Shown here in pieces: positions 1-44,913 of a stretch of 44,913 bases of DNA. Position 1 is the first letter of the stretch. Each line of letters starts with the position of its first letter. This DNA comes from a virus, in IMG/VR virus record IMGVR_UViG_3300010373_000067, positions 1 to 44,913 of that record; one strand, given 5' to 3'. A program made the position numbers and the translations under genes. The notes below the pieces were generated by a model. It searched no databases. It saw only the letters and a program-made list of their open reading frames with translations, and was not told the DNA's origin.

Positions 1-135
1 ATAACCAATAGGTCACAGCGTACCAGAACGCACCTAGCGCGCAACCCCTGCGCCATCAGACGCTTACGCAAGGCTACTTGCCGTGCACGCCGGCCTATCC
101 CACGCAACCAAGAACGCGCCGCGCTACGTAGCCGT

Positions 136-175
136 ACGTTGCAAGATGCAAGAGCGCTAGTTGCACGTTGCAAGA
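136..175. repeat. TTGCA-rich direct repeat pair
   Basis: ACGTTGCAAGA occurs at 136-146 and again at 165-175. Further TTGCA/TGCAA words lie between them, including GTTGCAC near 160. The spacing of about 29 nt and the location in a gene-free leader are what an iteron or protein-binding array could look like. Two copies are too few to claim an origin. Confidence 0.4.
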
Positions 176-231
176 ATCCAATAACCTCGCGCGCGCGTAA
201 TCTACTACCGGTAAGGCTTATTTGGTGATTA

Positions 232-261
232 TTAGATAGTGATATCTAGGGATGCTAGAAT
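232..261 (+). promoter_or_regulatory. possible sigma70-type promoter for the first gene
   Basis: TAGAAT at 256-261 is a good -10 hexamer and TTAGAT at 232-237 is a weak -35, with an 18-nt spacer. TTGACA at 265-270 just downstream has no -10 at the right distance. The TAGAATG word recurs before other genes in this window (970, 5376, 18560), which supports a promoter here. The start point is not determined. Confidence 0.3.
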
Positions 262-329
262 GGTGTTGACAGTGTTGAATAGAGAGAGCACAGTAATAAT
301 ACCTAAATTAACCATGGGAGTATGAGAGT

Positions 330-887
330 ATGCCCGCCCCCATCAAAATCTCACGTAAGGATGCGCACGCACGAGGCTTGAAACGCTTCTACACTGGCGA
401 GCCTTGCAAGCACGGGCACGTAGCCGAGCGGTTCGTAGTGAACGGCGGCTGCTGTGCTTGCATCAATTGGAAGATGAGCAAGGGTCAATACAACGTGCGC
501 GGCGCCAACGTAGGGTGGCCATCGCGCGCTATCACGTTCTCGGTGCCCTTCACTCCTACGCCCGATGAGATAGACGCAGCGTTCCGCTACGCCGAGGCCA
601 TGCGATGGCTCGACCGTGCGCTCTACGACGTTCACAACGATGCGAAGCTCTTGGCGCAGTACGCTACCCCCATCAGCGCCGAAGAAACGGCTGTAGCGAT
701 GGTTGCGTTGGAGCGCCGGCAGCAGTTCTACGACCGTATCACGCGCGAGACTCGCGGCGAGGCTACGACAGCCGGCACGAGCGAGGGCGCGCGCGAGCAC
801 TCCGATAAATGCCGGTACTGCGGCAGCGACGGCGGCGGCCCTCAATTCCTCGATTTGCACGAGTCCGTGTGCCCCGAGCGCAAGTAG
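330..887 (+). CDS. zinc-binding protein with HNH-associated N-terminal motif
   Basis: A 185-residue protein. Residues about 8-45 hold the pattern GLKRFYTGEPCKHGHVAER followed by CCAC. This segment is common at the N-terminus of phage HNH endonucleases, but no HNH catalytic motif follows. A second cysteine/histidine cluster (CRYCG...H...C) sits near residues 160-181. A DNA-binding or nuclease-associated role is inferred from these zinc-binding patterns only. The start at 330 is preceded by GGAG at good spacing. It is the first gene of the plus-strand early block, is followed by a 95-nt gap with a regulated promoter, and ends in TAG. Confidence 0.75.
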   Translation: MPAPIKISRKDAHARGLKRFYTGEPCKHGHVAERFVVNGGCCACINWKMSKGQYNVRGANVGWPSRAITFSVPFTPTPDEIDAAFRYAEAMRWLDRALYDVHNDAKLLAQYATPISAEETAVAMVALERRQQFYDRITRETRGEATTAGTSEGAREHSDKCRYCGSDGGGPQFLDLHESVCPERK

Positions 888-947
888 CGCGTATCCCACC
901 ACTTTACATATTGGGGGATATCGACTCTAAATCTGTGACGCAGTACA

Positions 948-975
948 CTGACGGCATGGTCAGTGCGAGTAGAAT
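948..975 (+). promoter_or_regulatory. operator-promoter A (TGAC-N6-GTCA)
   Basis: The operator 949-962 is TGACGGCATGGTCA, and the symmetry extends to CACTGAC...GTCAGTG (946-965). Its left half overlaps a -35-like CTGACG (948-953). A 16-nt spacer leads to the -10 TAGAAT (970-975), which lies 7 nt before the ATG at 983. The same palindrome precedes the TetR-like gene and three other genes, so this is probably a repressor site. Confidence 0.65.
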
Positions 976-982
976 GCAACCC

Positions 983-1174
983 ATGGACAACGTACGCAGC
1001 ACCCGCAAATACCCGAGCTACACGCTTGCTCAGCTCGAAGCCTTCGTGGCCGAGGGCCGCGGTAACCCCGCGATGCTCCAAGAGATCGCAGACCGCAAGG
1101 CAGGGCGCAGCGTCGCGTTGGTAGTGCCGCAGATTGAGGGCGGCATCCCGCAGCCGGTCATCGGGCGCATGTAA
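983..1174 (+). CDS. small hypothetical protein under operator A
   Basis: A 63-residue protein with a basic N-terminus (RSTRKYPSY), an acidic helical middle (LAQLEAFVAEG) and a hydrophobic tail with PQIEGGIPQPVIG. No family is recognised. The ATG at 983 is chosen because the -10 TAGAAT ends at 975, so transcription should begin at or near this codon. No Shine-Dalgarno sequence is visible, which fits a leaderless mRNA. In-frame ATGs at 956 and 974 would lie inside the operator or -10 and are unlikely. Its TAA overlaps the ATG of the next reading frame (TAATG). Confidence 0.6.
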   Translation: MDNVRSTRKYPSYTLAQLEAFVAEGRGNPAMLQEIADRKAGRSVALVVPQIEGGIPQPVIGRM

Positions 1175-1329
1175 TGGTTACTTACCTCATTCTGCGGCTG
1201 TGCAGCAACGGGCTTTGGAGCGCCAGCGCGTTCACGTCCGACAAACGCGGGCAGCGCTGCGTCACTACGTCCTGGCATCGGACCCGCTCGCAAGCCGTTA
1301 GCGCGCTGAGCTGGTTTTTTGAAGTGTGA
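1174..1329 (+). CDS. possible small protein coupled by TAATG
   Basis: A 51-residue reading frame whose ATG shares a base with the stop of the preceding gene (TAATG), the usual geometry of translational coupling. The product has hydrophobic, basic and Ser/Trp-rich stretches (e.g. TSWHRTRSQAVSALSWFFEV). No family is recognised. It is short and there is an antisense reading frame across it, so it may not be translated. The overlap is the main support. Confidence 0.4.
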   Translation: MVTYLILRLCSNGLWSASAFTSDKRGQRCVTTSWHRTRSQAVSALSWFFEV

Positions 1330-1410
1330 TATGGCGCACGGACGCGCCGCCAGTTCCCGAGGATACTAGCGCCCATGTTGACGAGCAGACAGACAGCGAG
1401 GCCCACGACA

Positions 1411-1539
1411 ATGCGTAGCATCTATCGCCCCGACTATGGTTTCTCCGACCGTTTCATCATTTGGACGGTCTGTGCCTCACTCGCCGTTGCTGCGGCTATT
1501 GCAGTGCTCGCGGTAACCGCCATCATCTACAGCAACTAG
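1411..1539 (+). CDS. single-pass small membrane protein
   Basis: A 42-residue protein that starts MRSIYRPDYG, followed by about 24 hydrophobic residues (IIWTVCASLAVAAAIAVLAV) and a short polar end. GAGG lies 9 nt before the ATG at 1411, so this start is preferred to the in-frame ATG at 1375. It ends in TAG, and the Shine-Dalgarno of the next gene overlaps that stop. The topology suggests a basic N-terminus inside and one transmembrane helix. The role is unknown. Small early membrane proteins in phages often modify the host envelope or block superinfection, but nothing here proves it. Confidence 0.55.
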   Translation: MRSIYRPDYGFSDRFIIWTVCASLAVAAAIAVLAVTAIIYSN

Positions 1540-1550
1540 GAGTCACCAAC

Positions 1551-1910
1551 ATGCTTTGGAAAGCTGCGGCTCTAATCCGCAAAATGCGAGTCATTGGCCT
1601 GCGCGCGCTTGTTGAGTACGGGCCGTGCTATGGTGCCTACGGCTACGGGTTCAGCTCAGCATGGGAAGGCCCACGCGAGCCGGGCGTACGAGTCACCGAC
1701 ATGACGTTGCGCTGTGTTAAACGCGACGAGATTGGGGGCGCCGATGAGCTGCAAATAGGTATCGAGATTACGCAGCGCTACCGCTCGGGCGCCAACTCGC
1801 GCCACGTAATCGGCAGCATCAGCTTGCACGGCGATGCCCTGGCACAGTTCCGCGCCATCGTGAATGGTGGCGAGGCCGAGCCCAAAGGCACGTACCGGAC
1901 ATTACCGTAA
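1551..1910 (+). CDS. hypothetical protein
   Basis: A 119-residue protein starting MLWKAAALIRKMRVIGL. The middle reads as alternating beta strands (VRVTDMTLRCVKR, LQIGIEITQRYR, HVIGSISLHG) with a Gly/Tyr-rich turn (YGAYGYGFSS). I recognise no family. The start has a strong AGGAG 8 nt upstream, overlapping the stop of the small membrane gene. It probably folds as a small beta domain. The context is the early block of host-takeover-type genes. Confidence 0.65.
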   Translation: MLWKAAALIRKMRVIGLRALVEYGPCYGAYGYGFSSAWEGPREPGVRVTDMTLRCVKRDEIGGADELQIGIEITQRYRSGANSRHVIGSISLHGDALAQFRAIVNGGEAEPKGTYRTLP

Positions 1911-1941
1911 AACTCGCAACTTGAAGCCTTATAGGTGACCC

Positions 1942-2202
1942 ATGGCAACCCAACGCTACAAGCGATTCAACTTCCGAGCCAACGTGCTCGACTTGATACA
2001 CACGATGAACGGTATATGCAACGAGTACATTGCCCAAGGTTTCGTGCTCACCGTTCGGCAGCTCTACTATCAACTCGTGGCGCGCGACGTGGTCGAGAAC
2101 ACCGAGCGCAGCTACAAGCGTGTTACCAACATCGCGAACGATGCGCGCTTGGCCGGCATGACAGTGGTCGGCCCTCAAGGCATCATCGGTACTATTAGGT
2201 GA
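1942..2202 (+). CDS. orphan Spo11/TopoVI-A-like HTH domain
   Basis: An 86-residue protein. Residues about 36-72 (LTVRQLYYQLVARDVV, then NTERSYKRVTNIANDARLAGM) match the helix-turn-helix segment that precedes the TOPRIM domain in proteins resembling topoisomerase VI subunit A/Spo11. Here the protein ends soon after that segment, and neither a TOPRIM domain nor the catalytic tyrosine domain follows. It may be a freestanding DNA-binding protein or a truncated remnant. AGGTGA precedes the ATG. It shares its first 15 coding bases (MATQR) with the gene at 2713. Confidence 0.6.
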   Translation: MATQRYKRFNFRANVLDLIHTMNGICNEYIAQGFVLTVRQLYYQLVARDVVENTERSYKRVTNIANDARLAGMTVVGPQGIIGTIR

Positions 2203-2205
2203 CTC

Positions 2206-2703
2206 ATGATAGGGGTTGACGTTAATTCGCTGCTGTTTGAAACGCGCGACATGTTGGACAAGGTGCGCAAGCGATTAGATGATGCCTTCGAGGCCATGTC
2301 GGCTTCGTGGGAACGAATGCCGCCCCCGGATGGCATGCGCCGTGTGTGGGACGTGCAGCTTACTTGCGGGCATAGCCAGCACTACTACAGCAAGCCCGTG
2401 ATGGGCGATCACACGTGGTGCTCGAAATGCCCCGGCATTCATAGCCGAAAATCCTGGGTGCGCACCATATTCGATGAGTCGATACCTGCCTACAATACCC
2501 ATAAACGGCTGCGCAAGGCAGTGTTGGCCAATGGCTGGCACGTATGGACCGACAAGGAAATAGGCGAATGGCAAGAAATTATTAGATTCCCTGGGAAGGG
2601 GGCTTGCATAGTTAGGTTTCTGGATGAATCACCCCGCCCGCAGCCAACCGATAAAATCCAAGAATGCCCGCATTGCCATACGATGTTCAACCCCCAATAT
2701 TGA
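2206..2703 (+). CDS. zinc-ribbon hypothetical protein
   Basis: A 165-residue protein that begins 3 nt after the previous stop. The N-terminus is an amphipathic helix (residues about 10-35). It is followed by a metal-binding pattern CGHSQHYY...HTWCSKC near residues 54-75 and a C-terminal ECPHCHTMF. Cys/His pairs in this form usually bind one or two zinc ions. The segment between them is basic and Trp-rich. No named family is recognised. A nucleic-acid-binding or protein-binding role is inferred. Confidence 0.6.
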   Translation: MIGVDVNSLLFETRDMLDKVRKRLDDAFEAMSASWERMPPPDGMRRVWDVQLTCGHSQHYYSKPVMGDHTWCSKCPGIHSRKSWVRTIFDESIPAYNTHKRLRKAVLANGWHVWTDKEIGEWQEIIRFPGKGACIVRFLDESPRPQPTDKIQECPHCHTMFNPQY

Positions 2704-2712
2704 GGCTCTAAC

Positions 2713-2916
2713 ATGGCAACCCAACGCACCGTTATCCTGGCCAACGCCAAGCCCCACATCCGCCTAAAGAGCGGTGAATGGTGGGTGTTACAGCGCCGCA
2801 CCCGCAAGACCAAGCGCGGGCCGCTCGTAGCTTTCCGCACTGGCCGGGGTTGGACAGTAGCGCATGCGTGGGCAGAGTTCTGCCGCAATCCCTTTTATCA
2901 CAGTATCATAGGATAA
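2713..2916 (+). CDS. small basic hypothetical protein
   Basis: A 67-residue, strongly basic protein (RRTRKTKRG in the middle), with beta-like segments WWVLQ and LVAFRTGRGWTV. The fold could be a small SH3- or chromo-like barrel that binds nucleic acid, but this is a guess from the residue pattern. The start has GAGG about 6 nt upstream. It repeats the MATQR start of the gene at 1942. Confidence 0.55.
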   Translation: MATQRTVILANAKPHIRLKSGEWWVLQRRTRKTKRGPLVAFRTGRGWTVAHAWAEFCRNPFYHSIIG

Positions 2917-2922
2917 CCTAAC

Positions 2923-3438
2923 ATGATGAAGTTAGTTGTTATAACGATAGCCAGCCTGCTCTACAGTTTCACCAAACCATACACGCGGCTGCAGTTCAGA
3001 ACGGGGCTTGTCCTTGCCATGTTCGTCTTCGCGCTCTGCGGCTGTGCAGCTCTGCCGATGCCCATGCAGCCAGTGAATGAGCAATACAACAGCAACGAAG
3101 CCGAAGGCACATGGCTCGTACTCGATGCCGTGGACACCGCCTATACCATGCACTTGAAGAAAGGCACCGAGTGCGATCACGAGGGCGACCCAATTGCCGC
3201 CCATATCTATGGCAGCACTCGGCCGCCGCCGGGGCGCGTGCTCAGCATCAACCTTGTGCTGGCGCTTGGGCATACGATGGTCACGAGTTGGCTGGACGAC
3301 AAAGTTGCCGAGCATGACCAAAAGGATGACGGCAGCGCGGGGGTATGGTATGTCGGCCGCATCGTATGGCATGCCCTCTCGCTTGGATATACGGGCGAGG
3401 GCGTTTACGAAGGCCATTCCCACGGGTGCTCGCTGTGA
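2923..3438 (+). CDS. putative lipoprotein
   Basis: A 171-residue protein. An N-terminal hydrophobic stretch (MKLVVITIASLLYSF) is followed by RLQFRTGLVLAMFVFALCGC, which ends in an L-C-G-C lipobox near residue 41. The mature part is acidic and His/Cys-containing, with a second hydrophobic segment around residues 108-120. Lipidation would place it in the envelope. An early phage lipoprotein could act in superinfection exclusion or receptor masking, but that is inference. The ATG could be 2923 or 2926. A shorter form starting at the MFVF methionine would give a very short signal. The next gene starts inside its stop codon (GTGA). Confidence 0.6.
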   Translation: MMKLVVITIASLLYSFTKPYTRLQFRTGLVLAMFVFALCGCAALPMPMQPVNEQYNSNEAEGTWLVLDAVDTAYTMHLKKGTECDHEGDPIAAHIYGSTRPPPGRVLSINLVLALGHTMVTSWLDDKVAEHDQKDDGSAGVWYVGRIVWHALSLGYTGEGVYEGHSHGCSL

Positions 3439-3788
3439 ATACAATAGTCACAAAAGATTCCGAACGCATACAACAGCTAGAGTTGGAGCTAAGGCAACTT
3501 CAACATATATGGGCCACGATAATAGATGAGTTACGAAATATAAACCCGGAGTGGAGCACTCAAGGCTTGTCAGGCGCAGACGCGATTATTAAGGAAATTC
3601 GAGAAATGCACGCTTCGTGCGTTATTCAAACTATGAAACTTCGCAAAGTTTCGCAGTGTGCGGAAGAAGTGCTTTCAATTTTGCGTGCCATGTTGGGAGC
3701 GGATAATCGTCTAGTGAAATCGCTTACGTTAGCTTTATCGTGGACTCCAACCCGCGATAAATTACGCCGAATGGGGTGCTCATTGTGA
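3435..3788 (+). CDS. coiled-coil hypothetical protein
   Basis: A 117-residue protein with a GTG start that overlaps the previous stop (GTGA). It is predicted to be nearly all helical: a heptad-like segment near the start (ERIQQLELELRQLQHIWATI) and another helix around residues 70-95. A C-terminal basic stretch ends in RDKLRRMGCSL. Its codon use looks more AT-rich than its neighbours (AGA, ATA, TTA, GCG mixed), which hints at a different origin. No family is recognised. Confidence 0.55.
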   Translation: MNTIVTKDSERIQQLELELRQLQHIWATIIDELRNINPEWSTQGLSGADAIIKEIREMHASCVIQTMKLRKVSQCAEEVLSILRAMLGADNRLVKSLTLALSWTPTRDKLRRMGCSL

Positions 3789-4027
3789 ACAAGCGTTACA
3801 CTCTGCGAGAGTTCGGCGGTGCCGTTGCCATCAAGGACAATGCGCCCGATGCATACCCGGTGCTGTTCGGCATTGGCTCGGGTGTTGATAGAACCTTTCA
3901 AGAGCATAGGATTTTCTACACCAAAGACGACGCCCAGGCCGTCTGTGATTGGCTCAACGAGCGGGACGCCGGCTATCCCGTCTCGTGGGTAGCGCAAACT
4001 CAAGATTTTTTCTATAAGACATCATGA
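3785..4027 (+). CDS. hypothetical protein
   Basis: An 80-residue protein. The GTG at 3785 overlaps the previous TGA, repeating the coupling seen one gene upstream. An alternative GTG exists at 3776. The sequence has the look of a small alpha/beta domain: YTLREFGGAVAIKD, a glycine turn (GIGSGVD), then helix DDAQAVCDWLNERD and strand VSWVAQTQDFFY. No family is recognised. Confidence 0.5.
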   Translation: MNKRYTLREFGGAVAIKDNAPDAYPVLFGIGSGVDRTFQEHRIFYTKDDAQAVCDWLNERDAGYPVSWVAQTQDFFYKTS

Positions 4028-4218
4028 TTACCTTACCTCAAGTGATAACAGCCGTAGAGGCCGAATGCCGGCGGCTTGAGCGTGACTTGAAGGACCAACG
4101 GGCGTTGCTGCGCAGCTTGCGCCATCAACTAGTTGCGGGCGATTCTTACAACGAGAGTGCAGCTTCTACAGCGAAACACACCAACCCTGTGCTCTTAGAG
4201 CTGCAAAAGCAGGGGTAA
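4024..4218 (+). CDS. small helical protein
   Basis: A 64-residue protein whose ATG overlaps the preceding TGA (ATGA). Residues 5-38 form one long charged helix with leucines at coiled-coil spacing (ECRRLERDLKDQRALLRSLR). A polar tail follows. Function unknown. It closes the transcription unit that began near 983, since a separate operator lies just downstream. Confidence 0.5.
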   Translation: MITLPQVITAVEAECRRLERDLKDQRALLRSLRHQLVAGDSYNESAASTAKHTNPVLLELQKQG

Positions 4219-4222
4219 AGAG

Positions 4223-4268
4223 CTGGCACGGGTCATGCATGTCTCTAAATACTGACGCATTGGTCAGT
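4223..4268 (+). promoter_or_regulatory. operator B (TGAC-N6-GTCA) with possible promoter
   Basis: TGACGCATTGGTCA at 4253-4266 is extended to ACTGAC...GTCAGT (4251-4268). The half-site geometry is the same as in the other sites. A possible promoter lies just upstream: CTGGCA (4223-4228), a 17-nt spacer, TAAATA (4246-4251). The operator would then cover the transcription start. Unlike sites A, C, D and E, a -10 downstream of the operator is not clear, so the promoter assignment is weaker than the operator. Confidence 0.5.
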
Positions 4269-4293
4269 CAACACAACCTAGAGGTATGCAGAC

Positions 4294-5055
4294 ATGGCAA
4301 CATCACGACATCACAACGGCCACAGCATCACGGCAACGCTTGCGCGCAAGCATTTCGTAGCGACCGAGGCCGAGGTCGAATCGCTGGCGCAAGAGCAGTA
4401 CCGCGGCGCGGACATCGCCGCACAAGGGGCGAGTACCTACCTTCGGGTGCTCGTGGCAGGATGCCAAGCCAAGGTGGGCCGGGCTCGACGGGGCCTCGCG
4501 CTGCGCAAGGACGCACAGTTGGAAGTCATCAACGCAGTGCATGAGCGGTTCTATGCCGCAGTGCTCCGCGGAGTCACCACGCCGGAAATCGAGCACGACC
4601 CGAACGTTGACCCGAAGGAACAGCGGCGCCGCACGTTGGAGCGCAACCGGCGCTCGGCGTTCGCCCGCTCCGCAGTGTCAACGCTGCGCCTGTTCGTCAA
4701 CGGCGGGGGCGACATTCGAGCGCTCAGCGTGGAAGTCGTCACGAAGACGCAGCTACGCAAGGACGTGGCGCCGCCCGAGCCAACGGACAAGGTCGAGCGG
4801 CAGATACAGCGGGCCGAGGGGGCGTTGCTGCGGGCCATCGAGCGACGGGCCAGGGCGAGCCCCGAGGCCGCAGCCGAAGACATCGGGCGCATCATGGAAG
4901 ACTTGCAGAAGACCCTCGACGCCTTGAACGGTGAAGCCGAGACGGCACCGGCCGAGGCACCCCAGGCCCCGCCGCCGAGGCAGGACACGGGCGCACGTAG
5001 GACCCGCGTAGGGGTGCCGCTGCTACACCGGCCCGCCCTCGCGGCCGGCCCGTGA
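4294..5055 (+). CDS. hypothetical early protein, helical
   Basis: A 253-residue, mostly helical, very charged protein. The N-terminal part (residues 15-60) is followed by a region rich in Arg/Glu (PKEQRRRTLERNRRSAF). A long helix covers roughly residues 165-215 and a Pro/Ala-rich tail follows. No family is recognised. The ATG at 4294 has GAGGT 8 nt upstream. It lies 27 nt after operator B and is the largest early gene, so its regulation by the TetR-like protein is likely. The next gene overlaps its stop by GTGA. Confidence 0.6.
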   Translation: MATSRHHNGHSITATLARKHFVATEAEVESLAQEQYRGADIAAQGASTYLRVLVAGCQAKVGRARRGLALRKDAQLEVINAVHERFYAAVLRGVTTPEIEHDPNVDPKEQRRRTLERNRRSAFARSAVSTLRLFVNGGGDIRALSVEVVTKTQLRKDVAPPEPTDKVERQIQRAEGALLRAIERRARASPEAAAEDIGRIMEDLQKTLDALNGEAETAPAEAPQAPPPRQDTGARRTRVGVPLLHRPALAAGP

Positions 5056-5306
5056 AGCCGCATGTAGGACCCCCGGAACTGCCGCCGCTGTATCTAACGC
5101 GCCTTGAGTGTGTTTGGCTACTGCGGCGGCTCCGTCCGATTAGAGACGCTATGCAAACGGATTTGGTGTTGATAGAAGAACGGGTGCGCCTGGGCCACAA
5201 TGGCCACCTAGTCGAAGCTCACAGGGCGTTGGAATCGGACCATGACATTGCCAACGGCATCATCGGCAAGCTATGGCAGTCGTGCGGTTCTCTCGGGGTC
5301 AGGTGA
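5052..5306 (+). CDS. small helical hypothetical protein
   Basis: An 84-residue protein with a GTG start inside the previous stop (GTGA). It is proline-rich at the start (PPELPPLYLTR), then has two charged helices (LLRRLRPIRDAMQTDLVLIE and EAHRALESDHDIANGIIGKL). No family is recognised. The gene ends 7 nt before a strong terminator, so it is the last gene of the unit started at operator B. Confidence 0.55.
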   Translation: MKPHVGPPELPPLYLTRLECVWLLRRLRPIRDAMQTDLVLIEERVRLGHNGHLVEAHRALESDHDIANGIIGKLWQSCGSLGVR

Positions 5307-5312
5307 CATAAT

Positions 5313-5340
5313 CGCGGGGCCAGGAAAGCCCCGCGGTTTT
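5313..5340 (+). terminator. intrinsic terminator
   Basis: CGCGGGGC (5313-5320) pairs perfectly with GCCCCGCG (5328-5335) around a 7-nt loop, and GTTTT follows. It lies 7 nt after the stop of the gene ending at 5306 and before a new promoter-like box. This is a canonical rho-independent terminator. Confidence 0.8.
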
Positions 5341-5375
5341 GTGATGCGCTTCGCAGTCGAACGGCTCAGCTCGTG

Positions 5376-5381
5376 TAGAAT
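5376..5381 (+). promoter_or_regulatory. -10 box TAGAAT just before an ATG
   Basis: TAGAAT is preceded by TG-T and lies 8 nt before the ATG at 5390, directly after a terminator. No good -35 was found 16-18 nt upstream, and no TGAC palindrome is present. Spacing matches sites A and D, so transcription would start at or near the ATG. This promoter appears independent of the TetR-type operator. Confidence 0.45.
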
Positions 5382-5389
5382 GGCACCCC

Positions 5390-5671
5390 ATGAACACCGC
5401 ACACGCCAAGACCGCCCCCACGCTGCAACAGCGCATGAAGTCTACGCTTGAGGGCGCCGGGATTCCCTACAAGCGCATCGAGGTTTACGGCGTGCAAATC
5501 GTGGTCACGTCCGCCTGTCGGGACACGGCCGCCAAGTGGGCAACGCTGCTCGCGAAGTTCGCCAAGGTCCGCGGCACCATCGAGACTCTTGACGATGCCG
5601 TGCGCAACCGCAACACCGTGTTGCGTCCTTCCAAGGTGCGCGTGTGGCGCACATTCGCGGTGATACAGTGA
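5390..5671 (+). CDS. hypothetical protein
   Basis: A 93-residue basic protein. Residues 10-55 look like a small alpha/beta unit (helix QRMKSTLEGAG, strand RIEVYGVQIVVTS, helix DTAAKWATLLAKFAKV). No family is recognised. There is no Shine-Dalgarno sequence, and the -10 box ends 8 nt before the ATG, so the mRNA is probably leaderless. The stop overlaps the GTG of the next gene. Confidence 0.55.
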   Translation: MNTAHAKTAPTLQQRMKSTLEGAGIPYKRIEVYGVQIVVTSACRDTAAKWATLLAKFAKVRGTIETLDDAVRNRNTVLRPSKVRVWRTFAVIQ

Positions 5672-5976
5672 AATCCGAATATACAGCCAACGCTTACTTT
5701 ATCGAGCTGCGCCGGCTCGAAGCCAAAATATCGCGCGAGGCCGAGCCCGGCTACGACCCATATAACTCGGCCGACCGGTTTCGCTGGCCGGATTTTGGCG
5801 GCAACATAACTGTTGAATTGCTCGAAGTCGATGGCAGCGTAGCTGCGTCATTCAAGTTCGAGCCGCCGCTTTCGCTCGTCATCCCTGGCAAGCCGCCCCT
5901 GACGGAGTTCGCCCCGGACGAGTTCGACGTACCGCCGCTCGGCCCCGGCCCCCTTTCCCCGCAGCAATCGGAGTAG
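5668..5976 (+). CDS. hypothetical protein
   Basis: A 102-residue acidic protein with a GTG start overlapping the previous stop (GTGA). A helix near residues 8-22 is followed by beta-like segments (NITVELLEVDGSVAASFKFE) and a proline-rich acidic tail (DEFDVPPLGPGPLSPQQSE). No family is recognised. It ends in TAG. Confidence 0.5.
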   Translation: MKSEYTANAYFIELRRLEAKISREAEPGYDPYNSADRFRWPDFGGNITVELLEVDGSVAASFKFEPPLSLVIPGKPPLTEFAPDEFDVPPLGPGPLSPQQSE

Positions 5977-5981
5977 TGCAT

Positions 5982-6302
5982 ATGTTCAATCGCAGAGTAT
6001 CCGCCATCATGGCTGCGGCCGTCGCCGTGGCGCTCGCGCCCTTCAACGATTGGGCGCCGCAGCTCCGCGTACTCGGCAGACCGCGCAGGAACCCCGTACA
6101 GCCGCCTGCGCCCCGCCCGCGGCATTCGCCCATGGTGCAGACCCGCGAGCGGCGCTACGGGGCCGAGGCGCGGCGCGTGCGGCAGATAGCCCGCGGTATG
6201 CTGACCATCTGCAATGGCCTCGTGGTGCCTGGACTTCAGTATCTCGGCCACGGGTACGCCCTGCACGTCGAGTCGGGCCGCATCATCGACGCCCGCATGT
6301 AG
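5982..6302 (+). CDS. hypothetical basic protein with N-terminal hydrophobic segment
   Basis: A 106-residue protein starting MFNRRVSAIMAAAVAVALAP, which resembles a signal peptide or membrane anchor with a basic n-region and a hydrophobic core. The remainder is Arg/Pro-rich, with a C-terminal Gly-rich segment (GLQYLGHGYALHVESGRII). The ATG at 5982 is preferred; a GTG at 5976 overlaps the preceding TAG. No family is recognised. It may be exported or may be a small membrane-anchored protein. Confidence 0.5.
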   Translation: MFNRRVSAIMAAAVAVALAPFNDWAPQLRVLGRPRRNPVQPPAPRPRHSPMVQTRERRYGAEARRVRQIARGMLTICNGLVVPGLQYLGHGYALHVESGRIIDARM

Positions 6303-6368
6303 CTTGACGCCCTCGGCGGGGGCGGCGGATAATGTGACCGTCCGCACACTTCCGCCGAGGGCCGCCAC

Positions 6369-6473
6369 ATGGCTACAGCTTTGCACGTTCTCGCCGCCGT
6401 CTATCTGCTCGGTATCGTATGGATTCTCGCCGAGCTGAAATTTAACTGTCCGATTCTCGAATGGCACGACTAG
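6369..6473 (+). CDS. tiny membrane protein
   Basis: A 34-residue protein: ALHVLAAVYLLGIVWILAEL forms one transmembrane helix, followed by a short polar C-terminus with one cysteine. GAGGG lies 8 nt before the ATG. GATAAT at about 6328-6333 could be a -10 box, but no -35 is clear. The next gene starts inside it in another frame. Function unknown. Confidence 0.45.
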   Translation: MATALHVLAAVYLLGIVWILAELKFNCPILEWHD

Positions 6474-6637
6474 CCCGCTGCCCCACCCGGCACCGCCGGT
6501 TAGAAGTCAAGACCGAACGCGACCGCTGCTCGTGGGTCGTGTGTCTTGACTGCGGGAAACGCGGGCCTCGCAAGCATTCCTATACCCTGGCCCTTCTGGC
6601 CTGGGCTCTGCATCTCACGAACCAACACCCGCGCTAG
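6461..6637 (+). CDS. small zinc-ribbon-like protein
   Basis: A 58-residue basic protein with C-P-T-R-H near residue 7 and CSWVVCLDCG near residues 23-32, enough cysteines and histidines for one zinc site. The C-terminus is hydrophobic (LALLAWALHL). The ATG lies inside the end of the tiny membrane gene (13-nt overlap). Its TAG shares the CTAG palindrome with the stop of the convergent primase gene, so the two operons end on the same four bases. Confidence 0.45.
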   Translation: MARLARCPTRHRRLEVKTERDRCSWVVCLDCGKRGPRKHSYTLALLAWALHLTNQHPR

Positions 6638-9117
6638 GCTTTCTGCGCTTCTAGGAAGCCGTCGCGCACCTGGGCGGGGCTCAGGTAGCCCGCGGCCCAT
6701 GGATGCCCTTTGCGCAGGAATAGGCGCGGCATGGAGCCATCCGGCATGGGCAGCTCGCAGAGGCCGTCCCGCGGCAACGCCGGGTGCGGCTCGTAGCCTA
6801 GACCCACGACGAGCGCTTGGCGCATGTTCCGCGGTATGAGCTTGTCCTTTCCGAGCTGCGCCAATAGATGGTCAAGCGAGACGGACGACAGCCAACCGTT
6901 GCGGAAGCCTTCGCGCTTCTGCTCGATGGCCGCAAGTATCTCTTGCTCGATGGCGCCCAAGCTCTCGGTGACCGCCTGCTCGGTGCTCGTGGTGATCGGC
7001 GCCACTACGCATGCGCCGGCCGGGTTCAGCTCGTCGGGAACCTCTAGGCCCATGAGATAATCAAACACAACAGCGAAGCCGTCGGCCTCTAGCCACTTGT
7101 TGAATCTGATGAAGAACTCGGTAGTTAGACCGTCTCGGGCAAGGTCAGCTTTGGTCTGCTGCGCGCAGTAGAACGGAGCAAAGCGGCGCTCGTTGGGGTC
7201 TATGCGTACGCCGTTCTTGTGGTTCGAGAGAAGGAACATATTAAAGCATACGTCCTTCATCATCTTTTCGGCGAACATCGGGCGGACTTCCAACCGCCGC
7301 GACGTTATCATCAATTTTAGAATTTCCTGTAGCTCTGTCTGGTCTTGCGTGCGCGTCTCGTCTACGATAACCAACAGCTTGTCAACAAACACACTGTTGA
7401 ACTTCTCGCCAAGCTCGCTCGACTTCGCCCAATGTGTGTATCGTTGGCTAAGGCAATACTCCATGATCCGAGCAAGCGTGGTCTTGCCGTTGCCCTTCAC
7501 GCCCTGAATGAACGGGCACCATGCGAATTTACTGCCCACGTGTCGAGCTGCGGCAGCCATCCAACAGCGAAGTATCAGGTTGTCTCGCTCGTCTGGTATC
7601 AGCGTGCGCAGGAACGACAGGAACATGCCAGGATCGCCGGCTAGGCGGCGAATCTGCGCGGGCTTATAGCAGTTGATTTGCGTAAGCCCATCGCGCACCC
7701 GTATTTCACTCGTGGGCAAGCTCGGGTCGAAGCACTGCGTATGTACCTGGGGGAAGTCGTACACTTCGTTGGATACGAAGGCATCCCACGCGCTCTTGCT
7801 CGGGCGCTGCCCGTCGGGCGTGGTGATATACATACGACCACCGAATGCAACGTCAAACCGGTCCTTGCTGATAGCGAGCCCGTCGGGTAGCTGTATCTTG
7901 TGAATGTCCCGCACGTAGCAGAGGCCGCCGAACATCTGTTTTTGCTGATGCACGGTAACCACGGTGCCTACGGGGGGCCGCTCGCCGGGCTTGAGCTGCA
8001 AGAACTCTACCGTTGGCGGCGGGGGCGGGGGAACTGCCGAGGATTCCTTAGCAGTTGGGGGCAACGGTACCGTGACCGTGAGAGACGAGACGCCGGCCTC
8101 TGAGCGCACGGGCTCGGGGCCAGGGCGCTCCGCATCTACGGCAGCGGCCGGCGTCTCGCGTTCTTGGTACCATTCCTTTTGGTCGCCGCAAGCGCGCAGG
8201 ATGGTCGAGCGCATGTAGTCCATGCGGTCCCACTTCGGCCGCACGAGGCTTGACTGCCGCATCAACCCCAACATGCGCTCGCAATTGTTGCCCGTCCAAA
8301 AGGCCGCATGGTTGGCTAGGGCTTGGTCGGCCGCTGAGCCATCCCACGAACTGTGCGAGTTCTGCGATGGGAAGCTACGCTGTAGGGCCTCGGCGTTGGC
8401 ATACCATAGGTCGGCGAAGCTGGCCCGACCGCCAAACACCGCGGACGCGCTCGACGAACGCAGCGCCCTGGCTATCAGCTCGTTGTCATCGGCCGGGCCG
8501 CGCCATTGGGGCACGGGCTTGTCCGTCCATTCGACGCCGTGCTCTATGTCACCGTGCGGCGGGAAGAACTGTTGAGCGAACGCAGCAAGCTCTCGGGTAC
8601 AATCGGAAAGCGGGGAACCGGTCGCACCAATGCCCCCAATCGCAATGAATCGTAGGCGCGTATACAACTCGGCGCGATAGGTTTTGTTGCGCGTGCCGTG
8701 GCTAGGTGCAGGACCAACATAACTTCCGATGATATGCACGCCGTTGCCCGACACTGATGCTTCGGTATACGCACCGGGAAACCTCGCTATGAAGTTGGAT
8801 ACGTGCGGCTGCCAGCCGGCACCATCGCGGCACGAGTCTAGGTCGATGCAGAACAGACCCGAGCCTTCGGCGATGACGAGCCCCACGCCGTAGCCGGCGC
8901 CCCATTGCTCGGCCCACATGCCGGCCTCGGCGGGCGTCATCCACTGCGCGGGGTCTTGGGCGCTTATGCCAGTCTTCTCGGGCTCGCCGGGCGGCCCTGC
9001 GCCGGTCAGCGGGTGTACAGGTATTTTGTCCGTCTTGCCGTTCTCTCGCGGTACGAGACGGTACAGGATGAACGAGCGCCGCTCCATGAGCGCGTCAAAC
9101 AATGGATTAGGCTTCAC
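6634..9117 (-). CDS. NrS-1-like primase/polymerase fused to DUF5906-type helicase
   Basis: An 827-residue replication protein. The N-terminal third has AEP primase motifs: CIDLDS near residues 90-95 (metal-binding DxD), then SVSGNGVHIIG. Residues about 275-315 (HAAFWTGNNCERM...RPKWDR) match the helical segment of the NrS-1-like primase C-terminal region. A polyproline linker follows near residue 365. The C-terminal half is an SF3-like ATPase with Walker A GVKGNGKTTLA and Walker B LLVIVDE. It should prime and unwind phage DNA. The GTG at 9117 is chosen because it overlaps the stop of the endonuclease VII gene (GTGA); a TTG at 9129 is the alternative. Stop TAG. Confidence 0.85.
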   Translation of the reverse strand: MKPNPLFDALMERRSFILYRLVPRENGKTDKIPVHPLTGAGPPGEPEKTGISAQDPAQWMTPAEAGMWAEQWGAGYGVGLVIAEGSGLFCIDLDSCRDGAGWQPHVSNFIARFPGAYTEASVSGNGVHIIGSYVGPAPSHGTRNKTYRAELYTRLRFIAIGGIGATGSPLSDCTRELAAFAQQFFPPHGDIEHGVEWTDKPVPQWRGPADDNELIARALRSSSASAVFGGRASFADLWYANAEALQRSFPSQNSHSSWDGSAADQALANHAAFWTGNNCERMLGLMRQSSLVRPKWDRMDYMRSTILRACGDQKEWYQERETPAAAVDAERPGPEPVRSEAGVSSLTVTVPLPPTAKESSAVPPPPPPTVEFLQLKPGERPPVGTVVTVHQQKQMFGGLCYVRDIHKIQLPDGLAISKDRFDVAFGGRMYITTPDGQRPSKSAWDAFVSNEVYDFPQVHTQCFDPSLPTSEIRVRDGLTQINCYKPAQIRRLAGDPGMFLSFLRTLIPDERDNLILRCWMAAAARHVGSKFAWCPFIQGVKGNGKTTLARIMEYCLSQRYTHWAKSSELGEKFNSVFVDKLLVIVDETRTQDQTELQEILKLMITSRRLEVRPMFAEKMMKDVCFNMFLLSNHKNGVRIDPNERRFAPFYCAQQTKADLARDGLTTEFFIRFNKWLEADGFAVVFDYLMGLEVPDELNPAGACVVAPITTSTEQAVTESLGAIEQEILAAIEQKREGFRNGWLSSVSLDHLLAQLGKDKLIPRNMRQALVVGLGYEPHPALPRDGLCELPMPDGSMPRLFLRKGHPWAAGYLSPAQVRDGFLEAQKA

Positions 9118-9485
9118 TGCGCCGACCAAATGAGATATGCGATTGCGCGAAGCAACCCGGCGACGGAATCACCAAGTTTGCCTATGCCAGTATTGCAGTT
9201 GGTGCAAAGCCAACCGCGAAATTCCCCTGTTATATGGTCGTGGTCGAGATGCAGGCACTTGCCTTGGCCTACTGGCGGTCCGCCGCAGCATTCACATTTA
9301 TCCGGGCAAGGGCGCGTAGGCTCGGGTAATCCTCTCTGCCTACGTTCCCGCGTGCGGAGATATTCCCGCCTAGAGTCCTTGTGCGTTCGGTGCCAAATGG
9401 CGGCGCGGATGCGAGCTTTTGCCCGCTGCAATTGCGCGCGAACTTCCCGCGCTTGAATCTCGGCAGCGGTTCGTGGTTTAATCAT
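9114..9485 (-). CDS. recombination endonuclease VII-like nuclease
   Basis: A 123-residue protein. A basic helical N-terminus (residues 1-60, many Arg) precedes the endonuclease VII signature: CECCGG, then LHLDHDHITGEFRGWLC and CNTGIGKLGDS. The two CxxC pairs hold a structural zinc, and the DHDH pair forms the beta-beta-alpha-metal nuclease centre. T4 endonuclease VII resolves branched DNA before packaging; the same role or a nicking role in replication is likely. No clear Shine-Dalgarno precedes the ATG. The 3' end overlaps the primase start. Confidence 0.85.
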   Translation of the reverse strand: MIKPRTAAEIQAREVRAQLQRAKARIRAAIWHRTHKDSRREYLRTRERRQRGLPEPTRPCPDKCECCGGPPVGQGKCLHLDHDHITGEFRGWLCTNCNTGIGKLGDSVAGLLRAIAYLIWSAQ

Positions 9486-9503
9486 GGTGAGCGTGCGGTG
9501 CGC

Positions 9504-9540
9504 GGGCCGGCTTCGCGTGCGGGCGGAGTCGGCCCTTTTC
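9504..9540 (+). terminator. hairpin with T-run, plus orientation
   Basis: GGGCCG (9504-9509) pairs with CGGCCC (9530-9535), with extra pairing (CT/AG) toward a large loop, and TTTT follows on the plus strand. It sits between the TetR-like gene and the endonuclease gene. In the minus orientation no T-run follows, so it would stop only transcripts entering from the left. This is a modest case. Confidence 0.3.
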
Positions 9541-9836
9541 TATTTAGCCAAGCAACCGGCCGCTCGCAGCCGTAATTCCTCCGGGGCTTTCACCGCCATG
9601 ACGTGGCGTTCCGCGAGCCCTTGCGCGACAATTTCCAATACCTCGTTGTCGATTGCGTACTGCATGACCGCTCGGCGTAGGCCGGTCATCCCGCGGTAGT
9701 GATAGCTCACGGTACCCGTGGCAGTCTTGGCCGCCTGGGCAACATCATCGCGAGAGAAACTGCGGAAGCCCCTTGACTTGGCGAGCTTCACTGCTGCTCG
9801 AAGAATGTCGAGCTTCATTTGGGTATCATCGGTCAT
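9540..9836 (-). CDS. minimal TetR/AcrR-type transcription regulator
   Basis: A 98-residue protein. Residues about 7-55 form a TetR-family DNA-binding domain: helix KLDILRAAVKLAKSRGFRSF, then DDVAQAAKTATGTVSYHYRG as the helix-turn-helix with the typical xYHYxx end, then LRRAVMQYA. The family is normally about 190-210 residues; here the ligand-binding half is almost absent, so it is a core DNA-binding version. The ATG at 9836 is chosen because its own -10 (TAGGAT) lies 8 nt upstream. The promoter carries TGAC-N6-GTCA, found before four other genes, so autoregulation and control of a phage regulon are inferred. Stop TAG. Confidence 0.8.
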   Translation of the reverse strand: MTDDTQMKLDILRAAVKLAKSRGFRSFSRDDVAQAAKTATGTVSYHYRGMTGLRRAVMQYAIDNEVLEIVAQGLAERHVMAVKAPEELRLRAAGCLAK

Positions 9837-9844
9837 GCGTGCGT

Positions 9845-9874
9845 ATCCTAGGCAATTACTGACGCGAACGTCAA
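9845..9874 (-). promoter_or_regulatory. operator-promoter E, before the TetR-like gene
   Basis: On the minus strand TTGACG (9874-9869) is the -35, followed by an 18-nt spacer and TAGGAT (9850-9845). The ATG at 9836 follows after 8 nt. The operator TGACGTTCGCGTCA (9860-9873 on the plus strand as TGACGCGAACGTCA) overlaps the -35 and also contains the TGA stop of the VRR-NUC gene. Repressor binding here would block RNA polymerase, giving negative autoregulation. Confidence 0.65.
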
Positions 9875-10338
9875 ATAGAATCGGGCGTGTTCGTGATGAT
9901 GGCGCGACCGCCTTGGGCATTCACGAGAACAGCCCACGCGCTTTGCGCCATCTCGGCGAGTGAACCCGAAAATTTCCAGTCACCGCGCTTGACTTCTACC
10001 GAGAGAAAGCGCGCGATGCGCTGCCCTACGTGCTCGTGCTGAATGGTGATGGCTTCCCATCCAATCAGGTCGGCCGACTTGAAGTGCTCGTTTAGCTTCT
10101 TCGAGTCGTTGCCGAGCCCGTAGCGCACGAGGCGCCCCGTCTCGTCTTTGAACGCGCCGCTGTTGTTTCGGAACAGGTAGCGGCCCGAGCGTGCCGCCGC
10201 AAGCCTCACCATTGACTGTATGCGGCCCTCGGATTCATCGTCGCGCCCGACGTTGATATGCATTGCCGTGGCGCACAGCTCATCTATGGCGCGGTCGGGA
10301 ATGTTCCAACGCCGCGCCCATTCATCTAGTGCAGACAT
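9871..10338 (-). CDS. VRR-NUC domain nuclease
   Basis: A 155-residue protein. The VRR-NUC pattern is visible: ESEGRIQSMVRLAAARSGRYLFRNNSG (Glu of the first motif, then the Arg/Asn-containing strand), DLIGW (Asp) near residue 97, and FLSVEVKRG with the E-x-K catalytic pair near residue 118. In phages such nucleases cut branched or replication-intermediate DNA. The start at MSALDE (10338) is preferred; MESRQM at 10353 is possible. It overlaps the DUF1643 gene by 13 nt, and its stop lies inside operator E. Confidence 0.8.
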   Translation of the reverse strand: MSALDEWARRWNIPDRAIDELCATAMHINVGRDDESEGRIQSMVRLAAARSGRYLFRNNSGAFKDETGRLVRYGLGNDSKKLNEHFKSADLIGWEAITIQHEHVGQRIARFLSVEVKRGDWKFSGSLAEMAQSAWAVLVNAQGGRAIITNTPDSI

Positions 10339-10850
10339 TTGTCGGGATTCCATAGTGTTGGTTTAAGATCACCGGGCAAATATAGCGGGTGCCCAGGATT
10401 CCCGCTCTTGGTAACTTTGAGCGCGTGCAGCGGCCCAAGCTCGTGCATGACGATGACCGCCCGCCGGGCCAGCTCGGGGTTGGCTTTGTCGCCCCATCCG
10501 CATACAACCATCAACGTGCTAGTCATGATGGTCCGCAACCATTCGTCGTTCTGCACCAAGACTTCTTCGGGCGGCATTTTGGCTAACTTCGGATCGGTGC
10601 TACGGTACGGGTTGGTGTTGACAAATACCATGGAGTCATAGCCCCACGCGGTCGAGAACGCCCAAGCCTTCGCCACCGTGGGGTCGTTGTGTTCGCCGTC
10701 AGCCGTGCTCGGATTGTTGAGTACCCATCCGATGGCGCGCTTGACGTGCGCGAAGCGCGAGCGCCAAAGCCACGTGCGGTAATCCCCCGTAATATAGGCC
10801 CCGGCAAAGGGCGCCTCGGGCCTCAGAACGGTATGTCTTCTTCCAGCCAT
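10326..10850 (-). CDS. DUF1643 family protein
   Basis: A 174-residue protein. The DUF1643 pattern is clear: IGWVLNNPSTADGEHNDPTV near residues 40-60, GYDSMVFVNTNPYRSTDPK, VCGWGDKA, and a C-terminal GNPGHPLYL. The biochemical role is not established. The family is frequent in phages and mobile elements near replication genes. The ATG at 10850 fits a 28-nt overlap with the previous gene; an upstream in-frame ATG at 10922 would overlap much more. Stop TAG. Confidence 0.75.
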   Translation of the reverse strand: MAGRRHTVLRPEAPFAGAYITGDYRTWLWRSRFAHVKRAIGWVLNNPSTADGEHNDPTVAKAWAFSTAWGYDSMVFVNTNPYRSTDPKLAKMPPEEVLVQNDEWLRTIMTSTLMVVCGWGDKANPELARRAVIVMHELGPLHALKVTKSGNPGHPLYLPGDLKPTLWNPDKCLH

Positions 10851-11074
10851 TGTTGCATGTCCGCTGATACTTGTAGCGCGTCGTTGAATTTCTGCCGCTG
10901 CTCTACGGTCATTCTGAGCCAATCGCCCTTAGCGAGCTTGTAGCGATGCGCCCACGTGGCCACGAGTTCGGCGGCCAGCGGGTCGTGGGCTCGCAGGATG
11001 AAGACCGACTCATTATCCGCCGCTTTGTTCCAACATGAGTTGGGGTTGAGTAAATTCTGTACCTTGGTTGACAT
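10823..11074 (-). CDS. small hypothetical protein
   Basis: An 83-residue protein. After a polar N-terminus (STKVQNLLNPNSCWNKAADNE), residues 25-80 look helical with conserved-looking WAHRYKLAKGDW and an acidic C-terminus (MQQWLEEDIPF). The tail resembles acidic tips of ssDNA-binding proteins, but it is short and I claim nothing from it. It overlaps the end of the SF2 helicase gene by 62 nt and the start of DUF1643 by 28 nt, a tight replication operon. Confidence 0.55.
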   Translation of the reverse strand: MSTKVQNLLNPNSCWNKAADNESVFILRAHDPLAAELVATWAHRYKLAKGDWLRMTVEQRQKFNDALQVSADMQQWLEEDIPF

Positions 11075-12761
11075 TGGTAGCCTCGATGATGTTGGCAGCA
11101 CTCAGCATCGAACGTATGCGCCCTTCGAGTGTTGCGGCATCGGCCGCGCCGAGAGTCTGTGCGGTGGCCACGTCCACGCCGAACGTGTACCAAAAGCGCT
11201 TCTGCGCCACGCTGATGTCTTCGCCAATGTGCTTGCGCCAGCCCATCCAAAGCGCCATGGCGGGGCGCAGGGTAGCCTGTCGCTGCTGCCGCTGCACGTG
11301 GTGATGGATGATTGAGCCGGCAGCCGGCGAGCCCTTTTGGAAGTTGGGAGCGCCATCAACGCGGGCAATCTCGTTGCGGATAGCGTCGAGCACTGACGGG
11401 TCAAGCTCGATTAGGTCGCCCTCTACCTGCTCCGGGGTCGAGCGATTGGCCGGCGCGGGCCTGAAGCCGCAGTACGGGCACTGCACCAAGTAGCGCTCGT
11501 AGGGTTGCATACAGCCCGTGCAGGCCCGCAGCGGTATGGCGTCGCTGCTGCGCTTCCCGCGCTCCCGAGCATCGAGCGTATAAGCCTTGGGCACGTCAGG
11601 CAGCCCGTGATAACTCCAATTGCCGACATGGTCGATAACGATGGCCTTGGGCTTGGGGCTCGCCGCGATGATGGCTAGCCGTTCCGCGTCCGTGAACTCA
11701 TGTAGCCTATGGTCGTAGCCCGGCGCCATAACACGCAGTGACCGGCCGAACTGCTGCGCATAGAGTTGAAATGACGCTGTCTTGCGCGCCATGCTGATGA
11801 CTTCAATAGCCGGGACATCGACGCCCTCGCCGAGACAATCCACGCTGACGAGTTGAAGCAGAATACGCGCCCTAAATTGTCGCAGAAGTTGGCCGCGTAC
11901 AGCAATGGGAGTCTTCGCCGTAATGACTTGTGCCGGCACGCCGGCTTGCTCGTACGCTGCCGCAAGTTCCTTCGCCGCTTCGATGTCAACCGCAAACGTA
12001 ACACCTAACTTCCCCGGCGCGTATTTGAGGTAGTGCCGGACAACGTCGCCCACGATGCGATTGCTTTGATGCGTGACCGCACGTAACTGCGGCAAGCTGT
12101 AATCGCCCGTCGAACCGATAGGCACGCTAGAAAAATCAATATCGCTGTCAGGACAGAGCAGACGATAATCAGTAAGGAAGCCGCGCCTAATAAGCTCACG
12201 GCAAGTAGGCCCAACAACAAGCCGGTCAACAAGGCCATCAGCATGACGCCCAAGGCCGCACCCATCAGCACGGATAGCATGCGCAGTGGGAAAAAAACCG
12301 CGCGCATTGGGAAAGAGCGCCATAGCGCGCCCCCATTTGTTTTGTCGTAAGACATGGTGGCCCTCGTCGATGATTGCTAATCTAACAGCGTCTAGCCAAC
12401 GGTCCTTCTTATCGTGATTGGCGAGCGTATCCACGCCCGCAACCCGCACGTCGCTGCGGTAGTCGTAGCACGAGTAACCGTGCGTCTCATGGTGTAGAGC
12501 TATGATTTGCCGCTGCACTGCCTTGGGCGCGATGATGCCGTGCGGCACGCGCTCGCGATTCAGTGCAAGAGACATTTGCGAAACCAACTCTTGGCGGTGC
12601 GCAATGGCGGCGGTTGGTACGGCCATCTCTGTAGTGATGGCGCCTAGTATCACGGTCTTGCCCGAGCCCGTGGGCGACACCGCCATGACGTTATATACGT
12701 TCGGCTCGTTCCACGCTTCGTACGTGCGGCCCTTGATATCAAGCTGAAAGTCGCGAAGCAA
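11013..12761 (-). CDS. SF2 DEAD/DEAH-type helicase
   Basis: A 582-residue protein. It has Walker A SPTGSGKTV (residues about 30-38), the DEGH box in LAIIDEGHHVL, motif V in LGEGVDVPAIEV and motif VI in QFGRSLRV. A Cys4 zinc ribbon (CTGC...CPYCG) follows near residue 430, then a helical tail. It should unwind DNA in replication or recombination. The usual TATP-R motif reads PTAHAIRADG here. The start is TTG, because an in-frame TAG lies six codons upstream with no ATG or GTG between. It faces the gene at 12848 across an 86-nt divergent region. Confidence 0.85.
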   Translation of the reverse strand: MLRDFQLDIKGRTYEAWNEPNVYNVMAVSPTGSGKTVILGAITTEMAVPTAAIAHRQELVSQMSLALNRERVPHGIIAPKAVQRQIIALHHETHGYSCYDYRSDVRVAGVDTLANHDKKDRWLDAVRLAIIDEGHHVLRQNKWGRAMALFPNARGFFPTAHAIRADGCGLGRHADGLVDRLVVGPTCRELIRRGFLTDYRLLCPDSDIDFSSVPIGSTGDYSLPQLRAVTHQSNRIVGDVVRHYLKYAPGKLGVTFAVDIEAAKELAAAYEQAGVPAQVITAKTPIAVRGQLLRQFRARILLQLVSVDCLGEGVDVPAIEVISMARKTASFQLYAQQFGRSLRVMAPGYDHRLHEFTDAERLAIIAASPKPKAIVIDHVGNWSYHGLPDVPKAYTLDARERGKRSSDAIPLRACTGCMQPYERYLVQCPYCGFRPAPANRSTPEQVEGDLIELDPSVLDAIRNEIARVDGAPNFQKGSPAAGSIIHHHVQRQQRQATLRPAMALWMGWRKHIGEDISVAQKRFWYTFGVDVATAQTLGAADAATLEGRIRSMLSAANIIEATNVNQGTEFTQPQLMLEQSGG

Positions 12762-12780
12762 TGGACGTTCCCGGCGCTAG

Positions 12781-12810
12781 TTGACGGCGCGGTCAGTGTG
12801 CCTGTATAGT
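12781..12810 (+). promoter_or_regulatory. operator-promoter C, divergent region
   Basis: TTGACG (12781-12786), an 18-nt spacer and TATAGT (12805-12810) make the best promoter in the window. The operator TGACGGCGCGGTCA covers 12782-12795 and thus the -35. It drives the proline-rich gene, nuclease and SSB genes to the right. The minus-strand helicase starts only 20 nt to the left, so the same site could also affect it. Confidence 0.65.
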
Positions 12811-12847
12811 CCGTTCCCGTCAACCGCACCCTTTGGAGCTACCGCAC

Positions 12848-13756
12848 ATGCAGATTATCGTAGACACGAAGTACGATGACCCCGCAACCATGCGCATCGC
12901 TGCTTCACTGCTGCTCACGCTGAGCGGCGATATTACCCCGGCCGAAGCCGAGGCTACCGTAGAACACACGTTGAGTGCGACGAAGCCGGCGGACGACCCG
13001 CCGCCGCCCCCGCCGCCCCCTTCTCCGCCGGCCCCGACGAATACCAGCTCTACGACTGCCGAGGCCGGCGCATCATTGTCCGGTTCATCGAACGTGCTGC
13101 CTTTTCCACCGCCGCCCCCACCGCCCCCGAGTGCGGATACTGCGGCTCCGCAATCATCGGGTGCCGCGACTGCCCATGCGGCGGCTGCGACAACTGTTGC
13201 ATCTGCCGAACCCCGTGAGTATGATTCTGCGGGCCTGCCCTGGGATGCTCGCATCCATCAGAAGAAGAAGGGCCGCAAGCAAGACGGCACATGGAAGTTG
13301 ATAAAGGGCATTGACCCCAACATCGTCACCGCCGTTGTGCGTGAGTTGCAAGCCGCCAAGTTGCCCGCAGCCGTCACGGGAGCGGCGCCGACAGTTCCCG
13401 CGGGAACTGCTGCCGCGCCCGCGGCACCGCCGGTGCCACTTCCCGGCGCCCTGCCTTTGCCCCCGCCGCCACCGCCTGCAACCACCGTTGCTGACGTGCC
13501 TGCATCGAGTCCACCCGCTGCTGTGCCCGTTCCGCCAGTGCCCGCCCCTGGGGGCGTACCTGCAAGCGGCAGCGGCTACAAGGCCCTAGTTGACAAGATC
13601 ATTGCCGCGCGCAATGCCGGGAAGATCACCCCGGAGAAAGTCAACGAGGTTGTACAGGCCGAGGGCGCCCCGAGCCTCATGGCCCTGGCTTCGCTTCCCG
13701 ACCTTATCGACAAGGTCAACACGAGGTTGGATTTGGCCCTTTCAGGGCTCGCGTAA
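12848..13756 (+). CDS. proline-rich recombination-associated hypothetical protein
   Basis: A 302-residue protein. The N-terminal 45 residues (MQIIVDTKYDD...LLLTLSGDITP) are followed by two polyproline tracts (residues about 50-65 and 88-97). A motif YDSAGLPWDARIHQKKKGRK with DGTWKLIKGID comes next (about 130-160). A further Pro/Ala linker leads to a C-terminal helical domain (YKALVDKIIAARNAGKITPE and LPDLIDKVNTRLD). The GLPWDARIH segment is common in phage proteins next to recombination genes; its function is unknown to me. The ATG at 12848 has GGAG 9 nt upstream. A terminator follows. Confidence 0.7.
   Translation: MQIIVDTKYDDPATMRIAASLLLTLSGDITPAEAEATVEHTLSATKPADDPPPPPPPPSPPAPTNTSSTTAEAGASLSGSSNVLPFPPPPPPPPSADTAAPQSSGAATAHAAAATTVASAEPREYDSAGLPWDARIHQKKKGRKQDGTWKLIKGIDPNIVTAVVRELQAAKLPAAVTGAAPTVPAGTAAAPAAPPVPLPGALPLPPPPPPATTVADVPASSPPAAVPVPPVPAPGGVPASGSGYKALVDKIIAARNAGKITPEKVNEVVQAEGAPSLMALASLPDLIDKVNTRLDLALSGLA
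13393..13408. repeat. 16-bp palindrome, copy 1
   Basis: AGTTCCCGCGGGAACT is a perfect palindrome inside the coding sequence, reading V-P-A-G-T. The same 16 bases occur at 26012-26027 and 26805-26820. Confidence 0.7.
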
Positions 13757-13771
13757 CGAAGACCCCCCGTT

Positions 13772-13801
13772 TGGGCGGTGCCCTTGGCCGCCCACTTTTT
13801 T
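13772..13801 (+). terminator. intrinsic terminator
   Basis: TGGGCGG (13772-13778) pairs with CCGCCCA (13788-13794) around a 9-nt loop, followed by CTTTTTT. It lies between the proline-rich gene and the nuclease gene. Since the nuclease gene has no obvious promoter, the terminator may be leaky and adjust the ratio of the two. Confidence 0.75.
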
Positions 13802-13811
13802 AGAGGGCTGA

Positions 13812-14930
13812 ATGTCTAACCACGCACCGATACAACCAAGCGCGCTCGCACTCACCGTTGCTTGCAACGCGAGCGTATCTCTACAAGCCTCTGTGCCCGA
13901 GACGAAGGACACCGAGGAAGAAGCCGAAGGCAAAGCGGCGCACCTTGTGGCCATGTGGGCCGCGCAGGGCAAGCTGTTCGATGTTGGCACCAAGTTTCAA
14001 TGCGAGGGCCGCGAGTGGACCGTTGACGTTGACATGTACAACGGCGCCAAGCTCTACGCCCGCACGGTCGGGGCCGATTATCGGCTAGAAGACCCCGTGC
14101 GCTGTTCGCGTATTCATCCCACGCACTGTTGGGGCACGCCGGATGCATGGAAATCATTTGCCGCCGCCCAGGGCCGTACGCTCGTTCGCGTACCTGACTA
14201 CAAGTACGGTCACCGATACGTCGAAGTCTTCGAGAATTTCCAGCTTATAGCCTATGCCGTGGGCGTGATGGAACGGCTTAACCTCGATGACACCAACACG
14301 GACGTTGAACTTGTGCTCATACAGCCGCGCAGCTATCACCGCGAAGGCCCCGTGCGCACGTGGCGTGTGCCGGCGGTAGAGCTGCGAGCGCTCGTCAACA
14401 TCGCCCGCAACGCTGCGGAACGGGCGCTGCTGCCCAACCCCGAGGCACAGACGGGCGAGCACTGCATAGACTGCCGAGCCCGGCACGTCTGCGCTACGCT
14501 CAAGCGCTCGGTTGGTACCATCGTGGACTACAGCGGCACCGCTGAGCTTGCCCCGCTCGATATCGAGGCTATGGGCTCAGAGCTGCGAATACTCGATGAA
14601 GCTGCACAGCGTCTCGAAGCGCGGCGCACTGGCCTTGCCGCGATGGTCGATGCCACGCTGCGCGCCGGCAAGCGCGTGCCCTTCTACGAGCTGCGGCCCG
14701 GACAGTCGCGGCTCAAGTGGCTGCCGACCACGACATCCCAGGATATCGCCAACTTGGGCGAACTGCTCGGCATCAGGACGGCAAAGCCGCTCGATGTTAT
14801 AACGCCGCGCCAAGCGATTGACGCAGGCATTGACGAAAAAGTCGTCATGTCCTACGCTGACCGCCCGCCCGCTGCGTTGGTGATGAAGCCCGTAGACACA
14901 ACGGCGGCCGACAAGGCTTTCTCGAAGTAA
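13812..14930 (+). CDS. DUF2800 Cas4/RecB-like exonuclease
   Basis: A 372-residue protein. PD-(D/E)XK features: an acidic helix EEEAEGKAAHLVAMW (residues 33-50) with the typical E-G-x-A-H, WGTPDAW near residue 115, RVPDYKYG near 130 (D-x-K), and NFQLIAYAVGV near 145. A C-terminal cysteine cluster (HCIDCRARHVC, residues about 217-228) could hold an iron-sulfur cluster as in Cas4/AddB. It should degrade DNA ends during recombination or replication. It stands directly before the DUF2815 ssDNA-binding protein and the DNA polymerase, the usual order of this module. Confidence 0.8.
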   Translation: MSNHAPIQPSALALTVACNASVSLQASVPETKDTEEEAEGKAAHLVAMWAAQGKLFDVGTKFQCEGREWTVDVDMYNGAKLYARTVGADYRLEDPVRCSRIHPTHCWGTPDAWKSFAAAQGRTLVRVPDYKYGHRYVEVFENFQLIAYAVGVMERLNLDDTNTDVELVLIQPRSYHREGPVRTWRVPAVELRALVNIARNAAERALLPNPEAQTGEHCIDCRARHVCATLKRSVGTIVDYSGTAELAPLDIEAMGSELRILDEAAQRLEARRTGLAAMVDATLRAGKRVPFYELRPGQSRLKWLPTTTSQDIANLGELLGIRTAKPLDVITPRQAIDAGIDEKVVMSYADRPPAALVMKPVDTTAADKAFSK

Positions 14931-14959
14931 CACAACCCCCGCAAGAGAGTGAAACCCGC

Positions 14960-15955
14960 ATGAGCAATCAGCAGAGAACAGAGGTAAAGTTCCCCGTTGG
15001 GCGATTCGTCCAAGGGTCGCTTTACAAGGCCCAAGACAAGGACTTTGAAGGGCGCCCGCGGCTCTATCCCGCGAACCATCCGACGAAGGCAGGACAGCCG
15101 AAGATTACGTATTTCTTCGCTGTTGCCTTTCCGAAGACCGCCGCCGATGCAGCCCATTGGTGTTATACCGAGTGGGGCAAGCTCATTTGGGCTTTCGGCC
15201 ACGCTGCATGGCCCCAGGGGCAAGCACAGTCGCCCGGCTTCGCGTGGAAGATCGAAGACGGCGATTCAACGGTGCCCAACAAGGCGGGCAAGACCAATGC
15301 CAGCCGTGAAGGCTTCAAAGGCTGTTGGATTGTCAATTTTTCGTCGAGCTACCCGCCGCGCATCTACGCGCAGGACAGCGCCGGCCGAGCGCAAGAGCTG
15401 TTGACGGCCGATGCCGTGATGCCCGGCGACTTCGTACAGGTGCTCGCGAGCATCGACAGCAACGAGACGACGGGCAACCCCGGAATCTATATCAACCATG
15501 AAATGGTGATGTTCCGCGGCTACGACTCGGTCAACGGCCGTATTAAGATGGGCCGTGACCCGAACAGCGTGCAGTGGGATACCGCGCCGGCTGGCGCGTC
15601 CATGGTCCCGCCCGCGGGCACAATGCCGGCCCCCGGCGCCCCGCCGCCTGCCGCGGGTGCTCCGCCGGCCCCCGGCGCTGCGCCACCGCCGCCCGCCGCT
15701 GCCGCGCCGCCCCCGCCGGCTGCTGCGGCCCCTGCCCCGGCACCGATCGCCGTGGCGCCCGCTCCGTCGTTTATAGCCCCGCCAGCGCCCGGCGCGGCCC
15801 CGCCCCCGCCGGCAGCTCCGCCGGCTGCGGCAGCCCCGCCAGCGCCGCCCCCTGGGCCTCAGATGACGGCCAAGGCCGGCGGACAGTCGTACGCGGCCTT
15901 CATCGCGGCCGGCTGGAAAGACGCCGACTTGCGACAGCACGGGTACATGCTCTAA
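14960..15955 (+). CDS. DUF2815 ssDNA-binding protein with Ala/Pro-rich linker
   Basis: A 331-residue protein. Residues 1-205 match the DUF2815 phage ssDNA-binding family: VKFPVGRFVQGSLYKAQDKD, KITYFFAVAFPK, and GDFVQVLASIDSN with YINHEMVMFRGY. It then carries an unusually long Ala/Pro tract (residues about 215-300, DNA 15600-15870) and a short folded end (SYAAFIAAGWKDADLRQHGY). The last part resembles tails that recruit partners. The linker is low-complexity at DNA level and explains the many spurious open frames. AGAG lies upstream of the ATG. Confidence 0.8.
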   Translation: MSNQQRTEVKFPVGRFVQGSLYKAQDKDFEGRPRLYPANHPTKAGQPKITYFFAVAFPKTAADAAHWCYTEWGKLIWAFGHAAWPQGQAQSPGFAWKIEDGDSTVPNKAGKTNASREGFKGCWIVNFSSSYPPRIYAQDSAGRAQELLTADAVMPGDFVQVLASIDSNETTGNPGIYINHEMVMFRGYDSVNGRIKMGRDPNSVQWDTAPAGASMVPPAGTMPAPGAPPPAAGAPPAPGAAPPPPAAAAPPPPAAAAPAPAPIAVAPAPSFIAPPAPGAAPPPPAAPPAAAAPPAPPPGPQMTAKAGGQSYAAFIAAGWKDADLRQHGYML

Positions 15956-16042
15956 GCTCCCACGACGGCCCCGCTTCTGCCGGGCTTGCCCAGGTGCGCA
16001 TTGGGCGAGCGCCGGCCAGCGGGGTACGTGCAGGATCACCAC

Positions 16043-16318
16043 ATGCCGCCGAAGATTCCCGCCAAGCCGCCCGCTGCCGTCATGCGCGGCCTTTCATCCC
16101 CGGTAAAGGGCGCCACCGTGCCCCCCGCCGCGCCGTCTGCCAATCCTGGCCGCAAGCCCGAGTCGGACAAGGTCAAGGCACAACGCGCCCTCGTGGACAA
16201 GCTCGCGAAGCAGTACGATACGAGCTTGTCGGCAACGAAGTGCGACGTAGCGGCGCTCGAAGAACTCGCCAATACGCTCGCGACCGAGCGCCGAAAACTC
16301 GACGGCATGCTGTCGTAA
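16043..16318 (+). CDS. small hypothetical protein
   Basis: A 91-residue basic protein. A Pro/Ala-rich N-terminus (PPKIPAKPPAAVM) is followed by two helices (VKAQRALVDKLAKQYDTSLS, and LEELANTLATERRKLDGML). No family is recognised. The ATG at 16043 has GGA upstream. The stop lies just before the GTG start of the DNA polymerase gene, so the two are probably co-translated. The 87 nt before it hold no other signal I can support. Confidence 0.55.
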   Translation: MPPKIPAKPPAAVMRGLSSPVKGATVPPAAPSANPGRKPESDKVKAQRALVDKLAKQYDTSLSATKCDVAALEELANTLATERRKLDGMLS

Positions 16319-16319
16319 C

Positions 16320-18557
16320 GTGCGCTCGGGCGACACGTTCCTAGCCGGCGCGAGCATCGCCGTTGCCCAACCTACGCTCGACTTCGAGACATACAGCGAG
16401 GCCGGCTACCGTTGGGACGAGACGCAGCGCAAGTGGCAAAGCCTCGAAGGCATCCGCAACACCGAGCGGGGCCTTAAAGTCGTCGGCACATACAACTACG
16501 TACAGCATCCGACATTCGAGGTATTGTGCCTAACTTATAACCTGCTAGATGGTACGGGCTGGCACTTCTGGAAACCCCCGGCCGAGCTACCGCCATGGCC
16601 TGAACTCGTGGTGTTGTTTGGCAGCGGCGGCTCGAAACATCCCGAAGACTTGTTACGACACGTTGCCGCCGGCAAGCCCATTGCGGGTTGGAACTCGGGC
16701 GGCTTCGAGTACGTCGTATGGAACGAATATTGCGTCAAGCGTTGGGGCTGGCCGCCGCTGCGCATCGAGCAGCTACACGACGACATGGCCAAGGCCCGCA
16801 TGTGGGCGTTGCCCGGCAGCCTGGGCGATACCGGCGACGTGCTGCGGCTCGTCAACAAGAAAGACCCGGCCGGCGATGCGCTGATACGCAAGCTGACCGT
16901 ACCGCGCAACCCCACGAAGGCCAACCCCGCGCTGCGATGGACGAGAGAGACGGCGCCGGAAGACTTCGCACGATTCGATGCCTACAACGTGCAAGACGGC
17001 GTGTCCGAGCTTGAGGCATCTACGAAGATACCCGAGCTGTGCCCGCGCGAGCGTGAGATATGGGAAGTTGACCAACGCATCAATCACCGCGGGATGCAGA
17101 TTGACTTAAAGGCCGTGGCCGACTGCATAGCGATTGTAGAGCAGTGCGTCGAGCGCTACAGCGCCGAGCTTGCCACCAAGACCAATTACCACGTGTTGAA
17201 ACATACGGACGTGCAAGGCACGCTCGCTTGGATGCAAAGCCGTGGGGTATATCTGCCCAACCTTGACGAAGACATGGTTGCGGAAAGTCTGAAGCAGCCG
17301 TATCCCGAAGACGTGTTGCGCGTGCTGAAGATTCGGCAAACGCTGAGCTTCGGCAGCGTGAAGAAGCTATACGGGTTGCGCGCGCAGACTTGTGCCGATG
17401 GGCGGTTACGGTTGCAGTACGGATACGCAGCGGCCCACACGCAGCTATGGAACAGCTACGGGGTGCAGGTTGCCAACCTATACAAAGGCAAACTCGACAA
17501 GCCCGAGAAGGTTGACGCCGCATTGGCAACCATAGCTTCGCGCTCGCTCGAATACGTCGAAGCCATGTATGGCGATGCGCTCGAATGCGTGGCCGACTGT
17601 CTGCGCTCGATGATTGTTGCAGCGCCGGGCCATCGGCTGATTGCCTCGGACTTCACAGCGATACAGGCCGTGGTCGCCGCGGGTCTTGCGGGCGAGCGTT
17701 GGATACTCGAAGTTTTCAGAACGCACGGCAAGATATACGAGGCCATGGCATCGAGGCTCACGGGCAAGCCCCTAGAGTTCTATATCGAATTTCGCAAAGT
17801 CAACAAGAAACATCACCCGGACCGCCAGTTAGGCAAGCTCGCGTGTTTGTCGGCGTTCTTCGGTGCATGGATTAACGGTTGGAAACGCTTTGGCGCCGAG
17901 GAATATGGCGACGACGATTGGTTGAAGGAAACGATTCTAAAGACTCGCGCCGGCATCCCGTCGATTGTCGAGCTATGGGGCGGACAGACTCGCAACAAGT
18001 TCCAATGGGATGAACGGCCCGAGCTGTATGGCCTTGAGGGCGCCGCCATCTCGGCCGTGTTGAATCCCGGCCAGTGCTACCACTATCACAACGTGCGCTT
18101 CATGGTGTACAACGACTGTCTGTATTGCCAGCCGCCCGGCAATAGCTCGCCGCTCGTCTACCACGAGCCGAAGTTGGAGCCTTCGCGCCGAGAGTACAGC
18201 CGCCCATGGGAGCTTGAGCTTTCGTATATGGGGTGGAACTCCAACGCCACGAAGGGCAAGGCCGGTTGGGTGCGGATGAAGCTCTACGGCGGGCTGCTCT
18301 TGCAGAACGCAGACGCCAACGTTGCCCGACAGTTTCAGGCCGACGGGCTCGTGCGCTGCGAACGCTCGGGCATCTACCTGCCCGTGATGCATACGCACGA
18401 CGAAATTGTGACGGAAGTCCGCGACGGCGGGGGGTCCGTAGACGAGTATCTGAGCCTTATCAACGTGCCGCGCGAAGGCTGCTACGATGACGAAGGCCCT
18501 TGGCCCATCAGAGCCCCAAGCGCGGACGAGACGCACCGTTATGGTAAATGGGAATGA
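16320..18557 (+). CDS. family A DNA polymerase with 3'-5' exonuclease domain
   Basis: A 745-residue replicative polymerase with a GTG start 1 nt after the previous stop. The exonuclease domain has TLDFETYSE (D21, E23), GWNSGGFEYVVW and FDAYNVQDG. Polymerase motif A is ASDFTAIQAVVAAGLAGE (D444), motif B RQLGKLACLSAFFGAW, and motif C THDEIV (near 693). Family A motif A is normally D-x-S-x-I-E; the Glu, the residue that limits ribonucleotide entry, is Gln (449) here. It works with the primase/helicase and ssDNA-binding protein of this window. No promoter lies directly before it. Confidence 0.9.
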   Translation: MRSGDTFLAGASIAVAQPTLDFETYSEAGYRWDETQRKWQSLEGIRNTERGLKVVGTYNYVQHPTFEVLCLTYNLLDGTGWHFWKPPAELPPWPELVVLFGSGGSKHPEDLLRHVAAGKPIAGWNSGGFEYVVWNEYCVKRWGWPPLRIEQLHDDMAKARMWALPGSLGDTGDVLRLVNKKDPAGDALIRKLTVPRNPTKANPALRWTRETAPEDFARFDAYNVQDGVSELEASTKIPELCPREREIWEVDQRINHRGMQIDLKAVADCIAIVEQCVERYSAELATKTNYHVLKHTDVQGTLAWMQSRGVYLPNLDEDMVAESLKQPYPEDVLRVLKIRQTLSFGSVKKLYGLRAQTCADGRLRLQYGYAAAHTQLWNSYGVQVANLYKGKLDKPEKVDAALATIASRSLEYVEAMYGDALECVADCLRSMIVAAPGHRLIASDFTAIQAVVAAGLAGERWILEVFRTHGKIYEAMASRLTGKPLEFYIEFRKVNKKHHPDRQLGKLACLSAFFGAWINGWKRFGAEEYGDDDWLKETILKTRAGIPSIVELWGGQTRNKFQWDERPELYGLEGAAISAVLNPGQCYHYHNVRFMVYNDCLYCQPPGNSSPLVYHEPKLEPSRREYSRPWELELSYMGWNSNATKGKAGWVRMKLYGGLLLQNADANVARQFQADGLVRCERSGIYLPVMHTHDEIVTEVRDGGGSVDEYLSLINVPREGCYDDEGPWPIRAPSADETHRYGKWE

Positions 18558-18578
18558 GCTAGAATGTGATCGGTGTCA

Positions 18579-18606
18579 CTGACGGCGCCGTCAGTCGTGC
18601 TAGACT
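18579..18606 (+). promoter_or_regulatory. operator-promoter D
   Basis: TGACGGCGCCGTCA (18580-18593) is a perfect palindrome, and it extends to ACTGAC...GTCAGT (18578-18595). CTGACG (18579-18584) is the -35; a 16-nt spacer leads to TAGACT (18601-18606), 7 nt before the ATG at 18614. Spacing is identical to operator A. A second TAGAAT lies at 18560-18565. Confidence 0.65.
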
Positions 18607-18613
18607 GCTGCCC

Positions 18614-18844
18614 ATGGTCACTAGCAACAAGGTCCGCCCCATGAACGCCGACAAGGTCATAATTCTGGCCCGCAAGCACGTAGGTAATGGCGCTGCGATG
18701 GAAAGCAGCGCGCGGCTTTGTCTCTCGGATGCGGTCGCCCTCTATGATGCCGGCAAGCTCGATGATGCCAAGGTGCGGGCGCTCAAGTCGCTGGCCTACT
18801 CCGTGGGCATCAACCACGCGGACTATCGGAGGGCGCAGTCATGA
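18614..18844 (+). CDS. small hypothetical protein under operator D
   Basis: A 76-residue helical protein (DKVIILARKHVGN, CLSDAVALYDAGKLDDAKVR, ALKSLAYSVGI). No family is recognised. The ATG at 18614 follows the -10 by 7 nt and lacks a Shine-Dalgarno sequence, so leaderless translation is likely. An ATG at 18641 is an alternative. The stop overlaps the next start (ATGA). Confidence 0.6.
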   Translation: MVTSNKVRPMNADKVIILARKHVGNGAAMESSARLCLSDAVALYDAGKLDDAKVRALKSLAYSVGINHADYRRAQS

Positions 18845-19797
18845 AGCGCACTGACCTAGCCGCGCCTACCGTCATCGACCCGGCCGCATTCACCTTCGTT
18901 GCTGGCGTCTACTTCGGCGCGCAGCCGAGCGAAGACTTTGACGACATCTTGGGCGAGTGGATGGCCGAGAAAGACCCCAACGGTAACGCCGGTTGGTACA
19001 GCAAACGTGCCAAGGTCCGCGAGCAGTTCCGCATGCTCAACCCCGAAGGCAACTTCATGCGCAAGGGCACATGTGACCACTGCGGCGCGGCTTTCGATTG
19101 GGGCTCGGTATATCTTCACACGAGCGGCGGCCATATCGTTGTCGGCAACATCTGTGCCGACAAAACTCTGTCGGTTCCGTCACGTCTCGAACTCGATGTC
19201 AACCGCATGAAGTCGCGCATTGCCGCGCACCGGAAGGCCGAGCGCATGGCCGCTGCGGCTCGCCATCTTGCGTTTGCCGGCGGCTATGAGTGGTTGTACG
19301 CCAGCGACCACGACAACCCCACGCTGCGCGACATCGCCCGCAAGGGCCTACAGTATGGTGGCATCACGCCCCGGCAGCTCGAACTCGTGCGCAAGATTCA
19401 CGACGGCACGCCGACTGAGTACGAGCAGGCCCGCGACGAGAAGCGCGCCGCCCGAGCTGCCGAGGAAGCCGCCGCGGAGCCCGTGCCCGAGACTAGCGAG
19501 CGCATCGAGCTTCAGGGCGAGATAGTGACTACGCGCGAGCAGGAAGGCTACTTGCCGGGAACGACCGTGCTTAAAATGCTGGTCAAGACCGAGCGCGGCT
19601 TCAAGTTGTGGGGCTCCGTGCCGCGCGAACTGATGGACCGCCAGTTGATTGGCGCCCGCGTGGCGTTCTCGGCGAAGATCACCCGCAGCCCGGATGACGC
19701 AAAATTCGGCTTCTTCACTCGGCCGACTAAAGCAAGATTCGTGCCGGCAAAAGTGGTTAGACCGTCCGAGGCGCGACCGCTGCGAGTCGGGCCTTGA
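18841..19797 (+). CDS. zinc-binding protein with beta-rich C-terminus
   Basis: A 318-residue protein. Residues about 75-110 hold CDHCGAAFDWGSVYLHTSGGH followed by NICADK, a Cys/His cluster of the type found in phage accessory proteins. A basic helical middle (about 120-230) follows. The C-terminal 90 residues are alternating strands (IELQGEIVTTREQ, TVLKMLVKTERGFKLWGSV, ARVAFSAKITRS) resembling an OB-like fold. DNA or RNA binding is inferred. It ends the rightward block and overlaps the convergent hydrolase gene by 41 nt. Confidence 0.65.
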   Translation: MKRTDLAAPTVIDPAAFTFVAGVYFGAQPSEDFDDILGEWMAEKDPNGNAGWYSKRAKVREQFRMLNPEGNFMRKGTCDHCGAAFDWGSVYLHTSGGHIVVGNICADKTLSVPSRLELDVNRMKSRIAAHRKAERMAAAARHLAFAGGYEWLYASDHDNPTLRDIARKGLQYGGITPRQLELVRKIHDGTPTEYEQARDEKRAARAAEEAAAEPVPETSERIELQGEIVTTREQEGYLPGTTVLKMLVKTERGFKLWGSVPRELMDRQLIGARVAFSAKITRSPDDAKFGFFTRPTKARFVPAKVVRPSEARPLRVGP

Positions 19798-20413
19798 TTC
19801 GCCCGACGATGTACGGCCCCCACTTCTCGATGCGGCCGGGCTCGAAGATGGCCGAGTGCCCCGAGCATGCCGGCAAGTCCTGCGTATCGAGCAGCACGGC
19901 CTTGGCGGGGCTCGACTTGCCGGCGTCGATGTTCGTCACGAGCGGGTTGGGGCCGTCGTAGCCGGCGTGGCCCATCTCGCCCCATACCGAATCACTCAGC
20001 CCGAGGCGCGCAGCGGCCACGGCAGCAATCGTGGCGTCGTCGCCCCCGTTGTAGTACACGTCGGCCCAGGTGCCCGCCGGAAGCTCTATATGGCGTTCCA
20101 GCGCGGCATTGATGAAGACGACCCCGGCGGGCCGGAAGCCCCCTTGGGTAATCAGGTCGTAGCCCAGGGCGCAACCGTTGCTGTGCCCGACGTACAGGTC
20201 ACCGGGCTCGACGTAGGGGCGCAGGGTGCGCCATATCAGCGGGTTGGCTATGCGCGTCTCGCAGGCCGTTATAAGGCCGTAGTCGGGCACCCGGACATCG
20301 AACCCGGCGAGCTGCAAGAACGGGGCGAGCTTGAGCAGCCCCGACTTGCCGACCGGGTCCATGATGCCGTGGACGAGATGAACTCTCACGGGGCGCCCGC
20401 CGCGCGCCAGCAT
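19757..20413 (-). CDS. alpha/beta hydrolase
   Basis: A 218-residue protein. VHLVHGIMD near residue 10 is the oxyanion-hole region and GHSNGCALGYD (about residue 78) the nucleophile elbow with the catalytic Ser. A C-terminal CSGHSAIFEPGR supplies a likely catalytic His. The substrate is unknown; an esterase or lipase role in the envelope is possible since the gene follows the lysis cassette. LysB-like activity would be speculation. The ATG at 20413 shares its bases with the stop of the small membrane gene (TGATG). Confidence 0.65.
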   Translation of the reverse strand: MLARGGRPVRVHLVHGIMDPVGKSGLLKLAPFLQLAGFDVRVPDYGLITACETRIANPLIWRTLRPYVEPGDLYVGHSNGCALGYDLITQGGFRPAGVVFINAALERHIELPAGTWADVYYNGGDDATIAAVAAARLGLSDSVWGEMGHAGYDGPNPLVTNIDAGKSSPAKAVLLDTQDLPACSGHSAIFEPGRIEKWGPYIVGRIKARLAAVAPRTV

Positions 20414-20529
20414 CAACGGTCACTCATATAGCGGCCGGCGAGGCAGAGTAGCCCTACGGCAGCCGCTATGATCGCAGCGCCGATGCCTGTGACTTCGAGC
20501 ACGTCTCGAACTGTGATAGCGTGACCCAT
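20413..20529 (-). CDS. tiny membrane protein of the lysis cassette
   Basis: A 38-residue protein, MGHAITVRDVLEV, then TGIGAAIIAAAVGLLCLAG and a basic end RYMSDR: one transmembrane helix. The ATG directly follows the TAG of the upstream gene and the TGA overlaps the next ATG, so all three genes are coupled. Small TM proteins in lysis cassettes are usually holins, antiholins or spanin subunits; which one applies is not clear. Confidence 0.55.
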   Translation of the reverse strand: MGHAITVRDVLEVTGIGAAIIAAAVGLLCLAGRYMSDR

Positions 20530-21222
20530 CTAGCCGCCGGCAGCGGCCAGTACGGCGTTGAGCACGTCGGCTACGGCCGCCTGCGACTGCGCCAGCGTGG
20601 GGTTGGCCCCGAGCTGCGCTTGGATGGTGGCCGCAAAGCCCTGCTCGATCACTTCGGCCGCCAGAAGATCGGCGGCCGGCAGATTCAGCTTGGCGAGCTG
20701 CGCATTGACCACGCCAGCTACGGCGGACAGCGAGGCCCCGGCGCCCGAGTCGGCGGCGAGGGCCTGATTGCAAATGCTCACAATCTGTGCAGCGGTGATG
20801 CCCTTGGCCTCGGCAGTGCCCACGGCTACGAGGGCAGCGGCTTTGATGACCGGCTGCGCCTGGGGGCTCGTGACGGCCGCATTGACCTTGGTCACGACGG
20901 CATTGGCCTTGGCGAGCTGCGCCGTGGTGCAGCCCGAGAGGCCCATGGAGCCCGCGAGCAGTATACCGACGAGCAGGACAGGGGCAGCGGCGGTGAGGGC
21001 CTTGGTGGCGGCCTGGGCGGCTGCCTGCACCGCGGCCGAAGTCTGCCCGGCCTTGAAGCCGTTGTGCGCGACGACGGTCACGAGGCCGGCAACGGAAGTC
21101 AGGAACGCATACTGCGGCGGGAGCAGCTTGGGGTCGATTTGACCCACGATTCCGGCAGCGGCGGCGAGGTATCCGCCGAGATGGCCGGCGTACGAAGCGA
21201 GAAACGACTTGACCTTGGACAC
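20530..21222 (-). CDS. holin-like/lipoprotein fusion protein
   Basis: A 230-residue Ala-rich protein with a GTG start and GGAG 8 nt upstream. Residues 13-29 and 38-53 are hydrophobic and resemble a two-helix holin. Residues 78-97 are a third hydrophobic stretch that ends in L-S-G-C (Cys98), a lipobox. The remaining part looks like a separate lipoprotein (TTAQLAKANAVV...QPVIKAAALVA, then IEQGFAATIQAQLG). A lipobox in the middle of a chain is unusual. Either signal cleavage splits the protein, or a shorter lipoprotein is made from an internal start, or the cysteine is not modified. It lies directly after the endolysin. Stop TAG. Confidence 0.55.
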   Translation of the reverse strand: MSKVKSFLASYAGHLGGYLAAAAGIVGQIDPKLLPPQYAFLTSVAGLVTVVAHNGFKAGQTSAAVQAAAQAATKALTAAAPVLLVGILLAGSMGLSGCTTAQLAKANAVVTKVNAAVTSPQAQPVIKAAALVAVGTAEAKGITAAQIVSICNQALAADSGAGASLSAVAGVVNAQLAKLNLPAADLLAAEVIEQGFAATIQAQLGANPTLAQSQAAVADVLNAVLAAAGG

Positions 21223-21237
21223 GGTGCGAACTCCGGG

Positions 21238-21765
21238 TTATGGTAAACCGAGGGCGAGAGTATACACCCGGAGTAGGCGGCGAATCCACCCAAGCTCGAA
21301 TTGGGCCTCTCGACCGTTCAGGCTGGCGTAGCGCACCCCCACGTGGGCGGCGTATTCCTCGGCTAGCGTCTGCTGCTCCATGTAGCTACTGCGCCATGCC
21401 TTCACCGCTGCCAGGGTGCCCGGCCCCACGAGCCCGTCTTGGTGAACCCCGAGGCATTCCTGCAAAAGCCGCACAGCCTCGGGCTCGCCCATATTCACCG
21501 CCGCGTTGAGCACGAGCGGCGCCAGCGTGGACGGCAGCGCATCGCCCTGTATAACGTCCCAATCGACCGCGCGATAGATGACGTACGCTTGGTCTTCGGT
21601 CAGGTTGAAAACCGAGGCCGGAAGCTGTAGTGCGATCTTCGAGCGCACTGCATCGAGCGTGCGCTGCGTGATGCCGTACTTGGTGGCGCCGCCGGGGTCG
21701 GCCGGGTTGTTGGAATATCCCCCTTCCAACCGAATCATCAGGCCAATCGCTTGGTCGCGGTTCAT
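21238..21765 (-). CDS. GH108-type muramidase endolysin
   Basis: A 175-residue protein. The family 108 glycosidase pattern is clear: IRLEGGYSNNPADPGGATKYGIT (EGGY with the catalytic Glu near residue 13, then the DPGG-TK-GI motif), and a C-terminal peptidoglycan-binding-like region (ECLGVHQDGLVGPGTLAAV, near residues 100-130). It should cleave the glycan backbone of peptidoglycan at lysis. There is no signal peptide, so it needs a holin. The ATG at 21765 overlaps the preceding TGA by ATGA. Confidence 0.85.
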   Translation of the reverse strand: MNRDQAIGLMIRLEGGYSNNPADPGGATKYGITQRTLDAVRSKIALQLPASVFNLTEDQAYVIYRAVDWDVIQGDALPSTLAPLVLNAAVNMGEPEAVRLLQECLGVHQDGLVGPGTLAAVKAWRSSYMEQQTLAEEYAAHVGVRYASLNGREAQFELGWIRRLLRVYTLALGLP

Positions 21766-22010
21766 TTGCTCACCCAATGGTCAAATACCCACGTAAGCAG
21801 TCCTGCAAGTACGCCGCTACCCGTCACATAACCTGCGATGGCTCGCACCGTCTTGCGGGCTCCGCGGCGCTCGGCGTCCTTGGCCACGAGCTGTTGCAAC
21901 AGCCCGAGCTGTGCTTTTTGGTCGCCCTTTATTTCCGTCACGTCAGCCTGCAAGCCTTTGACTTGCGCCGACAGGGCGCCAACCTTGAAAGTTAGGTCGT
22001 TGTTTTCCAT
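21762..22010 (-). CDS. XhlA-like coiled-coil membrane protein, putative holin
   Basis: An 82-residue protein. A coiled-coil-like segment (LTFKVGALSAQVKGLQADVTE and GLLQQLVAKD) is followed by a basic stretch (RRGARKTVR) and one transmembrane helix (IAGYVTGSGVLAGLLTWVF). The order resembles hemolysin XhlA-type holin partners. It sits between the last tail fibre and the endolysin, as lysis proteins usually do. The precise role in hole formation is inferred. Confidence 0.6.
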   Translation of the reverse strand: MENNDLTFKVGALSAQVKGLQADVTEIKGDQKAQLGLLQQLVAKDAERRGARKTVRAIAGYVTGSGVLAGLLTWVFDHWVSK

Positions 22011-22020
22011 GTCACTAATC

Positions 22021-23850
22021 CTAGTTCAATTGGATAACCGTCATGTAGGTATACAAGAGCTGCGTTGCGCTGGCGCTTGAAGTTTGCTGCGCCCATTCAA
22101 AGCATGTAGACGTTGTTCCTGTTACGATGCCGTCAAGTATGAAACCAACATCCGCATTCGTTGCCGGGAAGCCGGTCACGAATTCGGTAATGCCGTTATA
22201 GAAATGGTTGGCTATCGGCTGCACGTTGGTTATGGTGTTGGCGTTTTGCGTCGCCTCTACGTAGCCGCCATTTATCATTCCTGTTTCAGCAAAGCCGAGG
22301 CCGCCGCCGCTCGTGCTGCCGGCGAACGTGCCCTCTACGTGCACCGCATATTCTTTGCTGCTATTCAGGCCGGTAATTGTCAGGTTCGTCGAGCAAGCCA
22401 ATGTGGTCGTCGAGCTGCGCGACGTAAAGCTACCGTCATACGCGGTGTAAATCGTCGGGCCGCCCGCGCTGCCATTGCTGGCCGCCGTCACGCGCCCTTT
22501 GGCGTCAACCGTGATGTTGGCGTTGGTATAACTGCCGGCTGATACCCCGGAATTGGCGAGCGTGGTTGTGATGGCCGAGCCCCCGGAGCCCGTCACGTCA
22601 CCCGACAGAGTTACGTTGGTGAGCGCGGGCGCGCCGTTTACATAGAGTCCTTGCGCATTAACAGTGCCTAACCCCTTATCTCCGCCCGTGGGGGCGCCCC
22701 ATACTCCACCGCCGTCGCCGGATATATCGAAATACGCGGTTGTAGATGCGCCGTTGAATACACGTAGCGCCCAATCGGAACTATTTGTGCCCGCGTTGAT
22801 TAGCGGCCCAAAACTCGTACCGGCCGCGTTGTTAGCCCAATACGTAAAGCCATATTCCGAAGGGCTACCGTACACAACAAGGGTGGGCGCACCGCTGACG
22901 GCATTAAGTTGGTTAGCGCAAGACCCGTCGCCGCGTAGAAAGTTGGTAGAGCTGCACGAACCCGAGAATAGGCCGAGAATATCCGAGACTGCCGCAGTCG
23001 TGAACCCCGAGCCGTTGCCTTTCAGCAACCCGTTGAGCGCGGTAGTAACTGCCAGCGTTCCCGAGCCGGTGACGGGCGAACCGCCCACGGTGAAGCCCGA
23101 GGGCATCGTCAGCCCTACGCTCGTCACGGTGCCGTTACCAGTTCCTACGGCAACGCCATTGACGAAAAGCCCCGTTGCATTCAGGGTCCCCCCGCCTTTG
23201 TCGCCGCCTGTTGCCGCGCCCAGGATAGTACCCCCATCGCCGAGCACTTGCATGAAATTGGCTGTGCCGGTATAGCTACGCACATACAGTGCTTCGTCAG
23301 AGCTGGTAGCGCCGGCCTGAATCAACATACCATTATTGAAACCCGAGCCGCCTGCACCTGCATTGATTTGCTGCACATAACTACTTATGCCGCCGGCAGT
23401 GTTTGCTCCGCCAGAAAGCACCAATGCAGACCCATTAACAACGCCGTTTATGGTTAGTGCCGCCCCGCTAGATGGCGGGTTTATGGTGGATGAACACGCG
23501 CCATCCCCCCGCAAAAATACCGAGCTGTTGCACGCACCCGAGAACAGGCCGGTAATATCCGAAGCTGCCGCCGACAGAATCGAGCCCGACGACCCCTTGA
23601 GTACGCCGTTGGGTATGCTGCCCGTGTATGCGGTAATGCAGCCGCCCGCACCGCTGACTACGTGCGAGCTGTCGCAGGTGCCGGTAAGCAACGCCTGCAC
23701 ATTGGCCCAAGCCGCCGCGACTGTCTGCGGGCTCGTGGTCGTGCCCACGAGGATGCCGTTGGCTGGCCCGAACCGGGTAAACATTTGCGCATGGGCTGCG
23801 CCGCTCAACAGCAGCGCGCAGAGCAGAGCTTTGCTTAGACGACGAGCCAT
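22021..23850 (-). CDS. tail fibre protein with Sec-like signal peptide
   Basis: A 609-residue protein. It starts MARRLSKALLCALLLSGAAHA, with a basic n-region, hydrophobic core and A-H-A/Q cleavage site, which is unexpected for a fibre assembled in the cytoplasm. The body has fibre features: GTVTSVGLTMPSGFTV, GVSAGSYTNANITVDAKGRV and internal repeats (GLFSGxCxSSxFLRGDGxC twice; TGGDKGxGTxNAxGLxVNG twice). The C-terminal 130 residues look like a globular tip. Its start overlaps the previous fibre gene by 16 nt. Stop TAG. An alternative is that the hydrophobic segment is a folding or anchoring element. Confidence 0.7.
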   Translation of the reverse strand: MARRLSKALLCALLLSGAAHAQMFTRFGPANGILVGTTTSPQTVAAAWANVQALLTGTCDSSHVVSGAGGCITAYTGSIPNGVLKGSSGSILSAAASDITGLFSGACNSSVFLRGDGACSSTINPPSSGAALTINGVVNGSALVLSGGANTAGGISSYVQQINAGAGGSGFNNGMLIQAGATSSDEALYVRSYTGTANFMQVLGDGGTILGAATGGDKGGGTLNATGLFVNGVAVGTGNGTVTSVGLTMPSGFTVGGSPVTGSGTLAVTTALNGLLKGNGSGFTTAAVSDILGLFSGSCSSTNFLRGDGSCANQLNAVSGAPTLVVYGSPSEYGFTYWANNAAGTSFGPLINAGTNSSDWALRVFNGASTTAYFDISGDGGGVWGAPTGGDKGLGTVNAQGLYVNGAPALTNVTLSGDVTGSGGSAITTTLANSGVSAGSYTNANITVDAKGRVTAASNGSAGGPTIYTAYDGSFTSRSSTTTLACSTNLTITGLNSSKEYAVHVEGTFAGSTSGGGLGFAETGMINGGYVEATQNANTITNVQPIANHFYNGITEFVTGFPATNADVGFILDGIVTGTTSTCFEWAQQTSSASATQLLYTYMTVIQLN

Positions 23851-24572
23851 TTTCCGAACCCCTTTGAATACGCGAGAGTGATAGAGTCGTTTCCGAGCAC
23901 GTCCGTTTCCGAGCTTGCCTGTATCTGATTGGCTGCCGCGGAGCCCTGCAACGCGAGCAGCTTTAGCAGGTTCGCGCCGTTGGCAATGAGTGTGATTCGC
24001 TGGCCGTCGCGCTGCGCCACGAACCCCGAGAAGGGCACCGCACCGCCCGCGGTGTTTACGCTGATGACATAGTCGGACACGCCCGGCAACACAACATCGT
24101 TGGGGCCTGCCAGGGCTGCGGCCGAATAGAGCGGCACCGTGGAAAGCCAGCCCGCGCCGCCCGTGTCCGGGTCCGTTTCATTGGCAGCAACTTGGTTAAT
24201 CCAAAATGCATTGGGGTTCGCCGATTGCTGCAACACCGCGCCGATGGCATAGCCGCCCATGAACGCCGACAGAGTCGCGTTGTACTGGTAGAGCTGGCCC
24301 GCAGCCATCGCCGCAATGTGTGAGCTGAGATAGAACAAAATGCCGTTCATGTCCACGCCGAACGGCGGCACTCCGCCGGCCGCCGGGTTGGTCATGTTCA
24401 GCGGCGTGAACCCGTCATCGAGCGAAGCCGCGCCGTTGACTACGTCAACCTGCGAGGGCTGCGGGAACGGATAGGTTTTGCCGCCTGCTACTGGCGCAGC
24501 CGGCGAGCACGCTACCGCGTTCTTCGCGAACGGTTCGAGTAGGGTTGGGGGTGTTGCTTGTCCGCCTGCCAT
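23835..24572 (-). CDS. tail fibre protein, paralogue of next upstream fibre
   Basis: A 245-residue protein. Residues about 45-155 align with residues about 38-145 of the fibre at 24584-25936. Shared blocks include GxPPxGxDMNGxLFxLxSH, TDPDTGGAGW and PLYS. This portion is probably the virion-attachment domain. The C-terminal half (residues 155-245) is a small beta domain. It may be a short receptor-binding fibre or an adaptor to which the longer fibre at 22021 attaches. The ATG is preceded by AAGG. Confidence 0.7.
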   Translation of the reverse strand: MAGGQATPPTLLEPFAKNAVACSPAAPVAGGKTYPFPQPSQVDVVNGAASLDDGFTPLNMTNPAAGGVPPFGVDMNGILFYLSSHIAAMAAGQLYQYNATLSAFMGGYAIGAVLQQSANPNAFWINQVAANETDPDTGGAGWLSTVPLYSAAALAGPNDVVLPGVSDYVISVNTAGGAVPFSGFVAQRDGQRITLIANGANLLKLLALQGSAAANQIQASSETDVLGNDSITLAYSKGFGKWLVV

Positions 24573-24583
24573 GTTGCTCTACC

Positions 24584-25936
24584 TTAATTGCCGAACGCGA
24601 ACCACGACCCCGAGGGCGAGTCAAGGGTAATCGTCATGCCGTTTTGCGTCCATGCATAAGTGTAACCACTGCCGTCGATAGCCTGCCCGAACGCGCCCAC
24701 GCTGCGGTACGTCGAAGCGAACGCGGCCCGTACCCCATTGGGGAACTGCCGCGGAAAAGTCACAGCCACGTCAACCGGGTTCGCTGACCATCCGGTGCCG
24801 ATGAACCCGAATTGCAGAATGTAGCCACTCGGGAGCTGAATGGCCACGCCGTTGCCGTTGACCGTCACGTTGGGGTTGGCAAAGGCTGTCGTAGCTACCT
24901 GCCCGCTCGACGTGCCGCTTGCAGCGGTCGGTGCCGTGGGCGTTCCGGTCAAGGCCGCATTGGACAGGATCACCGAAGCGAATTGCGTAACGGCCGCCTG
25001 GGCAATCTGCGACGGCTGAAGCGTGCCGCCGATGTTCTGCAACAGTAGGCTGTTCTCGAAGTACACGAGGCTTGCTTTGCGCAGGTAGCCGTCGGCCGAG
25101 GCATTCTGCACGAACACCGCGCCAATGGGCGGATTCTCTATGCTGCTCGACTGATTGAAGTACGTTGCGAGAATATAGCCCGCACTCGTACGCTCGGCGA
25201 GCGTCAGCGGTGTTGCGTTCTGGTCAATCGGTACCGACAGCGGCGCAACCGTGGGGTAGATGTTGCCATCGGCCACGCTGTAGACGCCCACGGGGGCCGA
25301 GAAGCCGCCTTGCGAAACCGTCACGCCCTGCGAGCCCCCGGCGGCCGTCTGTACGGTCGTCGTGAAGTTCCCTGTAGTGCGGTTGATGATGAGCCACTGT
25401 TGCTCGGTCTGCGGCAATATGATTGTCAGGTTGGAAACGAGCGCACCCGACAGAACAATGACGGCCTTTTCAGTCTGCGCGCTGTTGAGCGTGACCACGC
25501 CGCCCGTGAGCCCGGACACGGTCGTATGCCCATAGCTGTAGAGCGGCACCCATCCGGCGCCGCCCGTGTCCGGGTCCGCCGAGTTGTTCGCGGTCGTGCA
25601 GAGCCAAAGGCCCGAGCCATCGGCCATGCCGAGTATCGAGCCCTGTGCATAGCCACCGATGGCTGTTGCAAGCTCGGCGTTGAATTGGTATGCCTGCCCC
25701 GATTCGACCCACAATGTGTGCGAGGTAATCAGGAACAGTAGGCCGTTCATGTCCTGACCGTTCGGGGGCTCACCGCCTGCAAGCTCGTTCTGCATGGTGA
25801 TGGGCGGGAACCCCAAGTCAATCGAGGCCCCATTGGCCTGGGCCGGCTGTCCTTGCGGCATCGGCACAGTGATGTTACCGCCGGCAGCATCGGAGCCTAC
25901 CGCGTTCAGCAGAAGTTGTGGTGTTGGAGCGCCCAT
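24584..25936 (-). CDS. tail fibre protein with gp53-like C-terminal domain
   Basis: A 450-residue protein. The N-terminal region (about 30-145) is the shared anchor domain also present in the gene at 23835. The end (about 375-450) resembles the putative tail fibre gp53-like C-terminal domain: GVAIQLPSGYILQFGFIGTG, VAVTFPRQFPNGVRAAFAS and a final SGSWFAFGN. Such domains bind host receptors. The middle includes an anchor to the fibre shaft (NQSSSIENPPIGAVFVQNAS). It lies directly after the DUF2612 baseplate gene. Confidence 0.75.
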   Translation of the reverse strand: MGAPTPQLLLNAVGSDAAGGNITVPMPQGQPAQANGASIDLGFPPITMQNELAGGEPPNGQDMNGLLFLITSHTLWVESGQAYQFNAELATAIGGYAQGSILGMADGSGLWLCTTANNSADPDTGGAGWVPLYSYGHTTVSGLTGGVVTLNSAQTEKAVIVLSGALVSNLTIILPQTEQQWLIINRTTGNFTTTVQTAAGGSQGVTVSQGGFSAPVGVYSVADGNIYPTVAPLSVPIDQNATPLTLAERTSAGYILATYFNQSSSIENPPIGAVFVQNASADGYLRKASLVYFENSLLLQNIGGTLQPSQIAQAAVTQFASVILSNAALTGTPTAPTAASGTSSGQVATTAFANPNVTVNGNGVAIQLPSGYILQFGFIGTGWSANPVDVAVTFPRQFPNGVRAAFASTYRSVGAFGQAIDGSGYTYAWTQNGMTITLDSPSGSWFAFGN

Positions 25937-25939
25937 AAT

Positions 25940-26620
25940 TTAAGTGCCGCCGTTGAAGAACGAACCGAAGTTGAAAGGCTCGACAAGCGGGCCTTGCTCC
26001 GCGAAGCCGAAAGTTCCCGCGGGAACTACTATGATGTTGAACTTTACGCCCGTGGGAGTGGGCAACACGCCGCTGAAGGCAAGTATTGCGTACTCTACGA
26101 TGGACAGCGGAAACTCAAAAACGAACGTCATTGCCATGTTGCCCTTGTCCAACACGTAGCAACGACCGCGTCCGGGGAATAGATTCTGTATCAACTGATT
26201 GAGCGCGGGTATCGTCGTGGCGACGATATTTGCAAGGGCCTTGGTCAAAATCAGGGTCAAGAACGAACCGTCGTTCAGTCGATAGCCGCCGGTCGTAATC
26301 TCGCCGTTGAAGAATGGGCCGCCCGTGCCGGGCTGATTGATGTTGCCGAAGTTCTGCCAGTCGGGCGGAAAGTCGTCATTTTGAAAGCCGAACGCACCTG
26401 ACGTGCCCGGAATCGGGATAATGCGCCCCGTAGGCAAGCCCACGATGCGCCCCCAAATGTCGAGCCCGAAGCCTTCCGCCGAGTCAACGTTCCACACGAG
26501 GTTGTAAAAATTCTGAATGTCTGCCGTAGGGTCAATGTACCCGTTCATGTTCTGTATCAGTTGCACCAACGTTGCCGAGTTGGCGTACTGAGACATGATT
26601 GTCTGTTCAACGTTCAGCAT
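25940..26620 (-). CDS. DUF2612-type baseplate/tail protein
   Basis: A 226-residue protein. It starts MLNVEQTIMSQYANSATLV and contains FYNLVWNVDSAEGFGLDIWGRIVGLPTGRI, the core of the DUF2612 family, often placed between the baseplate J-like protein and the fibres. It probably acts as a P2 gpI-like or tail-fibre attachment protein. The ATG at 26620 is chosen; a TTG at 26635 would overlap the upstream gene. It contains one copy of the 16-bp palindrome. Confidence 0.75.
   Translation of the reverse strand: MLNVEQTIMSQYANSATLVQLIQNMNGYIDPTADIQNFYNLVWNVDSAEGFGLDIWGRIVGLPTGRIIPIPGTSGAFGFQNDDFPPDWQNFGNINQPGTGGPFFNGEITTGGYRLNDGSFLTLILTKALANIVATTIPALNQLIQNLFPGRGRCYVLDKGNMAMTFVFEFPLSIVEYAILAFSGVLPTPTGVKFNIIVVPAGTFGFAEQGPLVEPFNFGSFFNGGT
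26012..26027. repeat. 16-bp palindrome, copy 2
   Basis: AGTTCCCGCGGGAACT, identical to the copies at 13393-13408 and 26805-26820. It encodes V-P-A-G-T within the DUF2612 gene on the minus strand. Confidence 0.7.
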
Positions 26621-26624
26621 GGCG

Positions 26625-28109
26625 CTACCCGACAAGGTTTACCGTGACGGTGCCAAGCTGCGGCTGTTGGTCAATGCCAATCTGTTGCGCAGTGCCCGTG
26701 GCGGCGCCCGTCACGGCCTCGGGACCGTCGGTAGCCGTCGCGTTCGCCGAAAGCTGATACGTACCTACGCCGCCCGCGGTGCCCGTGAGCTGCTGAACGA
26801 TGGTAGTTCCCGCGGGAACTCCCGTTGCGGTAACGACCGTGCCGGGCGAGAGCTTGCCCGAGCCAACCGCCGAAATGGTAAGCACGTTCGAGTCAACGGT
26901 GACCGAGCCCGTACCGGTGAAATTGTCGCCCAGGTAAATCGAAAGGACTTGCACGGGCACGCTCGGGCCTTCGCACGTTACGACAGGGCCGTAGAACGTC
27001 GCCGCGAGCAGAAGTGACCCAATGCGCACGCGCTGACCGGTCGTTGCCGGAATGATGCCATTGGCCTGCGCTACGCCAATCACGCCGTTGAACTGCGCGG
27101 TAATGGCGTTCGTAACATCCGTGACGATGGTCGAAGGCAACACCGAGCTATTGACGATGTTGACCGTAAAGTTGTAGGCCGTGGGCGTGTTGGTGTTCCA
27201 AGTAATCGTGTACGACGGTTGCGGGTAGCTGTAGCTCGAATCCGTGACCGTGGCCGACGTGTTGCCGTTCATGTTGCAACCGGGGCTCTTTTTCGACCAT
27301 ATGGCGTTGGCGATGTCCTTCGCCGCGCCGCCCGTCACCGCAACGTAGATCGAATGCGGCGCGAGCTGGTAGTTGGTCGAGCCCACGGTGATGGGGTCGT
27401 CGCCCTTGTTCTCGTAGACGTAAGCGTCGATGAACCCCGGCACTTTGACTACGGCACCGTACACCGACGGCAACGAGCCTTGGGCGTTGGCGGCCACGCT
27501 GGCTTGGCGGCGGAACTCGAAGGCCGCAGCGCCCTCTACGTCGGCGCCAATGGTGCCGGCGGCCGGATTGTTGACCGATTCCCAACCGGTCGCGCCGCCG
27601 TTCTGGTAAATGGTCGTGACCGTATTTGCCGGGCAGGGAATCGGGCCGGGCACGATGTTGGCGAAGCTCAGCGAAACCGTACCGCCCGCGCCGATAGTGC
27701 CGGCTTCGGTGCATACGTACACGTTGTTGCTCGTGTCTTCGGCCTGCGCGCCGACCGGAATGGGCGTGCCGACTTCGCCCGTGCAAACTAGCTGCACGAC
27801 CGTGGGTACGGCCGGCTGTCGCGTCAGGAAGTAAATACGGCCGATGGCGTCCTGCATGAACCCGGTAGCATTGTCGGGGTCCACTTGGTTGACCAACTCC
27901 GCGATGGCGCTTTGCCCCTGCGCGATGATGGCAGTATCCGACGTAGCAATCTGTCCTTGCGGCGTCTTCAAGTTCGGATTGAGATTGCCGCCGAACGCTG
28001 CATTTTGGTCGGCCTGATAGCCGGCGAGAATGTCCGACTCTGCGGGCAGCACGAGGCCCGTGGGGGTCCACTGAATGCCGGGCACGCTTGTAGAATAAAC
28101 TGGCGGCAT
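26625..28109 (-). CDS. baseplate J-like wedge protein
   Basis: A 494-residue protein. The N-terminal half has baseplate J features: PTGLVLPAESDILAGYQADQ, AIGRIYFLTRQ, and FEFRRQASVAANAQGSLPSVYG with VKVPGFIDAYVYENKGDD. It forms the wedge of the contractile-tail baseplate with the gp25-like protein next to it. Residues about 397-468 are an extra beta domain (NVLTISAVGSGKLSPG, TGTAGGVGTYQLS) that also occurs in the sheath and cement proteins. The stop is TAG. It is longer than the usual J protein by about this insert. Confidence 0.8.
   Translation of the reverse strand: MPPVYSTSVPGIQWTPTGLVLPAESDILAGYQADQNAAFGGNLNPNLKTPQGQIATSDTAIIAQGQSAIAELVNQVDPDNATGFMQDAIGRIYFLTRQPAVPTVVQLVCTGEVGTPIPVGAQAEDTSNNVYVCTEAGTIGAGGTVSLSFANIVPGPIPCPANTVTTIYQNGGATGWESVNNPAAGTIGADVEGAAAFEFRRQASVAANAQGSLPSVYGAVVKVPGFIDAYVYENKGDDPITVGSTNYQLAPHSIYVAVTGGAAKDIANAIWSKKSPGCNMNGNTSATVTDSSYSYPQPSYTITWNTNTPTAYNFTVNIVNSSVLPSTIVTDVTNAITAQFNGVIGVAQANGIIPATTGQRVRIGSLLLAATFYGPVVTCEGPSVPVQVLSIYLGDNFTGTGSVTVDSNVLTISAVGSGKLSPGTVVTATGVPAGTTIVQQLTGTAGGVGTYQLSANATATDGPEAVTGAATGTAQQIGIDQQPQLGTVTVNLVG
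26706..26921 (-). repeat. dispersed beta domain, baseplate copy
   Basis: This encodes residues about 397-468 of the baseplate J-like protein: LTISAVGSGKLSPGTVVTA and TGTAGGVGTYQLSANATAT. Related segments occur in the sheath (34840-35062) and the cement protein (39730-40278). The family resemblance is at protein level. Confidence 0.6.
26805..26820. repeat. 16-bp palindrome, copy 3
   Basis: AGTTCCCGCGGGAACT, identical to copies 1 and 2. It encodes V-P-A-G-T in the dispersed beta domain of the baseplate protein. A near copy, AGTTCCCACGGGAACA, is at 34943-34958 in the sheath. Confidence 0.7.
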
Positions 28110-28110
28110 G

Positions 28111-28485
28111 TCAGAAGCTCACGTTTCCGGGGTTGCCATTGCTGTCTACGAACTGCACCTGACCGGTAACCGTGCGGCTCGCAGCATCGAACGTCGAAAC
28201 AACACACTTCGCCGAGACGACGTACACGTCTGCCGTGTTGGGAACGGCGTTAAGCGCGGCCTGCACCATCCATTCTTGAAACAGCGAGATAGGCGGAGCT
28301 TGCCCAAGTATCTGCTGCCAGTACGGCACGCCGTCCGTTTCGTTGTACCAAACCTCGCCGAGAAATGTACGGATGGCCGTAGCCACGTCTTGCGCGAGCG
28401 AATAGGGCGGCGCCGCCGTGGCCCAATTGCCATTGGCGTCAAGCACCAAGTCCCAAGTTGTCACGTCCAATAGCATCGTGTCCAC
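28111..28485 (-). CDS. gp25-like baseplate wedge protein
   Basis: A 124-residue protein. It fits the gp25/GPW-like lysozyme-fold family used in baseplate wedges: SLAQDVATAIRTFLGEVWYNETDG near residues 30-52 and a C-terminal beta half (RTVTGQVQFVDSNG). It is followed by the J-like protein, as is usual. The GTG at 28485 is chosen because AGGGTG lies 5 nt upstream; ATG 28476 is possible. It is 3 nt downstream of the spike gene stop. Confidence 0.8.
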   Translation of the reverse strand: MDTMLLDVTTWDLVLDANGNWATAAPPYSLAQDVATAIRTFLGEVWYNETDGVPYWQQILGQAPPISLFQEWMVQAALNAVPNTADVYVVSAKCVVSTFDAASRTVTGQVQFVDSNGNPGNVSF

Positions 28486-28488
28486 GGG

Positions 28489-29145
28489 TCACCCTGCAAC
28501 CGGCGGGCCGGAATTACCGCTGCCGGGCTGTACGAGGCTATGCGGGTGCGTCCCGAGCACGACGCCCGCCGCGTCCGTCACTTCCCCGGCTTCACTTATT
28601 GTAGCGCCATTGGCATCTACCGTCCCGGTCAAATTTATGGTAGGGGCCTGAATGGTGATTTGGGTCGGGGAATAGATGAAGATTCCGGCCGAGGAAAAGG
28701 CTATGTATTGCTCGGGCGTGCCGTTCAGGAAGCCGCCCAGGTAGAGCCCGTCGGCCCAATCGAACATGGACGAGCTGCCCGGATTCGCTTGGCCCTTGGT
28801 GGCCTTCACGTTCGAGATGTCCCGGTCACAGAAGCCGCACAGCCCGATATCGCCGGGGTTCGGGTCAAGGATCACCGCCGACGTGCCGCCTTGCAGCCGG
28901 AAGTACGGCACCGCGTACAGCTTGTCGTGAGGCACGGGCGTACCGCCGGGCGTCATCTGATTGACGAGCGGTTGCACCACGAGCGTACCCACGGGGGCCA
29001 CTCCGCCCGCGTTCGTGCAGCTCACTACCTTGACGAGCTTTAGCGTGTTGATTTGCGATATGAGCATATCGAACACGAAAGCCAACATGTTGTAATCACT
29101 GGCCGTGGTGCCGGGAGTTTCCTGGCCAAGTACGGGACCGCTCAT
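28489..29145 (-). CDS. Gp138-type baseplate spike protein
   Basis: A 218-residue protein. Residues about 60-130 (KLYAVPYFRLQGG, DPNPGDIGLCGFCDRD) are the Gp138 N-terminal OB-like domain. The C-terminal part is a beta-helix (ITIQAPTINLTGTVDANG), ending in GTHPHSLVQPGSGNSG. The H-P-H motif resembles the metal-binding tip of P2 gpV-type spikes. It should be the membrane-piercing tip. The ATG at 29145 overlaps the preceding TGA (ATGA); longer in-frame starts up to 29403 would run through the hub gene. Confidence 0.8.
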   Translation of the reverse strand: MSGPVLGQETPGTTASDYNMLAFVFDMLISQINTLKLVKVVSCTNAGGVAPVGTLVVQPLVNQMTPGGTPVPHDKLYAVPYFRLQGGTSAVILDPNPGDIGLCGFCDRDISNVKATKGQANPGSSSMFDWADGLYLGGFLNGTPEQYIAFSSAGIFIYSPTQITIQAPTINLTGTVDANGATISEAGEVTDAAGVVLGTHPHSLVQPGSGNSGPPVAG

Positions 29146-30035
29146 GTTGCACCCCCGACTATGCCCTTGTAGGGCTGCGCGGTCATGCGCGTGAACCATG
29201 GCCCCTTGGGCATCTGCTCCGACAGATAATGCGACACGTCGTAAATCATCCAACTTCCGTTGGCGCTCTTTTGCTGGCTGCCGCTGATGAGAATGGGGCC
29301 GCCATACCTCAGCCCAGGGTTGTACATGGCCTGCGCGCCAATCAGGTTGACGCTGTCGAGCGTGGGGTACAGCACGAGGCCGGTTTGCGGCGATAGCTCC
29401 CACACGGGGCTGTTGCGCGGCTTGCCAAGCGGGGCAATCTCTACGACCCCCGCAATGTCGAGATAGTACGCAATGCCGGCTTTCTTGCAGGCTGCGCGAA
29501 GCTGCGCGGCTGGCGTGTTGGCGAAGTACACGGGGCCATTGAAGCTCCCGGTAACGCCGCTGTTTACCAGCGTCTTGCCCATCTTCGCCGCAATGGTCTG
29601 TAGCACCGTCTCGTAGCTGGCCGCCACGGGGTAGCTCGTGGGCGTCTCGGGCATCAGCAGTTCATAACCAAGCGTCTGCGAGAATACATTCAGCGCAACG
29701 CGCGGCGAATCCGAAAAGTCAATGACCGCCGTTACTATCTGCCCTGCGAACGCGGTAGACCATCCGTTGCCGCTGTTGGCTTCCACGAGTACGCTATTGT
29801 TGGTGTAGGTCAAGACCCCTTGCGTAAGGGCGGTCAATGCCTGCATGTCCGATTCGAGCATGCCGTAAATGCGCAGCGTAGCCGACGGAAACGTAGGCGG
29901 CCCCGGATAGGTGATAGTCGCCGTTGACCGTAGGCCGGTAATGCGCAACGTGTTGGTGTTGTTCTGAAACCTTGAGTTGGTGTTCAGCGAGAACGTGAAC
30001 CGCAGTTGCTTGACGCTGAAAGTTTGCTGCGTCAT
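29142..30035 (-). CDS. baseplate hub protein
   Basis: A 297-residue protein. It resembles Mu gp44/P2 gpD-like hub proteins: FTFSLNTNSRFQNNTNTLRI at the start, a barrel with LRIYGMLESDMQALT, and a LAxACxKAGIxYYLDI segment near residue 190 with VEIAPLGKPR. It links the tube to the spike. The ATG overlaps the stop of the preceding gene (ATGA), and the next gene overlaps its own stop. Confidence 0.7.
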   Translation of the reverse strand: MTQQTFSVKQLRFTFSLNTNSRFQNNTNTLRITGLRSTATITYPGPPTFPSATLRIYGMLESDMQALTALTQGVLTYTNNSVLVEANSGNGWSTAFAGQIVTAVIDFSDSPRVALNVFSQTLGYELLMPETPTSYPVAASYETVLQTIAAKMGKTLVNSGVTGSFNGPVYFANTPAAQLRAACKKAGIAYYLDIAGVVEIAPLGKPRNSPVWELSPQTGLVLYPTLDSVNLIGAQAMYNPGLRYGGPILISGSQQKSANGSWMIYDVSHYLSEQMPKGPWFTRMTAQPYKGIVGGAT

Positions 30036-30397
30036 ACGTCGCCGGCCAAGTCCGCCGCTTCGAGATAGAGCAGCCAGAAGCGCCCACCGTCCGTGCCGGC
30101 GAGTCCGGTGTACGCAGGGTCAAGACTGCCCTGCGAGTCAATAAACATGAAGTCACCGACAAACCCAAGGTACTGTCGATTTATCAGTATGCGCTTTTTG
30201 TTCAGGCAGATTTGCGCCGTTGTCAGCGTAATGCCGTTATACGACACGTCCATGTACAGGTTGGTGTTGGGTGTCTGCAAGGTCGGGTCGGTATAGTCGT
30301 ACCCTACTTTCGTATAGATGGCGAGCGAAACCGATTGACCGCCCACGACGGTTTGCAAAGTCTGCGAGGCTACGGCCTCTAGCGGAATCTGAATCAT
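30032..30397 (-). CDS. DUF6983-like baseplate plug protein
   Basis: A 121-residue protein. The start IQIPLEAVASQTLQTVVGGQ and the strands VSLAIYTKVGYDY, NLYMDVSYNGITL and RQYLGFVGDFMFIDSQG fit the plug proteins that sit between hub and Dit-like genes in related phages. The ATGA overlaps on both sides show a tightly coupled baseplate operon. The name is by resemblance and gene order. Confidence 0.55.
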   Translation of the reverse strand: MIQIPLEAVASQTLQTVVGGQSVSLAIYTKVGYDYTDPTLQTPNTNLYMDVSYNGITLTTAQICLNKKRILINRQYLGFVGDFMFIDSQGSLDPAYTGLAGTDGGRFWLLYLEAADLAGDV

Positions 30398-31074
30398 CGC
30401 GGGGCCTGCGATATGGCAGAGCTGGCGTACGTCGCTACGAGCGGAGCCACTTGGCTCTGCGGCTGCACGTTGCCTTGATTCACCGTCGGCAGCGCCGCGG
30501 GATTCTGCGCGTTCGCGGTAGACGTGGTCGCCGTCGAATACTGCGCGTTAACCTGCAAAATCTGCCGGAAATAAATGTCAACTTCCTGAAGGTAGTATGC
30601 GCCACTCTGCGCGCGGCGCGTAACCTCGTAGCGCAGAATGTTGCAGTTCTGATAGCTCTTTTCCGGCGTCACTATCGTGTACAGGTTGGTGTCGCCCGCG
30701 ATGGTAGAGATTTGGTCGAGCATCGCTTGGCGGTCTGACAGCGAGCCGCCCTTGGTCAACCGCACCGAGTTCTCGAACGGCAGCGTAACCTTGTTGTAGC
30801 TCGCAAACGAGCCTTCCTCTACGGGAAAGTCGGAAGTATCCCACTCGTTGCGGTTGTCGAAATTGATGATGTTGTCGGGCGTCACCGCAAGTTGATTGGC
30901 GGCGTTGTAGATGCCCCACTGAAACTGCGTGCTTCCCGTCCCGATGATGGCCGCAATACCGCGCGCCACCAACATAACAGTGTTGATTACATTATTGGCG
31001 CGGTTCAACTGCGGAACGCCCGGCAGATTCGGCACGTTCGGAAACAGCGACTTGGGGATGATGGGCATTGCCAT
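30394..31074 (-). CDS. Dit-like tail/baseplate protein
   Basis: A 226-residue protein located directly after the tape measure gene. The middle (residues 55-160) is beta-rich with NRNEWDTSDFPVEEGSFASY, KVTLPFENSVRLTKGG, and RYEVTRRAQSGAYYLQEVDI, typical of Dit-like proteins that form the first ring of the baseplate. The C-terminus is a Gln/Ala-rich tail. The ATG at 31074 precedes the plug gene overlap. Confidence 0.65.
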   Translation of the reverse strand: MAMPIIPKSLFPNVPNLPGVPQLNRANNVINTVMLVARGIAAIIGTGSTQFQWGIYNAANQLAVTPDNIINFDNRNEWDTSDFPVEEGSFASYNKVTLPFENSVRLTKGGSLSDRQAMLDQISTIAGDTNLYTIVTPEKSYQNCNILRYEVTRRAQSGAYYLQEVDIYFRQILQVNAQYSTATTSTANAQNPAALPTVNQGNVQPQSQVAPLVATYASSAISQAPR

Positions 31075-32703
31075 TTAGCTTAGCCCTTGGTTGGCGGTGG
31101 CCACCACGCCCTTGCGGCGCAGTGCTTCCGGCAACGCAGCCGCAATGCCGTTCGCGTCCTTGGCCTGCGTGTACACGTTGATGTTGTCGATTTCAACCGA
31201 CGTATTGGAAGCCGTAGGCGCGCTCGCGGAGCCCGCAGCCGTGGCGCCAAGCGGCGCAGACGGCATGGCAGCAGACGTGGCAGCCGCCCCCACGGCGCCC
31301 GGCATGTGCCCGAGCACAGACGGCGCGTAAGCGGCAGTCTCTTTCGGCAAGCGTTTGATGACGCCGTGCCGGTATTTGTCGTAGTTGCCTTGCCCGAAGT
31401 TATATGCATCGAGCGCGGCGGCGTAGTCACCGTGATATACCTTCAGCAACCGCGAGAACTCGGCGCCCGCGGTGTCGATGTCCGCAAGCGGGTTTTTCCC
31501 CGCGCCCTTAAAAAAATGGGGCTCCAACTGCATCATACCCACGGCGCCGCGCTTGCTCTTGGCCTTGGGGTTGAACCGCGACTCTTGCCATGCAATCGAC
31601 TCCAACGTGCCGGGCTGCAATCCGTATTTCTTGTCGGCAGCCTGAAACGCCCCGGCATACTTCGCGGGCGCACCGCCCTGGGGGCCGAGCGCATCTGCCG
31701 GCGTAAAGCCGCCCACGGCAGCCACGACCCAAGCGGCGATCTTGTCGCCCCATGTGGCCGTCTTCGAGTTGCTGATACTCATGGCCGTAACGGCGTTGGA
31801 TTCGGTCGCTTGCACAACCGTATCTTTCACGCCCTGTACTCGATTCTTCATCCGGTTCCATTGGGTAGACGCCGCAATGGCAAGGTCCACGCCCTGCTTG
31901 GTAACGCGGTTGGTTTCCTGGGCATCCTTGAGAATCTGACGGCGTGTACGGGCTTGGTCAAGAACGAAAAGCTGTATGCTCGCTTCCGATAGCCCCATCT
32001 GCCGCGCGTACATGGCCTGCGCCTGAGTGTCGGGAGTCATGGACCGCAGCCGCTTTCCGATGTCCGTCAGTATGTCAACCTTGCTGCGCAACTTACCCGT
32101 GCGGCTGTCGAACAAACCAACACCGAGATTGCGGGCCATGCTCGCGAATTGGTCGGGGTTGTGCATCTGCCATGAGAACTGCGCTTGGGCAATCTTCATC
32201 AGGTCGGCGTTGGCATCGGCCTGATTTCCGCCTACCTGCTTCAACGCGTTGCCGAGCGTGTTGATATCCGCGGCCGACGTTCCCACGCTCGGCGCGAGCC
32301 GCCCCAGGTTGGCGAGATTCCCCGAGGTAGCCGCGTAAGCGGCAATGGCGCCCTCTAGGGTCTTGAACCCAAGCACGGCCGCGCCCGCGGCAACGCCCAG
32401 GTTTTTGAGTCGAGACAGCGTGCCCTCGGTTAGCTTCTTCTCAAGCTCTGTGCTGGTCTTCCGGTCCTTGTCGGATTGCCGCGTGCGCTTGCGCTCGGCC
32501 TCGGATTGCCGCTTGCGCTCGGTGCCTACCGTGCGCGTGGTCTTGATACTCTTTTTGCCGGCCGTCTCCGTGGCCGTAGCTTCTTCCTGGGCGGTACGTT
32601 TCAGTTTCCGTTGCGCAGCATCAGCAGCGGCCTTGCCCTTGTTGTATTCTGTTGGGTCAAGTCCGAGTGTAACAACGAGCTGGTCTATGATGGTCTTGGC
32701 CAT
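31075..32703 (-). CDS. tape measure protein with lytic transglycosylase domain
   Basis: A 542-residue protein. The N-terminus (residues 1-85) is basic and coiled-coil-like (Lys/Arg/Glu rich). The middle has hydrophobic stretches (VAAGAAVLGFKTLEG). Residues about 348-445 are an SLT family transglycosylase: GTLESIAWQESRFNPKA with catalytic Glu, then GAVGMMQLEP and ALDAYNFGQGNYDKY. At about 1.5 angstrom per residue it predicts a tail of roughly 80 nm. It helps local peptidoglycan cleavage on entry. The ATG overlaps the stop of the frameshifted chaperone (TAATG). Confidence 0.85.
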   Translation of the reverse strand: MAKTIIDQLVVTLGLDPTEYNKGKAAADAAQRKLKRTAQEEATATETAGKKSIKTTRTVGTERKRQSEAERKRTRQSDKDRKTSTELEKKLTEGTLSRLKNLGVAAGAAVLGFKTLEGAIAAYAATSGNLANLGRLAPSVGTSAADINTLGNALKQVGGNQADANADLMKIAQAQFSWQMHNPDQFASMARNLGVGLFDSRTGKLRSKVDILTDIGKRLRSMTPDTQAQAMYARQMGLSEASIQLFVLDQARTRRQILKDAQETNRVTKQGVDLAIAASTQWNRMKNRVQGVKDTVVQATESNAVTAMSISNSKTATWGDKIAAWVVAAVGGFTPADALGPQGGAPAKYAGAFQAADKKYGLQPGTLESIAWQESRFNPKAKSKRGAVGMMQLEPHFFKGAGKNPLADIDTAGAEFSRLLKVYHGDYAAALDAYNFGQGNYDKYRHGVIKRLPKETAAYAPSVLGHMPGAVGAAATSAAMPSAPLGATAAGSASAPTASNTSVEIDNINVYTQAKDANGIAAALPEALRRKGVVATANQGLS

Positions 32704-33304
32704 TACGTCGGGGGCTGTTGGTTATGGCTGTCCACGGCCAGCACTTCTGCAAGGTTGTACGCATCTTCGAGGCCGTACACAGTCTGCAACTCTATGAGCG
32801 TCGCAAACTTGTATGAAACCAATTGGCCAATGATCCGAGGAACGTTGGTGTAGACGAGCCCTCGCCGTCCGCTGCCCCTGAATCTTGGCCCGAAGTCGGG
32901 GTTACGTCGGGAACGGAAAAACCCAAGTGTAGCTCGAAGATGGCAATACGCAGCATGAACCGCGTAGCCACTTCCTCTATCTGCGAGTTGAGCCCGGCGA
33001 CGATTTCCTGCGCCGGATGCTTGGGATTGTGCAAATACTGCACGCAAGAGAACATCTCGTCGAGCAGCGGTTGCAGCTCATCCCACGGGAGGTTGAATAG
33101 GGCTTTGAGGCCGAACGCAGCTAGGCTCGCCGCGCCCCCGGCAAGCGTGTCGTCCGTTACCTCGAACCCCGAGCGTTGGAGCCCCAAGAGCGCTCGAAGC
33201 GCCCAGGCTTCGGCCTGATCGGCCGGCAGCTCGGTAAGCAGAAACGTCTTGCCCTTATCACGGCCCTCGGCGGTCACCGTAATGCGTTGAGTCTTGCGCG
33301 GCAC
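32703..33304 (-). CDS. tail assembly chaperone, -1 frameshift product
   Basis: The long form shares 129 residues with the short form and switches to the -1 frame at the slippery site (32918-32924). It then adds 71 residues ending in NVPRIIGQLVSYKFATLIEL and LAEVLAVDSHNQQPPT. This arrangement is the gpE/E' (or gpG/GT) pair that binds the tape measure during tail assembly. The total length is about 200 residues. Its TAA overlaps the tape measure ATG, as expected for the pair. The frames are one nucleotide apart in the direction needed. Confidence 0.75.
32792..33304 (-). CDS. tail assembly chaperone, short form
   Basis: A 170-residue protein with a GTG start preceded by GGGGGTG. The body (residues 1-125) is helical: WALRALLGLQRSGFEVTDD, FNLPWDELQPLLDEM. 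The short form continues to LANWFHTSLRRS. It lies between the tube gene and the tape measure gene, the fixed place of tail chaperones in contractile and long flexible tails. The long form is made by -1 frameshifting. Confidence 0.75.
   Translation of the reverse strand: MPRKTQRITVTAEGRDKGKTFLLTELPADQAEAWALRALLGLQRSGFEVTDDTLAGGAASLAAFGLKALFNLPWDELQPLLDEMFSCVQYLHNPKHPAQEIVAGLNSQIEEVATRFMLRIAIFELHLGFSVPDVTPTSGQDSGAADGEGSSTPTFLGSLANWFHTSLRRS
32918..32924 (-). promoter_or_regulatory. programmed -1 frameshift site GGGTTTT
   Basis: On the minus strand the zero-frame codons are TTG GGT TTT TCC, giving the heptamer G GGT TTT, which fits X XXY YYZ. A slip back by one base gives GGG TTT then TTC, entering the open -1 frame exactly where it is needed. 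A stimulatory downstream structure was not identified by eye. Confidence 0.7.
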
Positions 33305-33319
33305 GAATCACCCCCATGT

Positions 33320-33763
33320 TTAGGTCGTCGCGGGAATCGGAACCGGGGTGATGCTCTGCCACTCGATTTCGTACTCTTGGGGTTCGAGCACCTTTTTGGC
33401 ATCGGGCAGCTTTTTGAAACCGCGGAGCCAACCCACCTTGAACTGGTAAGCCTTGTTGATGCTCGTCAGGGTGATGACCATGGACGCCGGGTATGCTTCC
33501 TTCGCCGACTCCATGGCGAGGCCCCAATTGTCGAACACGAGAATTGATGGCGAATCGGGCTGAAAGATAACGCGCCACTTCTTCGGGTTCGGCGTGTAGC
33601 CGGCCGACAGGATGCCATCGACACCCATGCGCGTCTCAGTCATCTCGAAGGACTCGTGCGCAAAAGCGTCATCCGCCGCGAAGCCCTGCAAAAGCTGCGG
33701 GATGGGGAACACTTTGGGCACCGAAATGGCGATGCCGGCGTTGGATGAAGTAATCGTGCCCAT
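33320..33763 (-). CDS. tail tube protein (DUF3277-like)
   Basis: A 147-residue protein. Beta-rich, with SFEMTETRMGVDGILSAGYT, WRVIFQPDSPSILVF, and YQFKVGWLRGFKKLPDAKKVLEPQEYEIEW, which fit the DUF3277 tube family. It sits directly after the sheath and before the chaperone, the standard order. It forms the inner tube through which DNA passes. The gap to the sheath stop is 6 nt. Confidence 0.75.
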   Translation of the reverse strand: MGTITSSNAGIAISVPKVFPIPQLLQGFAADDAFAHESFEMTETRMGVDGILSAGYTPNPKKWRVIFQPDSPSILVFDNWGLAMESAKEAYPASMVITLTSINKAYQFKVGWLRGFKKLPDAKKVLEPQEYEIEWQSITPVPIPATT

Positions 33764-33769
33764 GGTTGG

Positions 33770-34378
33770 TTACTCTATGTCGATTGCGGCCATGTTGATT
33801 TGGTGGATGCTGCCGCCGTCCGTGTACCAGAACGTCATGGGCGGGGAACCGCGGTTGCCGCGGGTCTGCGGCGAGGCCGGCAGCACTTGCAGGTAGTAGC
33901 CCACGCTCGACAAAATCCCATCGATGGCCACGCCGGCCGCCGTGTTGACTTGCTGCGCCTGGGCCGCGCTGAGCGGCACGCCGGCACGAATGGCACCGAA
34001 ATTCAGGTACTTGTCGATGGGGTCCGACAGTACGCCGCTCAGCTCCGTATAGCCGAGCGTGATATACGGCACCGAGTTGGTGGACGTAAGGAACGTCAGC
34101 AACGAAAGCTGAAAATCCGAGTTCATCAGGATTTGATTGACGTAGGGGTCAATCCACTTCCACGAGCCCGGCATCTGCCCTTGGCGAAGGTACTGAAACT
34201 TCTGATTCGCCGTTGCAACGGCCGCGTAGTAGTTGTATCCGTTCGAGTCGAGATTCCCCGAAGTCGTCGGGTCCGTCACGTCGGGAATGAGCCCCGCCTG
34301 ATTGCGGAACTTGAAGGTGATACGGCCGTTGGTCGCGGTCGTGTTCAGCGACGCAATGGCGCCGCAAACGAAGGCCGC
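33770..34378 (-). CDS. tail sheath protein, part after in-frame TAG
   Basis: A reading frame in exactly the same frame as the upstream sheath part, separated from it only by one TAG. From the codon after the stop it reads AAFVCGAIASLNTTATNGRI, then GNLDSNGYNYYAAVATANQKF, WKWIDPYVNQILMNSDFQLS, LNFGAIRAGVPLSAAQAQ and a final YTDGGSIHQINMAAIDIE: the typical C-terminal half of DUF3383 sheath proteins. No good start with a Shine-Dalgarno sequence was found for it alone; the first candidate, GTG at 34279, would lose conserved residues. Confidence 0.75.
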   Translation of the reverse strand, partial: AAFVCGAIASLNTTATNGRITFKFRNQAGLIPDVTDPTTSGNLDSNGYNYYAAVATANQKFQYLRQGQMPGSWKWIDPYVNQILMNSDFQLSLLTFLTSTNSVPYITLGYTELSGVLSDPIDKYLNFGAIRAGVPLSAAQAQQVNTAAGVAIDGILSSVGYYLQVLPASPQTRGNRGSPPMTFWYTDGGSIHQINMAAIDIE

Positions 34379-34381
34379 CTA
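34379..34381 (-). other. in-frame amber codon within the sheath gene
   Basis: The minus strand reads TTC TCG GGC GCC TAG GCG GCC TTC GTT. Frames before and after are the same and both match DUF3383, so only this codon breaks a 585-codon reading frame. TAG is used as an ordinary stop by about a dozen genes here, and no suppressor tRNA is visible. Confidence 0.85.
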
Positions 34382-35527
34382 GGCGCCCGAGAACTGCACA
34401 ACGCCGGGCTCCCAAAGCGGCACGATGCCGTTGTAGGCCGCTGCGATCACCTGACCGCCGAAGCTATCGGCGTCGTTGGCGGTGCCCGCCGGGCCGGGGT
34501 CCACGTCCCACGCGGCATACACGAAGCGCTCGTTGCCGGCCGGGCTCTGTTGGCTCGTCCACTGCGCAAATTGGAGCTTGACCGCTCCGCCGGGGGCGCC
34601 GTTATCCGGGTCGAACACGTGGGTAAAGCTCACCCAATTCTGTGTCGAGAGAACAACCCCGTTCATCGCGCCGGCCGGGGTAGCCACGTCGGCGCCATTT
34701 GCGATGAGCGCGCCCGTGGCCGCGGTCAGCAGAATGTCGGCCGCCAGCGTGCCCGAGGCAAAGCCGATGGTAGAGGCCGCGCCGGTCGTGGGCGAGGTAA
34801 TCACGAACGTTTCGCGCTGCGCGTCGTACGTGCAAACGGCCGTGCTCGATACGGTCACGGACTCGCCGACGTTGGCCGCCGTGGCAGCCTGCGACATGGT
34901 GTAGTTGCCCACCCCACCGCCAACCGGTATTGCGGTAATCGTAGTTCCCACGGGAACACCCGCGGCAACGATCACGTCGCCTACGTGCAGTTCGCCCGAA
35001 GCAATCGCCGTCACGTCGAGCGTTTCGCTGGTATCCGTGGTTGTACACGTGCCGCTGAAGATGCCGCCGACGGTCTGTAGACCGGTCGTGATGATGGTTG
35101 CCGCATTCGTAAAGCTCGTCGCGGCGTTCAGATTGATGTTGGCCGACGTGACTGTCTCGCCGTCGATTTCAAGCGACAGCGTGCCCGAGAAGCCCTGCAA
35201 GTCGGTCAGCGTAATTTCGGACAGGTTGCCGCTACGCAGGTAGGCCGCAACGGCCGACTCGTTGTACTGATAGAAATACAGCATCCCCGGAAGCTGCGTG
35301 CATCCCGTGAAGCCGCCGAAGTAGACGGCCGCAAACTGCGCCTCGGGTGAATTGATGCCGAACCAATCCTGCACCGCGAGCAGGTTGGGGAACCCCTGCG
35401 CCACTCCGGGCGGGATGGAACCGCTTTTCGTCAGAAAGACGCCATTGGGGCTCAGCGGATTGCCGCCGGGCTGAAGTACCCCAGGGGTACTAGAGACTTC
35501 TTCGCTTGCAGGAATTGCACCGGTCAT
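34379..35527 (-). CDS. tail sheath protein (DUF3383), N-terminal part
   Basis: A 382-residue reading frame ending at TAG. It has DUF3383 features: AVYFGGFTGCTQLPGMLYFYQYNES (residues 67-91), LSLEIDGETVTSANINLNAATSF, then AQRETFVITSPTTGAAS and GGAVKLQFAQWTSQQS near residue 320. Residues about 156-229 are an inserted beta domain (TLDVTAIASGELHVGDVIVA and GGGVGNYTMSQAATAA) also seen in the baseplate and cement proteins. Read through to 33770 it would be about 585 residues, the normal sheath size. The ATG overlaps the preceding TGA. Confidence 0.8.
   Translation of the reverse strand: MTGAIPASEEVSSTPGVLQPGGNPLSPNGVFLTKSGSIPPGVAQGFPNLLAVQDWFGINSPEAQFAAVYFGGFTGCTQLPGMLYFYQYNESAVAAYLRSGNLSEITLTDLQGFSGTLSLEIDGETVTSANINLNAATSFTNAATIITTGLQTVGGIFSGTCTTTDTSETLDVTAIASGELHVGDVIVAAGVPVGTTITAIPVGGGVGNYTMSQAATAANVGESVTVSSTAVCTYDAQRETFVITSPTTGAASTIGFASGTLAADILLTAATGALIANGADVATPAGAMNGVVLSTQNWVSFTHVFDPDNGAPGGAVKLQFAQWTSQQSPAGNERFVYAAWDVDPGPAGTANDADSFGGQVIAAAYNGIVPLWEPGVVQFSGA
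34840..35062 (-). repeat. dispersed beta domain, sheath copy
   Basis: This encodes residues about 156-229 of the sheath N-terminal part, inserted between two conserved DUF3383 segments. It is related to the copies in the baseplate J-like protein and cement protein (VTAxxSGxL..GD, GVPxGTTI, GVGxYxxSxxATA). Confidence 0.6.
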
Positions 35528-36081
35528 GGGGGGTATGCCTTGTCTACGTTGACTAGGGTGACTTCAGCTTGGTCCGCGAATTGCATCGGGGCGGTCGTCA
35601 CCGGATTGTATTGTACATAAGCCTGCAATGTCCATCGCTGCTCGTACTGGTCTTCTTCGTCCGTCAAGGGCGCCATCATGGCTTCGTCGGCGTGCAGCGG
35701 GGCACACGTGGGCGCGAGCGCCGCGCAGGCCATTTCCGTGCGCCATAGGCCCGACACCATCTTGGCCCAATCGCCGGCACCTGGGCTCACGCCGGGGCCG
35801 CTGATGAAATCGAGCTGCACGAGCAGCCGCGTCCCACTCTCGCTCGATATCACGTCGGGGTTACCGCCCTGCGATTGGTCCCACGTGAGTATGGGCGTGC
35901 GCAGATTCTTGAAGGCCGTAATGGTCATGACCACGTAGCCGGGTACGGGCGGCGGCATGGGCGTCCGGTTCCCCATGGCTTGCACGACCACGTTGGGCGA
36001 TAGGCCCGTTACGGCGGCAACCCATGGTTGGATGACCGCGAACACGTCTTCGTGCGTCAGGGATATGCTGTAGCCGCTCAT
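35524..36081 (-). CDS. phage neck/tail terminator protein
   Basis: A 185-residue protein. The start SISLTHEDVFAVIQPWVAAV, then QAMGNRTPMPPPVPGYVVMT and LVQLDFISGPG, fit the phage neck terminator proteins of the LIC_12616/gp12-like type that cap the tail tube end. The C-terminus has RWTLQAYVQYNPVTTAPMQF. The ATG at 36081 is preferred; longer in-frame starts to 36162 overlap the next gene. ATGA overlap on both sides. Confidence 0.7.
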   Translation of the reverse strand: MSGYSISLTHEDVFAVIQPWVAAVTGLSPNVVVQAMGNRTPMPPPVPGYVVMTITAFKNLRTPILTWDQSQGGNPDVISSESGTRLLVQLDFISGPGVSPGAGDWAKMVSGLWRTEMACAALAPTCAPLHADEAMMAPLTDEEDQYEQRWTLQAYVQYNPVTTAPMQFADQAEVTLVNVDKAYPP

Positions 36082-36476
36082 GGGTTGTTGGGGTCCATCT
36101 GAGCCGACACGATGACTCGGCACCAATCGGGGTATTGCTCGGGCACTTCCTTGACGAGCCATGTACGCGCGGCCTGCCCGGCTACCGCGGGGAAAGTCAA
36201 CAAGTCGCCGCCAAACTGTTTCAATCGGTCGATGGCGCCCACGACGCCGAACAAGTACACGCTGCGGTAGATGCCTTGCGCTTGCAGGAACGCATAGCGT
36301 TTGATGTCACCCGTTGAAACGGGCTGCACCTGGGCGGGCTTCTGCACCGAAGCCGCGAACGTGGGCGTAGCTCGGCCGCCAGTCGCCACGCTCGGGCCGG
36401 TACTTGCCTGCCACCCTACGAGTTGGTTGGGGTTCACTGAACCGATGACGCCCGTTACGAGGCCATGCAAATTCAT
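36078..36476 (-). CDS. head-tail connector-type protein
   Basis: A 132-residue protein. MNLHGLVTGVIGSVNPNQLV is followed by QPVSTGDIKRYAFLQAQGIY and a C-terminal LVKEVPEQYPDWCRVIVSAQ. The pattern and the place between two connector genes resemble head completion or neck proteins of Bcep781-like phages. No precise family name can be given. ATGA overlaps on both sides. Confidence 0.55.
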   Translation of the reverse strand: MNLHGLVTGVIGSVNPNQLVGWQASTGPSVATGGRATPTFAASVQKPAQVQPVSTGDIKRYAFLQAQGIYRSVYLFGVVGAIDRLKQFGGDLLTFPAVAGQAARTWLVKEVPEQYPDWCRVIVSAQMDPNNP

Positions 36477-36925
36477 GTTTCCACCACGAAGGCGGGCGCA
36501 CGCTGCATCACGCCCTTATCGACAAGACCCTTGTTGAAGCCCTTGCGCGCCACCGTGGCCGGGGCGTTGTCCGCCGGCCAGTCAACAATGGCTTTCACCA
36601 ACTCGTCTTTCATGCGCTCGCCCATAAGTCCGAGCGTTTGGCCGCCGTTGTAACCCGTGGCTTTCAGGATGGCGGCCAGTTCTTTGCCCCATCGCGACGA
36701 GCCCGCAGCAATCATGTTGGTGAAAAATGGACGCGGCGGCGACGTGGTCGTGCCGAAGTTGTCCCAAAAAGCGACTTGCGCTACGTGCAGCGTCTTGCCC
36801 TTGGGGCCGGCCGGGTACGTGGCGTCTTCGAGAAATCCCATACGCACCGTGCGGCCAGTAGCCAACTTGTCGGCGAGGCCCTGTAGATGCTTCGCGAGCT
36901 TGTCGCCGCCCTGAACGCGGGCCAT
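36473..36925 (-). CDS. HK97 gp10-like head-tail joining protein
   Basis: A 150-residue protein. GDKLAKHLQGLADKLATGRT, VRMGFLEDATYPAG, VAQVAFWDNFGTTTSPPRPF (the NFGT-PPRPF motif) and LGLMGERMKDELVKAI match gp10/tail completion proteins. It should form the ring that joins head to tail. The ATG at 36925 shares its A with the preceding TGA (TGATG). Confidence 0.7.
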   Translation of the reverse strand: MARVQGGDKLAKHLQGLADKLATGRTVRMGFLEDATYPAGPKGKTLHVAQVAFWDNFGTTTSPPRPFFTNMIAAGSSRWGKELAAILKATGYNGGQTLGLMGERMKDELVKAIVDWPADNAPATVARKGFNKGLVDKGVMQRAPAFVVET

Positions 36926-37440
36926 CACTCAATCTCGAAGTTGTTGCCCGCCCACGGGAAGCCGGGGCCATTCGGGCCACAAGCGGGGGCGCCAACGTAT
37001 TGCATAGTGCGGTACGGTGCAGTCTGCTGCCAGAACTTCGCGCCGTACTTGGTCTGAATGAAGTAGGCTTGGCTCGGGCCGCCATCGGCGTTGAACTCAA
37101 GCCCTGCGCTGACGGTGCCCTCGGCCGCGCTCGCGAGCCGGCCCACCACGTTGGCGCCGGGCGCAGGCACCACATTGCCGGCACCGTCGTTGCTGCCATT
37201 TTCCAAGAACAGACAATGCGCCGTCAACGTGTAGAGTAACGCCATGCGCCGGTTGGCGTCCTGAATCATCGAGCCGCAAGAATTGTCCAACAGCAGCGTC
37301 GCATCATTGAACGCAAGCTGCTGCGTGCCTGAAGGTATGCCGGTAAATTCCGCGTACAGCGCCACGAACTCGGCAGAGCTGAATTGCACGACCCCCGTGG
37401 TAATCGGGGGGCATGGCGTTGGACACGGAACTACCGGCAT
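36925..37440 (-). CDS. DUF4054 head-tail adaptor
   Basis: A 171-residue protein. GVVQFSSAEFVALYAEFTGI, then LLDNSCGSMIQDANRRMALL and LLYTLTAHCLFLENGSND, are the DUF4054 signatures. The C-terminal part with GPSQAYFIQTKYGAKFWQQ also fits. It binds the portal as a gp6-like adaptor ring. The Cys-Pro rich N-terminus (VPCPTPCPP) is unusual. Confidence 0.8.
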   Translation of the reverse strand: MPVVPCPTPCPPITTGVVQFSSAEFVALYAEFTGIPSGTQQLAFNDATLLLDNSCGSMIQDANRRMALLYTLTAHCLFLENGSNDGAGNVVPAPGANVVGRLASAAEGTVSAGLEFNADGGPSQAYFIQTKYGAKFWQQTAPYRTMQYVGAPACGPNGPGFPWAGNNFEIE

Positions 37441-37446
37441 CGCTGC

Positions 37447-37902
37447 TTACTCGTCCACTCGACGCGCAATCGTGTTGTCTTCGATCTTCATGGAAGTACC
37501 GGGGTCCATGGGCTCGAACAAGGCCGGCGCTTTGGCCTGGGCATCGAGCCCCGCCGCCTTGGCGTCATCGAGCTTCGGTACCACGAACAACTGGCCGCCC
37601 GTGAGCAATGGCGAGTCCTGATGTTCCTTACACCAACGGTCCCACAAATCCTTGGGCACGTTCAGATTGATATACGGCTCGCGGCCACGGCGGGCGGGCG
37701 CGGTCGCGAACGGGCGCCCATCGGGGCCGCGGATAATCAAGTGTTGGTTGGTGCCCTTCAGAGTGAACGTTGCGTAATCCTTGTTTTTCTGATACCGAGC
37801 GAAGGGCGCCCCGCCTTGGCGGTTGTGGCTCACGGTGTACCCAACTTCGAGAGTGATACCGTTGGGAAGACGACAGCCGATGCTTACTGTTTCCGATGAC
37901 AT
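37447..37902 (-). CDS. hypothetical structural-region protein
   Basis: A 151-residue protein. The start IGCRLPNGITLEVGYTV and strands KDYATFTLKGTNQHLIIRG are followed by YINLNVPKDLWDRWCKEHQD. It is common to find such a protein between capsid and adaptor genes in related phages, but I do not know its function. The C-terminus is acidic. The next gene starts 6 nt downstream of its stop. Confidence 0.6.
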   Translation of the reverse strand: MSSETVSIGCRLPNGITLEVGYTVSHNRQGGAPFARYQKNKDYATFTLKGTNQHLIIRGPDGRPFATAPARRGREPYINLNVPKDLWDRWCKEHQDSPLLTGGQLFVVPKLDDAKAAGLDAQAKAPALFEPMDPGTSMKIEDNTIARRVDE

Positions 37903-37915
37903 AGAAGCCTCTAGG

Positions 37916-38473
37916 TTAGAACGATGCGGTTGTAGACGCTATCGCCAGCGAACCGGGCCGAGCATTGCTGCAAACCTTCCACGGGGTCGCAATGGCACCC
38001 GCCAGCGCTCCCGAGATGGCTGACCCGTCCGTCAGCGAAACGTAGACAGTATCGCCGTAATTCGCTCCGCCTGCAAACCGTAGCCAGAAATTGCCGCTGG
38101 CCATGAGAGTGCATACGATGCCCTCTCGAAGCCGCCATGCTCGGTATAGGCGGTCCCACGTCTGCCACGACCATGACGCCACGGGGCCGCCAAAAGCCGG
38201 CGGCCCGCCTATTACGCCGCCGTTGGCGGCATTGACGCTGCGAAGTGGAACCACGACCCCGACCATATCGGCGGCGGTCTGTTGTGCGTTCTGCACGAGC
38301 CCCGTGGACGGGTCACCGAAGCCGAAGCGGCCTTGCAGCACGCCGCCGGGCGCAGCCGTCCACGCGCCCGCGCCCGCGAGCGCCGACACATAGGGGGCTC
38401 GGGTTTCGAGATTCTGTGCGAGAACGCGAGATGCAAAAGCGCCCTCGTACGGACCGAGGGCGCTTTGAGTCAT
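37916..38473 (-). CDS. structural protein next to the capsid gene
   Basis: A 185-residue protein. SALGPYEGAFASRVLAQNLE near the start and long beta segments (GDTVYVSLTDGSAISGALAG) are typical of small virion proteins encoded beside capsid genes. The role (cement, decoration or head fibre) is not clear. The ATG at 38473 has GAGGG 9 nt upstream, part of the first post-capsid hairpin, and a second 12-bp hairpin covers codons 3-13. Expression may be attenuated. Confidence 0.6.
   Translation of the reverse strand: MTQSALGPYEGAFASRVLAQNLETRAPYVSALAGAGAWTAAPGGVLQGRFGFGDPSTGLVQNAQQTAADMVGVVVPLRSVNAANGGVIGGPPAFGGPVASWSWQTWDRLYRAWRLREGIVCTLMASGNFWLRFAGGANYGDTVYVSLTDGSAISGALAGAIATPWKVCSNARPGSLAIASTTASF
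38021..38034. other. TGAC-N6-GTCA word inside a coding sequence
   Basis: TGACCCGTCCGTCA has the operator pattern but is inside the structural gene at 37916-38473 and has neither a promoter nor the extra symmetry. About one such match is expected by chance in this length, so it is probably not a working site. Confidence 0.25.
38436..38466 (-). terminator. 12-bp hairpin with T-run inside codons 3-13
   Basis: AAAGCGCCCTCG (38436-38447) pairs with CGAGGGCGCTTT (38455-38466) around a 7-nt loop. On the minus strand the stem is followed by TTTTGC. It looks like a strong intrinsic terminator but lies in the first codons of a gene directly downstream of the capsid gene. Confidence 0.6.
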
Positions 38474-38480
38474 GGACAAA

Positions 38481-38493
38481 AGCCCTCGGGGCT
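38481..38493 (-). terminator. short hairpin after the capsid gene
   Basis: On the minus strand AGCCC-CGA-GGGCT is followed by TTTTG, immediately after the capsid stop codon (the stem begins with the last A of TAA). A 5-bp stem is weak. It also buries part of the Shine-Dalgarno of the next gene. Confidence 0.4.
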
Positions 38494-39518
38494 TAGCCGA
38501 GCATCGAGGCCACGAGCACCGGGCGGTAGTACACCACGCCCCAGGTACCGGCAGACTTCTTCTGCTCCCACGAGCTGGTCTTCACGACCATGGCGTGCGC
38601 GCGCATCTTCTCGGTGAACGCCGCTTCGACCGTCTTGCCGCCCTCGGGAATCTCGGCGATGAGCTGCAAGAACTCCGTACCGCCAGCCACCCCGCCGCCG
38701 CCATTGATGGCGAACTCGGGCACCGTCACGATGGACAGATTGGGGAAGTTCTTCGCAATCTGATCGTTGACGTTGTAGTTGAACTGGTTGGTGTTCGAGA
38801 AGTTCGAGTTGTTGCCGGGGCTGATGCCGAGACGGAACTTGGTCTGCGTCGAGACAAGGCCATTGCCCTGCGCGATGGCCTTCTGCACGAGGCGCAGCAC
38901 GTCGCCGAAGATGACGGTAGGGTCCGCACCGAACCACGAAGACGTGGGCGCGATGGGCGCCGGCAGATACGGGTCGTTGGTGCCCCCGTAGTTCTGCAAC
39001 CCCGCGATGCCGTACAGGTACGCGAAGTTCTGGTACTTCTCGATGGACAGCGCCGAGCTTTTCTGCTTCCAATTGGCAAGGTCAACCTTGGCCTCTGCCG
39101 CGCGCGCAATCTCGCGCTCGCCCCAACGGGTGTTGGTCTGGTAGTGGTAGCTCTGACGCTGCGGAAAGTCGATGTTGGCGTCCGACATTCCGTCTTGGTT
39201 GAAGTCACCGTAACTCGTGACTTCGCCGGTACGCTCCGCCTGAATGAACATGGCGGTGTCCGACACCCACGTGCCCTTCTTCGTCTCGCCGTACAGCTCG
39301 GCCGCCTTGGTCGGGCGCACGAGGATTTCGATAACGGACGGGTCCACGTAGGTCGTGAACAGCGACGGGATACCCGCATTCGCCGTGGTCACAAGCGTGG
39401 GCTGCGCGTCGAACGCCATCGCTTCCGGGCTACCGTAGAACATGGTGCCCTGCCGGCCCATGAACACGATACCGTAATGCGACTCAAGGTGCGCGTTGTC
39501 TACTGCAATTCGCTTCAT
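38493..39518 (-). CDS. major capsid protein (DUF2184)
   Basis: A 341-residue protein. HYGIVFMGRQGTMFYGSPEA, PSLFTTYVDPSVIEILVRPT, KAAELYGETKKGTWVSDTAM and the C-terminal WEQKKSAGTWGVVYYRPVLV fit the DUF2184 capsid family, an HK97-fold protein. Residues about 165-200 (KYQNFAYLYGIAGLQNYGG) are also typical. AGGA lies upstream of the ATG. Two hairpins follow directly after its stop, which could favour high capsid yield over downstream genes. Confidence 0.85.
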   Translation of the reverse strand: MKRIAVDNAHLESHYGIVFMGRQGTMFYGSPEAMAFDAQPTLVTTANAGIPSLFTTYVDPSVIEILVRPTKAAELYGETKKGTWVSDTAMFIQAERTGEVTSYGDFNQDGMSDANIDFPQRQSYHYQTNTRWGEREIARAAEAKVDLANWKQKSSALSIEKYQNFAYLYGIAGLQNYGGTNDPYLPAPIAPTSSWFGADPTVIFGDVLRLVQKAIAQGNGLVSTQTKFRLGISPGNNSNFSNTNQFNYNVNDQIAKNFPNLSIVTVPEFAINGGGGVAGGTEFLQLIAEIPEGGKTVEAAFTEKMRAHAMVVKTSSWEQKKSAGTWGVVYYRPVLVASMLG

Positions 39519-39543
39519 GTTCGTCTATCCTGGCTGTTCGACC

Positions 39544-40737
39544 TTAATTCGAGCTGATCTTCCACACGCCCGCGTTGGTCGGGGTCTGCTTCGTGGTGTA
39601 GGTGCCGCGCACCCGGAAGGGGGTAGCCTGCGCCGTACCGGCAACCGTGATCGTGATGGACGCCGAGGCAGCGCCGAACGCGGTCTGATTGCTGATGACG
39701 TAGAGGCCCGTGCCGCCCTCGCTGTCGTTGGTCGTCACCGGGACGCCCGCGCCCGCGGTGCCCGCGGCGCTCAGCGTGTACGAGCCGACCCCGCCGGGGG
39801 TGCCCGAAACCTGCGCGCTGATGGTCGTACCGGCAGCGATGCCGAGGCCGGGGATGGCCGGCAGCGCCACGCCCGTGCGAAGCAGGTCGGTGCCGGGCTG
39901 TACGCTGGTCACGACGAGCGTGGACAGCGAACCCGCGACAATCGAGGCCACGCCCGAGAACGGCGCCACCTGGGCAACGATGGACGTACCCGCCGGCACG
40001 TCGGTGCCCGAGAAAACGTCGCCCTCGTTCAGCGAACCGTCGGCGACGGCCGTCACGAGCATGTTGCTGGAAGTGGTCACCACGGTATCGCCTACGGCGC
40101 CCGCGGTGGCCGCCTGCGACATCTGATACGTGCCGACCTTGCCCGCCGTACCGGTGAGCTGCGCGACGATGACCGTACCGGCCGGGATGTTGGCACCCGT
40201 GGTCGAGTCGGTGACTGCGTCGCCGGGGCTGATGATGCCGTGAGTAACGGCGGTCACGTTCAGCGTGGTCGAAGCATTGACCAGCGTTGCGGTGACGGTC
40301 GAGCCCGCCGCAGCCGTCGCAGTGCCAAGGGTCGGCGCGCTGTCGGCCGAGTTGGCAAGCGGCGTGCCGTCGTTCGGGTCTGCGAACACGTAGTCACCGG
40401 GAGCTGCGCCCGCCGGGAAGTTGGCCCAAAAGTCACCGCCATTGAAGCCGGTAACCATGAACCCCTGCGGCACGAGCATGGTGGCTTCACCAAGAAACTC
40501 GGTGATAAGGGCCTGCATGTTGCGGCCCAGGAACGCCACTTGGTAGCCCGCGACGTACGACTGTGAAGTCTCGCCGTTGGGGCCGACCCAAAAGAAGTTG
40601 CCGACTTTCAGGCCGCCCGCGGGAGCGACGAGGGCGCCGGGACCGGCCAGCACCGACACCAAGTTGGTGTTGGTCGAAGCGAAGTCGCCGGGTACGCCGG
40701 GGGCCTGATAGTCATTGATTTCGGTCTGAAAACCCAT
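39544..40737 (-). CDS. Gp24-like structural cement protein with repeated beta domains
   Basis: A 397-residue protein. The first 135 residues (FQTEINDYQAPGVPGDFAST, KVGNFFWVGPNGETSQSYVA, ALITEFLGEATMLVPQGFMV) fit capsid cement proteins encoded next to DUF2184 capsids. Residues about 154-336 contain two full and one partial copy of a beta domain (LNVTAVTHGIISPGDAV, TGTAGKVGTYQMSQAATA, GTPGGVGSYTLSAAGTA) shared with the sheath and baseplate proteins. The repeats probably face outwards. The C-terminus returns to a cement-like end (FRVRGTYTTKQTPTNAGVW). Confidence 0.7.
   Translation of the reverse strand: MGFQTEINDYQAPGVPGDFASTNTNLVSVLAGPGALVAPAGGLKVGNFFWVGPNGETSQSYVAGYQVAFLGRNMQALITEFLGEATMLVPQGFMVTGFNGGDFWANFPAGAAPGDYVFADPNDGTPLANSADSAPTLGTATAAAGSTVTATLVNASTTLNVTAVTHGIISPGDAVTDSTTGANIPAGTVIVAQLTGTAGKVGTYQMSQAATAGAVGDTVVTTSSNMLVTAVADGSLNEGDVFSGTDVPAGTSIVAQVAPFSGVASIVAGSLSTLVVTSVQPGTDLLRTGVALPAIPGLGIAAGTTISAQVSGTPGGVGSYTLSAAGTAGAGVPVTTNDSEGGTGLYVISNQTAFGAASASITITVAGTAQATPFRVRGTYTTKQTPTNAGVWKISSN
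39730..40278 (-). repeat. dispersed beta domain, cement protein copies
   Basis: This region encodes residues about 154-336 of the cement protein: copies at about 154-222 and 270-336 with a degenerate piece at 223-265. It is related to single copies in the sheath and baseplate J-like proteins. Confidence 0.6.
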
Positions 40738-40761
40738 GTTCGTGGTTCCTGCGTGGCCAGC

Positions 40762-41529
40762 TTACAGCCGGTTGTAATTCGGGATGAGCTTGCGAGTCTC
40801 CGCGAGCGAGTCCGCATCCTGGGCAGCCGGGGCCGACACGGACGCCCGATCTTTCGCCACCTTGAGCAGCGGCGCAAGCGCGGAGTCGGCAACGCCCTTG
40901 TGGTCAACGCCGATCTTGGTCAGCGCAGCGCGGTACACCGCGGGCGCACTGTCCATCGTGACCACGCCGAGAATCGGTTCCACTTCGCGGCGCGCTTCGG
41001 CCAGGGCCTCGTTGCGCTCGCGCTCGGCGGCGACCGCCGCAGCAATGCGAGCGTCAACCGTCGCCGAGTCAACAGCCGGCTTTTTGCTGCCGCCGCCATG
41101 GGCGGCCGTGCTCGGGTCGGCCTCGGGGTTGTCCGAATCCTCGGCCTCGGCTTCCTCGCGCGCCTCGTCTTCGGCTTCCTTGCGCATTTCCTCGTCGTTC
41201 GTGCCCTCGGGGTCGTTCTCGGCATCTTCGCCGAATTTCTCGTCACGGGCCTTGCGGTCCGCGGCGCACTTCTCATCGCGGGCCTTGCGGTCCGCAGCGC
41301 GCTTCTCATCGCGGGCCTTGTCGCGGGCCTTGCGGTCCGCGGCGCGCTTCTCATCGCGGGCCTTGCGGTCCGCGGCGCGCTTGTCCATGGCTTTGTCCAT
41401 GGCTTCCTTGTGCTCGGCGCCATCCTGGGCGAGCTGCGCGCGTACTGCGGCTTCCAAATCCTCGGGCTTCTTATCGGCCGCCAAAAAACCCTTGTCTTTC
41501 GCGAGCCGGATGAAATCGGAGAGTTTCAT
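40762..41529 (-). CDS. scaffold-like protein with 11-residue repeats
   Basis: A 255-residue, highly charged protein. An N-terminal helix (SDFIRLAKDKGFLAADKKPE) is followed by tandem repeats close to KARDEKRAADR (residues about 50-98) and an acidic stretch. A C-terminal segment (ERERNEALAEARREVEPILG...AVYRAALTKIGVD) resembles the end of DUF2213-type protease-scaffold proteins. Here protease and scaffold are separate genes. It should guide capsid assembly and then be digested. A possible promoter lies upstream. Confidence 0.65.
   Translation of the reverse strand: MKLSDFIRLAKDKGFLAADKKPEDLEAAVRAQLAQDGAEHKEAMDKAMDKRAADRKARDEKRAADRKARDKARDEKRAADRKARDEKCAADRKARDEKFGEDAENDPEGTNDEEMRKEAEDEAREEAEAEDSDNPEADPSTAAHGGGSKKPAVDSATVDARIAAAVAAERERNEALAEARREVEPILGVVTMDSAPAVYRAALTKIGVDHKGVADSALAPLLKVAKDRASVSAPAAQDADSLAETRKLIPNYNRL
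41237..41380. repeat. 33-bp tandem repeats in the scaffold gene
   Basis: Four near-identical 33-bp units (for example TTCTCATCGCGGGCC followed by TTGCGGTCCGCGGCGCGC), with one 12-bp partial insertion (GCGGGCCTTGTC), give 144 bp. They encode the KARDEKRAADR repeats. The high identity suggests recent expansion, so unit number could vary between isolates. Confidence 0.85.
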
Positions 41530-41571
41530 GTACGAGAGTCCTATTGCGTTATGGTAAGCCGCACGGGGGCC

Positions 41572-41599
41572 AGTATGGCGCGTACGTGGGCTATGTCAA
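41572..41599 (-). promoter_or_regulatory. possible internal promoter before the scaffold gene
   Basis: On the minus strand TTGACA (41599-41594) overlaps the stop of the protease gene; after a 16-nt spacer CATACT (41577-41572) follows. The 66-nt gap is the widest but one in the late block. It could raise scaffold, cement and capsid mRNA. Confidence 0.4.
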
Positions 41600-42468
41600 G
41601 GGGCACGGTCATTCACCATGACATCAGGGCCAGTACGCCCGGTGTCCACGATGGCAAGATGATTCGCGCGGATATTCAACATGCGGCCGTCAGCCTGCTC
41701 ACCATCCACGGTTGTCGGCGTCATGTCCGGGTCGTAGTGGTAGCCCGGCGACAGCTCTTGCTGCCGCTCCGATTCGATGGCCTCGATACCTTTGGCGTCC
41801 CATACCGTCAGGTCGGCCACGAGGTATGGGGCCTTCCAACGCACGTTGGATACCGCGCCGATAATCGTTTCTTTCTGCGGGTTGTCTGCACTCACCCCAA
41901 TGTGGTGCATCATCAGCGGCACGCGCTCGAATGTTGGCGCCGCTGCCGCAAGCGCATCCGCGTCCCGGTAGAGACGGTACACGCGGTCTTTGACGAGCCC
42001 GAGCTTTTCCGAGTCGGGAATCTCACCGCCCATATAGCCGCAAATGTTGGCCTTGCTGATGTTGCAATCGCGCACGTGAAGAAAGCCGTTCTCGTCGCGG
42101 CTGCGCATCGTAGGCGCACGGTCAAGCGCGAGACGGGGGCGAAACTTCGGGGCTGTCGTCCGGGCCGCATCCGCGCCGAGCACCAAGGCCCAATCCATGG
42201 CGCCCGAGCAGTCAATCTCAAGGTCGCGCAGGGCCGCACGTTGGTGGGCCGATTCTTCCTCGCCGGCCTCGATGGCTTCGCGCAGTTCCAACTCGGGACC
42301 ATCCTTGCCCCGGCGGCGCTTGTCCTTGCCTTTTCGCTTCTCGCTGTACGCGATGGCTACCGCCTGCTTCTGAGGCTTGCCGGCCGCAATCTCAACCTCT
42401 ACGTTGTGCGAAAACGCGGCTTTGGATTTTCCAGTTTCGAGCGGCATGGCGGGAGAATAGGGCGCCAT
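41596..42468 (-). CDS. DUF2213 prohead protease
   Basis: A 290-residue protein. After an N-terminal segment (SKAAFSHNVEVEIAAGKPQK, frequent in phage proteins), residues about 115-280 fit DUF2213: DENGFLHVRDCNISKANICG, FERVPLMMHHIGVSADNPQK, VVSNVRW-like AVSNVRWKAPYLVADLTVWD, and QELSPGYHYD with NHLAIVDTGR. The H and S residues in these motifs are the probable catalytic pair. It should mature the prohead. The ATG at 42468 has AAGG 4 nt upstream; 42447 is an alternative. Confidence 0.75.
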   Translation of the reverse strand: MAPYSPAMPLETGKSKAAFSHNVEVEIAAGKPQKQAVAIAYSEKRKGKDKRRRGKDGPELELREAIEAGEEESAHQRAALRDLEIDCSGAMDWALVLGADAARTTAPKFRPRLALDRAPTMRSRDENGFLHVRDCNISKANICGYMGGEIPDSEKLGLVKDRVYRLYRDADALAAAAPTFERVPLMMHHIGVSADNPQKETIIGAVSNVRWKAPYLVADLTVWDAKGIEAIESERQQELSPGYHYDPDMTPTTVDGEQADGRMLNIRANHLAIVDTGRTGPDVMVNDRAP

Positions 42469-42479
42469 GCCGCCTTATG

Positions 42480-44090
42480 TCAATTCTGCTCGACTTCTTC
42501 CTGCGCGCGCTCGTGGGCGTTCTCGGCCGATTCCTCGCTGCGCTCGTGCGCATTGTCGGCGGACTTCTCATTAAGGTTGAACTCCGTAACCTCGGGCGGC
42601 TCAGGCGCCGGCCCTTCGAGCCCATCGTAACCGCTCGTTGGGTCTTTCTTGAGCTTGTCGCGCACTTCATCCGTGCTAACGATATTGGTATTGACCAACG
42701 ACACGTCGCGGTCAGTATCCGCCTTACGATTCTCGGCAATCTCTTTCGGCGTAGGCTCGTAGAGCGGCAACCACTCGTGCGTAATGTCGGGGTCCACGCT
42801 GCCGAACATGTCCATTTGCACGATAGCCAACACGCGCTCTACATGGGCATCGAAGCCGAGTCGTTGGAGCGCGCGCACGTAGTCGTACCATGATTGGAAC
42901 TCACCGTCTGCCGAGGCATTCAACCCCGTGGGAGTGATGCCGAAAAACTTGATAAGCGGCATGCGACCCGGTGTTGCCATGTGTTCCTGGGCCTGGGCTT
43001 GCAGCTTGTCGAGTGAACCGAGCGGCACATTTTGCATGCTCAATTCTTCGGTGTTCTTGTTTACAGCCATTATGCCGCGGTTGTCGCGGAGCTGCGTAAA
43101 TCCGCGCAGTCGCGCGACGAGCCCCTTGGGGTCTTCCACGGGTAGGCTCATCATCGTTTGCAAGTCGGTGGCAAGCGTGACGATAGAAAAGATGTTGATA
43201 AGATCGTTGACGTTCTTAGCGGTGCGCAACCAACGCTGAACGTACGGCATCATAAGTTGGGTCATGCTGATGCCGGCGAAGTCGTATGCGGGCTTCAGCA
43301 AGTCGGGTACTTCGCGGAAGATGAACGTAAGCAACCGGCTATGGTGGGTCTTGCGACCCAACACGTACCACGATTGCGGCCGGTAGAAGTCGGGGCGCTC
43401 GGGCTCGGTAGAGTTCCACGAGTACGGCGTGAGCCAATATGGCTCGATGCAACGAAAGCCTATAAGCGCACCTTTCTGTACTTCCGTCAGAGGCAACTGC
43501 CGGTTTACCGCGTCGTTCTGACCCTTCACCGACACGTAGATATGCGACCGCCCGAACTGCTCAGTTTTCAACGCCGCTTCGCGGAATAGGTCGCGTATCT
43601 TCAGTTGCTCGAAGCGTTCTTCTAGCTTGGTGATTTTCTCCGACTTACTCTCGTCGCCCTTGTTTTTGAGACGAAGCCATGTGCGCGTCATCTCTGTTGA
43701 GAGAGATTCGACCGGCGTGCGGTATTCGGTAATCTGCGCCAGCTCGGCAAGATAGGGAAAGCCCAGGAACGCGAGCCCCGGCCCAACCATGCCCGAGCTG
43801 AGCCCCCACGCGGCGGGCTCGGTTGCGCCATCGAATGCCGCGGGCTCTTGGTACCCGCTGTCGATGGCGAGCTTGTCCGTGGACGCTGCCGAGGAAGGCC
43901 GAACGCCGGGCAGGACTTCGGGTAATTTGAGCTTGACCCGCCCGGCATTCGGCTCGGGGATGAGCCGAGAAAGTATTTGGTTCCACGTCGCCGCTATGGC
44001 CTCGGGGCTGTTCGGCGCGGGGGCCGGCTTGGCCGGGGCTTGACGGAATGCGCCGACGAAGCGGCGCCATAGGCGGCGTATGGCGTTCAT
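42480..44090 (-). CDS. portal protein (DUF1073)
   Basis: A 536-residue protein. The DUF1073 portal pattern is visible: GLAFLGFPYLAELAQITEYR (residues about 105-125), AALKTEQFGRSHIYVSVKGQ, RCIEPYWLTPYSWN, PDFYRPQSWYVLGRKTHHSRL and GITPTGLNASADGEFQSWYD. The C-terminus is a long charged helix (NEKSADNAHERSEESAENAH). It forms the dodecameric DNA gate. Some relatives carry a fused Acb1 domain; none is present here. The protease follows 11 nt downstream. Confidence 0.85.
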   Translation of the reverse strand: MNAIRRLWRRFVGAFRQAPAKPAPAPNSPEAIAATWNQILSRLIPEPNAGRVKLKLPEVLPGVRPSSAASTDKLAIDSGYQEPAAFDGATEPAAWGLSSGMVGPGLAFLGFPYLAELAQITEYRTPVESLSTEMTRTWLRLKNKGDESKSEKITKLEERFEQLKIRDLFREAALKTEQFGRSHIYVSVKGQNDAVNRQLPLTEVQKGALIGFRCIEPYWLTPYSWNSTEPERPDFYRPQSWYVLGRKTHHSRLLTFIFREVPDLLKPAYDFAGISMTQLMMPYVQRWLRTAKNVNDLINIFSIVTLATDLQTMMSLPVEDPKGLVARLRGFTQLRDNRGIMAVNKNTEELSMQNVPLGSLDKLQAQAQEHMATPGRMPLIKFFGITPTGLNASADGEFQSWYDYVRALQRLGFDAHVERVLAIVQMDMFGSVDPDITHEWLPLYEPTPKEIAENRKADTDRDVSLVNTNIVSTDEVRDKLKKDPTSGYDGLEGPAPEPPEVTEFNLNEKSADNAHERSEESAENAHERAQEEVEQN

Positions 44091-44123
44091 GCGCCCGAGT
44101 CTATCCGACCGGCCAGGGTACGA

Positions 44124-44774
44124 CTAGGGGCCGCACGCCGGCAAGTTTTCGACCCATTCGGGGCGCTGATCCGCAATCGCGCTATATGCTACACGTCGTC
44201 GCTCGGTGTCCGCAATCGTGTATTGGTATGGCTTGTGGTCGGCGAACGTCTCGCGCAGATGCCGCACGGATTCTTCGGCCTCGTCAATCAACAGCGCCAT
44301 TGCATCCGGGTCCGGGCACGGCGGCCGGTCGTCTGTCAGCTTCCCGTATAGCTCGGCGTCGCGGATGATGGCGAGGCACGCCATGGCGCTGTCAAGATGA
44401 TGAACGCGGGTTTTCTTGTCGCACCGCTGACCGTTCCACCACTTCGCCATGTGCCGCTGCGCCGCCGCATGGTAGGTGCTCGCCGACACGCCGCAGATAC
44501 GCCAGTTAAATCGGCCGTACTTTACGACCCCTTCCCATAGCGCGATAGCCAACCCCACGATGGCCGACCACGGGACCGAGCCCATGTCGAGCTTGCGCGA
44601 CCCGATGATGTCCTTAGGGTTGCTTGCCTTTATCTCGCCGGCCTCGGCGCCGTTGGCGGCAGCGCGCCGAGTCTCAAACTCGGTATCTCGCTCGGCTCTT
44701 TCGGCTGCCTCTCTATCGGCGCGCGCGAGTTTGACTTGTACGGGCTCGTATCCGTGCGGGGATTGGTCGGCCAT
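44124..44774 (-). CDS. DUF5664-type dATP/dGTP diphosphohydrolase
   Basis: A 216-residue protein. NPKDIIGSRKLDMGSVPWSA (residues about 54-74), ALWEGVVKYGRFNWR and ASTYHAAAQRHMAKWWNGQ followed by HLDSAMACLAIIRDAE match the all-alpha nucleotide hydrolase family known as DUF5664, named after MazZ of phage S-2L. The E/H/D residues should bind metal. The N-terminus is charged and helical (residues 15-45). It may adjust nucleotide pools; no other nucleotide-metabolism gene is seen nearby. GAGAGG precedes the ATG, and the stop is TAG. Confidence 0.75.
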   Translation of the reverse strand: MADQSPHGYEPVQVKLARADREAAERAERDTEFETRRAAANGAEAGEIKASNPKDIIGSRKLDMGSVPWSAIVGLAIALWEGVVKYGRFNWRICGVSASTYHAAAQRHMAKWWNGQRCDKKTRVHHLDSAMACLAIIRDAELYGKLTDDRPPCPDPDAMALLIDEAEESVRHLRETFADHKPYQYTIADTERRRVAYSAIADQRPEWVENLPACGP

Positions 44775-44786
44775 GTCGGAAACCTC

Positions 44787-44913
44787 TCAGTTGTGGTACT
44801 CGCCGTCAACGATGATTGCGAGCTGCCGCTTTCCGTCGTCATTGACGAAACAGTTGGCTTGCAGCCACGAGGATAGCGGCCCGGTGTAGTCGAGCCCCTT
44901 GGAAACATCGACC
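44787..44913 (-). CDS. partial hypothetical protein, cut by window edge
   Basis: The last 41 residues of a protein that starts outside the window: VDVSKGLDYTGPLSSWLQAN followed by CFVNDDGKRQLAIIVDGEYHN. The TGA at 44787-44789 precedes the next gene by 12 nt. The end is not enough to identify a family. It shows that the late block extends beyond this window. Confidence 0.5.
   Translation of the reverse strand, partial: VDVSKGLDYTGPLSSWLQANCFVNDDGKRQLAIIVDGEYHN

Follow-up and report, generated by a model that had tools for sequence, protein, structure and literature searches.

A minimal TetR-type phage regulator and a promoter-embedded palindrome as a candidate multi-promoter control of early genes

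Introduction

The C1 protein of phage P1 is a multi-operator repressor whose sites are dispersed over the genome; it is not of the TetR type, its sites are asymmetric, and its phage is temperate with a known immunity. Lambda Cro is a small repressor that turns down early transcription as well as its own promoter, acting within one switch region. Genome-wide repressor sites have also been described for the stoperator repressors of mycobacteriophages (PMC9283540).

The presence of tetR-like genes in phages was noted in 2012 for phiPLPE, CP-T1 and 138, and co-option of a bacterial stress-type regulator was proposed (PMC3391216). CP-T1 was reported to be capable of temperate behaviour, yet to be without any of the genes of the three known lysogeny mechanisms, and the main text of that paper contains neither of the words 'promoter' and 'palindrom' (PMC3391216). 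A search of the open-access literature, in part narrow and with subscription papers outside its scope, returned no operator or regulon for phage TetR genes. Here we describe a TetR-type regulator of 98 residues (mini-TetR) encoded in a 44,913-bp stretch of viral DNA, referred to as the window, and a palindrome that recurs at promoters of the window and of related phages.

The regulator and its family

The preliminary description of this locus proposed a 98-residue TetR-type protein nearly devoid of a ligand domain, and on both points it stands. The reading frame is present and its product matches the Pfam profile TetR_N (PF00440) over residues 11-57 (E = 3e-9, with a score of 37 bits where the cut-off is 24); it also matches the phrog_8723 profile (9.7e-27), as do the homologues of MSW-3, KsaM-C1, JD001, CP-T1 and Scuro (1e-35 to 1e-40). 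The AlphaFold model (pLDDT 94, pTM 0.84) is a confident, compact fold composed entirely of helices, the final one spanning residues 86-97, and the TetR ligand domain is missing from it. PDB relatives, which are at least 186 aa long, match the protein in its N-terminal part only. As modelled, the protein combines a TetR-type DNA-binding domain with a short C-terminal part that is its own: no PDB entry passed E 0.001 in a Foldseek search, the best of the 50 listed having a TMq of 0.67, while phage proteins reached a TMq of 0.94. A motif in this C-terminal part, A-x-x-A-P-x-x-L-[RK], recurs across much of the mini-TetR family, and we know of no structure of an equally short TetR protein. A longer version of the frame (ATG 9920, 126 aa) was discarded because it would place the operator and promoter within the gene.

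Longer homologues, of about 166 aa, occur in Scuro, SppYZU01 and L003 (L016:21427-21924, minus strand; L026:1000-1500, plus strand; L003). Ahead of the TetR_N domain they have some 65 residues that resemble a further helix-turn-helix of this kind in degenerate form, for which there is no Pfam call.

Homologues of mini-TetR were found in about 96 GenBank phages, most of which infect Klebsiella, and the phages that share the gene are mostly lytic. Carriers include Jedunavirus and other Klebsiella phages, Edwardsiella phages MSW-3 and PEi21, Pectobacterium phage PEAT2, Pantoea phage AAM22, Acinetobacter phages LAPP1 and Scuro, Vibrio phage CP-T1, and more distant phages. The earlier remark that such regulators are rarely described in phages was therefore only partly right, many of these genes being annotated 'TetR family transcriptional regulator'. 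The gene usually has a nuclease (or methylase) gene on one side and a primase gene on the other, as it does in the window (Table 1), whose relatives have DNA polymerases 48-59% identical to its own. A scan of bacterial genomes gave 95 pattern matches, none of them a relative of the window's branch, and no plasmid match was obtained.

Table 1. Coordinates of the regulator gene, its neighbours and the TGAC-N6-GTCA palindromes in the window
Feature	Position	Strand	Remarks
Candidate operator	949..962	+	Inside promoter 948-975 (CTGACG-N16-TAGAAT), before ORF from ATG 983
Candidate operator	4253..4266	+	28 bp upstream of 253-aa ORF 4294-5055; no clear -10 at that spacing
DNA primase gene	6634..9129	-	Conserved neighbour of tetR
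tetR-like gene, 98 aa	9540..9836	-	TetR_N helix-turn-helix and short all-helical C-terminal part; ligand domain absent
Predicted tetR promoter, TTGACG-N18-TAGGAT	9845..9874	-	
Candidate operator in tetR promoter	9860..9873	-	Its TGA doubles as stop codon of the upstream nuclease gene
Nuclease gene (phrog_93)	9871..10353	-	Upstream conserved neighbour of tetR; profile match
Candidate operator	12782..12795	+	Inside promoter 12781-12810 (TTGACG-N18-TATAGT)
Candidate operator	18580..18593	+	Inside promoter CTGACG-N16-TAGACT, before small ORFs 18614/18641-18844
Palindrome	34138..34151		Within structural-region ORF 33770-34279 (-); promoter context absent
Palindrome	38021..38034		Within structural-region ORF 37916-38479 (-); promoter context absent

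Palindromes in the window

TGAC-N6-GTCA has seven exact matches in the window against 0.52 expected, a number that none of 100 dinucleotide shuffles reached. Five of these, each preceding a gene, had been correctly located in the preliminary description; it recognized only one more, at 38021, and missed the copy at 34138, so that the total is seven rather than six. These two are probably chance occurrences. Its observation that a half-site overlaps the -35 box at four sites was confirmed for 949, 9860, 12782 and 18580: at four of the five promoter sites the first half-site forms part of the -35 box, with the -10 box 16 or 18 bp away. An independent scan for consensus promoters recovered three of these promoters (948, 12781 and, on the minus strand, 9874) among 13 promoter-like matches. 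The site at 12782 separates divergent operons, one with the helicase gene (11013-12761, minus strand) and one on the replication side (12848-13756, plus strand), and that at 18580 lies in a promoter 23 bp past the DNA polymerase gene.

At 9836, 983 and 18614 in the window the ATG follows the predicted -10 box by only about 7-8 bp, a distance similar to that seen in the relatives G009 and G013; transcripts from these three starts may therefore be leaderless or nearly so.

Palindromes in related phages

Each site-rich relative carries 5-23 palindromes, where about 0.6 would be expected. The counts are 12 in MSW-3, 14 each in KsaM-C1 and JD001, 5 in Scuro, 9 in CP-T1, 17 in PEAT2, 16 in LAPP1, 13 in AAM22 and 17 in Geezett, with 23, 12 and 11 in the IMG/VR contigs G007, G009 and G006 and 19 and 17 in G014 and G015. 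Three relatives obtained after the idea had been framed (G011, G012 and G013) have 8, 14 and 10, including in each case one just upstream of tetR. The unrelated phages KP34, K11 and lambda have none and KP15 has one; G010, whose homologue looks degenerate, also has none. When 12 genomes were pooled, 153 sites were counted at a spacing of 6, as against 8-27 (about 18) at any one of the other spacings between 0 and 20. At this spacing no anagram of TGAC exceeded 23 and the best other half-site reached 50. The extended form TGACG-N4-CGTCA is present in 76 of the 153.

Among the 54 sites of five annotated phages, 42 precede a CDS start by no more than 130 bp (18% at random), the distance to the start codon being often some 50-60 bp, and 38 fall between genes (9% at random). 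A -10 box exceeding the 95% null level at sigma-70 spacing accompanies 84 of the 153 pooled sites, compared with about 15 expected. Replication genes, tetR and small genes of unknown function make up most of the genes downstream, which often run antiparallel to the structural genes. Nearly every site-rich genome has the palindrome ahead of tetR, an exact site there being absent in CP-T1 and G007; most of the window's relatives keep the sites at the helicase divergence and beside the end of the polymerase gene. The preliminary description would have been refuted had the palindromes not been conserved in relatives that keep the regulator. It survived this test, in that genomes with the same type of recognition helix mostly have 5-23 sites, at promoters and ahead of tetR itself.

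Covariation with the recognition helix

When 30 genomes were ranked by number of sites, the types of recognition helix sorted alongside. Five or more sites were found in 16 of the 18 genomes whose regulator has the helix x-[GS]-[TSI]-[VI]-[SNL] and in none of the 12 without it (Fisher 1e-6); relatives with an altered helix have 0-4 sites. Because the helix class was defined after inspection and the phages compared are partly related, this covariation supports the idea but does not prove it. CKB-S1 and G008 depart from the pattern; the latter keeps nine shorter GACGA-N2-TCGTC sites. In Scuro an inner base of the palindrome differs (TGACA...TGTCA) and so does the helix (GTVLRYY).

Eight promoter-like sites of the G008 phage (G008:C1 88-3329, 34211, 49912, 51219) are almost identical and contain GACGAACTCGTC, one base off the family operator, within longer conserved sequence.

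Other operators were sought in relatives that lack the palindrome. PD0307 and PhiPLPE keep the regulator, yet a dyad search of their genomes yielded no operator: the top 4-bp dyad of PD0307 was rejected as mostly tandem repeat, and the search for an alternative in PhiPLPE gave nothing convincing. PD0307 contains a 36-bp tandem repeat (GGCCTTGCTGCATAGGC...) in a coding region (L017 28120-28336). In PY6 (PP806536), GTAGCGC-N4-GCGCTAC occurs at 7108, 8015, 12383, 19993 and 28189, inside longer TTGAC...GTCAA arrangements, and is possibly an operator of its own or another intergenic element. G002 has three sites resembling TATTGTCC-N4-GTCAATA.

Proposed mechanism and alternatives

Sequence analysis establishes the protein family, the palindrome excess, the promoter position, the site at tetR and the loss of sites upon helix change. 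The single-repressor interpretation of the preliminary description is supported by these results, from which we infer binding and repression. The reading frame in the window would encode an autoregulated minimal TetR-type repressor that shuts early promoters by means of palindromes over the -35 box and spacer, a reading to which we assign a probability of roughly 0.8. The regulator, probably acting as a dimer, would recognize TTGACG-N4-CGTCAA-like palindromes, which share TGAC-N6-GTCA as their core. In most of its occurrences the palindrome has one half that is the sigma-70 -35 box and another that falls in the spacer; a bound dimer would therefore exclude RNA polymerase. At the onset of infection the host polymerase would fire the operator promoters, and accumulation of the regulator would then close its own promoter together with the early and replication promoters, the predicted outcome being an early shut-off of the kind brought about by Cro, in a phage that has no CI. 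The palindrome appears to act in this way as a multi-promoter control of early genes in about 100 phages.

Binding by the same protein could instead serve mainly activation, or a dual function in timing groups of genes. Activation is known for some TetR-family proteins, and nearly all of the sites are at promoters; however, their placement over the -35 box and spacer is expected to block RNA polymerase, and most operator promoters have near-consensus sigma-70 boxes, so that activation should be unnecessary. This makes a principal role as activator improbable. A dedicated protein could be dispensed with altogether were the palindrome only a promoter signature, an extended -35 element, as the doubling of half of each site as a -35 box might suggest. 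A -35 box alone, however, does not account for the second, inverted half within the spacer or for the strict 6-bp spacing, nor for the absence of the palindrome from tetR promoters of the TTGAC type in relatives whose recognition helices differ (CKB-S1, PD0307); we attach next to no credence to a mere signature.

The operator of RutR is TTGACCA-N2-TGGTCAA. Recognition of a similar 16-bp palindrome by RutR (PMC10891134) raises the question of whether the phages have hijacked the operators of a host TetR-family protein, leaving their own TetR to do something else. Such hijacking was rejected, since the RutR form TGACCA-N2-TGGTCA is found at 0 of 153 sites, as opposed to the 76 with the extended form given above. 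That the palindrome occurs no more than once in unrelated Klebsiella phages and in lambda, that site number tracks the recognition helix of the phage regulator over many host genera, and that the palindrome is present at phage tetR itself likewise make a host operator very improbable.

An immunity repressor of an unrecognized, integrase-free lysogeny or carrier state is a further role that mini-TetR could have, and one that we consider unlikely; the lack of relatives of the window's branch in the bacterial genome scan speaks mildly against it for the window phage. A mini-TetR switch might explain the lysogeny of CP-T1, and that old question becomes directly testable. Should early promoters be repressed in trans by mini-TetR, a bacterium producing it would be expected to resist these phages.

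Comparison with known systems

A transcription programme is hereby proposed for about 100 sequenced phages, mostly of Klebsiella, for which none was found described, and the regulator, its candidate operator and many putatively controlled promoters are named together. Within the family, recognition-helix and operator variants also form a natural series for a minimal TetR lacking the ligand domain. The genes of phiPLPE, CP-T1 and 138, the 'TetR family' genes of Jedunavirus and phrog_8723 belong to the same family as mini-TetR and were annotated earlier. A TetR-type, ligand-domain-free regulator with promoter-embedded palindromes would be a multi-operator phage repressor of a kind that was not found described in the open-access literature searched.

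With TetR/AcrR regulators (PF00440) such as RutR, AcrR, QacR and TetR, the window protein shares the N-terminal TetR_N DNA-binding domain, a palindromic candidate operator of about 16 bp that overlaps the promoter, and a candidate operator at its own gene. Members of that family bind palindromic operators as dimers, and the palindrome described here and its covariation with the recognition helix agree with this. It differs in its length of 98 aa rather than some 190-210, in a C-terminal part unlike PDB structures, and in the many candidate operators per phage genome; taken strictly, it lacks a feature by which the family is defined, the C-terminal ligand and dimerisation domain. Compared with lambda Cro, mini-TetR belongs to another protein family and would act at many dispersed promoters, and no CI counterpart has been identified. 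The mycobacteriophage stoperator repressors have in common with it one phage repressor with many dispersed sites, including early promoters, the 5-23 candidate sites per genome resembling the many dispersed sites of an L5-type system. Those repressors, however, are not of the TetR type, their phages are temperate and have a known immunity, and the asymmetric sites that they recognize stop elongation within transcription units, whereas the candidate operators described here are palindromes embedded, for the most part, in promoters.
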